From a virus, in IMG/VR virus record IMGVR_UViG_3300021419_000042, positions 1-39,974 of that record: a DNA stretch of 39,974 nucleotides. The stretch is one strand, 5' to 3'. A program made the position numbers and the translations under genes. The notes beneath the pieces were generated by a model. That model saw only the letters and a list, made by a program, of their open reading frames with translations. It was not told the DNA's origin and searched no databases. This document shows positions 1-39,974 of this stretch, one piece after another (positions within the stretch are counted from its first letter, which is position 1; each line of letters opens with the position of its first letter).

Positions 1-450
1 ATGTTAAACAAGCAAGAAACTAGCATTATCACCCAAGCCAAAAATATCCTGCAGCGCGAACTGTCGCTCAATACTTCCGTATTGAATAACAGCTCGATGG
101 CTAAGGATTACGCCTACTTGCAGTTTGCTGACAGTGAGCGTGAATTGTTTGGCCTTCTCATGCTGACCAATCAGCACCAAGTGATTGATCTTCGCGTGCT
201 GTTCCAAGGCACCATCGATGGCGCAGCGGTTTACCCCCGCGAAGTCGTGAAAGCTGTACTTGAGAGCAATGCTGCCGCTGTGATCTTCATCCACAATCAC
301 CCATCAGGCGTGGCTGAACCCTCACAGGCTGACATCGCTATCACAAGTAAGCTGGTCGAAGCATTGGGAACGGTTGAAGTGCGAGTAATTGACCACTTTG
401 TTATCGGTAATACATCAGTGGTTAGTTTTGCTGAAAGAGGGCTGATCTAG
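1..450 (+). CDS. RadC-like JAB/MPN domain protein
   Basis: This 149-residue protein is a stand-alone JAB/MPN domain of the RadC family. The metal-site signature is visible as His98-Asn-His100-Pro-Ser-Gly followed by Asp111, with acidic residues near 47-49 that could supply the glutamate. Chromosomal RadC is about 220 residues with an N-terminal helix-hairpin-helix region, which is missing here. Such short forms are common on prophages, plasmids and islands. The biochemical role of RadC-like proteins is unsettled; metal-dependent hydrolase activity is predicted from the fold only. The frame is open from base 1, so the ATG at base 1 is taken as the start but its ribosome site lies outside the window. 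A terminator follows directly. Confidence 0.9.
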
Positions 451-458
451 CCTTAACC

Positions 459-486
459 GCCGGGGGCATCAGCCCCCGGCACCTTT
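459..486 (+). terminator. Rho-independent terminator after the radC-like gene
   Basis: A perfect 9-bp stem (GCCGGGGGC at 459-467 with GCCCCCGGC at 472-480) has a 4-base loop and is followed by ACCTTTT. It starts 8 bases after the stop codon of the RadC-like gene and ends rightward transcription before the next gene. Confidence 0.8.
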
Positions 487-504
487 TAGACTTTGGAGAT
501 AAAG

Positions 505-876
505 ATGAGCGAGAACCACGCAAGCTATTCCGTGGCCGGCAATGATACTGTGTCGCTCGATGAGATCCGCTCATGGAGCAGCATTCGATTATTTCATGAT
601 CCAGCCTATACAGCACCAGAACCAGCGCAGGTGAAGGCCTTGCTGCAGTATGCCGGCTTCACCCAAGTGGAAGCCGCCAAGCTGATTGGTGTCAATTTTG
701 ATGAAAAGAAAGGCGGCTCTAATGTGATTCGCAGATACATCGCTGAGCGATCGAACAAGAATCACAGACAGATCCCCTACGCCTCCTGGAGACTGTTACT
801 GCTCTATGCCGGCATCGTCAGCATAGAGTCAGGCATCCATCCAGTGGCCACCAAGCGCATTCTGCACGCGCATTAG
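505..876 (+). CDS. Putative helix-turn-helix protein
   Basis: This 123-residue protein starts at the ATG at 505, which has a GGAGA ribosome site 5 bases upstream; the in-frame TTG at 493 overlaps that site and is less likely. Residues 46-60 (QYAGFTQVEAAKLIG) look like the first helices of an XRE-type helix-turn-helix, and a C-terminal stretch around YASWRLLLLYAGI resembles the second part of small Cro-like regulators. No effector domain is visible. It lies at the left prophage edge, separated from radC by a terminator and convergent with the late operon. It may be a moron or a host island gene. The DNA-binding role is inferred from the weak helix-turn-helix match. Confidence 0.65.
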   Translation: MSENHASYSVAGNDTVSLDEIRSWSSIRLFHDPAYTAPEPAQVKALLQYAGFTQVEAAKLIGVNFDEKKGGSNVIRRYIAERSNKNHRQIPYASWRLLLLYAGIVSIESGIHPVATKRILHAH

Positions 877-890
877 CATGGCAACCCAAT

Positions 891-919
891 CAGCTGGCCA
901 GATCCACACTGGCCAGCTG
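891..919. terminator. Strong hairpin between convergent genes
   Basis: A perfect 11-bp inverted repeat (CAGCTGGCCAG at 891-901, CTGGCCAGCTG at 909-919, 7-base loop) fills the 49-base gap between the plus-strand gene ending at 876 and the minus-strand late operon ending at 926. Neither side has a clear U-tract. Its position between convergent genes suggests a shared transcription stop or 3' end protector; this is inferred from placement. Confidence 0.5.
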
Positions 920-925
920 AGATCC

Positions 926-1549
926 TCACCCTGCTTCTAATGGCCAGCCAATCACTGACAGATCGAGGGCGTCGAGCTCGGCCATATCAGCCGCTCCCTT
1001 GATTGAGTCCTTAACTGCCTTGTATTGATAGAAAATAGCGTCTTTGGCATCGAGTATGCTCATACCGGCCTGCATCATTTCCTGTGCCTCCATTGTCACT
1101 ACCACGTTATCAGCATCAGTAAATGTCATGGATTCTGTTGGAGAGCCGCCAATTACATACACCATTGCACCCTGCACTTTGTTAGTGAGATTCATGCGAT
1201 CGTCATCATCGCGGAACTGGATCTCATGCTGAGTGACCGGGAAAGACACTGTGATATTGGTATAGAAAGCCGCCCGAAAAGCATCAGCCCACACCTGCAA
1301 TATCTCGGCTTTCTTAGAAGCCAGCTCAGCAACTTCTTGGTCAGCCAGCGCCTGGGCTTCAGCAGCGGCCTTGATGCTTGCAGCATCCGGAATCAGCTCG
1401 AGCTGACCGCTGACTTCATTGAAAACCCAGTAGTCCTGGTTGTATTCAGCGAAGTGGTCGTCAGGCACAATAAGATCGAGCGCCTTTGTGTAGGAGGCGT
1501 GCGAAATAGTGCCATCTTCATTCAGCTTGACAAATAGACTACGCGACAT
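926..1549 (-). CDS. DUF4376-type tail fibre assembly protein
   Basis: The 207-residue product has the layout of phage tail fibre assembly proteins. The N-terminal part carries an aromatic segment around residues 36-50, a helical Ala/Glu-rich linker follows at about 57-90, and the C-terminal DUF4376-like domain runs from about residue 95 to the end, finishing in LDALDLSVIGWP, typical for this family. Proteins of this kind usually act as chaperones for the fibre and are encoded right after it, as here. It is the last gene of the late operon and overlaps the preceding gene by 11 bases. The assembly role is inferred from family and position. Confidence 0.7.
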   Translation of the reverse strand: MSRSLFVKLNEDGTISHASYTKALDLIVPDDHFAEYNQDYWVFNEVSGQLELIPDAASIKAAAEAQALADQEVAELASKKAEILQVWADAFRAAFYTNITVSFPVTQHEIQFRDDDDRMNLTNKVQGAMVYVIGGSPTESMTFTDADNVVVTMEAQEMMQAGMSILDAKDAIFYQYKAVKDSIKGAADMAELDALDLSVIGWPLEAG

Positions 1550-1991
1550 CGGATTGCCTCATAACGCCCATCTCAAATGCTGTGGCACGCATCCACATCT
1601 TATAACCCGCCCCGGCACCTATCTCAGATCGAAAACGGAACTCCCACCCAGGCAACAAAACACCATAAGGCGCCATTTCCCCCCAAGTCGGAGGATCTGC
1701 CTGAAATGTTAGCCAATAAGGCACAGCAGCGCTTATATTGCTGGAAGCGCTTGCCCCACCGGGCTTTACACCAGTGTTAGTTGTATATCTTTGGGTATCT
1801 CCATCATCATAGATTTGGAATCCCCAAGCTGTATTTGACCCATAACTTGCAATGGACAAAAACTCAACTTGAACCTTACATGGTTTCGTCGGCTTCAGTA
1901 GCAAGGTATCAAACTGCGTGCCGTTACCCTCAACAATAATCTCAACGACCTCAATGATGTTAGTGGATAATTCTTCATTCATCGGTTTCAT
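1539..1991 (-). CDS. Hypothetical tail-tip protein
   Basis: I do not recognise this 150-residue protein. It is rich in beta-forming residues, with Gly, Trp and Tyr clusters in the middle and C-terminal half, and has no signal peptide or transmembrane helix. An AGGGG ribosome site about 10 bases upstream supports the ATG at 1991; a second ATG at 1982 is possible. It lies between the 431-residue tail protein and the DUF4376 protein, so it is probably a minor fibre-tip or receptor-contact component. That role is an inference from position and composition only. Confidence 0.55.
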   Translation of the reverse strand: MKPMNEELSTNIIEVVEIIVEGNGTQFDTLLLKPTKPCKVQVEFLSIASYGSNTAWGFQIYDDGDTQRYTTNTGVKPGGASASSNISAAVPYWLTFQADPPTWGEMAPYGVLLPGWEFRFRSEIGAGAGYKMWMRATAFEMGVMRQSDVA

Positions 1992-2011
1992 ATTAATTAT
2001 ACCCCTACTAT

Positions 2012-3307
2012 TTAGGCCGCCTGGTTCTCATGGACACCGAGGGCAAGAATTTTTATTCCAAAATACCTATCAAATTCGATAGCATCGATCGCTGCCGCAT
2101 CTAACGTGCGCATATTAAGCACCGCCTGCGAAAAAGTAGTTTTATCCCCCTCAAAAGAGCCCAACAACTCCTCTCCCTGCACCTGATATGTTGCCTTGTA
2201 GATCTTGTTAAAGGGCGAGCTCTCACCAAGGTAGTAGAACTCATCACCGTTTACATCAGAGCCCACAGGATGGCTACGAAAATTTGCGTCCCCAAAGTTA
2301 CTCAGGCTAGTGTACTCAAAAGATGTGCTCGTGCTTGAAGGCGTATTGTTTGAATTATTCGCATAAGCATTCATCGCCGTGACGGTATCATTAGGGATAG
2401 CACGATAAACGATAGGCGTCGAATTTTCCTCGCTCCTGTAGATGTGAAATTTGTCGGTAGCCTCATCATAGGACACCCATATTTTTGTCCCTAGACTATA
2501 ATTGGCAATCGCAGTAAGACCATTAAACTGACAAAAAGCGCCAGTATTAACATTTATTGCCCTGAGCACGTTAGTCTCGTCACTGCCACGCAAGTAAAAA
2601 AGCCAGCCCATAAAGAGACAGCTTCTTGGATAGGTATCATCTGGAACATCGATTCCGTTGCGAAGCGTTACCGTGCCGCCGCCAGGCGTATGCTTTTTTA
2701 GGTAGCCACCGCTCTCGAACCACACAACCCCGTCATCCACAATATGTGCAAGCATATAAGAACCGCTACTCAGCGTCGTTCTCGCGCTCGCCTCAGTGGC
2801 CCAATAATATACATAGCAACCTGCGTTGCTATCGTGTCTTACCTGGTAGAATGAAGAACCAATTTTTTTGACCTCTTTAGTGTCAGAACTGGATAAGCTC
2901 GCCAGGTTAATGGTTGAGGTTTCTTGCTCTCCAGAGTCAGATGCAGTCTCGACCACCCCATTGATCACTCGCGCCTTTTCTTCAACCACATTCCAGGAAA
3001 GGTACTTAAATGTATTCATGGAGAACTCAATACCGCTGAGCGGGTACTGGCCCAGATCAGTTTTAAGTTTCAACGTCGTACCCGCAGGCACTTTGAGCGC
3101 ACCGACTAGATTGATAGTCGCATCGTAGGGAATGGGAAAATCATTGATAGTAAGCTCAACACCAGTGAGCCAGTCAGTTTCCACATAATATTCCGTAATC
3201 ACATAGGAGTTATCTGCCGCCGCAGCTAGGAGTATGTGCTCACCGTCCGTCAGCTCAGCCCCACCCAATTCAACGTCGATGATTTTTACAATTTTGTCTA
3301 TAGACAT
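2012..3307 (-). CDS. Hypothetical tail fibre/tip protein
   Basis: This 431-residue protein has no family I can name. Residues 1-110 are a compact beta-rich domain, then a Ser/Thr/Gly-rich linker (about 118-135), and then about 270 residues with repeated short blocks containing Tyr and Trp (for example YYWATEAS, VWFESGGYLKK, FHIYRSEEN), which suggest a beta-propeller-like or carbohydrate-facing domain. The start abuts the stop of the 925-residue LamG protein, so the two are probably translationally coupled. A second fibre or receptor-binding subunit is the likely role, by position. Confidence 0.6.
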   Translation of the reverse strand: MSIDKIVKIIDVELGGAELTDGEHILLAAAADNSYVITEYYVETDWLTGVELTINDFPIPYDATINLVGALKVPAGTTLKLKTDLGQYPLSGIEFSMNTFKYLSWNVVEEKARVINGVVETASDSGEQETSTINLASLSSSDTKEVKKIGSSFYQVRHDSNAGCYVYYWATEASARTTLSSGSYMLAHIVDDGVVWFESGGYLKKHTPGGGTVTLRNGIDVPDDTYPRSCLFMGWLFYLRGSDETNVLRAINVNTGAFCQFNGLTAIANYSLGTKIWVSYDEATDKFHIYRSEENSTPIVYRAIPNDTVTAMNAYANNSNNTPSSTSTSFEYTSLSNFGDANFRSHPVGSDVNGDEFYYLGESSPFNKIYKATYQVQGEELLGSFEGDKTTFSQAVLNMRTLDAAAIDAIEFDRYFGIKILALGVHENQAA

Positions 3308-6084
3308 CAGATTACTCCGTGTTTAATAAGGGATGCGATGCCAAAGCTCGATCCACCATTCTGAGCTCTTACTTGCCAGGCGATTCCATCAATTGAGTGA
3401 TAGATCCTGAATTGCTGAGGCTGCAAGAGTTTGGGATCCACATCATTGAGAGCCTCGTCATCAATGGAGTTTCCATCTGCTGGCCACACTGCTGCGCTTT
3501 GTGCTCCAGCGTTGCTCACCTCACACTCAGCACCAGGCTTGGCAGGAGGAAGCGCAACACCATCACCAGCGTTATCACACACATCGATGCGATTGAGCTG
3601 GGCTGTCATTGGCGTTGCGCCTGCCTGTGTCTGTGTATCACCGGCCTCGATACCCGTTGCCACCGATTTGCGAATTAGATAGCCATTGGCATCGATATCT
3701 GATCCCAGGCGCAAAGCACCGTCACCGCCGAGCGAGAGCCCAAACTGAACGATCCCAACCAGAGCCGCCTTCTCTGCATCGGTGAATGGATTAGTGTCAG
3801 GATTGGATTCATAGCGCGCCTTTATCAGCGTATCTGTGAGATACCAGGGCACCGCTCTCAGGTTTAACGATGTCGATGAGATCTGCAGCCCGTCCTCACC
3901 ACCGCGAACGGCATCGAGGCCTGCCACAGAGACTGCTGCCCCCGCACCAATTTGCGCAATGTCGCTGTGCTGATAATCAAAGTGCAGATCTGACAAACCA
4001 TTGCGCCGGCCAGTATCGTCAAGTAACACCACATCGCCGCCAATCACATCCACGGACACATCCACAACAGGATCCGATAGCGTGACCGTACTGGAAGCCA
4101 GTACGCCTGCCAGCGACTTGTGCAGGCGCTTCACAGCACCGCTGCTTAGAGCCTCAGTAGATAAGGACAGCGCAACCAAACTGCCAGGGAAAGGATCTGA
4201 GCCGCTGACATTGATTCCAATCTTAGTGACCGAATAGACAAACGCGGCAAACGTCATGCCTGTGCTGCTTCCCACCTGATTACTATCGCAATACAGAACG
4301 ACATCATTGCCAGCTGCATTCGCGGCAGCAGTTACGATGTGCCACTCATCATCATCGTATGTGCCAGCAGATAGCAGATCCTCGCCATTGATTGAGAAGC
4401 CTATGGCGCCATTGGCATCCATAATGATGCTGCGCTCTTTCCCCGCCGCGGCCTCACCTGTTGAGAACAAGCTGCTGACAGCAGCTACAGCTGGCGATTT
4501 AAAGCCAAGAGTAATTGAAAAGTCAGCGGCATTGATATCCAGCTCAGCAGCGGCTGAGCTCAGAAAATCAAACACAGAGAAGCCAGAAAAGGCTGCGATG
4601 CCATTGGGTACAATGGCAGCACGGCTGAGCTCACCATTCACATCCAGGAGCAGACCAGTACCAGAGCGATCGGGCACAGTCAGCGGCTCACCGATATCAC
4701 CGATTGTTGTATCAACAAGCGTGGCCAGCACAGCACCCTGCAGCCAGCCGGTATTGAAACTGCTGCTGATTCTTGCCACGCGAGTGCTGGCAGGCGCAGC
4801 AACATCCGGCGAAACCACATCGATGCCTGCCGAATAAGTCACTATCAGGTTATCTCTGCCGGCATACAAACCTTGCAGCGTATCCGATGAGAGTGAGGGA
4901 GCAGTCGCCTCCGACCAAGACGAAACCTGAGCGAAGTTGTCAGCCAAGAGCTCTACATTGCCGAAATCAATCACCGCGTGCTCAACTGCCTCATAGTCCA
5001 AGCCATACAAGCGCCCTGACAAGATCGCCACATTGGAAAATCCATTGCCATTGGCGCTACTCAGCACAGCAAGATCCGGAGTCAATACCGCCACACCTGC
5101 CGCAGTAGCCACAGCAATGAAAGGCTTGGCCAGACCGCTGGTGAGGTAGCTATTCAAACTTGGCCCAAGATGATGAGCTATCGCATCCACCTGGGCAGAG
5201 GGCAGCGCCTGGGTGCTGACAAGCGTTTTGGTACTGGCCGACAATCGCGCATCGATGCCGGCAGCGTAACGATAAAGACCAGAGGTATCGATGCGGTAGC
5301 AGTGGCCAGAGGCAAAATCTAGCCACACAAGCCCTGTAGCAGTGTTGGCCAGGTACAGCGAATGCGCAGCCCAGCAGATGGCCACATTGCTTGAGCCCTC
5401 ACCGAGGATCCCGCTGGCAGGATTAGCAAACTCCATCCACAGCTCACAGTCAGTGGTAGTGAGATCCAAGATGATAAGCCGCTGTGTCGCGCCAGCACCA
5501 GCCAGCACAGCGGCGCGGCGCATGGGCAGGTGCGCCGATCCAGCGCGATAGATCCGAGTTGCTGCCGGCGCCACTGTATCTGTGACCTCATACCAGTAAG
5601 AGTCAGCCGTGCTATAAAACCACTCACCGACTAACACGCCATCCGCAACAGCTGCAGCGAGATCAACATACTGGCCTCGATAGATTCCATCAGGTACCGC
5701 CTCGGCGTTATAAGCCAGCACGGTGCGTGCTTCCCAGCCATTGGAAAACTCACCAGAGGCCACATCAATGGCAACGATATCGGTAATGTTAAAACTCTCA
5801 GCGACCGATTGAATGACCGCATCATCTGGAGGCGCACCTGTTTCCACCGCATTGACTCGAGAAACCAGGTTATTGATCGCCGCATCTTGCTTGGCATTCT
5901 TATGTAACAGCGAGAGCTCACCATCCCTGCCATCGGCAATTTCGTCCTTATTGTCACCAACTTCGATATCTAGCGTGCGAAACGCCGCATTGATCATTTC
6001 ATGCCATAGCGGCTCACCGTACTCATACAAGGCAATGCCGAGCTTTGCTGTGTACTCCCTGACTGATTCTGGAATGACCGGCAT
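3307..6084 (-). CDS. Large tail fibre protein with LamG-like domain
   Basis: The 925-residue protein is the largest tail-tip component. The first 70 residues, with helical segments, probably attach to the tail tip. Residues of about 130-430 contain repeated beta blocks. A concanavalin/LamG-like domain spans about residues 490-660: it begins FSVFDFLSSAAAELDINAAD, has the typical FSITLGFKSP and WHIVTAAANAAGNDVVLYCD strands, and ends PFPGSLVALSLSTEAL. LamG-type domains in phage fibres usually bind surface glycans. The C-terminal 250 residues are again beta-rich. It overlaps the next upstream gene by one base. The receptor-binding role is inferred from the domain and location. Confidence 0.7.
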   Translation of the reverse strand: MPVIPESVREYTAKLGIALYEYGEPLWHEMINAAFRTLDIEVGDNKDEIADGRDGELSLLHKNAKQDAAINNLVSRVNAVETGAPPDDAVIQSVAESFNITDIVAIDVASGEFSNGWEARTVLAYNAEAVPDGIYRGQYVDLAAAVADGVLVGEWFYSTADSYWYEVTDTVAPAATRIYRAGSAHLPMRRAAVLAGAGATQRLIILDLTTTDCELWMEFANPASGILGEGSSNVAICWAAHSLYLANTATGLVWLDFASGHCYRIDTSGLYRYAAGIDARLSASTKTLVSTQALPSAQVDAIAHHLGPSLNSYLTSGLAKPFIAVATAAGVAVLTPDLAVLSSANGNGFSNVAILSGRLYGLDYEAVEHAVIDFGNVELLADNFAQVSSWSEATAPSLSSDTLQGLYAGRDNLIVTYSAGIDVVSPDVAAPASTRVARISSSFNTGWLQGAVLATLVDTTIGDIGEPLTVPDRSGTGLLLDVNGELSRAAIVPNGIAAFSGFSVFDFLSSAAAELDINAADFSITLGFKSPAVAAVSSLFSTGEAAAGKERSIIMDANGAIGFSINGEDLLSAGTYDDDEWHIVTAAANAAGNDVVLYCDSNQVGSSTGMTFAAFVYSVTKIGINVSGSDPFPGSLVALSLSTEALSSGAVKRLHKSLAGVLASSTVTLSDPVVDVSVDVIGGDVVLLDDTGRRNGLSDLHFDYQHSDIAQIGAGAAVSVAGLDAVRGGEDGLQISSTSLNLRAVPWYLTDTLIKARYESNPDTNPFTDAEKAALVGIVQFGLSLGGDGALRLGSDIDANGYLIRKSVATGIEAGDTQTQAGATPMTAQLNRIDVCDNAGDGVALPPAKPGAECEVSNAGAQSAAVWPADGNSIDDEALNDVDPKLLQPQQFRIYHSIDGIAWQVRAQNGGSSFGIASLIKHGVI

Positions 6085-6941
6085 TACAATGACTCCTCAA
6101 TGCGCAAAACTGTTGATTGGTGATTTAAGTATTCATCCCTGAATCGAGTACCACCGAAAGTGCCGTATATTGTGGTGAACATCTGACCAAACTTCCCGTC
6201 AGGACGAAGGCTCACGATAAACGGCAGGCTATCGCTGAGCTCAAGGTGGCGCAGCCACAGATAGTCAGCCTCAGCCTCCGGAATATCGCTGAGATCTCCT
6301 GTCAAAATCATGCGAGGCCTTTTCGTATTGCCATAACGCTGGCCACCTCTCGATTCCCTGGTATTGGTGCGATACTCAAGCGCCTTTTCCGATTGCCAGC
6401 TAATGTTGCTGCTGGGCTGAAAGTAAGGTCCGATATAAGGAAGTGAGCACTGCTTATATGAGACATTGGGATCATCAAGCGTTATGCGCCAATAGCGCTC
6501 ATTCTCATGCCACTGCTCGAGCCCAACCAACGCAACAGGCCTGACCAGGTTCAATGTCTTGACCGTGGGCAGGCCACCATAGCCATCGTAGCCGAGAAAG
6601 CCGGCACCGTAGCCCTGCAGCGCAGACCAGGCACTCACAGTTACGTCCTCGCCTGGTTGATTGCCATCGATGCCATCAGACCAGCTCTGAACTCGAATCG
6701 TGCCGGCATTAGTCACATTTATATCAACCAGCGCAACGATGCCCACCGGCTCATTGGCGGCTAGCACGCAATCGATGTATTGCACGTTATTGGAATCACT
6801 GCGCCAGATCTCAGAACGGATCGGGCTCAGCATGTTCGATGCCGCAAGATCCGCAGAGGCCTCAGAGCTTGCTGAGATTGTTCCCCTGGGCACTGCGTTA
6901 TCAAACATAAACAGCACATGATCAGCCTGACTCACTTCCAT
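6084..6941 (-). CDS. Putative tail-tip protein, beta-rich
   Basis: The 285-residue protein begins with a region resembling discoidin-like jelly-roll domains (residues about 5-165): it has the phrase LVRPVALVGLEQWHENERYWRITLDDPN, typical of domains that compare position and bound ligand. The C-terminal part (about 170-285) has a second domain with basic residues. It lies between the hub-like 488-residue protein, which it overlaps by 10 bases, and the LamG fibre. It does not resemble lambda M, L, K, I or J, so this phage carries a different tail tip. A structural role joining hub and fibre is inferred. Confidence 0.6.
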   Translation of the reverse strand: MEVSQADHVLFMFDNAVPRGTISASSEASADLAASNMLSPIRSEIWRSDSNNVQYIDCVLAANEPVGIVALVDINVTNAGTIRVQSWSDGIDGNQPGEDVTVSAWSALQGYGAGFLGYDGYGGLPTVKTLNLVRPVALVGLEQWHENERYWRITLDDPNVSYKQCSLPYIGPYFQPSSNISWQSEKALEYRTNTRESRGGQRYGNTKRPRMILTGDLSDIPEAEADYLWLRHLELSDSLPFIVSLRPDGKFGQMFTTIYGTFGGTRFRDEYLNHQSTVLRIEESL

Positions 6942-8398
6942 ACCCCCGCATTCAACACTGGCGCATCGCCGCCATATTCCTCAGTGAGCGATCGAATCTG
7001 GCAATCACCCGTCATTACATCTGCATCACTCAGCGTTACATCATCGAGGATGAACAATGGAGGATCGACAAAAGGAAAAGTGACTGTGCAAGTCCTGCGC
7101 AGCTCTCCGTATAGCGCTAGTGCACGCGCCGCTACCGCCTGTGCCGGCGACTTGGCCACAAACAAAGTTTTAATCTCTGGCGCTTCCTTAGCGTCTGGAT
7201 AATCACTTTGGATTGATAGATCTTCCTCAGCCGCCTTATCTGAATCTGACTTTAACCAGATCTCCTTGCTCACATCGCCAACAGTGCCGAGCTGAGTCAG
7301 CTTGGTATTGTTCTGATTGTAGGAGTAAGGGATTCGGTAATAGACATCACCATCCTCTTTCCAGTTAAGCCTGCCAATCTGCTTGGTTTCATTGAACGTA
7401 GCAGAGCCGGTGCCTGGCACCTCAATCAGCCGAGCCTTGAAAGTGTCAAGCCGCGTGCACTGCCAGATCGCCAGCACGCTCTTGGTGAGCTCATCAAGGA
7501 TTGCACTAACACTCTTACTGCCTGTAATGAGGCAATAAGCATCCTCAGTAGGAAAGCCAGTGATATCGATCTCGGGATCTGTGTAGCCAGCAAATGTTTT
7601 CAGGATCCAGGTAATAAACTCAGAGTGCTGAGTCATGAGGGTGCCGCCATCCTTGACTCCCTCGATGTCAGCCGTGATCACCTCATTCTCGAGCGGCGTC
7701 ACTGTCGGCGTGTAAGCGTTATTCGCCAGATCTTTGGTAAAGCTGACTGACACGCCATTGTTATAAACAGCCAGCACATCATTGATCTGGCCAAAGGCAG
7801 GATCCGACACCTGGCGCTTATGTGTAACCGAATCGATCACCGGCGATTCGACATTGAAGGCCTTGCCCAGCACCACCGGCTTGACCTTGCCATCATTGCT
7901 GGCCGGAAAATTGGCAGACTCACTCGCCGCATCAAATCGATTGAGCGGCAAGATGATGCTATCCAGCAGCTGGCGCCGATCTCTGAGATTGATTGTTAAG
8001 CCACCATCCACATCACCAGATCTGCTATCGATATAGCCCTGCAGCACTACTGCCGCCTCATCGAAGGGCACCTCAGAGCGCGGCCCTGTGAGCATCAGCG
8101 TGAATTTCTTGCCCTTGATATCTACCGTAGACAGATCCACGGCGCCGGCGTCTTTGGTCGCGGTTTTGATTGGGCCCCAAGATCCAGAAACACCACCACC
8201 CCAACGGCTGCGAATCTCACGCGCCAGGCGAGGCACATCCTCAATGATCGGGCGAAATTGCACATTGCCAGGCGTATCAGTCGGCTCTGTGCGGTAAACC
8301 TCATCTGAGATCCTGATCGGCGTGCCATCGGGATCGATGATGCCCAGGATGAACTTCTCACCAAACGGGAAGCGCTCAAGGTACTCAGCCAGATCCAT
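6932..8398 (-). CDS. Putative tail hub/baseplate protein
   Basis: This 488-residue protein directly follows the tape measure, the position of distal tail and hub proteins in siphophages. The middle of the protein (about 210-330) has the segment ITWILKTFAGY and a motif resembling early hub domains. The C-terminal strands (FPFVDPPLFILDDVTLSD, then CQIRSLTEEY) resemble those seen at the end of tail hub proteins, where a peptide returns to the start of the beta-barrel. Its ATG overlaps the stop of the tape measure gene by one base. The exact family is not certain; baseplate or hub is the inferred role. Confidence 0.6.
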   Translation of the reverse strand: MDLAEYLERFPFGEKFILGIIDPDGTPIRISDEVYRTEPTDTPGNVQFRPIIEDVPRLAREIRSRWGGGVSGSWGPIKTATKDAGAVDLSTVDIKGKKFTLMLTGPRSEVPFDEAAVVLQGYIDSRSGDVDGGLTINLRDRRQLLDSIILPLNRFDAASESANFPASNDGKVKPVVLGKAFNVESPVIDSVTHKRQVSDPAFGQINDVLAVYNNGVSVSFTKDLANNAYTPTVTPLENEVITADIEGVKDGGTLMTQHSEFITWILKTFAGYTDPEIDITGFPTEDAYCLITGSKSVSAILDELTKSVLAIWQCTRLDTFKARLIEVPGTGSATFNETKQIGRLNWKEDGDVYYRIPYSYNQNNTKLTQLGTVGDVSKEIWLKSDSDKAAEEDLSIQSDYPDAKEAPEIKTLFVAKSPAQAVAARALALYGELRRTCTVTFPFVDPPLFILDDVTLSDADVMTGDCQIRSLTEEYGGDAPVLNAGVWK

Positions 8399-11300
8399 CA
8401 GGCAGCGCTCCCAACCAGACCATCAACATGCAGCACGCGCTCACCGCGCTGAGAACGGCTCCATACATCCTCTAGCACCTGCTCAGTGAGCACCTTGCCA
8501 TCAGCTGCCACAATCGTGAGTCGCAGATCCTGCCTGGAGCTCTGCACCACTTGCATCAGCTCAGTCACTGCGCTAACAAGCTGCTGAGATCCAGAGCCAG
8601 AAACTCGGCTCTCAATCTCTGCGCGAATGCGATCAGATCTCGCCGGCTCGATGATGATCTCACCTTGGTGAATGTTGGCCGGCATATCTTTCAGAACGCG
8701 ATCGGTACCAATATCGAAATCAGGCAAGCCAACACTCCTGGCAAAGTCCAGCACCTGTGCCTGATCCATGCCCAAGGCACCAGCTGCCTGACCACTGCCA
8801 ACACCATTGGCCACCGCCGCATTCACAAACTCTGTGATGATCTCTTGCTCCGTCTTGCCAGAGTTGAGCAGATCCTCCGCAAACTGCTGGATCTGCCAAT
8901 CTTCAACATCCGGATTGACAGCCGGCACTACCGGCACATCAATGCTGGCACCTGCACTGACTGCATGATTGATCACCTCAGCTTGATCCATGCCCAACGC
9001 ATCTGCGACTTGCTTACTACCAACACCATGAGCATTGGCCTGAGTCACAAACTCCTCGATGATCTCCTGCTCCGTCTTGCCAGAGTTAAGCAGCTCATCG
9101 GCGTAATCCTGAATCTGCTCATCAGTCACATGCGGATTTACGCTTGACTGATAATCAGCGACGGTACCCAAATTATTGTCGCCAAGATAATCATTGGCAG
9201 CAGCTGTAAGCGCAGGATCCTCAGCGATCTGATCAGCGATGAGATAAGAGGAAGCCCCCGCTGAAATCAGCATTTCAGCAACCTGGAAAAGAATCTTACC
9301 AAGCGAATCGGTCAAAAACTCAGGATGCAGTGAGAGACTCGTAATGGCCTCGATGGCAGCAGCCACACCGCTATTGCTGAGATCCACGGCATTGGGCAGC
9401 AGGCCCAGCGCGGCCACGATATCATCACGCAAGATACCCAGATCAGTGGCAATCTGGATGCTGGCCACAAGCTCAGCATCAAACAGCGTGGCCAGTTTCT
9501 CATAGATCTCATCAGGCAGATTTTCCAGAGTCTCATTGATATCGAACAAGATTGAGAGCTGATCCAGAGCAATGGAATTCTTGATAGAGATGAGCTCATC
9601 CTGCAACCCGTACAGCGCAGCGTGAAGCTCAGCCTGCGCCTCAGCCTCATCGAAGGGCTCAGGCTTAACGGCCAAGGCAAACTCATCACGCAGCGCCTCA
9701 ACACGCCCTGTGACTTGATCGAAGATGTCCACATAGGCATCACTGCCAGTCTTGTTGGATCTGGCTATGCGCAGGTATTCCTGCGCGGCCTGCTCGAAGC
9801 GTGCAAAATCTTCAGGGCTGTCACCAGCTGTCTGCGAGAGCTCATAGAATTGGCGCTTTGCCTCAGCTTCCTTTTCGGTTGCCGACAGCGGCGAAATATC
9901 GCTGATCATCAGCGAATCGATCAGCCTGGTTGCGCTCTCTGACAGCTGCAGCTGCATTTCATAGAACGCCATCTTTTCATCATGCAGCTGGCGCTCTAGG
10001 GCAATCTGCTCATTGTAATGATCAATCGCTGCCTGGCGCAGATCTGTGACCCTGCGAATGCGATCATCAATGGAGTCACCATAAATAGGATCCAGGCCGA
10101 GATCGGTATCGATTGCCGCCAACAAGGAATCGACCTGCGCACGCTGCTGGATGCCTCGAGCAATGGACGCCTCCAGCCGATCATAATTCGCCTCGAGGAT
10201 TTCAGCCTGTTCCACCTGCAGCCCTGTGTGCTCCTCAACAGCGTTGCCGAGGATCTCCATGGCTTGCTCGAATGACCCAGCCGCCAACGCGGCATCGATG
10301 AGCTCTTGATTAATGCCTGACACATGCGCAAGGAATTGGCGCGTGTAAGAATCGAACTGGTTAGTAATATCGTCTGTTCTACCACCCTGGCCGAGGAATG
10401 TTCCGTTTGTGCCATCGCGACCCTCAACACCGAGGCCTGCCAGCGTGGCTTGCGAGAGATCCACCTGGCCACCGAGCAAGGCAATCAGCTCGTCAAGAGA
10501 TCCATCAAGCGCACGGAACAGATCAATGACCGCTCTGGCTTCCTCTTTTGTACGGCGATCGGCAAAGCCAGTAGGCGCAAAGCCGCTGGCAAAAGGATCC
10601 ACAGAGAACAGACCATTAGGATTGGCGTTTGGCGTAGGCCCAACCAACATGCCGGCCATGGAATTCTTGAAGCCATCGGGATCGCTCCAAAAGTCATTGC
10701 TTGCCGCAAAGGCCAGGAGCGAACCAATGCCAAGCGTCCAGGGATTGGTGAGGAAATTCATCGCGCCAGAGGCTATGCCACTCGGCGCACCGGATGCGGC
10801 CAGCGTTGCAGGATTGGCCATGCTCGGCGCGACCCAGCCGCCTGTCGTGCCCAGGGTACCGAATCCAGCCGCGCCAGCTACCGCACCTGCAGCGCCTGAG
10901 ATTGCCTCCCAGGATCCAGCCAGGCCGAGAGCATCCATGGCATTGAAGCCACCGCCACCGGATCCCTGACCTCCATTGAATAGGAAGTTAGTGACACCGG
11001 CAGAGAGATTACCGGCAAAGCCGCTGACCAGACCACTCTCCAGAATGTCTATGAAATCCTCAAGCTCAACCTTGCCAGCCTTGATCGTATCGACAATGCC
11101 TGTTTCAAAGGCACGCTGAAAATTCTCAATCTGATTGGAGCGAATATCATCAAGCCGCTTGAGCTGCTCTTGCGTTTGCGCAATCACTTGCTCCTCACGA
11201 TGGCGCTCAATAGTCAGCCGACGAATCGCCTGGCGCTGCTCCTCAGTCGCTGCCGCACCTGCCTTTCTGATATTGTTCTCAATCTTCTGCTCAAGCGTGG

Positions 11301-12753
11301 TTTTGCCCAGCAGCAGATTCTCAAACTCCATCTGCTCAATCAGATCCTCAACAGCTGAGGCCTGCTGGCTTGTGACCTCAACACTTTCACCCTGGGCAGC
11401 GTTTGCCTCGAGCGTTGCCTCAGCCAGCTCCTCGGCTCTTGCTTTGACTTCCTCATACCACTGAGCCAGCTGCTCAGAGGGAGGCGGTGCGTTAAGTAGA
11501 TCCTGCAGCTCAGCACGCGCCTCAACCACACCCGCTTGCACATTTTGATTGAGAGCGATCAGATCCGCTGTGTCAACCTGGAAAGTATCAACATCCCGCG
11601 AAAAAGCGGCCAAGGAGTCAGAGGCAGAAAGAAGCTCTTTCTTGAAGGGCCCACCGAGTTTGGACATGCCAAACAGAATGGCCCCCCAACCGTCTGCGAT
11701 TAGGGCAAGGGATTTTTGGAAGGGATAGAGAGCAGTATTGATTACCTCAGCGACTGCCTCAGCATTGTTGGCCATCGCCTGGGTGCCAGTAGCACCAATC
11801 GACAGCCAGGCCAACTCAGTCTGCTTGAGGTAGATCTCCAACTGCTGAATGATATCCGCGACAAGGCCAATGCCATCAACGGCACCGGCAACAAAGTCAT
11901 CAACGGACACACCGACACCGCCGGCCTCAACAGCCGCATCATAAAAGCGAGAAGTTAGATCTGTAACGATAGGCGCCAGGCCTGCCGTGATCTGATTCGC
12001 GGTGCCCTTGAAAACAGACTGCGCTTTCTCCAGCCCGATATTGGCCTGGTTGACCTGCTCAGCGTCCACATCAGACAGCGCCACACCGAGTGCGATGGCT
12101 TCCTGCTCCATCGCATCCAGCTGATCAATGACATCAATCAGGCGTGTAGCATTATCGGATCCCAGCTGATCCAAGAACAGCAGCTTATCATTGCGATTGA
12201 GATCCTTGAGCTCATGACCAATGGCCTTGAGCAACTCATCAGGCGCGAGATCCTTAAACTCCTCGATGTCGAGATTGAGCGCCTCGAAGAAATCAGCGCC
12301 CTCGCCTGTGCCGATGCTGGCGAACTCACGCACGCGCACAGTGACATCACGGAGAACATCGCCATATTCCTGCATTTCAACGCCGGCCAGCTTAGCCATG
12401 TGCGCTTGCGCTTGGAAAGACTGTGAGCTCACACCGAGCTGCTGCGCGGTGCGCACCGATTCGGCAATGGCTTTCGTGTTAATCGTGACCAGGGCAGTCA
12501 AGGCGCCGGTAAATACCCCCGCTGCCTTAGCCGCAATATCAAAACCGCGCTTGGCAAGATTGCCAAAGCTGAGAGTGTCTTTCCCGGCTTTCTTCTGAGC
12601 GTTGCCGTACTTCTTGGCCTTGTCAGCGCCACGCTCTTGCTCCAGGTTTAGCTTCTTGACTTCCTCGCCAGTGGCCTGAATTACCTTGATGCCACCTTTA
12701 TCGGTGCCCGTGATGACAATCGCGGTTTCAAATTCGGAACGTCTATTTGGCAT
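8398..12753 (-). CDS. Tail tape measure protein
   Basis: This 1451-residue protein is the longest in the window and follows the two tail chaperones. It is mostly helical, with coiled-coil stretches (about 410-560 and 900-1010), a hydrophobic Gly/Ala segment near 590-690, and a C-terminal sequence MPANIHQGEIIIEPARSD typical of tape measures. The tape length sets tail length. At 853 residues lambda gpH gives a 135-nm tail, so about 215-230 nm is expected here if all of it counts. Two repeats of about 67 residues lie at about 1205-1344. The start ATG follows an intrinsic terminator by 12 bases. Confidence 0.92.
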   Translation of the reverse strand: MPNRRSEFETAIVITGTDKGGIKVIQATGEEVKKLNLEQERGADKAKKYGNAQKKAGKDTLSFGNLAKRGFDIAAKAAGVFTGALTALVTINTKAIAESVRTAQQLGVSSQSFQAQAHMAKLAGVEMQEYGDVLRDVTVRVREFASIGTGEGADFFEALNLDIEEFKDLAPDELLKAIGHELKDLNRNDKLLFLDQLGSDNATRLIDVIDQLDAMEQEAIALGVALSDVDAEQVNQANIGLEKAQSVFKGTANQITAGLAPIVTDLTSRFYDAAVEAGGVGVSVDDFVAGAVDGIGLVADIIQQLEIYLKQTELAWLSIGATGTQAMANNAEAVAEVINTALYPFQKSLALIADGWGAILFGMSKLGGPFKKELLSASDSLAAFSRDVDTFQVDTADLIALNQNVQAGVVEARAELQDLLNAPPPSEQLAQWYEEVKARAEELAEATLEANAAQGESVEVTSQQASAVEDLIEQMEFENLLLGKTTLEQKIENNIRKAGAAATEEQRQAIRRLTIERHREEQVIAQTQEQLKRLDDIRSNQIENFQRAFETGIVDTIKAGKVELEDFIDILESGLVSGFAGNLSAGVTNFLFNGGQGSGGGGFNAMDALGLAGSWEAISGAAGAVAGAAGFGTLGTTGGWVAPSMANPATLAASGAPSGIASGAMNFLTNPWTLGIGSLLAFAASNDFWSDPDGFKNSMAGMLVGPTPNANPNGLFSVDPFASGFAPTGFADRRTKEEARAVIDLFRALDGSLDELIALLGGQVDLSQATLAGLGVEGRDGTNGTFLGQGGRTDDITNQFDSYTRQFLAHVSGINQELIDAALAAGSFEQAMEILGNAVEEHTGLQVEQAEILEANYDRLEASIARGIQQRAQVDSLLAAIDTDLGLDPIYGDSIDDRIRRVTDLRQAAIDHYNEQIALERQLHDEKMAFYEMQLQLSESATRLIDSLMISDISPLSATEKEAEAKRQFYELSQTAGDSPEDFARFEQAAQEYLRIARSNKTGSDAYVDIFDQVTGRVEALRDEFALAVKPEPFDEAEAQAELHAALYGLQDELISIKNSIALDQLSILFDINETLENLPDEIYEKLATLFDAELVASIQIATDLGILRDDIVAALGLLPNAVDLSNSGVAAAIEAITSLSLHPEFLTDSLGKILFQVAEMLISAGASSYLIADQIAEDPALTAAANDYLGDNNLGTVADYQSSVNPHVTDEQIQDYADELLNSGKTEQEIIEEFVTQANAHGVGSKQVADALGMDQAEVINHAVSAGASIDVPVVPAVNPDVEDWQIQQFAEDLLNSGKTEQEIITEFVNAAVANGVGSGQAAGALGMDQAQVLDFARSVGLPDFDIGTDRVLKDMPANIHQGEIIIEPARSDRIRAEIESRVSGSGSQQLVSAVTELMQVVQSSRQDLRLTIVAADGKVLTEQVLEDVWSRSQRGERVLHVDGLVGSAA
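8720..9141 (-). repeat. Tandem about 67-residue repeat in the tape measure
   Basis: Two similar helical blocks sit at about residues 1205-1270 and 1278-1344 of the tape measure protein. Each starts with Asn-Pro and shares the core LLNSGKTEQEII, then a Gly-Val-Gly-Ser turn and an Ala-Leu-Gly-Met-Asp-Gln-Ala block. The matching DNA is visibly repeated with silent and substitution differences, so the duplication is not recent. Protein-level repeats near the C-terminal end could be a hub-contact or length module. Confidence 0.7.
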
Positions 12754-12764
12754 CTTTAAAACTC

Positions 12765-12789
12765 AAAAAAAAGCCCTGCAGCGCAGGGC
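12765..12789 (-). terminator. Leftward terminator inside the late operon
   Basis: A 7-bp GC stem (GCCCTGC at 12773-12779, GCAGGGC at 12783-12789) with a 3-base loop is followed, on the minus strand, by eight Ts (12772 down to 12765). It sits between the tail chaperone gene and the tape measure gene, both leftward, so some or all transcripts would stop here unless RNA polymerase is antiterminated. Confidence 0.8.
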
Positions 12790-12808
12790 AAATTCTCTCT
12801 CAAGGGTT

Positions 12809-13162
12809 TCAGCGTTTATTGACCACATCCAAGAAGCCAATCTCAATTTGTTGCAGCCTTTTCAGGCAGTCGAGCTCATCCGGCTGCTCAACACCCAGCG
12901 AACTCATCACTTTATAAGCGGCGTTATAGTCCAGGCCCACATAGCCGGAAAAGGATGTGCGCCACTGCGTTTGGACTAGCTGGAAAATACGGAAAGCCTG
13001 GTGATTATCCAGGAGCACCTCAAACTCATTCAGATCGCTCTGAACCATCCAGGAGGGCAAGCAATCTATTGTGGCGCCAAAGGCCTCAATAGATTGCTGC
13101 AGATGCTTGTCAATTCTCCTGGTGTCTTTTGCCCCGCCTTTGGCGAAGTGCTCACCGATCAA
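12809..13162 (-). CDS. Tail assembly chaperone downstream frame (gpT-like, DUF1799-like)
   Basis: The 117-residue frame resembles DUF1799-type tail assembly proteins: its middle has FEVLLDNHQAFRIFQLVQTQWRTS followed by GLDYNAAYKV. It lies in the lambda gpT position, just before the tape measure. There is no ATG; the only early start is TTG at 13162, overlapping the upstream TGA in TTGA without a good ribosome site. It is in the -1 frame of the upstream gene, which carries a slippery heptamer 21 bases before this TTG. The main product is therefore probably a fusion of 220 residues made by frameshifting, as in lambda G-GT. Confidence 0.8.
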   Translation of the reverse strand: MIGEHFAKGGAKDTRRIDKHLQQSIEAFGATIDCLPSWMVQSDLNEFEVLLDNHQAFRIFQLVQTQWRTSFSGYVGLDYNAAYKVMSSLGVEQPDELDCLKRLQQIEIGFLDVVNKR

Positions 13163-13470
13163 CCGAAGCTGCTGGGCTGGTTCTTTTTTACTACTTGCTC
13201 ACGATATGTTTTTGTAATCGCCGCCCTGGTGTCAGGTCGAGTGAGCAGGATCTCTAGCGCCTGCTCCTCTGTGACACCATCATCCAGTTTAGGCAAATCA
13301 GTAGCACCCACCAAGGCCTCCCTGGGCAAATCAAATTCCTTTTTCTTCGCATCCTCCTGATTGAGAATTTTGAACTCGCCGGTGAATGTCCATTCAACGA
13401 CTTGATCCTCATAAGGAGTGAGCACAGTTACCTTGGCCTTGAAGTTATTGTTGGCTTTAAGCGTGAACAT
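13159..13470 (-). CDS. Tail assembly chaperone (gpG-like)
   Basis: The 103-residue protein lies between the tail tube protein and the tape measure and begins MFTLKANNNFKAKVTVLTPYED, as many tail assembly chaperones do (an N-terminal beta-strand region followed by a helical Asp/Glu-rich half). It ends with a Lys-Lys codon pair at AAA AAG, part of the frameshift site. Unshifted translation yields 103 residues; the shifted product reads 96 residues of this protein and then 124 residues in the -1 frame. In lambda, G and GT chaperone the tape measure while tube proteins assemble. The role is inferred from position and layout. Confidence 0.8.
   Translation of the reverse strand: MFTLKANNNFKAKVTVLTPYEDQVVEWTFTGEFKILNQEDAKKKEFDLPREALVGATDLPKLDDGVTEEQALEILLTRPDTRAAITKTYREQVVKKNQPSSFG
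13183..13189 (-). other. Programmed -1 frameshift slippery heptamer
   Basis: On the minus strand the sequence A AAA AAG sits in exact X XXY YYZ phase: codons GTA (13191-13189), AAA (13188-13186), AAG (13185-13183). A one-base back-slip continues GAA CCA GCC and enters the downstream chaperone frame with no stop. A hairpin-capable segment follows: AACC at 13182-13179 can pair with GGTT at 13165-13162, with an inner AGC/GCT pair. The same heptamer drives frameshifting in E. coli dnaX. Confidence 0.85.
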
Positions 13471-13516
13471 CGAATTATTCCTATTAGTTGGTTAGTGGGG
13501 AGTGAGTCGATCCGGA

Positions 13517-14437
13517 TTAGGTTTGAGTCAGTAAGATCTCATCATCACCAGCATCGGAATTGGGCAGGAACTTGACCTGCATTCCAATCTGAACAGTCTG
13601 CTCAGATTCGGAGATAGTTGGACTGCCCAGCGGCTGTACTGCCGGCGCAGTCAGGGTATTGATGTTGCCGGCAGTCGAACCAATGGCCAGACTCAGAGCG
13701 CCGGTAGTGTGATTACGGATGTCAGCCAGGAAATCATGCTGTGCAATCAGAGGCAGATCGATTGTGAGATTGCCCGTCACCTTGCGATTCTTGAGATAGA
13801 CACCGATATCATTGGGCTTGTTGCGGCGCACAATTTCCCAACCGTAATTAACCGTCAGCGATTGAAAAACAGCGGCATAGCCAAAGAAGGTGAATGCACT
13901 GGTGTCACCGTTCACAGGAACTGGCTCGAGGAATCCGCTAAGATCCATATCAGGCGTAGGCTCATCGAGCGGCAACACCGGAATACCCCAAAGAGTCAGC
14001 TGAGCCATCAAGTGGCCCTCAGCGTTCACACTGTAGCTGACATTGCCACGCGCACCCACCATGCTGAACTTCATGCCATCAATCGTGTAAGCCGCAGTGA
14101 TCGAATCATGATTGATAGAGGCCGGTGCAATCTGCGTATCAACGCCAGGATCCTCCGTGATGGCGTTACCACAAGCCAACAACAGATCCTGGTACAGCGG
14201 CGCAGTGCCGGCAGTACCCGAGCCAGTCACATCGATTTCCAAGCCGAGGCGCATCCAGGAGGCAGTGATCAGTGATTTCTGCGCACCATAAACAGATTGC
14301 TGCTTATCCAGCTCACGCAGGTTTGAATCAAGCGGCGCAAAGTCAGTGACCTTTGCATACATGGCCTGAGTCAGCACAGCAGCCTGGCCATAGGTGGTTT
14401 CTTTGCCGGCATAGAGTGCCGTTAGTCTTGGATCCAT
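13517..14437 (-). CDS. Major tail tube protein
   Basis: The 306-residue protein sits in the lambda gpV position and is composed of beta-strands typical of phage tube proteins. Its N-terminus (LYAGKETTYGQAAVLT) and the phrase YAAVFQSLTVNYGWEIVRR match the general pattern of large siphovirus tube proteins. It has no transmembrane segment. It is separated by 46 bases from the downstream chaperone and by 68 bases from the preceding small gene. It should be the most abundant tail protein. The role is inferred from gene order and fold-like composition. Confidence 0.82.
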   Translation of the reverse strand: MDPRLTALYAGKETTYGQAAVLTQAMYAKVTDFAPLDSNLRELDKQQSVYGAQKSLITASWMRLGLEIDVTGSGTAGTAPLYQDLLLACGNAITEDPGVDTQIAPASINHDSITAAYTIDGMKFSMVGARGNVSYSVNAEGHLMAQLTLWGIPVLPLDEPTPDMDLSGFLEPVPVNGDTSAFTFFGYAAVFQSLTVNYGWEIVRRNKPNDIGVYLKNRKVTGNLTIDLPLIAQHDFLADIRNHTTGALSLAIGSTAGNINTLTAPAVQPLGSPTISESEQTVQIGMQVKFLPNSDAGDDEILLTQT

Positions 14438-14505
14438 TTTGATCTCCAGTAAGTGTCAATAAATGGTTAGATGATTAGCGTGCTATCGGGAAGCTGAGCC
14501 AGACC

Positions 14506-14736
14506 CTAGCTCTGTTTCTTGCTGCTTTTTGCTGCCGAGCCCTCGCTGGCACTCTGATCAGCAGGCTTGGCAGCGCTTGCTGGTTTAGCAGGCTGAGCAC
14601 GCTTGCCAGATGCCAGACTTTTGCTCTCCGGATCCACTGCGCGGTTCTGTCGATCCCGGCGCACTGGCTGGGTATTGGAAACCTGCTTGTTCTTGCCGCC
14701 TTCTGTTTTCTGATACTTGCCGCCTGATCGAGGCAT
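14506..14736 (-). CDS. Small basic Lys/Ala/Ser-rich protein
   Basis: This 76-residue protein is highly charged and low in complexity: an N-terminal Lys/Gly/Arg-rich region, then repeats of AKPA and AKS types, ending in Lys-Lys-Gln-Ser. There are no Cys or Trp residues and almost no hydrophobic core, so it is probably disordered. It lies between the tail terminator and tube genes in the late operon. I recognise no family. It could be a DNA- or capsid-associated accessory or an accessory of tail assembly; nothing in the sequence decides. Confidence 0.5.
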   Translation of the reverse strand: MPRSGGKYQKTEGGKNKQVSNTQPVRRDRQNRAVDPESKSLASGKRAQPAKPASAAKPADQSASEGSAAKSSKKQS

Positions 14737-14762
14737 GATATTTCTCCTTGCTTAATGACTGG

Positions 14763-15170
14763 TTACGCGAAAACCTGATTACACTTTGATTCCGAGCTCA
14801 GCTCGATTCGCCTAGAGGTATAGTCACCCTCCAGATCCACAGTGGCCGACTTCACCGCCTCGAGCGGGTAATCTTGCTCACTCTTTTTCAATCCCTGCAC
14901 TTTCTGAACTAGCTGCCGCTCCAGCGTTTGAGCCTGATCAGTGCGACAATGCAGCACCATGACAATGCGCTGATCTGCGATCTGTCTAACCTTCATATTA
15001 CGGTCACTTGCGGAATACTCACAGGCGCCGTTATAGAGCAACACTGAAGGCAGGTTCATTGGCTCATTCAGCTTGGAGGCCTCGACCTCAGCCTCATAAC
15101 CAATGATCACCGACTTGATTACTTGATCATCCACAAGCTCAAGCAGTGCCGTTTTGATCACATTGATCAT
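14763..15170 (-). CDS. Tail terminator-like protein (gpU position)
   Basis: The 135-residue protein sits in the lambda gpU position, between the Z-like protein and the tube protein. It starts with a helix (INVIKTALLELVD), followed by strands that include DQRIVMVLHCRTDQAQ, a layout like tail terminators, which stop tube growth and join tail to head. Its ATG overlaps the stop of the upstream gene by 4 bases (ATGA), so the two are probably coupled. The assignment rests on order and general fold pattern; identity at the sequence level is not obvious. Confidence 0.65.
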   Translation of the reverse strand: MINVIKTALLELVDDQVIKSVIIGYEAEVEASKLNEPMNLPSVLLYNGACEYSASDRNMKVRQIADQRIVMVLHCRTDQAQTLERQLVQKVQGLKKSEQDYPLEAVKSATVDLEGDYTSRRIELSSESKCNQVFA

Positions 15171-15790
15171 TTCGATTTTCTCAAGTAGTGGCGCAACGCC
15201 CGATCAAACTCGATGTCATACTCACGCTCAATGAATTGCTGATAATTCTCCTGCGCACCAGCACCCTCTGCACTCAAGACCATCTCAGGAATCGATAGCG
15301 ATTTGAGAGATCTGAGCTTGTTTCGCTCTTTGCCCACACGGTAAAAAATGTGCTCATTACCATTGGCGCCAGTGGCGATGAATCCAGACTTGGACTCAAC
15401 GCGCTTTCTGCCGCCATCTTTGCGCACCTGCACTGTGACAGCCTGGCGCTTGTTGCCCCAGGGCCTGCCCTTCTGATTGCCTCTTGGCTTTCTGGCAATC
15501 GAGATCTGCTTGGATCTGGCGCGGAAATTTATGAGGCCAACTCGAGGGCCTCTGTAGCGAAGCTCAGCTACCGGATTGCTGCGACTTGCACGACGCAGCG
15601 CCACGCGCTTGCTTACTGCCTTGGCAGCAACTGTGTAGCGTGCGCGAATGGATTTGGAGATAAATGTGCGTGCTTTTTGCGTGGCCTTGTTGGCGCCGGC
15701 GACATTCGCCTTGGCCACCACAGCCGGATTGAATCGCTCCATGAGCTTATCCAAATCCTTGACGCGATAGCTAAACACTTTGCTTCTCAC
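15167..15790 (-). CDS. Minor tail protein Z-like (gpZ)
   Basis: The 207-residue, strongly basic protein resembles the prophage minor tail protein Z family. It has an N-terminal helical region and the typical tail-completion phrase YRVGKERNKLRSLKSLSIPEMV near residue 150-172, before a helix rich in acidic residues. In lambda, Z is needed for correct tail-head joining. It overlaps the upstream FII-like gene by 20 bases and the downstream terminator gene by 4 bases, so the three are translated as a block. Confidence 0.82.
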   Translation of the reverse strand: MRSKVFSYRVKDLDKLMERFNPAVVAKANVAGANKATQKARTFISKSIRARYTVAAKAVSKRVALRRASRSNPVAELRYRGPRVGLINFRARSKQISIARKPRGNQKGRPWGNKRQAVTVQVRKDGGRKRVESKSGFIATGANGNEHIFYRVGKERNKLRSLKSLSIPEMVLSAEGAGAQENYQQFIEREYDIEFDRALRHYLRKSK

Positions 15791-16082
15791 CCACTGCCAA
15801 CAGAACGGTCACATGATTATCTGTGAGCACCGTTTTGCTGACCCATTCCGTATCATCTTCTCGAGTGAATATCGCTGCCTTGGTCATGCCTACCACATCA
15901 GGTTTTACAGCACGCAGCGTGGTGGTTTTCATAACCAGCCCACCCTCTGGATCATGGATCTCCACAGAGTGCGCGATACGCACCCAAATGGATTTGCTGA
16001 CACCGCCAGCATCCGTGTAAGTAACAAGCTCACCCGCGCACTCGAGAGCGTCACGGGCGGCTTGTATTTGCTCTGCGTTCAT
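15771..16082 (-). CDS. Head-tail connector (gpFII-like)
   Basis: The 103-residue protein is in the lambda FII position. It is small and beta-rich, with the sequence SIWVRIAHSVEIHDPEGGLVMKTTTLRAVKPDV, suitable for a compact barrel like FII, which forms the platform between the portal/gpW and the tail. The start ATG lies 11 bases after the stop of the repeat-containing gene. Family identity cannot be confirmed here, but position and size both fit. Confidence 0.65.
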   Translation of the reverse strand: MNAEQIQAARDALECAGELVTYTDAGGVSKSIWVRIAHSVEIHDPEGGLVMKTTTLRAVKPDVVGMTKAAIFTREDDTEWVSKTVLTDNHVTVLLAVGEKQSV

Positions 16083-16093
16083 TGCGGCGTCAG

Positions 16094-16435
16094 TTACTCT
16101 GCGCCTTCACCGTTGCCGGCGCCTTCACCCTCGCCGGTACCTTCGCCGGCGCCTTCACCCTCGCCGGTACCTTCGCCGGCGCCTTCACCCTCGCCGGTAC
16201 CTTCGCCGGCGCCTTCACCTTCGCCGGTACCTTCGCCAGCACCGTTGCCAGCATCATCAGGATCCGATTCAGTAGCAGGCTTCACATAAGGCGTTATGAA
16301 ACCCTTGAATTCTTTGGCTTGCGCAGCAGTCAGCTCCTCAACGCTGTCTGCAGCAAAAACCTCTTTCTTGCCATCTTTGCTCTTTGTTTCCACGCGTCGC
16401 GTGAAACGGTAAGGCTTCTTCTTTGTAGCTGCCAT
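16094..16435 (-). CDS. FI-position protein with Gly/Glu decapeptide repeats
   Basis: The 113-residue protein lies between the capsid protein and FII, where lambda has FI (a packaging helper). Residues 1-56 are basic then mixed, including VEELTAAQAKEFKGF, resembling a small folded head domain. Residues about 60-113 are a low-complexity tail built from four copies of GAGEGTGEGE and flanking partial copies. A GGAG ribosome site precedes the ATG. Its acidic, flexible tail could act as a DNA-free packaging or capsid-surface element. The role is inferred from position; no catalytic feature is seen. Confidence 0.6.
   Translation of the reverse strand: MAATKKKPYRFTRRVETKSKDGKKEVFAADSVEELTAAQAKEFKGFITPYVKPATESDPDDAGNGAGEGTGEGEGAGEGTGEGEGAGEGTGEGEGAGEGTGEGEGAGNGEGAE
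16111..16230 (-). repeat. 30-bp tandem repeat encoding the decapeptide
   Basis: Four 30-base units run from 16111 to 16230. The units at 16141-16170 and 16171-16200 are identical, the unit at 16201-16230 has one change, and the unit at 16111-16140 has a few more; a partial unit follows. Each unit encodes one Gly/Glu decapeptide, and the unit length keeps the frame. Confidence 0.95.
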
Positions 16436-16450
16436 TGGGGTAGTCTCCAG

Positions 16451-16492
16451 AAAAAAAAGGCCTGACCCTCTTGTGTGAGAGCCAGGCCTTTT
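16451..16492 (-). terminator. Leftward terminator after the capsid gene
   Basis: A perfect 10-bp stem (AAAAGGCCTG at 16455-16464, CAGGCCTTTT at 16483-16492) is followed by eight Ts on the minus strand (16458 down to 16451). Inner pairing extends the hairpin. It lies 33 bases after the stop of the major capsid gene and before the FI-position gene, so it probably lowers expression of the tail module relative to the capsid, or requires antitermination. Confidence 0.85.
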
Positions 16493-16525
16493 GGTTAGTG
16501 AATTGTCAGCTATGACTTAGCTGTA

Positions 16526-17536
16526 TTATTCCGCGTCCTGAACAATCGCGCAGAGCGTGCTGTCAATCAGCGGAATGACCGGCAGCGGCGCCGATTGCGT
16601 CATGATGTACTCAACAGGTGGATCATCGCTGGCCCACATCTTGGGGAACATCGCCATAGGCTGATATCCTGCAGCACCATCGAGAATCGCGCCGTGCGCT
16701 CGAACACCGCCTGCACCCGAGCAGCCCATCACCACCTCATTCTCAGCGATGAAGGTTTGCTTGGCACCCTGATCATCGTGATAGAAGCCGTTGTAAACCC
16801 AGAGCTCAGGGCCTGAGCCACCGAAGCGGCCCTTGTAGCTGGCCAGCATCTGCGAGGGCTCCATGGCCAGCTTGGTATCACTGCCACGGCGATCATTGAT
16901 CAGATCCTTGACGCCATCGCTGGAAGCAAAATTCTTCCAGGAATTACGGCCAAAGATGATGTGCGTGCACGGCGCATCCAGCAGGGTGAACCAATCTTCA
17001 ATGTCACCCAGCGGATCCTTGGTTGATTCTGACCAGCGTGCAGCGCCGGTGAGAGCAACACTGTTATTGGCATTGCGGCCAAAGTCCACTTCAACCTCTG
17101 GATAATCCTCACCGGAGATCACCACCTTGCCGGTGCGCAGCAGCTGAGCGGCCATCCACTCTTTGCGGCGATTGATCTTCTGGCGCTGATCATCAAGGAT
17201 CGAAACCACAATGGCATTCTTGCGCTCCTGCGCAGTCAGAACACCACCTGGCGGCTCACCAGCGATGCGCTTGAGCACGCGCTCTGGATCCACAATATCC
17301 TTGGGCTTGACATAAGCCGGTTTCAGTTTCCGGCGCGTCGATCCGGCTTGCACGTTTGGCCGGCCAGACACCAGCGGCGAAACAAAAGGCGCCAGCTCGT
17401 ACTCATCGCTGAGCCGATCGAAGTCAATCTCACTGGTATCGAAATTGACCTCATTGGGAAAAAAGAGGTTCAAGAGAAAGGTGTCATGAGCAATCAAGCT
17501 CTTAAAGACACCCAGCATGGTAACAGTCTCTAACAT
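16526..17536 (-). CDS. Major capsid protein (lambda gpE family)
   Basis: The 336-residue protein belongs to the lambda gpE family. It shows PEYVK-like blocks in the form KPAYVKPKDIVDPERVLKRIAGE (about residues 74-96), the LTAQERKNAIVVSILDDQRQKINRR helix region, and the C-terminal strand YIMTQSAPLPVIPLIDSTLCA. It follows the gpD-like decoration gene in lambda order. It has HK97-like fold expectations by family. The gene is followed by a terminator, consistent with high-level production. The start ATG at 17536 is preceded by a purine-rich stretch. Confidence 0.92.
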   Translation of the reverse strand: MLETVTMLGVFKSLIAHDTFLLNLFFPNEVNFDTSEIDFDRLSDEYELAPFVSPLVSGRPNVQAGSTRRKLKPAYVKPKDIVDPERVLKRIAGEPPGGVLTAQERKNAIVVSILDDQRQKINRRKEWMAAQLLRTGKVVISGEDYPEVEVDFGRNANNSVALTGAARWSESTKDPLGDIEDWFTLLDAPCTHIIFGRNSWKNFASSDGVKDLINDRRGSDTKLAMEPSQMLASYKGRFGGSGPELWVYNGFYHDDQGAKQTFIAENEVVMGCSGAGGVRAHGAILDGAAGYQPMAMFPKMWASDDPPVEYIMTQSAPLPVIPLIDSTLCAIVQDAE

Positions 17537-17605
17537 TTTCAGTCTCCGTTTAAGTTTGAGAGATTAGATTTCCAGCCTACTTAATTCAGCCAGATGGAAG
17601 TGAAC

Positions 17606-17968
17606 TTAGTCCGGCGACACCAAAGTGAGTGGACTGTTATCGAAAGCTGCAGCTTGCATTGCAGCAGTGTAACCAGCATCCCACACAAGCAGATCCGCAT
17701 TGAGCGTGCCGCCTGTATAGAATTGGCAGGCCTTATCCCCGCCACTGGCATCCACGGCGTGCACCAGCACGCCAATGGGATTCTCTCGGCCATCCGAGGC
17801 ATCCTGATCAGCTGCAGCGAGTTTGCCGCTCGCTGTGATTCGGCCAAGCACCGTGTAGTCAGCCAGATCTTGGCCTGACACCAAAGTGCCGTTTTCTGTA
17901 ACTGGTGAGCCGCCAAGCACGATGGGATTGTGGCTTTGCGACTCTGTATCAGATGAAGCTAATACCAT
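17606..17968 (-). CDS. Head decoration protein (lambda gpD family)
   Basis: The 120-residue protein matches the gpD decoration family: SHNPIVLGGSPVTENGTLVSGQDLADYTVLGRI is typical of the N-terminal half, and the middle has NPIGVLVHAVDASGGDKACQFYTGG. gpD trimers cap the expanded capsid and stabilise it against internal DNA pressure. It sits between the protease/scaffold and the major capsid protein, as in lambda. It is followed by a gap of 69 bases to the capsid gene. Confidence 0.92.
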   Translation of the reverse strand: MVLASSDTESQSHNPIVLGGSPVTENGTLVSGQDLADYTVLGRITASGKLAAADQDASDGRENPIGVLVHAVDASGGDKACQFYTGGTLNADLLVWDAGYTAAMQAAAFDNSPLTLVSPD

Positions 17969-18036
17969 TTCGATCTCCAGTGATTTGATTAAGTGATTAG
18001 ATGATTAGGGTGAGAAGTCAGTTTGTGGTTCTGTTG

Positions 18037-18489
18037 TTATTGAGTCGCTAGAGCTTTGCCTGTCGCCTTCTGATAGCTGCTCATCAGATTGGAGACAGTA
18101 GAATCCTGCTCACCGGCCAGATCTGAATCAGCACCGATGCCAGGCTGCTCAGTTGCGCTCATGGCCTTATCCAGTGCCGCAGTCGCAGTAGCGCCTTGCG
18201 GCGCTTTGGCCAGCATGGACACGGCCTGATCCACAGTGAGATCAGTGTCATAGGCCAAATAACTAGCCAGCTCATGCCGGCCAACAGCTTCATCCGCGCC
18301 CAGGATCGAGGAGATGCGCTCACGCTCAGCGCTTCGCGCCTCGCTGGCCGATTGCTCACCAGCTGAAGCCGCTGGCTGAGCAGCAGCCTCGCTGCCTGGT
18401 GCTGCAGCTGCACTCGCCTGAGTCGTTGCAGTCGCCTGCTCAGCGTCATTACCCTCTGTTTTCGTTTGTTTCTCGGCAGGTTTTGCCAT
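18037..18489 (-). CDS. Nested scaffold protein (Nu3-like)
   Basis: An in-frame ATG at 18489 (Met314 of the protease gene) is preceded by GGAGG with 10 bases between. It would produce a 150-residue scaffold that shares its sequence with the C-terminal part of the protease. Lambda does the same with C and Nu3. The product is Ala/Gln/Glu-rich and predicted to be helical. Expression of the nested product is inferred from the ribosome site and from the lambda precedent. Confidence 0.7.
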   Translation of the reverse strand: MAKPAEKQTKTEGNDAEQATATTQASAAAAPGSEAAAQPAASAGEQSASEARSAERERISSILGADEAVGRHELASYLAYDTDLTVDQAVSMLAKAPQGATATAALDKAMSATEQPGIGADSDLAGEQDSTVSNLMSSYQKATGKALATQ

Positions 18490-19428
18490 AGTGGTTGATC
18501 CTCCAATAGAGATAATTGAACTGCCTTGCTCAGACAGATAGTTTGCAAAGACATCCACGGCGTCATTGCCGTTAATTAGCAGGTCGGCAATGCCAACATC
18601 GATTGCCTTTTGGCCCGTAAACACAGCGGCCTCCGTATCGAGCACCGCCTGCTTATCGATGCCAATAAAGTCAGCAACAAGCTCCGCGAAATCATCGCGC
18701 AGCTCATCGGTTTCAGCTTGGAATTTCTCGAGCACTTCATCAGGCAGATCCTCATAGGGATTACCGTCAACCTTGTGCTTTCCGGAATGGATCAGCGTCA
18801 CTTTGGTGCCGTTGCTATCCAGCCAGCCCTGGATAGACGTATGAGCCATGACAACGCCCACCGAGCCGGCCATGCCAGTTTCAGTGATAAATCGAACATC
18901 TGCCGCAGAGGCCAAAGCCATGGCCGCTGAGCAATTCATTTCATTGCAGGAGGCGGCAACCACTTTGCCGCTGTCTCTGGCGATATCTCGAATTGAACGC
19001 GCCGTATCAAAGCAGCCTGAGACTTCGCCGCCTGGCGAATCGAAATCCAACAGGATCCCTTGGACTGCAGCATCACCGGCAGCAATCTCCACATTAGCCA
19101 AGATCCCGTCATACCCTGTCATGCCACTGTAAGGCTCGAGTGAGCCGTACTTGTGCACCAGCGTGCCCTCAACAGGAATGATCGCTATGCCCTGATCCAC
19201 ATGGTAGGGCTTGCGAGATCTCGAGGCCCCGCGATCAGTCAGCTCGGATCCAGCTTGAAAATCAGCAATCTCAGCAGCCGAATCAATCAGCTCGATACCA
19301 TCGCGCAGCTCAGCAATGCCCAGACGATCTTTCAGCGCACTGAAAAACGTCCTGGCATAACCAGGCTCAAGCAACAAAGGCCGATTCAAGACTCTGGATG
19401 CAATGTGATGCAGTGCTTTTTTGCTCAT
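18037..19428 (-). CDS. S49 capsid maturation protease with C-terminal scaffold (gpC/Nu3-like)
   Basis: The 463-residue protein is the lambda gpC type. Residues about 80-300 are an S49 (SppA-like) protease domain with the nucleophile at Ser167 (CNEMNCSAAMALASAAD) and the general base in SGKHKVDG (probably Lys219). Residues 314-463 are Ala/Gln/Ser-rich and helical, typical of a Nu3-like scaffold. An internal GGAGG ribosome site lies 10 bases before the in-frame ATG of Met314, so a shorter scaffold is probably made separately. The protease cleaves scaffold and portal during head maturation. The gene begins 20 bases after the portal stop. Confidence 0.92.
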   Translation of the reverse strand: MSKKALHHIASRVLNRPLLLEPGYARTFFSALKDRLGIAELRDGIELIDSAAEIADFQAGSELTDRGASRSRKPYHVDQGIAIIPVEGTLVHKYGSLEPYSGMTGYDGILANVEIAAGDAAVQGILLDFDSPGGEVSGCFDTARSIRDIARDSGKVVAASCNEMNCSAAMALASAADVRFITETGMAGSVGVVMAHTSIQGWLDSNGTKVTLIHSGKHKVDGNPYEDLPDEVLEKFQAETDELRDDFAELVADFIGIDKQAVLDTEAAVFTGQKAIDVGIADLLINGNDAVDVFANYLSEQGSSIISIGGSTTMAKPAEKQTKTEGNDAEQATATTQASAAAAPGSEAAAQPAASAGEQSASEARSAERERISSILGADEAVGRHELASYLAYDTDLTVDQAVSMLAKAPQGATATAALDKAMSATEQPGIGADSDLAGEQDSTVSNLMSSYQKATGKALATQ

Positions 19429-19448
19429 TCCGATTTTCCTGCTTTTGA

Positions 19449-21047
19449 TTAGGATTGATTCGCGGCGCCGGCATCCGGATCCGCGTCACTGTCTGGTGCA
19501 AGTGTTTGCGTTGCTGCCCAGCTGGCTGGAGGCAGGCCCTTATCCTTGCGCTCCTGCATTTCACGCACTTGCTGCTGGAATACTTCTTGATAGTCCTCAC
19601 CGAGCAGCGCACATTCTTTCTCATAGGTGGACAAACCAGACTCAATGCGCAGCACTGCCTCTTTGACCTCCTTGAGGCCATCAATGGCGATGCGGCCAGA
19701 GCCAATCCATTCGGCGTGCCCCCAGGCGGCTTTGGCTTCATAGAAGCCCTTGGCGCCCCTGGGCAAGCGAATCCAACCACGATCAATGACCTCCTCTAAC
19801 CAGAGCAGGTAAATCATGCTGGCGTAACGACTGGCGATTACTTTTCTGGCGCCCATGAAATAGCGCCAGCTCTCCATGATGGAGGCACGCGCTGAGCTGT
19901 AATTGGTTTTGCTGTAGTCTCTGGCCAGCTGCTCATAGCTGACACCGAGGCCTGCAGCCATGTATCGAAGTATCGCAGCCTCGAGATCTGCAAAGCCGTT
20001 ATCTGCATTGCTGCTTGTTGTCAGGTTCAAGTGCTCACCTGGAACCAGGTGCGGGATCTTGACGCCATTCATGCGCACATTCGAGGCATCCTTAAACTCA
20101 GTAAGAACTGACAAATAGGACTGCAATTTCTCTGTGCCAGATTCACCGCCAATGATTTCAAACGCAGCCTCTGGCCCGAGCTCAGTCTCGATAGTGGCGG
20201 CATACATAGCGTTCACGATGGCGTTCTGCAACTTGGTTTGCTGCAGCTTGCCCAGCATGTGGCATTGCTCGAGCACGCTCAGGAATTTATTAGCGCCTCG
20301 AGTCTGACCATCTTGAGTAGGCTCAAACACATGCAGAAACTGCTGCCGGCCCCAGGCTGTCTCGCGGCGCACTTCTTTGAATTCAGATCCAAAGCCATCG
20401 CCCAAGCCAATACCAGGGCCCACGCCATTGCGCACAAAATAAGACACCGCCGCACCGTATTGATCATGACGAATACCGCCACGGATCTGACCGGCAGTAA
20501 TATGCTCAGGCGGCGTACAAACGCGATGCGAGGAAATAGATTTGATGGCTGTGCGCAGCGCGTTCTCTGGGCGATCAGTCACCCATTCAGCAGTCGCCAT
20601 GATCTCCCCGTGCGTCACATGATTAGCAACACCCTCGCGGATCTGCATGGTAAAGGTGCGCTTGCGCTCTGCGTCGAGCCAGTTACCGCCTGGATCCTCA
20701 GCTGTCTCGAGCCAAATGGCCTCGATATCCTTGGCTAGTGCTCGGCCATCATCTTCGCTGATACCGAGGCGCTGATAGCGCGGCTTTGCTGACAGCCTGA
20801 ACGCATGGCCCACGATGTTATCCACATGCAGCTGCACGCCACCACGCGCCATGCCGTGATTGCGCACAACATCATCAGCCCTGGCATTGCCACGCTCAAG
20901 CGAAGGCAGCAAAGCAGCATCTGCAGACTTCGCTGGCGCACGCCAGTTACCCAGCTGACCACCAAAGCCCTCACCAGCACCGCTGTAGGATCCTTGGCGA
21001 GTCAGAGGCCTGCCGGCAGTGTCAACAATTCTAATTGCCTCAGTCAC
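19449..21047 (-). CDS. Portal protein (lambda gpB family)
   Basis: The 532-residue protein matches the lambda portal family. It carries ARADDVVRNHGMARGGVQLHVDNIVGHAFRLS near the N-terminus, and the C-terminal third has the family signature GLGVSYEQLARDYSKTNYSSARAS. Twelve copies form the DNA channel at one capsid vertex and anchor packaging terminase and connectors. The start ATG overlaps the gpW stop by one base, so translation is probably coupled. The C-terminal region is helical and acidic. Confidence 0.95.
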   Translation of the reverse strand: MTEAIRIVDTAGRPLTRQGSYSGAGEGFGGQLGNWRAPAKSADAALLPSLERGNARADDVVRNHGMARGGVQLHVDNIVGHAFRLSAKPRYQRLGISEDDGRALAKDIEAIWLETAEDPGGNWLDAERKRTFTMQIREGVANHVTHGEIMATAEWVTDRPENALRTAIKSISSHRVCTPPEHITAGQIRGGIRHDQYGAAVSYFVRNGVGPGIGLGDGFGSEFKEVRRETAWGRQQFLHVFEPTQDGQTRGANKFLSVLEQCHMLGKLQQTKLQNAIVNAMYAATIETELGPEAAFEIIGGESGTEKLQSYLSVLTEFKDASNVRMNGVKIPHLVPGEHLNLTTSSNADNGFADLEAAILRYMAAGLGVSYEQLARDYSKTNYSSARASIMESWRYFMGARKVIASRYASMIYLLWLEEVIDRGWIRLPRGAKGFYEAKAAWGHAEWIGSGRIAIDGLKEVKEAVLRIESGLSTYEKECALLGEDYQEVFQQQVREMQERKDKGLPPASWAATQTLAPDSDADPDAGAANQS

Positions 21048-21253
21048 TACGCAACTCCCATAGGGCGACTTCTCTTTGCCGCGTTTGTACCGAGCTCGAT
21101 CTCGAGACTCTCGATATACGCACGCAGCGCAGGGCGCTCAGCCTGGCTGTACTTGGTAGTGACACCATCAGTAGTCACTTCCACAACAGATCTGCCGGTC
21201 AGCAATTTGTGATAAGCCGATTTGGCCTCATCAAGCTCTGTTTGCGTTGCCAT
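21047..21253 (-). CDS. Head-tail connector gpW
   Basis: The 68-residue protein is a gpW-family connector: helices around residues 4-18 (QTELDEAKSAYHKLLTG) and 40-55 (RPALRAYIESLEIELG) flank a short strand. gpW binds the portal and is needed before gpFII and the tail attach. It sits between TerL and portal, exactly as in lambda. Confidence 0.92.
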   Translation of the reverse strand: MATQTELDEAKSAYHKLLTGRSVVEVTTDGVTTKYSQAERPALRAYIESLEIELGTNAAKRSRPMGVA

Positions 21254-21268
21254 AAATTAATTCCACTG

Positions 21269-23338
21269 TCAGCCGTTCAATCGGCGTGCTAACTCAGCCA
21301 TCGATACCGATTCAGGCTTAGACTCTGAGGCCTCTTGCGCCTCGGCCTTCTCAACCGTGAACAGATCAGATTGTTTGATTTTCTGCTCGAGCAGATCCCA
21401 ATCACCTGGTTGCAGCAGGTGCACTCTCTTGGCTCTCGCCGCGTGCAGCGCGTACACTTCGCAATCCCAGGCCTCAACCGCCTGGCCAGATCGCTGCTGC
21501 CAAACCTTCTTATTCCTTACCGTCCTGTGCGGCGCCTTAACCTCGCCTGTCATCTGATCGAAGTAGTCAGCGCGAACATCTTTATAGATGTGATGCCGGC
21601 CAGGGCCTTCGCCTTCCAGTTTCAGATGACCGGCAAGCCAGTCTTTGGCTTTGTTTGTTCCTACTGAATAAACCTTCAAGCCAAAGCGATCAGCCTTTGA
21701 CTGCCGTTTGGGATTGTGGTGATCCACACTCTTTGCCCGTGGCGTCGAGAAGATTTCCGGATCCTGCTGCGAGGATGAGCCCTTGATGGCCATGACCGTT
21801 ACATGCCGGTACTTCTTGGCCATCTTGCGCACCCAATCATAGACAGCCGCATTGGTGGTACCGTCCGAGGAATCGATCGACACCGCCGAGGCAAAGATCG
21901 ATGCGCCGCTGGCGTGCTCAGAGGCGCCAAATGTCACTCGCTCGAGATCCTGCCAAACCGGATCTGTGCGATCTACAATGTCATGCGCCGCATGGAGCTC
22001 AACCCACAAAGCTCCCCAGCTCTCCTCACCGCGCCCCCAGGCACGTTTAACCACTGAGAATCGCGCAGGATTCTGCTGCACATCGATGCCAACGGTCATG
22101 AGCAAGCCGCCTGTCGGCACGAAGTTTTCCGGATAATCCAGTGCCTTCGCTTTCAGCTGCTCAGCAGTGGCGTTATCACTCTCATACTCATAGGGCCTTG
22201 CCAGCTTGGAATTCCGAAACACTATGCGCTCTGTTTCATCGCCCCCCGCTGCCTCGTACTCCGCGCTGAGGTAATCCATGACCAGATCTTCAACACCAGA
22301 TCCAGGCAAACAACTATAGAGCTCCGATAACTCCATGAAGCCAGCAACACCGTGAAACTCAGCCTGCGCAACCCAGCCTGAATTTGGATCACCTTCTGCT
22401 CGAGCGGTGAGCACGGTATCGAGGATGTTCTTTTTGCGCTGGTAATCATCCCATGCGCTGCCGCACTCCGGACACGCATAGATAGCTGTCTCAGGCAACG
22501 CTGTGCCATAGATCTCATGTGACTTACCATCATCACGATCCATCCACTTCACGTTTTCCCAATCCAGAACGTGCTTGGCGCCACAATCGTGGCACGCGAT
22601 CGGCAGCACGCGCTTATCTGATCGCTTTAGGTGATCCTCAACTTTGGACATTCCTGCCACTGAGGGAGTACCGCCCAATACGCGCTTCACATTCTTGATG
22701 CGCTTGGTGCGCTCCCACAGCAGCTTGATGGAGTCGCCCTGCTTTTTCAGATCATCAGTGGCATCATCTGGCTCCTCAACCACAACGATCCGAGCCGGCG
22801 TAGATTTCACTGCGCTAATCGAGCGCGATCCAACCAGCTTGAGAAAGCCATCGGGGAATTTCTTGAATAAAGTGCTGTTACCACTCGAGCGAGATTTGCT
22901 CACATCGATGAGGGCGCTGATCGCCGGCGTAGCTGTAACGCTCGGCACAAACTTCTCATCATTGAATTCTTTGGCCGCACCCTCTTTGGCAAACATGGCA
23001 ATCATTGGGCTTGCCTTCAACTCGATCAGCTTGAATAGCCAACCGATGAGGCCATAAGTCCAGCCGAGCTGCGCCGCCTTCATCAGGACAATCTCTGGAA
23101 TATCCGGATCATCCAGCGAGTCATAGATGCCATACATATAGGGCACAAACTGCAAACGGTACAGACCGTTAATCTCGCCGCTCTCTGCTGGCAAATAGTA
23201 GTTATCCTCAACCCAATCCGTGGTCGGCGGGACTGGTTTAGGAATCAGCTCAGTCTGTATTCCCTTCAAGACGTTTAGAAAGTTTGAGTGCACGATCTCC
23301 AGCGAGTCCGAGGGCAACTCGTATGGGTTCGATAACAT
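21269..23338 (-). CDS. Large terminase subunit (lambda gpA family)
   Basis: About 689 residues of the GpA family. The Walker A-like element is KAAQLGWTYGLIGW (about residues 87-100), Walker B is IVVVEEPDD (about 185-193), and a Cys4 zinc element (CHDCG and later CPECG) lies near 250-300. The C-terminal nuclease half ends in basic motifs. It cuts cos DNA and drives packaging. Three starts are possible (TTG 23350, ATG 23344, ATG 23338); the last has GAGG 6 bases upstream and is chosen. It overlaps the small subunit gene by about 90 bases. Confidence 0.93.
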   Translation of the reverse strand: MLSNPYELPSDSLEIVHSNFLNVLKGIQTELIPKPVPPTTDWVEDNYYLPAESGEINGLYRLQFVPYMYGIYDSLDDPDIPEIVLMKAAQLGWTYGLIGWLFKLIELKASPMIAMFAKEGAAKEFNDEKFVPSVTATPAISALIDVSKSRSSGNSTLFKKFPDGFLKLVGSRSISAVKSTPARIVVVEEPDDATDDLKKQGDSIKLLWERTKRIKNVKRVLGGTPSVAGMSKVEDHLKRSDKRVLPIACHDCGAKHVLDWENVKWMDRDDGKSHEIYGTALPETAIYACPECGSAWDDYQRKKNILDTVLTARAEGDPNSGWVAQAEFHGVAGFMELSELYSCLPGSGVEDLVMDYLSAEYEAAGGDETERIVFRNSKLARPYEYESDNATAEQLKAKALDYPENFVPTGGLLMTVGIDVQQNPARFSVVKRAWGRGEESWGALWVELHAAHDIVDRTDPVWQDLERVTFGASEHASGASIFASAVSIDSSDGTTNAAVYDWVRKMAKKYRHVTVMAIKGSSSQQDPEIFSTPRAKSVDHHNPKRQSKADRFGLKVYSVGTNKAKDWLAGHLKLEGEGPGRHHIYKDVRADYFDQMTGEVKAPHRTVRNKKVWQQRSGQAVEAWDCEVYALHAARAKRVHLLQPGDWDLLEQKIKQSDLFTVEKAEAQEASESKPESVSMAELARRLNG

Positions 23339-23768
23339 CACCATCCTCAATCTTGATTCCGTGTTTAACCTGCAGGCTCTCCTGGATCTCTATACCAACT
23401 CTGTTAAATTCACTGGCAACCAGCCTGGGCAGCTCATTAATGATGAGCAGTGCATCATCGAGCTGCAGCAGCTTGCCAGCTTCGCGCAGGCGTGATTGCT
23501 GCTTGGTCGCCGTGTTTTCCTTTGACTCAGCAATCCGCGCCTCAGTGAGCTCGGCCTGCTTATCACCTGACCTGCCGGAGGCTTCTTTGCGTAGCTGATC
23601 GCAGTATTGGGAAAGCCAGGTGCGGTAGCTGCCGCCCTTGGTCAAGTGACCTTTGCGCAGGTGCGCGGAAATCGCCGGCTGTGAGGTGCCAACCAGAACG
23701 GCAAACCGCTCCTGATTGGCGCGTGCAGCAAGATTGAGAGTTTTCAGCTCACCATCGCTGCTCACCAC
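23250..23768 (-). CDS. Small terminase subunit
   Basis: The 172-residue protein has an N-terminal helix-turn-helix (ANQERFAVLVGTSQPAISAHLRKGHL, about residues 17-42) followed by a coiled-coil, highly charged helix (KQAELTEARIAESKENTATKQQSRLREAGKL), the layout of small terminase subunits that bind cos and multimerise. AGGAG lies 4 bases before the GTG at 23768 and 7 before a second GTG at 23765, either of which may start translation. The 3' end overlaps TerL. It belongs to the group near DUF1441-type small terminases; lambda Nu1 is only distantly similar. Confidence 0.85.
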   Translation of the reverse strand: MVSSDGELKTLNLAARANQERFAVLVGTSQPAISAHLRKGHLTKGGSYRTWLSQYCDQLRKEASGRSGDKQAELTEARIAESKENTATKQQSRLREAGKLLQLDDALLIINELPRLVASEFNRVGIEIQESLQVKHGIKIEDGDVIEPIRVALGLAGDRALKLSKRLEGNTD

Positions 23769-23769
23769 T

Positions 23770-23850
23770 TCACTCCTGTATAAATATAACCCCCTATAGG
23801 GCTACGAAACTGGCCAAAAACTGCGTGCTCACGCCCCGTATGTGGGGAGA
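23770..23850. other. Candidate cos/packaging region
   Basis: The gap upstream of the small terminase gene lies between the lysis-type genes and the terminase, where lambda has cos. It holds a perfect 10-bp palindrome CCCTATAGGG (23792-23801), an AT-rich flank TAAATATAAC (23781-23790), and CCCC/GGGG arms around 23834-23847. No cos sequence can be confirmed by eye; the region also carries the ribosome site of the terminase gene. Confidence 0.3.
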
Positions 23851-24131
23851 GTCTGGGAAGTACCTTTTTTTGATCGATGCCGAGAAATCAGGCGGCGATA
23901 CCCCGCCATGTCTGCGTATTCTCTACTGATCCGCTTATACTCATGCCCCAGCCCCTTGGCTATAGCCCTGAGCGATGCCTGAACAAACTCATCAAAGGTT
24001 TTGAAATCATCCACTGAGAGCTCAGCAGATTCTGTTGCGGTTGCTGGCGCAACCAGACACCCAGGGCTAGCCGCAACCATCGAAACCGAGGCAGCTGCAA
24101 GAGCGGCCTTGAGGAACTGACGTCTTTTCAA
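23829..24131 (-). CDS. Tat-like leader protein with portal-like segment
   Basis: The 100-residue protein starts KRRQFLKAALAAASVSMVAASP, a twin-arginine-like signal with a hydrophobic core. After it, residues about 47-80 (FDEFVQASLRAIAKGLGHEYKRISREYADMAGYRRL) resemble the helix-loop segment of lambda-family portals (compare GLGVSYEQLARDY in this phage's own portal). This may be coincidence or a portal-derived fragment. A Cys at position 25 follows a weak lipobox-like stretch. Its ATG overlaps the upstream stop in ATGA. Export or a lysis-related role is inferred from position in the cassette; the true function is unknown. Confidence 0.65.
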   Translation of the reverse strand: MKRRQFLKAALAAASVSMVAASPGCLVAPATATESAELSVDDFKTFDEFVQASLRAIAKGLGHEYKRISREYADMAGYRRLISRHRSKKGTSQTLPTYGA

Positions 24132-24406
24132 TGCGCAGACTCCTCAGCCTGTTTCTGCCATTCCTCGTAGGCATCACACACATTGACCAGCTGCTCAGTC
24201 TCAGTAGCCGCACTGGCTGTTGAGCGAATCGCCGTGCGTGCCATCGCGTATTCTTCGCTGCAATACTTATCGAGATTGCGCTGCTGCGCTGCAGTGAAAT
24301 CCCCAAACTGGTAGCCATCCTCAAGCGCCTGCTTGAATTCCTGACTGCAACCAGCAACAAGCGCCGCCACACACACCAGCAACGTGGTAAAGATCAGTTT
24401 TCGCAT
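24128..24406 (-). CDS. Small lipoprotein of the lysis-type cassette
   Basis: A 92-residue lipoprotein. The start at 24406 is set by GGAGG 5 bases upstream; a longer reading frame upstream has no ribosome site. Residues 1-20 form a signal peptide with lipobox LVAGC, so the mature protein begins at Cys20 and is lipid-anchored, probably in the outer membrane. The mature part is helical with three more Cys residues and no Pro-rich stretch, unlike typical Rz1 o-spanins. It follows the lipase gene and is coupled to the next gene (ATGA). A spanin-like or inhibitor role is possible but not shown. Confidence 0.78.
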   Translation of the reverse strand: MRKLIFTTLLVCVAALVAGCSQEFKQALEDGYQFGDFTAAQQRNLDKYCSEEYAMARTAIRSTASAATETEQLVNVCDAYEEWQKQAEESAH

Positions 24407-24423
24407 ATCATCCTCCGGCCTGC

Positions 24424-24456
24424 CCCTCACCTGGCTGCACTGCAACCAGATGAGGG
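24424..24456 (-). other. Hairpin upstream of the lipoprotein gene
   Basis: CCCTCA (24424-24429) pairs with TGAGGG (24451-24456), and CTGG (24431-24434) with CCAG (24446-24449), with one mismatch between. It sits in the 71-base gap between the lipase stop and the lipoprotein start. There is no T-tract, so it is more likely an RNA structure or processing site than a terminator. Confidence 0.4.
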
Positions 24457-24477
24457 CGCCTGCTCTCTTTAGTGGAA

Positions 24478-25218
24478 TTAGTTAAACGGCACATCCTTAT
24501 CAATCGCCTCCAAGCGCAGCATGTAACCAGACATAGAGTGATCACCGATCCTGTCAGTGAATGTCAGGAAGCGATCAGCCCACTGCTGGATCGAAGATGG
24601 ATTGACCATCACACCAAGCCAGTGCGGCTTGTTTGGCAGATAAACGTGCTTGCCTGCGTGGCTATAACCAACATACGGCGTGCGCGGTGCCACATCCGCG
24701 CCATTCGTCACACGCACATAAGTGCAGCTCCTCAATGCCCTGGTAAGGTGGCCAGCAGTCGAGCACTTGCGCTGACCGAACGTGAACAGGGAAAGCCCAG
24801 GAAACTCGCACAGATCTCTCAGGTGCTGAGCAACTGCAACAGCCAATAGCGTGGCAACAGCACCGCCCAGGGAATGACCTGTAAAGGTCAAGCTGTAATC
24901 AGGGTAGGCATCAACCAGCTCGAGCACTTTATCGAGCACGCTTAGCGCACAGCGGCTGTAGCCTTTGTGCGCCCTGATACCGAAATACTTACACTTCAAG
25001 GATAAGAAGTTGTGCTTCCAATCAGTGGCGCTCTCACTGCCGCGCACGACGAAATACAGCGCTTTACTCTTAACGCTGGCGAACACAAAGAGCTGCGTAT
25101 CAGTGCCCTTATCCTCAACAGTGTAAGTCGCGCTGATATCCGGCCAAGGAAAGCCAGGCGCGTCACTGTAGGCCGCGTTAGAGAGCGCCGCCGTATAGAT
25201 GAGCCTTTGCAGGATCAT
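24478..25218 (-). CDS. Class 3 lipase-like alpha/beta hydrolase
   Basis: The 246-residue protein is a class 3 lipase (triacylglycerol lipase-like) with the nucleophile elbow GHSLGGA at Ser116, a likely acid at Asp175 (NGADVAP), and a general base at His227 (DHSMSGYM). The FVVRGSESATDW element at about 57-67 is the typical oxyanion region. There is no clear signal peptide. It lies second to third in the lysis-type cassette, overlapping the one-TM gene by 4 bases (ATGA). It may attack membrane or outer-membrane lipids at lysis, or act on host surface; these roles are inferred. Confidence 0.88.
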   Translation of the reverse strand: MILQRLIYTAALSNAAYSDAPGFPWPDISATYTVEDKGTDTQLFVFASVKSKALYFVVRGSESATDWKHNFLSLKCKYFGIRAHKGYSRCALSVLDKVLELVDAYPDYSLTFTGHSLGGAVATLLAVAVAQHLRDLCEFPGLSLFTFGQRKCSTAGHLTRALRSCTYVRVTNGADVAPRTPYVGYSHAGKHVYLPNKPHWLGVMVNPSSIQQWADRFLTFTDRIGDHSMSGYMLRLEAIDKDVPFN

Positions 25219-25475
25219 GGCGGGTTTTTTTCTACCAAGGCCTTGAGGCGCTCGATTGAGCCATTATGCTCAGTGAGCGAGGCAGCGTGCCGCTCGAGGG
25301 TTCTATCTTGCGAGTTGAATCGCTCCCGGTTGTCGGCCTGAATACTCGCTATCCATCGGATGGCCTCTGTATTCTTTGCCTGACTCACAATCAAATAGAT
25401 TGTCTGCCCAAGTAGAATAGGCACCAGCACACCGAGGATCCAATACACTTCACTGCTTTCAGGTATCTGATCCAT
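25215..25475 (-). CDS. One-TM coiled-coil protein (holin or i-spanin candidate)
   Basis: The 86-residue protein has one clear transmembrane helix (about residues 11-31, YWILGVLVPILLGQTIYLIV) followed by a charged helical region (about 36-86) with heptad-like spacing. This layout fits an i-spanin-like protein (N-in, periplasmic coiled coil) or a small holin-associated protein. It is co-translated with the DUF5675 gene (TAATG) and the lipase. No second transmembrane helix is present. Holin versus spanin cannot be decided from sequence. Confidence 0.7.
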   Translation of the reverse strand: MDQIPESSEVYWILGVLVPILLGQTIYLIVSQAKNTEAIRWIASIQADNRERFNSQDRTLERHAASLTEHNGSIERLKALVEKNPP

Positions 25476-25909
25476 TAGATGTCCTCAGTGACTACCCACA
25501 ACACTTCCTCGCCAGCATCCAGTGCCGCTGAGATCTGCGCAGTGAGCTCAGGCTCAATGTTATCCCACACCGATTTCTGGCCATCGGTATGCCGTGCGAC
25601 AAGAGGACATCCAGAAGTGTGCTCAACTGTGTTGCCGCCATGGATCCTGATACCAGTAAACCTGACCCCATTTCGATTCACAGAGTGATCAGGCGTCACG
25701 TTGAACAGCAGTGGCATCTTGCGCTTGAACTTTGGTGAGTAATTCACAACAACTCTATAGACGCCCTCTGGAATGCAGGTATCGTGCTTGATCTTCACAC
25801 CGGCAGGCCGGCCCACATCCTCCAGGACGTGACCAACATGCTCACCATTCACCAGCAGTCTGGATATGGTTGCATCCTGCAGATACTTCCTTAAACACAA
25901 TAAGATCAT
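25475..25909 (-). CDS. DUF5675 protein, possible endolysin or wall enzyme
   Basis: The 144-residue protein belongs to DUF5675, phage and bacterial proteins with the pattern CIPEGVYRV, SPKF and IRIHGGN...SGC. Here the motif has His90-Gly and, ten residues later, Ser-Gly-Cys101, loosely like the His and Cys of L,D-transpeptidase catalytic sites. The start ATG at 25909 has GGAG 5 bases upstream; longer upstream extension would run through a terminator. It is the first late gene, where lambda-like phages place lysis genes. Enzymatic action on the cell wall is an inference; no lysozyme motif is visible. Confidence 0.7.
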   Translation of the reverse strand: MILLCLRKYLQDATISRLLVNGEHVGHVLEDVGRPAGVKIKHDTCIPEGVYRVVVNYSPKFKRKMPLLFNVTPDHSVNRNGVRFTGIRIHGGNTVEHTSGCPLVARHTDGQKSVWDNIEPELTAQISAALDAGEEVLWVVTEDI

Positions 25910-25922
25910 TCCGCACTCCATT

Positions 25923-25953
25923 AAAAAGAGCTGCTCCCCCGAGAGAGAGCAGC
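25923..25953 (-). terminator. Leftward terminator in the late leader
   Basis: GCTGCTC (25930-25936) pairs with GAGCAGC (25947-25953) across a 10-base loop; on the minus strand the stem is followed by TCTTTTT ending at 25923. It lies 13 bases before the DUF5675 start. A terminator so near the first gene of an operon implies antitermination. Confidence 0.7.
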
Positions 25954-25977
25954 CCGACTCACTACCCACGCCATGCG

Positions 25978-26016
25978 AAAAAAAACCCGCAGCACGTTTG
26001 TGCAGCGGGTTCTTTT
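25978..26016. terminator. Bidirectional terminator between early and late leftward transcripts
   Basis: The stem ACCCGC (25985-25990)/GCGGGT (26005-26010) continues as GCAC/GTGC around a GTTT loop. On the minus strand it is followed by eight Ts (25985 down to 25978) and on the plus strand by TTCTTTT. It ends leftward reading from the Q gene and also sits just downstream of a candidate late promoter. Confidence 0.85.
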
Positions 26017-26027
26017 CGACACTGGAA

Positions 26028-26056
26028 ATTTTCGGCCATATTCCTCGCACCGTCAA
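26028..26056 (-). promoter_or_regulatory. Candidate late promoter (pR'-like)
   Basis: On the minus strand TTGACG (26056-26051) is 17 bases before GAAAAT (26033-26028). A start near 26021 would yield a leader of about 40 bases before the first terminator. A lambda-type late promoter sits in the same place, between Q and the late genes. The -10 is a 4-of-6 match, so this is a prediction. Confidence 0.45.
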
Positions 26057-26111
26057 ACTTCAAGTGGAATAGCTGGGCTTATCTACTCAATTCGCTCTCT
26101 GTGTCTTTGCA

Positions 26112-26190
26112 GTAGGACATAAAGGCTCATTGATAGGACTAGAAAAACACAGTGAATACATTGCCTTGCATCTATGTCCTATCTGTCCTA
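26112..26190. repeat. Direct and inverted TAGGAC/GTCCTA repeats
   Basis: TAGGACATA (26112-26120) and ATAGGACTA (26132-26140) face TATGTCCTATC (26172-26182) and TGTCCTATC (26183-26191), which are inverted copies of each other's core. The pair at each side is about 20 bases apart. This may be a protein-binding array, for example for Q or a late regulator. Confidence 0.55.
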
Positions 26191-26232
26191 TCTAAAAAAG
26201 TAAAAAAATATAAATGCAAAGTAAAGAGAGAG

Positions 26233-26267
26233 CATTAAACCCCACTCACTCAGCGCTTGGTTTAATG
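26233..26267. repeat. 9-bp perfect inverted repeat
   Basis: CATTAAACC (26233-26241) and GGTTTAATG (26259-26267) flank a 17-base spacer. There is no T-tract, so a binding site or RNA hairpin is more likely than a terminator. Confidence 0.5.
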
Positions 26268-26447
26268 GGAACTGTAATCGAATAGGCAGACAACACGGAC
26301 GCACGGACAGAGCCAAGCAATTTCTGGCCTTGGCGAGGCCTACCGAAACCAGACCACCTGGACACACACAGACATTGCCAAATCGCAGACGTAAGAAAAC
26401 CTTATGTGAACCATAATTCTTAAAAACTCTATCTATGATCGCTATCT

Positions 26448-26471
26448 AAAGCGGCTTTACGATGCCGCCTT
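26448..26471 (-). terminator. Weak hairpin after the Q gene
   Basis: AAAGCGGC (26448-26455) can pair with GCCGCCTT (26464-26471) with one G-U pair, 8 bases after the Q stop codon. No T-tract follows. It may slow or stabilise the 3' end; terminator function is uncertain. Confidence 0.35.
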
Positions 26472-26479
26472 AGTAACTG

Positions 26480-27094
26480 CTACGCATCCTTGCTTAGCTG
26501 TTCCTGCAGGTGAGCCAGCAGCTCATTGAGCCAGGAACTTACCGCCCGATATCCAAACTCTCGGATAGAGTGATATCGCCTGGTGTATGTACGGTCATTG
26601 ATCCCAGCCTCCTTGGCTCTACGATTCATTGACCATTTCTTAACGCCATTACCTTGGCAGGCCTTGCACGTTACAAGTTGCCGGACTTGCACCGACCTGC
26701 TAACGCGCTCATCGCTAGTCCGAATATCAAAAGGCCTCACTGCGTACTGCTTTCCCGATCCGGAGCAGATTGAGCACTTTTCGAGCCTCACCACTTCCAG
26801 CAGTGCAGATCTGGCCAGACCATCAGCAATTTTCAGATCAAGCTCCTCGCCCCTGGCTGCAGCTTCTCCCATAAGCTCATCAGCCACTCTGGCAACCAGC
26901 TCCCACTCGGCGTCCTTATCGCCCATCAAATAGAACGCGATCAGCTGCGCACCGCGATGCAGACCGAATCGCTCACTAAGCGCGGCACTCACATCCTCCG
27001 GAGTAATTGCTGGCGCACCGCCACCTGGTATGGCATCGAAATTCACAGACCCAGGAGAAAGCATTGCCAGAAACTTAACTGCAGAACTACTCAT
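26480..27094 (-). CDS. Q-like antitermination protein
   Basis: The 204-residue protein resembles lambdoid Q antiterminators with a DnaJ-like zinc module: CSICSGSG at residues 107-114 and CKACQGNG at 143-150. A basic C-terminal helix-turn-helix-like region (about 155-190, RRAKEAGINDRTYTRRYHSIREFGYRAVSSWL) follows. The start ATG at 27094 has GGAGG 5 bases upstream; an upstream in-frame start lies inside the primase gene. It is the last gene of the leftward early operon and is followed by a promoter and terminators. Q lets RNA polymerase pass terminators in the late operon. Confidence 0.85.
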   Translation of the reverse strand: MSSSAVKFLAMLSPGSVNFDAIPGGGAPAITPEDVSAALSERFGLHRGAQLIAFYLMGDKDAEWELVARVADELMGEAAARGEELDLKIADGLARSALLEVVRLEKCSICSGSGKQYAVRPFDIRTSDERVSRSVQVRQLVTCKACQGNGVKKWSMNRRAKEAGINDRTYTRRYHSIREFGYRAVSSWLNELLAHLQEQLSKDA

Positions 27095-29282
27095 TGGATC
27101 CTCCAGGTACTTGGCCAGCATCTGGCCGCTGATATTTATACACGCGCTTTTTCTCAACCGGACAGAATGGCCTTACCTTTTTCCAACCAAGCCGCTGCAG
27201 GATCTGCGCGAGTCTTGTTTGCTCTGGAGGCCTCCAGGTCATGGGCTCCATATTCAATGCGCCGGTGAATATCTCAGCCAGCTCGATCTGCTGCCTGGTG
27301 ATGCGCTCAGGTGCATCGAGATAAGCAACCACCAATGCCTCCCAGGCATCATCGAGGAATCGATCACCCTGCTCTCTCTCAAACAGCTGCTTTTCATTTT
27401 CTGTCACATGCCATGAGTCGCCAGTCTTATAACCGATCAGCGCCTCAGCAAAGAGCTGATCCCTGTCTCTAGCCAGAGCCTTGAGATTGATCTCGCCACA
27501 TTTCACCGGCCAATAGCGCCTATTGCCGGTTGAATCTTTGAAATAGGAATCTTGATTAGTGCTGCCGGCGAATACGCATTGCCTGGGATATTCCACAACG
27601 CGCTTACCGTAGGGAGGCCGATACCGATCTGAATCAGTCGCAAAAAAGCTCTTGGCTCGAGTCGATTCTGCCTTGTTGAACGAATCGAGCTCAGCCAGCT
27701 CCATGATCCACACGCCCAGCATTTGCTGGTACCCGTCTTTATCACCGATCTGAAAAGCCGCATCAGAGAACCACTGCCCCCCGAGGATCCGCAGCGCGGT
27801 AGATTTGCCAGCACCCTGTGAGCCCTCGAGGATGAGCACACAATCCATCTTCACCGGACTTTCCATCGCTCTGGCCACGGCGCCGATCAGCCACTTTTTC
27901 CCAGCCGATCGGATGTAGGCAGATTCCTCAGCGCCAAGGTATTCGCTCAGCCAGGTATCAATCCTGTGCTCGCCATCCCACTCGAGGCCCTCGAGGTATT
28001 CGCGCACAGGGTGATAGCTGTTATCCCTGGCAACCAAATCCACAGCGGCATCAATGACCGAAGTTTTCGCTGAGATCCCATAGTTTTGGGAGAGCCACAC
28101 ATCAGTGCGGCTGGAATCATCGTCGCGCCATTCATTATTCATGTGCTCATAGTTGCCTGAGCTATACGGCGGCGCACTGGCCTTAACAACTTTATAGGAG
28201 AGCTGGCAGAACCGGATGCAGTTATGCCAGGCAGGATCATTGGAGAGGATCAGATAGATGTTATTGGTATCAGACTTGTAATTACCCTGCAGGGTTTTAC
28301 CGAGACTGTGCTGCCAATCACTGAGAGTCGAGAACAGCCGGCGAAAGCACTTTGTAACTGCCTCAACGCCCTCAGCTAGATACAGATCATTGAAATCAAC
28401 ATCTTTATCCTGCCGATTACGATTGAACTGAGGAATGACCACGTAGCCTTGCACGGCTCTGGAGGCCTTCTTGGCGAATATGACGCCAGCATTGTATGGC
28501 TCACCTTTTCCATTGGTAGATTTCCAATCATCATCAGCACAAAAAACCAGAGTAGAATCAGGAAAGCGGCTTGAGTAGTGCTTCGCTACAGGGACAAGAT
28601 TGCCGCTATTGAACGCGACCACCACGGGCACATTGAGCACTTCATGAATTGTGGCGCCAGTGGCATAGCCCTCAGCGATAAAGATAGGCTCACCGCGCTG
28701 AATTTCCCCGATAGCAAAGGATGCGCCGGCAATGTCGGCCCCTTTTGGCCAAAATGTTTTATTGCCCTGCTCTGGGTTTTTGGGCTTATCGAATATCCAT
28801 TGAATGGCGACAATAGAATCATGCGCACTGCGCAAGGGTATGGCTAACACACCTGGCTCACGCCCAAAACGGATGCCGTGTGCTTTTACGCCCTTATTCT
28901 TGAGATACTCAGACTCACCTATCTCACTGAGCTTGCCATACTGTGTAGAAGCGATGTAACTGGCGCGTCGAGCCGCCTTCTCACGCTCCTTTTTAGCAAT
29001 CTCTTTTTGCTTCGCTATCTTTTCGCGGATCCGGCGCTGATCTTCTTTTGTTGCCCCTTGACCGCGCAGCCAGATCTTTTGAGTATCGTGCCGCTTCCAG
29101 CTGCCATAGGTTCCGGCAATGATCGAGTTGCCATTCTGTAACTTATATTCAAATAGAATGTACCAGCCATTGCGTGAGCCTTTGCGATCACCTTCAACAT
29201 CTACGCGCTGGAGATCTCCCAACACAGGCTGATCAACAATCAAGCCATAATCGCGCATCTGCTTGAGCGCATCATCAAACAA
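27087..29282 (-). CDS. Toprim-VapE primase/helicase
   Basis: The 731-residue protein unites a primase-type Toprim domain (FIAEGYATGAT with Glu204, CADDDW with Asp250-Asp252, about residues 195-300) and a VapE-like superfamily 3-type ATPase (Walker A EGSQGAGKST at 486-495, Walker B WIMELAELD at 525-533, STNQ sensor region near 577). It probably starts phage replication by making primers and unwinding DNA. A TTG start at 29282 is supported by GAGGG 7 bases upstream; the next in-frame ATG is at 29258. Its stop overlaps the Q start by 8 bases. Confidence 0.9.
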   Translation of the reverse strand: MFDDALKQMRDYGLIVDQPVLGDLQRVDVEGDRKGSRNGWYILFEYKLQNGNSIIAGTYGSWKRHDTQKIWLRGQGATKEDQRRIREKIAKQKEIAKKEREKAARRASYIASTQYGKLSEIGESEYLKNKGVKAHGIRFGREPGVLAIPLRSAHDSIVAIQWIFDKPKNPEQGNKTFWPKGADIAGASFAIGEIQRGEPIFIAEGYATGATIHEVLNVPVVVAFNSGNLVPVAKHYSSRFPDSTLVFCADDDWKSTNGKGEPYNAGVIFAKKASRAVQGYVVIPQFNRNRQDKDVDFNDLYLAEGVEAVTKCFRRLFSTLSDWQHSLGKTLQGNYKSDTNNIYLILSNDPAWHNCIRFCQLSYKVVKASAPPYSSGNYEHMNNEWRDDDSSRTDVWLSQNYGISAKTSVIDAAVDLVARDNSYHPVREYLEGLEWDGEHRIDTWLSEYLGAEESAYIRSAGKKWLIGAVARAMESPVKMDCVLILEGSQGAGKSTALRILGGQWFSDAAFQIGDKDGYQQMLGVWIMELAELDSFNKAESTRAKSFFATDSDRYRPPYGKRVVEYPRQCVFAGSTNQDSYFKDSTGNRRYWPVKCGEINLKALARDRDQLFAEALIGYKTGDSWHVTENEKQLFEREQGDRFLDDAWEALVVAYLDAPERITRQQIELAEIFTGALNMEPMTWRPPEQTRLAQILQRLGWKKVRPFCPVEKKRVYKYQRPDAGQVPGGSNE

Positions 29283-29323
29283 ACTTAAACCCTCTTTATT
29301 CTAATTTTCCGGAAAGGCCGGCG

Positions 29324-29542
29324 CTATCGGTTGAGCTTTTCTAATACTTCCGCACAATCCACGCACAGATTGGTATCGATGGCCTGCAGCCTTGCCGATG
29401 GGATCTGGTGCGAACACTCGGCACAGATCCCCCCGGCTTCAAGCGCTTGCTGTGCACGCTGCAGCCGCGCATCATCGATGCGACGAAAGGCCTCTGACAT
29501 CGATTCCTCGAGATAGGCTGCAGCAAGGTCTGCCACATCCAT
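29324..29542 (-). CDS. TraR/DksA-type zinc finger protein
   Basis: The 72-residue protein ends in a Cys4 zinc finger (CAECSHQIPSARL then CVDC, about residues 40-64), which is typical of TraR/DksA proteins. Full DksA is about 150 residues with a coiled-coil N-terminus; this is the short TraR form found on phages and plasmids. Such proteins bind RNA polymerase in the secondary channel and change host promoter use. It follows the CII-like gene with a one-base overlap in TGATG and precedes the primase gene. Confidence 0.85.
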   Translation of the reverse strand: MDVADLAAAYLEESMSEAFRRIDDARLQRAQQALEAGGICAECSHQIPSARLQAIDTNLCVDCAEVLEKLNR

Positions 29543-30042
29543 CAGGAGCGCACCTGGGCAACGCGGCGATCACTGGCGAACTTGATAACACCCATCACGA
29601 CACCGAGCAGGCGGCTCAAATCAAACTGCAACTCATCCCATTCAGCATCATCAATCACGCCATCATCACCGAGCGAAGTCTCAAGGCCTGCACTGGCCAC
29701 GCTGACCTTATTCAGCAATTCATTGAAAAGCCGAATGAGCGACTCATCGCTGTATTCGGGATCTACCAGCTGAAACCAGCCAGCGCCTGGGAACAGCGGC
29801 ATGAGTGAGTCGAGTATTCGAGGATCTTGCGTGATTTGGCAGATCTGCTTGAATTGCAGAAAGGTAGGATGGCGCTCAGGCTGATTGGGATCGAGATTAT
29901 TGGAAAAGGCAGTGGCTGACTTATTGCACTCCATGGCTAGTGCCTCGATCCCGTAATCATTGGCCGCGTGATAGAGCGCAATCTCTAGCGGGTGCACACG
30001 CTCTTTGTTCTTTTGTATTTCCGTGGTAGATCGTCGTGGCAT
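29542..30042 (-). CDS. CII-like regulatory protein (Phage_CP76 type)
   Basis: The 166-residue protein resembles the CII-type regulators (CP76) that lie after cro in many prophages. Its N-terminal half has HPLEIALYHAANDYGIEALAMECNKSATAFSNNLDP, a helix-turn-helix-like region, and HPTFLQFKQICQITQDPRIL, both typical of the family. The C-terminal half (about 95-160) is acidic. The ATG at 30042 with GGAG 9 bases upstream fits best. In lambda, CII activates cI and int promoters; the same role is inferred here from position, not from binding sites. Confidence 0.78.
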   Translation of the reverse strand: MPRRSTTEIQKNKERVHPLEIALYHAANDYGIEALAMECNKSATAFSNNLDPNQPERHPTFLQFKQICQITQDPRILDSLMPLFPGAGWFQLVDPEYSDESLIRLFNELLNKVSVASAGLETSLGDDGVIDDAEWDELQFDLSRLLGVVMGVIKFASDRRVAQVRS

Positions 30043-30058
30043 GTGTAAATTCTCCAGG

Positions 30059-30310
30059 TTATCCCCTGTCGCTGGCCGGCATATTGTTTTGTAATCGATG
30101 GCAAGCAACACGAATCAACAACTCATTGAGCTCAGGCTTTATTTCATCCAAAGGGAACTTCTCAGGTGAATCCACCACCATGGCCACGGCGATGCGATCA
30201 GGCACAGCGCGCTTTCCGGTTTCGATTTCTGATACCTGAGTCTGGCCAAGCCCGAACAGTCGGCCAAACTGGCGCTGGCACAGCCGTAATTGGTGGCGAT
30301 AGCGCTTCAT
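30059..30310 (-). CDS. Cro-like XRE regulator
   Basis: An 83-residue helix-turn-helix protein (residues 9-36 have LCQRQFGRLFGLGQTQVSEIETGKR, the classic helix pair). It is divergent from cI with the operator region between. The ATG at 30310 has AAGAG 6 bases upstream; starts further upstream at 30331 would nearly coincide with the transcript start of the extended -10 promoter at 30342-30350. It probably represses cI and controls the leftward early promoter, as Cro does. The residues after the helix-turn-helix are short and acidic. Confidence 0.82.
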   Translation of the reverse strand: MKRYRHQLRLCQRQFGRLFGLGQTQVSEIETGKRAVPDRIAVAMVVDSPEKFPLDEIKPELNELLIRVACHRLQNNMPASDRG

Positions 30311-30341
30311 TGGATGCTCTTGAGTTTCCATATCGGCGCAA

Positions 30342-30402
30342 ATTATCACATATTGAGATATTTACAATGTGTCACTGCAAAAAAATCACAATTTGCTGAT
30401 TC
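30342..30402. promoter_or_regulatory. OR-like operators with leftward early promoter
   Basis: A 21-bp near-palindrome at 30342-30362 has half-sites ATTATCACA and TGAGATATT around TAT. A second, weaker one at 30382-30402 has AAAATCACA and TGCTGATTC; an element between (30361-30381) has TTTACAATG and CACTGCAAA. Centres lie about 19-21 bases apart. Read on the minus strand, TGTGATAAT (30350-30342) forms an extended -10 for the cro-cII-primase-Q operon and overlaps the first palindrome, so repressor binding would block it. Confidence 0.7.
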
Positions 30403-30410
30403 GCAATTGG

Positions 30411-30416
30411 TATAAC
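30411..30416 (+). promoter_or_regulatory. -10 of the cI promoter (PRM-like)
   Basis: TATAAC at 30411-30416 lies 21 bases before the cI start; no good -35 is visible 17 bases upstream. The expected transcript start near 30423 leaves about 15 leader bases without a ribosome site, so the message may be nearly leaderless, as with lambda cI from PRM. Activation by bound repressor is likely, given the weak -35. Confidence 0.5.
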
Positions 30417-30437
30417 AGAACGTAATATGGCCCCACG

Positions 30438-31079
30438 ATGGAATTAGAACCCTGGCAACACAGAGTGAAAGAAGTCATGCGCCGCAAAGGCCTGACTCAA
30501 GTGGACGTGGGCGAGAAGATTGGCCATGGCCAGTCGTGGCTGAGCAATAAGCTCACCAGCAAACGCGGCACCAAGCTCGAGGATATCTCCAAGATTGCAA
30601 AAGCAATCGGAGAGAGCGACAGCTTTATACTCACCGGTCAGCGCTCCAAGCCAGGTAGCACCGACGATGCCGGCCATCACATCCCCGTGATCGGCTGGGA
30701 TGATATTGCCGATTGGCCGAATAATGGCGAATTTGCACAGATCAGCGAATGGATCGCGCCCTCTAGCCCCGAGGACATCAGCCACGCTAGTTTCGGACTT
30801 CGCGTGAATGACAACTCCATGAGCTCAACCAGTGGCAGGCTTTCAATTCTCAAAGGATCCAAGGTGATAGTGTCACCAGCAGAAGATGTCGAGCCCGGCT
30901 CCATCGTGCTTGCTCTGGTTGCAGGCAGGCCAGTGATCCGCACCCTGGATAGCGATGGCATTGATCGCTATCTGCAGCCACACAATGAGCTATACCCTCC
31001 CCGGCCCGTTGATTCTGACGTGAGAATTGTCGGCCAAATCGTCGAAATCAAGCTGAAACTCAGCGACCTCCAGAAGTAA
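30438..31079 (+). CDS. cI-like repressor with S24-type domain lacking catalytic Lys
   Basis: The 213-residue repressor has an N-terminal helix-turn-helix (residues 18-41) and a LexA/S24-type C-terminal domain from about 80, with the nucleophile in NDNSMSS (Ser127) and the conserved tail RYLQPHNELYPPRP then RIVGQIVEI. The expected general-base lysine is Arg168 (GRPVIRTL), and the usual cleavage Ala-Gly reads Ala91-Asp92 (IADW). An Ala78-Gly79 also lies upstream. Such a repressor may not autocleave, so induction would depend on an antirepressor. It is flanked by operator palindromes on both sides. Confidence 0.92.
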   Translation: MELEPWQHRVKEVMRRKGLTQVDVGEKIGHGQSWLSNKLTSKRGTKLEDISKIAKAIGESDSFILTGQRSKPGSTDDAGHHIPVIGWDDIADWPNNGEFAQISEWIAPSSPEDISHASFGLRVNDNSMSSTSGRLSILKGSKVIVSPAEDVEPGSIVLALVAGRPVIRTLDSDGIDRYLQPHNELYPPRPVDSDVRIVGQIVEIKLKLSDLQK

Positions 31080-31090
31080 CTCTCACACCT

Positions 31091-31154
31091 TTGTTGCCTA
31101 ATATCTCAATATGAGATATTTTCTGCCGACAACAATATCACATTTTGTGTTATT
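31091..31154 (+). promoter_or_regulatory. OL-like operators and rightward early promoter
   Basis: A 21-bp perfect-arm palindrome (AATATCTCA at 31100-31108, TGAGATATT at 31112-31120) and a second, one-mismatch one (AATATCACA at 31134-31142, TGTGTTATT at 31146-31154) match the OR half-sites. TTGTTG (31091-31096) and GATATT (31115-31120) with an 18-base gap form a rightward promoter, with TG one base before the -10 (TGAGATATT); it overlaps the first palindrome and would be silenced by repressor. It drives the KilAC-ParB-xis-int operon. Confidence 0.75.
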
Positions 31155-31199
31155 GGCTGGGAAAGCCAACCTCAGAAGCAGATTGCAGACGGAGGAAAT

Positions 31200-31535
31200 A
31201 TGCCAGAACCAAGCGAGATGCAGATCAAAGATGCAGCCAAGCAGCTCGGCATAGGCAGCAAAACCCTTTTCAAGCTCCTGCGCCAGCGTGGCGTGCTGAA
31301 TAGCAACAACATCGCCAATCGCGCCTATGTCAGTGCCGGCTATTTCCGTATCGATGGCCGCAGCTACACCCAGAGAGCCGAGGTTTACCAGATCCAGAGG
31401 CAATACCAAGTCACGCTAGTCACCGATGCCGGATTGAGCTTCATCCAAGAGCTCATCAACCAGGAGGAAAAACGCCATGAACAGAACAAAAGACGCAGCC
31501 AGAGGCCTAAACTTTCAAGCGCAGCTGGTGCCTGA
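31200..31535 (+). CDS. KilAC/antirepressor-type protein
   Basis: The 111-residue protein resembles KilAC (ANT) domains: IKDAAKQLGIGSKTLFKLLRQRGVL at residues 9-33, then YVSAGYFRIDG and VTLVTDAGLSFIQELI at about 72-87. Full antirepressors usually have an N-terminal partner domain; here the KilAC unit stands alone. GGAGG lies 4 bases before the ATG. It is the first gene after the OL-like operators. An antirepressor that binds cI is a natural guess given the cI changes; it is not proved. It overlaps the next gene by 59 bases. Confidence 0.82.
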   Translation: MPEPSEMQIKDAAKQLGIGSKTLFKLLRQRGVLNSNNIANRAYVSAGYFRIDGRSYTQRAEVYQIQRQYQVTLVTDAGLSFIQELINQEEKRHEQNKRRSQRPKLSSAAGA

Positions 31536-31803
31536 ATCCCCCGGCCACTATTTGGCGCTCACTTCCCAGCTGAATTATGTGCACGTCGAGGCCGAATTCA
31601 GTGGCGATACATTCTTACGCTTTACCGCACGCGGCAGCACTGACTTTGATTCGCTCACTGTCATTGCATTCAGCAAGATTGAAGATCCTCGAGAGCTCTG
31701 CGCCGCGATTTTCCCGAGTCCCCCACTGGCCAAGGATGGCCAACCTCATCGCCAACAGATCTCGTATTCCCTATCCGATTACAGCGCTGCTGCAAATCAC
31801 TAA
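31477..31803 (+). CDS. Hypothetical early protein
   Basis: I do not recognise this 108-residue protein. An AGGAGG ribosome site about 10 bases before the ATG supports it, although 59 bases overlap the KilAC gene. The middle (YVHVEAEFSGDTFLRFTARGSTDFDSLTVIAFS) is beta-rich and the C-terminus is polar. It has no transmembrane segments. It lies in an early operon of small accessory proteins. Confidence 0.7.
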   Translation: MNRTKDAARGLNFQAQLVPESPGHYLALTSQLNYVHVEAEFSGDTFLRFTARGSTDFDSLTVIAFSKIEDPRELCAAIFPSPPLAKDGQPHRQQISYSLSDYSAAANH

Positions 31804-31819
31804 CAAAAGAGAAAAAACA

Positions 31820-33784
31820 ATGAACTCTATCACTGCCAAACTCACGTCACTGATCCCAGGCATGGATTCAATCAAAGACGCCAATCACCTGGACACAATT
31901 CAATATATCCCATTCAGCCAGCTTGTGGCCTCTGCATCCAATGTACGCAAGACGCCCACTGATCCGCGCAGTGACAGCGAACTCCGCGCTTCCATCGAAA
32001 CTCAGGGCTTGCTGCAAAATCTGGTAGTGACACCAACGCCAGATAGTCCAAGCCGCTATGAAGTCACCGCTGGAGGCCGGCGCCTGAAAATCATCGGGCA
32101 AATCATTGCAGACAAGACGCCAGGATGGGATGAGCACTATCCGCTGCCCTGCCTAATCAAGAACAGCGCCGATGCCGCCAATGAGGCCTCGCTCACTGAG
32201 AACATCTGCCGCGAAGAAATGCACCCAGCCGATCAATTCGATGCCTATCTGAGACTGCACCTGCAATACGGGTTCACAGTTGAAGAAATCGCCAAGCACT
32301 TTGGCAAAAGCGTCAGCGATGTACGCAAGGCCTTGCTGCTCGGCAGAGTCGCTGAACCGCTGCGCGATGAATTCCGTGCCGGCAAGATTGGCTTGGACGA
32401 AATGACCGCATTTACTTTGTGTGAAGATCTGAATAGGCAGGTGGAAGTGTATGCGATGCTCAAGCGCGAGAATCGAGTGTTTTCATCGAATATCCGCAAG
32501 GCCCTTCGCCAGTCCGAGCTGACCGCCAATCACAAGCATGTGAAATTTGTCACCCTCGAGCACTACCTCGAGGAAGGCGGCACTGTCTCAGAAGATATTT
32601 TCATGAATGAGCAGTACATATTGCAGCCAGAGCTCATCGATCGGCTCATGATTGACAAGCTCGAAGCCGAGCAAACTGAGCTACTGAAATTCTGGAAATG
32701 GGCACATATTGAGACTGGCTTCCAATCCTACGATGTCGCCAACTATGTGCAGCTGGAAGGCACACCGAATGCTCCCAAGGAATTGACCGATGAGCTGGAG
32801 GCGCTCAAGGCACAAGAGGCTCGAATAAATGAAGCCTATGACAGCGAAACAGAAGATCAGCTTTCTGAGCAAGACATTGAAGCAGCCGGCAACATTGAGG
32901 AATTGGTTATAGAGCTGCAGGAAAAGATCGAACGCTATCAAGACTTCACGGATGAGCAACAGGCAGTCGCTGGCTGTGTGCTGTCAATCAGTGATAAAGG
33001 TGAGCTTGTTATCTATAAAGGCCTGCAGCGCAGCGAGGACATCAAGGAAGCTGCCAGCGATAGCAACGCAACTGACAGCAAGAGCAGCTCGGCACCAGCC
33101 AGCAAAGCCAAGTCAGACGATTACAGCCAATCACTGCGCGATGATATCTCCAAGTATCGCCATGTGATTGCCAAACGGGCATTGATCAAATCAGCCAAGG
33201 GCGATGAGATCAACTTTGCAGTGAGCCTCCTGCACTTCCAGATCTGCTATGAGGCTCTGGCCTCCTACGGCTACTGGAGCAAGCCATTTAGCATCCAGCT
33301 ATGCAGCACCGATGAAGATACCAGCAAGAACGACATCAAAGAGCAGCGTGCATTCAAGGAATTCAAGGAACGCTGCCATGATCTTGAGCTGAACTGGATC
33401 GAGAAAGATCCCGCGAAGGCCTTTCAGAACTTCTGCGAACTTGATCAAAACGCTGTTGAGTCGCTACTGGCTTACAGCGCAGCTACCACGCTAAACCGCA
33501 CCTATGCCGGCGAGAAAAACGACTGGCTAGGACTGGCACTACAGCACTACCAGGTCAACCTCTCCAGCTTCTGGATCCCCACCAAAGAAAACTTCTTCTC
33601 TCGAGTCACCAAGGCAGTGCTGCTGAAAGCTGGCGCCTTTATGAGCGGCGATCAAAATTGGGGCAAGCGCCATGAGGGAGAGAAAAATGGAATTCTGGCC
33701 GAGCAACTCAGTGACCGTGCTGCCGAGCTGGCCAACTCATCACCACAGCTTTGCTTTATGCCCGAGGGCATGAGCACAGAATAG
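31820..33784 (+). CDS. ParB-like nuclease/partition protein
   Basis: The 654-residue protein has an N-terminal ParB/Srx domain (about residues 30-130, with SQLVASASNVRKTP, LRASIETQGLLQNLVVTP and VTAGGRRLKIIGQI) then the helix region around ENICREEMHPADQFDAYLRL and a helix-turn-helix (FTVEEIAKHFGKSVSDVRKALLLGRV). The remaining ~400 residues are helical. The ATG at 31820 is chosen because the family begins near here; an open frame back to 31577 overlaps another gene. No ParA accompanies it, so it may act as a transcriptional or DNA-processing factor instead of a partition protein. Confidence 0.85.
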   Translation: MNSITAKLTSLIPGMDSIKDANHLDTIQYIPFSQLVASASNVRKTPTDPRSDSELRASIETQGLLQNLVVTPTPDSPSRYEVTAGGRRLKIIGQIIADKTPGWDEHYPLPCLIKNSADAANEASLTENICREEMHPADQFDAYLRLHLQYGFTVEEIAKHFGKSVSDVRKALLLGRVAEPLRDEFRAGKIGLDEMTAFTLCEDLNRQVEVYAMLKRENRVFSSNIRKALRQSELTANHKHVKFVTLEHYLEEGGTVSEDIFMNEQYILQPELIDRLMIDKLEAEQTELLKFWKWAHIETGFQSYDVANYVQLEGTPNAPKELTDELEALKAQEARINEAYDSETEDQLSEQDIEAAGNIEELVIELQEKIERYQDFTDEQQAVAGCVLSISDKGELVIYKGLQRSEDIKEAASDSNATDSKSSSAPASKAKSDDYSQSLRDDISKYRHVIAKRALIKSAKGDEINFAVSLLHFQICYEALASYGYWSKPFSIQLCSTDEDTSKNDIKEQRAFKEFKERCHDLELNWIEKDPAKAFQNFCELDQNAVESLLAYSAATTLNRTYAGEKNDWLGLALQHYQVNLSSFWIPTKENFFSRVTKAVLLKAGAFMSGDQNWGKRHEGEKNGILAEQLSDRAAELANSSPQLCFMPEGMSTE

Positions 33785-33845
33785 AGAGAAAGACCCCGAC
33801 TCACTACCCGCACTCACCAACCTCAGAAAGAAACTGGAGCAACAC

Positions 33846-34355
33846 ATGATCGATATCGCTGAGAACTACGACCAATTTCCCGATGAGCTCAAGCAACAGC
33901 TCATCATTGGTGGCCGGCAAAAGCAGCCCCTCAAAGGTCGATCAGTGACAGTCATTAAGATCCTGCAGGAGTGCAACTACAGCGCGGATCTGAATCAGAT
34001 CCTGACCGGAATTTGGGAGAAGGAGGGCGAAGTGGTGAAGCGCACAACGCTTTACAGCCACATGAACTATATGCGCTCTCAGGGCCTGCTGACCGACGAC
34101 ACCAAGGCAGGCACCTATCAGCTGAACCTGCGCAATGCCGATGTTCAACAAGTCCTGCAGATCTCAGCAAACAAAGCTGAACAGATCCTCGAGGAGCTGG
34201 CCAACACAGTAGAAACATCCTGCGCGAACTGCTCAACAGAGCTGGTGATCACGCCAGGCGCTAAACGCATACGGGCAGAGGAAATGGATTTTTGCAGCAA
34301 CAAGTGCAAGAACGCACTGCTTGCCGAGCTCGATGATATCGAGGCCTTGGCATAG
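33846..34355 (+). CDS. Putative winged-helix, zinc-ribbon protein
   Basis: The 169-residue protein has a winged-helix-like part (about 30-95, SVTVIKILQECNYSADLNQILTGIW then RTTLYSHMNYMRSQGLL, then a hairpin and basic wing) and a zinc-ribbon-like C-terminus with CANC (about 126-129) and CSNKC (about 147-151). GGAG lies 9 bases before the start. DNA binding is likely from these features. I cannot name the family; phage early regulators are possible. Confidence 0.7.
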   Translation: MIDIAENYDQFPDELKQQLIIGGRQKQPLKGRSVTVIKILQECNYSADLNQILTGIWEKEGEVVKRTTLYSHMNYMRSQGLLTDDTKAGTYQLNLRNADVQQVLQISANKAEQILEELANTVETSCANCSTELVITPGAKRIRAEEMDFCSNKCKNALLAELDDIEALA

Positions 34356-34376
34356 CCATTCAGCACGGAGCGACTC

Positions 34377-34658
34377 ATGACCACGCAGCAGCTTGAGAAC
34401 TACACCGCGTTTGGCGCACAAGACAACTTCCAGGAAGGCTGGGCAATCATTCCGTTTAATGACAAGCCGCACTATTACCTGGACAACACTGCATCAACCG
34501 AGAACAAGACGGGAATCGAATTCAAACCGGGATGCCGTTTTTTTGTAAGCCTGTGTGGCCACGCGAAAGCTGCAACGCATCCCGGCAAGCCAGCAGTGGT
34601 GCCAGGCAATTTTCCAAAATGTCAGCACTGCCTGAGACTCGCAGAGAGGCACCATTAA
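34377..34658 (+). CDS. Hypothetical Cys/His early protein
   Basis: The 93-residue protein has no known family to me. A CGH near residue 60 and KCQHC with a trailing His-His near the C-terminus could bind one metal ion. A GGAG motif (CGGAGCGACTC) lies before the ATG. It ends TAA overlapping the next ATG by one base. Confidence 0.6.
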   Translation: MTTQQLENYTAFGAQDNFQEGWAIIPFNDKPHYYLDNTASTENKTGIEFKPGCRFFVSLCGHAKAATHPGKPAVVPGNFPKCQHCLRLAERHH

Positions 34659-34894
34659 TGCAGGAAGCTGATCACAATCGGGAGAATTTCTATGTGCGCA
34701 GGCGCTACGAAGCGCTACGCGCAAAGGCGATTAAGAAAGGCTGGGTGCGGCCAGAGTTTATCGGTGAGTCAGATATTCAGAGGCAACAAGAATGGATCCA
34801 GTATTGGGAAAGCACAATGGCCGACAAGGCCGCTGAGGATCCAGGCAGACCAGTAGTGCCACATCTATCAGGAGGCGTCAGGCGTCTATCGTGA
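34658..34894 (+). CDS. Hypothetical early protein
   Basis: A 78-residue protein, helical and basic in the N-terminal half (YVRRRYEALRAKAIKKGW). The ATG at 34658 overlaps the upstream stop as TAATG, so translation is probably coupled; an open frame continuing further upstream lacks support. It resembles small phage proteins of unknown function seen near HNH genes. Confidence 0.6.
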   Translation: MQEADHNRENFYVRRRYEALRAKAIKKGWVRPEFIGESDIQRQQEWIQYWESTMADKAAEDPGRPVVPHLSGGVRRLS

Positions 34895-35181
34895 CCTCAT
34901 CAGACACCACAGAACCACACTGGAAGATCCGGAACATCATGCGCCGGCTAGACACAGCAAGAAAGCGATTGGGCATTACCTGCCCCTCGAGCAACTTCAC
35001 AGAGGCCTTGGCCAAGCAGATCCTGCAGGGCAAGCCGCTCAGCGCTGACCCTCAACGTATCGCCAGGAGCTTGCTAGTGACCGTCGAGTGCCTGTTAAAG
35101 GCCAGGCTGACAATTAAGCGCCTCGAGAGAAAAAATAGAGAACTAGAAAACCAACTCACAGAAGCACAATCGACTCACTGA
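34891..35181 (+). CDS. Hypothetical protein with C-terminal coiled coil
   Basis: This 96-residue protein begins with GTG that overlaps the preceding stop (GTGA). The C-terminal third (about 65-92, KARLTIKRLERKNRELENQLTEAQ) is a clear coiled coil with Leu spacing, suggesting dimerisation. The N-terminal part is helical and basic. There is no recognised family. Confidence 0.6.
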   Translation: MTSSDTTEPHWKIRNIMRRLDTARKRLGITCPSSNFTEALAKQILQGKPLSADPQRIARSLLVTVECLLKARLTIKRLERKNRELENQLTEAQSTH

Positions 35182-35206
35182 CCCCAAGCATCAAACGGAG
35201 AATCAC

Positions 35207-35470
35207 ATGGCATTGATAATTAGCTCACCGCAAGGCACTGGCAAAACAACACTAGCAGAACCACTGCGCCAGCTGCTGCACGCAGATTCTGTAATCGAGG
35301 AATACATACCCGGCGTTCCAGTTCCTGATAACGTGATTGCAATGACAAACTTTCCAGATCACACAGCAGTTGAGCTTGGTGATGTACTTGTGGCAGTAGG
35401 CTTTGCGATGAAAGAAAGATCACCGCTGAGCATCAACCTGATTCAGAAAATGATCTCCAACCTGTCATGA
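35207..35470 (+). CDS. Small P-loop protein
   Basis: The 87-residue protein begins ALIISSPQGTGKTTLAEPLR, with a textbook Walker A GTGKTT (residues 10-15) followed by short strand and helix segments. It has no second ATPase motif in the same frame, and it is far shorter than nucleotide kinases. It probably binds nucleotide, but activity cannot be assumed. It overlaps the Cys-rich gene by 4 bases (ATGA). Confidence 0.7.
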   Translation: MALIISSPQGTGKTTLAEPLRQLLHADSVIEEYIPGVPVPDNVIAMTNFPDHTAVELGDVLVAVGFAMKERSPLSINLIQKMISNLS

Positions 35471-35661
35471 GTATCCTGCTCACTCCAGATGGAAAGCATA
35501 CCGTGCGCGACAGCGGCCCCTGTGACTGCCAATCGCACTGCCCAAACACATGCCAGCACGACAGCAGCTGCTGCGATCAAACTTGGTGCGATTGCAGCTG
35601 CCATCGAGAGTTTTACGAAGCCAGGCAAGCAGCTGGCAGAGGCGCAATCATCGAGGAATAA
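35467..35661 (+). CDS. Cys-rich small protein (metal-binding candidate)
   Basis: The 64-residue protein contains nine cysteines and three histidines between residues 19 and 46 (pattern C-x-C-x3-C-x3-C, then CC, C-x-C-x-C-H). Such density is typical for zinc or iron-binding or metallothionein-like proteins. It is coupled to the P-loop gene by ATGA. I recognise no family. Confidence 0.65.
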   Translation: MSILLTPDGKHTVRDSGPCDCQSHCPNTCQHDSSCCDQTWCDCSCHREFYEARQAAGRGAIIEE

Positions 35662-35663
35662 CC

Positions 35664-35879
35664 GTGAAAATCAAAAAGGCAGCAGTGATCATCGAAGCGT
35701 GGAAGCTCAACATATTTAACTCAGAGCTGAGAGCAGCTGGATTCACCTACAGGCAATATCCAGGCCCGGTTGAGGGAACGCTCAACCTCCAAACAGACCA
35801 CACTGACGCCACTCGCTCCAAGCTAGAAGAAACTATTAAGAAGGCTCAGGCGAAATGCATACTGAAAAAAGTGCACTGA
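35664..35879 (+). CDS. Hypothetical early protein
   Basis: A 71-residue protein. The GTG at 35664, 8 bases after GAGG, is chosen rather than a longer frame that overlaps the Cys-rich gene. It is mixed alpha/beta (VIIEAWKLNIFNSELRAAGF, then a basic C-terminal helix). I recognise no family. Confidence 0.55.
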   Translation: MKIKKAAVIIEAWKLNIFNSELRAAGFTYRQYPGPVEGTLNLQTDHTDATRSKLEETIKKAQAKCILKKVH

Positions 35880-35886
35880 CATCACC

Positions 35887-36123
35887 ATGCAGGAAACAAG
35901 GGCAGAGGATCTGGAATTTATCGCTGACAGAGAGCGCCACCTGGTATGCGAACCCTACAGCATTAAAAACCTGCACATCATGGCGAAGGCCTTGAGAATT
36001 CACAAATGCTGGTTTCATGGGAATCACTACGACATCCCACAAAGGAGAATCGAGGAAATTCTAAGTAAGTGCAAGATAGTAACCCCCAGGGAAATAGTAA
36101 GAATTATTCGATCAGGATCCTGA
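35887..36123 (+). CDS. DUF4031-like protein
   Basis: The 78-residue protein carries the DUF4031 pattern: HLVCEPYSIKNLHIMAKALRIHKCWFHGNHYDI, then a basic helix ending IVRIIRSGS. In the family the line HxxAD...LH...A...G....WF.....HYD is conserved; here the usual acidic position after His-Leu is replaced by Cys-Glu. The function is unknown. It lies seven bases after the previous stop. Confidence 0.7.
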   Translation: MQETRAEDLEFIADRERHLVCEPYSIKNLHIMAKALRIHKCWFHGNHYDIPQRRIEEILSKCKIVTPREIVRIIRSGS

Positions 36124-36157
36124 TCACCGATCACACCAACACCAGAGGAAACAACAC

Positions 36158-36427
36158 ATGAGCGGATCTCTCGGAATCCTCAACCAGGCATTATTAGATC
36201 AGCTTGACCGGCTGAACAATCCAGAAATAAAGGGCGACTCACTGAAACAGGAAATTGATCGCGCCTCCTCAATCATAGGCGTGGCGAAGGAACTGAATGC
36301 GACAGCGCGAACTGTACTGGACGCCACAAAACTGAAAGCAGAACACCTGGGCTTACACAAGGATGATACCCAGCAGCTTGAGAAGTACACCGGCACGCAA
36401 CTCGCCCTGGAGCAAAAACAACAATGA
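36158..36427 (+). CDS. Hypothetical phage protein
   Basis: An 89-residue helical protein with an AGAGG ribosome site upstream. It begins with LGILNQALLDQLDRLNNPEIKG and has a central helix RASSIIGVAKELNATARTVLDATKL, a layout seen in phage proteins of unknown function near HNH genes. It overlaps the HNH gene by 4 bases (ATGA). Confidence 0.65.
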   Translation: MSGSLGILNQALLDQLDRLNNPEIKGDSLKQEIDRASSIIGVAKELNATARTVLDATKLKAEHLGLHKDDTQQLEKYTGTQLALEQKQQ

Positions 36428-37245
36428 GATCTGTTTACTCAGAAGCGCAGCTCACTTATTTGGAAGTCGGATTCAAGGAAATGGATCTGGCTGTGCTCAC
36501 TGAGAATTTCAATGTTTATTTTGGACTCGATAAGAGCGTGAGTGCAATCAAATCCACACTGAGCAATCACGGGTTTCGATGTGGGCGCCCCACCGGCAGA
36601 GCCAACACTCAATCCAAGAAGTACACGCCTGAAATTATCGAATTCATCAGAATCCGGTACCGGGAGACTACACTCCGCGAAATCACCACCGAGCTCCAAG
36701 AATTCTATGACCTAAGAATCAGCCTCAAAAACCTGAGCTCACTCTGCAAAGCACATGGCATCAAATCCGGCAGAACGGGCTATTTTGAGAAAGGCTGCAA
36801 GCCATGGACCACTGGAACAAAAGGCGTAGTGAAATCCAACTCTGGCAGCTTCAAGCCAGGCAGTGTGCCTCCGAGTCTCAAGCCAATCGGCCATGAGCGG
36901 ATCTGCGCAAAAAGTGGATATCCTCTTGTAAAAGTCGCTGAGCGCAATCCATACACAGGCGCCCCCACGCGCTACAAGCCAAAGCATCACGTTATTTTCG
37001 AGCAAGCAAACAACAGATCCATCAAGGATGGCCATGTGCTTGTTTTTATGAATGGCGATCAGCTGAACTGCCAATTAGAGAACCTGAAAGAGATCCCGCG
37101 CAGCCTACTGGTGCGACTCAACAAGCTACGCTACTGGAATCAACCTACTGAACTCAGGCCAACGATATGGGCTCAAGCCGAGCTACAAGCTGCGATCGGC
37201 ACCGCCAAACGGCGAATGACCAGCAGCAATGAGAATCGGGAATAA
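36424..37245 (+). CDS. HNH homing-type endonuclease
   Basis: The 273-residue protein ends in an HNH domain (His188-His189, His204 in KDGHVLVFMNGDQLNC, Asn220), typical of phage HNH enzymes. The N-terminal part has two similar helix-turn-helix-like repeats (residues about 5-55 and 67-116), which would recognise DNA. It overlaps the previous gene by 4 bases and is in the middle of an early accessory block, not next to cos. It may be a free-standing homing enzyme. Confidence 0.88.
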   Translation: MRSVYSEAQLTYLEVGFKEMDLAVLTENFNVYFGLDKSVSAIKSTLSNHGFRCGRPTGRANTQSKKYTPEIIEFIRIRYRETTLREITTELQEFYDLRISLKNLSSLCKAHGIKSGRTGYFEKGCKPWTTGTKGVVKSNSGSFKPGSVPPSLKPIGHERICAKSGYPLVKVAERNPYTGAPTRYKPKHHVIFEQANNRSIKDGHVLVFMNGDQLNCQLENLKEIPRSLLVRLNKLRYWNQPTELRPTIWAQAELQAAIGTAKRRMTSSNENRE

Positions 37246-37256
37246 CCGGAACAACC

Positions 37257-38186
37257 ATGCGCATTGCCCTTTACGATGTAGACAGCAAGATCCCAAATCT
37301 GGCATTGATGAAACTCTCTGCCTGGCACAAATCGCGTGGCGATACGGTTGAGCTCTATTCGCCACTATTCAGCGATCAATATGATCGGATCTACGCCAGC
37401 AAGATTTTCACATTTTCAGATAGCTCCATGATCAATCCAGAAAAAATGATTGTGGGCGGCAGCGGCTGGGATATGAGCAAGCAGCTGCCAGCTGCAGTTG
37501 AAGCAATGGAACCTGACTACTCGATATATCAATACCCGCACAATATAGGCTTCACAATGCGAGGCTGCAGATTGCGCTGCGAGTTTTGCATTGTGCCGCA
37601 GAAAGAAGGAAAGCCAGTCGGCGCGAACACTATCACCGAGATCTGGACGCAGCGCAGCAGCGACTTCATTGTGCTGCTTGATAATGATTTCTTTGGCAAT
37701 CCACAGTGGCCAGAGCGGATTGCAGAGATCCAGGAGCACAATCTGCGCATCAATTTCAGCCAAGGCCTGAATATCAGAAACATCCGGCCAGAGCAGGCCG
37801 AGGCCATTGCCTCGATTCGATTCCGAAACATGACTGGCAATAAAAAGCAGGTGCACTTTGCCTGGGATGATCCTCGGCATGAGAAGCTAATCCACAAAGG
37901 CATCCAGATCTGCATCGATGCCGGCTTAAAAACGTACCAGATGGCCTTTTATGTACTCATAGGATTCCACTCAACCGAGCAGGAGGATCTGCACCGCGTT
38001 GAGCTGCTCAGGGAATACGGCTGCGACCCCTACGCGATGCCTTACAACAAAGAGGATCCGTATCAGCATCGATTCACCCGCTGGGTGAATCACAAAGCCA
38101 TTTTTAAGTCGATACCCTGGCGCGACTACAAACACAACGTAAAGCCAAAAAAGAGCACCCAATTTCAGAATGCACTGGATATTTGA
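37257..38186 (+). CDS. Radical SAM protein
   Basis: The 309-residue protein has the CxxxCxxC cluster motif at Cys104, Cys108 and Cys111 (GCRLRCEFC), which holds the 4Fe-4S cluster that activates S-adenosylmethionine. The N-terminal ~70 residues look like the start of a small B12-binding-like or nucleotide-like domain. Later segments (VLLDNDFFGNP, INFSQGLNIRNI) fit the radical SAM barrel. There is no SPASM or other C-terminal cluster. The substrate is unknown; DNA or RNA base modification is possible but not shown. Confidence 0.88.
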   Translation: MRIALYDVDSKIPNLALMKLSAWHKSRGDTVELYSPLFSDQYDRIYASKIFTFSDSSMINPEKMIVGGSGWDMSKQLPAAVEAMEPDYSIYQYPHNIGFTMRGCRLRCEFCIVPQKEGKPVGANTITEIWTQRSSDFIVLLDNDFFGNPQWPERIAEIQEHNLRINFSQGLNIRNIRPEQAEAIASIRFRNMTGNKKQVHFAWDDPRHEKLIHKGIQICIDAGLKTYQMAFYVLIGFHSTEQEDLHRVELLREYGCDPYAMPYNKEDPYQHRFTRWVNHKAIFKSIPWRDYKHNVKPKKSTQFQNALDI

Positions 38187-38218
38187 ATCGACCAGACGGG
38201 AGATCCAAGGAGGCAAAA

Positions 38219-38635
38219 GTGACAGAGCAAAAAGCACGATGCATGCTGTGCGGTGAACCAATGCCAGCAGGTGAGGAAATGTTCAAATTCCATGGCCACT
38301 CTGGCCCCTGCCCAAAACCACGATTACCCAAAGTGCAATCGGGCATCGAGATCATCGCAGCTGAAAGGCAACGACAGATCCAGGAGGAAGGCTGGAGCGC
38401 AGAGCATGATGATTACTCACACACTCAAGACACGCTGGCCATGGCAGCAACACGCTACTGCCTGCCCCCAGGGCTGCGATCCCGTCAGATAGGAGCTCTC
38501 CTCGCACTGCTCTGGCCATGGGCACCGGATTGGTGGAAGCCAAGCCCAGATAACAGGATCAGAGAGCTGGCCAAGGCCGGCGCCTTGATCGCCGCTGAAA
38601 TTGACCGACGACAACGCGAAAGCAAGAAATCATGA
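38219..38635 (+). CDS. Phage protein with zinc motif, MazG-like C-terminal pattern
   Basis: The 138-residue protein starts at GTG 38219, preceded by AAGGAGG 5 bases upstream; a TTG at 38183 is less likely. CMLC near residue 8 and a later His-Cys element could bind zinc. The C-terminal part has IIAAERQRQIQEEGWSAEHDD and AALAAEIDR-like ending (KAGALIAAEIDRRQRE), typical of a phage family often placed with MazG-type NTP pyrophosphatases. That link is loose. It is coupled to the next gene (ATGA). Confidence 0.7.
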   Translation: MTEQKARCMLCGEPMPAGEEMFKFHGHSGPCPKPRLPKVQSGIEIIAAERQRQIQEEGWSAEHDDYSHTQDTLAMAATRYCLPPGLRSRQIGALLALLWPWAPDWWKPSPDNRIRELAKAGALIAAEIDRRQRESKKS

Positions 38636-38871
38636 AGAAACCACGAAAGCAGAAGATCTCAGATTACATCCTCGAGGAATTCGGAGAGATGGCCATCGAT
38701 CCGCGCACAGTGATTGCTCAGATCCAGCGCGGTGAGTTGCCTGGCCAGAAGATTGGAGGGCTCTGGTTTGTGATTCGCCAAGAGCCCGAGCCAGCACCAG
38801 CTGCGCCCAGGCCTTCCACTAACAATGCCACTGCTGATAGTATCCTGCAGGAAATCGGATGCCTCCAGTGA
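38632..38871 (+). CDS. xis: Excisionase-like protein
   Basis: The 79-residue protein has an excisionase-type winged helix in residues 10-48 (ISDYILEEFGEMAIDPRTVIAQIQRGELPGQKIGGLWFV) and a Pro/Ala-rich tail. It sits directly before the integrase, as xis genes do, and ends 8 bases before the integrase start. Excisionases bend att DNA to favour excision. The assignment rests on the winged-helix pattern, size and neighbour. Confidence 0.8.
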   Translation: MKKPRKQKISDYILEEFGEMAIDPRTVIAQIQRGELPGQKIGGLWFVIRQEPEPAPAAPRPSTNNATADSILQEIGCLQ

Positions 38872-38879
38872 GATCCCAC

Positions 38880-39974
38880 ATGGGCCGAAAGCGCCTGGCC
38901 AAGAATCGTGACCTTGAGCTCTATGTGCTCCGCGATAAAAAGGGCTACATATCCTACAAGCACCCCAAGATGGATAAGCCCAGGACTTTTGGGAAAGGCC
39001 AGGACGCGCTGAATGCCGCCAACGAAGTCGCACGCATCGTAAATGCCAAGCTCTCAGGCCAGGCCGACATTGTTGGCGAGATCCTCACCCCCCACGCAAA
39101 ATCATTCAATCATGTGCTGGATCGCTTCATTGAGGAACGATCTCATGATCTGCAGTGGTCAAAAGACTACAAAGCCGAGCAGCTGCGCCGCATCGATAAA
39201 TTCCGCGAATATGGCGGCTCCAAGTGCTATGAGGATCTCACCGTGCTGTTTTTCGCAGATATGGTAGATGAGCTCTTTACCGGCGACAGCCGGCGCACTG
39301 CCATTTATCTGCTGCGCCACATCGATGCTTATGCGTGTGGCCGAGGCCTGCGCCTGGGCCCCAATGTGGCAGAACGGATCCTCATACCGCGCCAGCAGGA
39401 GCGCCAGCGCCCACGCATTAAGGATTTCGATGAGTTTCAGGAGATCCACGCACAAGGTGAAGATTGGGAAAAGGACGTGCTGGAGTTTGCCCTGATCACC
39501 CTACAGCCGCGCCAGGTGATCTGTATGCTCGATATTAATGCGCACATCCAGGGCAACAAGCTGCGCTTCCAGCGCGGTAAGACTGGCGTTTACATCGAGA
39601 TAGCTATTACTGAAACATTGGCCCCTCTGATCGCCAAGCGCCGCAAAATGGCCATGCGCTACGGCACCCGGCGCCTATTCTGCCGGCCACCGGCCAGAGC
39701 CAAAGGCAGCGCGAGGATCCAGCCAGGCTACCTCACCCGAGCGATCACAGCTTGCATCCTGCGCACCGGGCTCTATGCCGAAGATCACCACCCCACCTTG
39801 CACGAAGTGCGCTCCCTGGGCGGCAGGATCTATGAGCAGCGCGGCTACCCTAAGCAGCTCATTCAGGATCTCATGGGGCACAAAAAGCCATCCACCACCG
39901 AGATCTATCTCAATCCAGATGAGCCCAAGTACATAAAAAATACCACGCTGATCGACCTAAATTCGCTCAAATAA
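38880..39974 (+). CDS. int: Lambda-family tyrosine integrase
   Basis: The 364-residue enzyme starts at ATG 38880, giving MGRKRLAKNRDLELYVLRDKKGYISYKHP, which aligns with the start of lambda Int. The arm-type N-terminal domain is followed by a core-binding domain (about 75-170) and the catalytic domain with Arg211, Lys234, His308, Arg311, His334 and Tyr343, nearly the same numbers as in lambda Int. It catalyses attP-attB recombination. The stop codon is the last base of the window, so attP lies outside. Confidence 0.97.
   Translation: MGRKRLAKNRDLELYVLRDKKGYISYKHPKMDKPRTFGKGQDALNAANEVARIVNAKLSGQADIVGEILTPHAKSFNHVLDRFIEERSHDLQWSKDYKAEQLRRIDKFREYGGSKCYEDLTVLFFADMVDELFTGDSRRTAIYLLRHIDAYACGRGLRLGPNVAERILIPRQQERQRPRIKDFDEFQEIHAQGEDWEKDVLEFALITLQPRQVICMLDINAHIQGNKLRFQRGKTGVYIEIAITETLAPLIAKRRKMAMRYGTRRLFCRPPARAKGSARIQPGYLTRAITACILRTGLYAEDHHPTLHEVRSLGGRIYEQRGYPKQLIQDLMGHKKPSTTEIYLNPDEPKYIKNTTLIDLNSLK

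Follow-up and report, generated by a model that had tools for sequence, protein, structure and literature searches.

The window analysed, an IMG/VR virus record of 39,974 bp, encodes the lysogeny repressor (CI/C2-type) of a temperate phage. On the evidence of its sequence, the S24 domain of this repressor is very probably catalytically dead and retained for dimerisation and repression, and RecA-stimulated self-cleavage is not expected. The general base position is occupied by Arg168 and the P1′ position of the hinge by Ala91, and the protein is therefore probably unable to cut itself after DNA damage. Most likely the domain, in which the LexA/CI fold is kept, would serve dimerisation and cooperative operator binding. 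Self-cleavage chemistry would be dead with these two residues in place, RecA-stimulated cleavage at physiological pH would be absent, and the repressor would bind the palindromes that flank its gene on both sides.

The repressor gene and its surroundings

The gene and its frame, which is open over the full length, were found as the original prediction had placed them. Domain searches recovered Peptidase_S24 (PF00717, 7.5e-15) and HTH_3 (PF01381), both at or above cut-off, with the N-terminal HTH at approximately residues 9-60; residues 6-205 matched phrog_4 (4.6e-27). An Xre-type HTH is joined to a C-terminal S24/LexA-like domain, as in repressors of the CI/C2 type. The AlphaFold2 model (mean pLDDT 79, pTM 0.55) had its best Foldseek matches in lambda CI and LexA, and UmuD′ and 186 CI were matched as well.

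The setting is that of an immunity region, with a divergent cro gene, a CII-type gene, and palindromic putative operators (Table 1). Allowing up to two mismatches, a 17-bp operator-like pattern occurred four times in the window versus 1.4 times expected, and four copies were reached in 5 of 100 shuffles. The three best copies (starting at 30344, 31102, and 31136) all flank the repressor gene. A simple scan for sigma-70 promoters across the immunity region gave none. In most loci of the phage group a stand-alone KilAC-domain protein is encoded 3′ of the repressor and in the same orientation, whichever state the dyad is in.

Table 1. Features of the immunity region, with positions in the 39,974-bp window
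Feature	Position	Strand	Evidence
CII-like (Phage_CP76) regulator	29542..30111	-	PF06892 (1.7e-11), phrog_101
Cro-like HTH protein, divergent; start codon not fixed	30059..30349	-	Profile matches
Operator-like pseudo-palindrome TATCACATATTGAGATA, between the divergent cro-like gene and the repressor	30344..30360	.	Palindrome search
Repressor gene, 213 aa: HTH, hinge, S24/LexA-like C-terminal domain	30438..31079	+	Domain, alignment, and model evidence
Ile90-Ala91, codons ATT GCC	30705..30710	+	Aligns with the Ala-Gly scissile pair of lambda CI, P22 C2, and LexA
Ser127, codon TCC; nucleophile position kept	30816..30818	+	Alignment, codon reading
Arg168, codon CGC; catalytic lysine position	30939..30941	+	Alignment, codon reading
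Operator-like palindrome TATCTCAATATGAGATA, directly 3′ of the repressor and ahead of the KilAC gene	31102..31118	.	Palindrome search
Operator-like pseudo-palindrome TATCACATTTTGTGTTA, 34 bp from TATCTCAATATGAGATA	31136..31152	.	Palindrome search
KilAC-domain protein, 111 aa; opens the rightward early operon	31200..31535	+	PF03374 (E 2.6e-12); phrog_63 and phrog_130 (Ant); kept in relatives

The terminase matched those of Pseudomonas phage KT1 (48%) and Marinobacter phage PS3 (45%), and the primase matched phage PS3 and Pseudomonas prophages (41-44%); from these matches a gammaproteobacterial host is likely. The early operon also encodes a large ParB-like protein (31820-33784, phrog_7783) in a phage that encodes an integrase as well. 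This protein has only weak relatives among known phages, and its use as a query for sister phages gave zero matches.

Catalytic residues and hinge

RecA-stimulated self-cleaving repressors carry a Ser-Lys dyad and an Ala-Gly (or X-Gly) hinge pair; here Ser127 is accompanied by Arg168 in place of the lysine, and the hinge pair is Ile90-Ala91. In phmmer alignments to lambda CI chains, Ser127 paired with S149 and Arg168 with the catalytic K192, which bears out the predicted presence of the nucleophile and the predicted replacement of the expected lysine by arginine. No lysine aligned to the base position in the sequence and profile alignments. The original prediction had named an alignment with a lysine in the active site as evidence against it, and none was obtained. 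The Arg168 codon differs from either lysine codon at all three bases (at least three base changes), so that neither an error in sequencing nor a single mutational step accounts for it.

The hinge (P83-VIGWDDIAD-W93) aligned without gaps to P22-type hinges (P...AGxW, e.g. PLISWVSAGNW), and in a MAFFT alignment (A3) the near-invariant alanine of the hinge fell on residue 90. Ala111-Gly112 of lambda corresponds to Ile90-Ala91, the P1′ glycine being replaced by Ala91. The scissile pair had been predicted at Ala91-Asp92; this register, one residue off, was rejected on both alignments. The loss of the glycine itself was correctly called, and with Ala91 at P1′ the substance of the prediction therefore holds. 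As far as alignments can tell, the absence of both the base lysine and the P1′ glycine supports the proposed loss of self-cleavage chemistry.

Related prophages and known repressors

No close relatives of the repressor were found in viral contigs, genome contigs, phages, plasmids, and 369 genomes of one class, and the direction of change was therefore judged from more distant kin. Likewise, the viral-contig, phage, and genome collections searched contained no near-identical phages sharing its Arg and Ala codons. We counted 81 related prophage immunity loci with an S24 repressor near a related primase; Ser, Lys, and an X-Gly site were kept in 77 of them, which points to a loss in the present phage, the ancestral repressor most likely having been cleavable. 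Together with P22-type C2, these loci supply the relatives with Lys and Gly at the matching places to which the original prediction had looked for the direction of change. The repressor itself formed a lone long branch in the tree (best identity 33%), which limits how far its own history can be traced.

In a survey of 71 dereplicated S24 repressors, gathered partly with queries lacking the glycine site, 14 had arginine at the lysine position; the glycine site was absent from 13 of these and kept in one. Where the dyad was intact (n = 50), the glycine site was present in 45 and absent in 5, versus 1 and 20 where the dyad was broken, serine changes included (n = 21). Approximately eight changes were placed on the tree for Arg and approximately eight for site loss. 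A tree-based independent-pair test yielded just two such pairs on branches with good support, which does not suffice for significance; the association of dyad loss with glycine-site loss among these phylogenetically non-independent sequences is therefore suggestive. In the related phage group, a Pseudomonas aegrilactucae prophage repressor (L101, 2871-3620) independently acquired both changes, alanine for glycine and arginine for lysine, passing from LG/K to LA/R inside an intact LG/Lys clade.

Two further kinds of S24 repressor were observed. One (L195, 37-576) combines an intact Ala-Gly pair and Ser with an arginine base whose codon, AGA, is a single substitution away from Lys AAA, possibly a recent loss. 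Others, in which the nucleophile serine is changed to Thr or Ala (L202, L200, L211, L214, L219, L230, L203, L224, and L119), constitute a further degenerate class, and several of them sit in genomes of ~1.5-2.6 Mb.

Of 5426 complete E. coli genomes, 1036 (19%) carried a repressor with the AA/Ser/Arg state, which was constant across 13 distinct sequences. This E. coli repressor (pMS20655A locus; L120/L122) resembles the present one in having Ala-Ala at the site, a retained Ser, an Arg base, and the motif PVIRxL, but overall identity is 28% and its neighbours are ydaT- and dicB-type genes. RefSeq lists it under the names 'LexA family protein' or 'S24 family peptidase'.

Repressors of this non-cleavable kind have been described before (186 CI, mEp021 Rep, N15, and others), and the present protein is probably one more; the type is commoner than the original prediction supposed. 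Among phage CI proteins surveyed earlier, 210 of 271 were scored as putatively non-autoproteolytic (PMC10432266). Comparison with individual systems showed the following: (i) C2 of P22/phage L and lambda CI share with our repressor the domain order, the divergent Cro-like gene, the fold, and a serine at the Ser127 position, but have Ala-Gly and Lys, and are cleaved with RecA (PMC3121763); (ii) in coliphage 186 CI the base position is occupied by Arg152 and a canonical active site is absent (PMC12984324), and its structure (PDB 2FJR), a Foldseek match, similarly combines a LexA-like C-terminal fold lacking a usable active site with an Arg base, although part of the nucleophile segment is missing there, whereas Ser127 and the segment are kept here; and (iii) mEp021 Rep of the mEpimmI coliphages, among the best phage matches (30% identity), is also an S24 repressor that lacks Ala-Gly, and UV does not induce mEp021 lysogens (PMC11893012), but Rep retains the lysine (PTFKQL) where the present repressor has arginine.

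In routine annotation, S24 repressors are labelled 'S24 family peptidase' or 'LexA family', and SOS inducibility is presumed. Judged by three residues, the present repressor and many relatives, a common E. coli prophage type among them, probably do not cleave themselves, a point that matters when forecasting which prophages respond to DNA damage. More tentatively, and with considerable doubt, replacement of the P1′ glycine (often by alanine) paired with replacement of lysine by arginine might be a path that cleavable CI/C2 repressors have taken repeatedly to a permanently locked state, the arginine holding the hinge or active site closed. A sizeable share of proteobacterial prophages, among them the type carried by one E. 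coli genome in five, would then be uncoupled from direct RecA cleavage.

Alternative readings and route of induction

Retention of Ser127 counts against a dead domain. Taken with the fold match to lambda CI and LexA and with a P1′ residue that is still small, it would fit a repressor with residual self-cleavage, either slow or directed to Ile90-Ala91 or Ala78-Gly79, in which Ser127 works with Arg168 or a different base and which permits a weaker lambda-like induction. LexA with arginine at the lysine position is reported to undergo slow cleavage at high pH, and the activity of the present repressor need therefore not be zero. Residual cleavage is nevertheless very unlikely, as no lysine aligns at the base position, dyad loss and glycine loss coincide across the survey set, the Ala78-Gly79 pair lies upstream of the conserved Pro83 and outside the aligned cleavage-site position, and 186 CI, with its Arg base, is without a canonical active site (PMC12984324).

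If self-cleavage is dead, SOS induction would require another protein, e.g. a LexA-controlled antirepressor, or the prophage may lack SOS induction altogether, which has been reported for mEp021-type phages. Because antirepressors of this kind exist for 186, N15, and Gifsy (PMC3121763), a repressor that is not cleaved may still be SOS-induced, and non-cleavage alone would not imply absence of SOS induction. An equivalent of Tum, the LexA-controlled antirepressor of 186, was not found in the present phage. The window contained no LexA box (CTGT-N8-ACAG) and no LexA-like sites with at least 12 of 16 matches, nothing rising above chance, though the LexA consensus of the host may differ and the record may be incomplete. 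The adjoining KilAC gene, whose product has the antirepressor C-terminal domain PF03374, could in principle encode an antirepressor that replaces self-cleavage and inactivates the repressor on induction. This is unlikely, if somewhat less so than residual cleavage: operator-like palindromes lie upstream of the gene, which would therefore be repressed in the lysogen; KilAC occurred in 76-78 fetched sequences, mostly loci of intact-dyad repressors; and the protein corresponds to the C-terminal domain only of known Ant proteins. The gene was rejected as a substitute inducer for want of specificity: relatives with intact-dyad repressors have it too.

That Arg and Ala are accidents of a sequencing error or of a pseudogene in a decaying prophage is hardly credible. 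The sequence is an IMG/VR contig, and the integrase gene is truncated by its right end, but the repressor frame is open throughout, CGC lies three base changes from either lysine codon, and both replacements are seen again in other prophages, without variation across the E. coli set. Near the integrase end, a radical SAM domain protein (37257-38186, phrog_9298) is encoded beside an HNH endonuclease.
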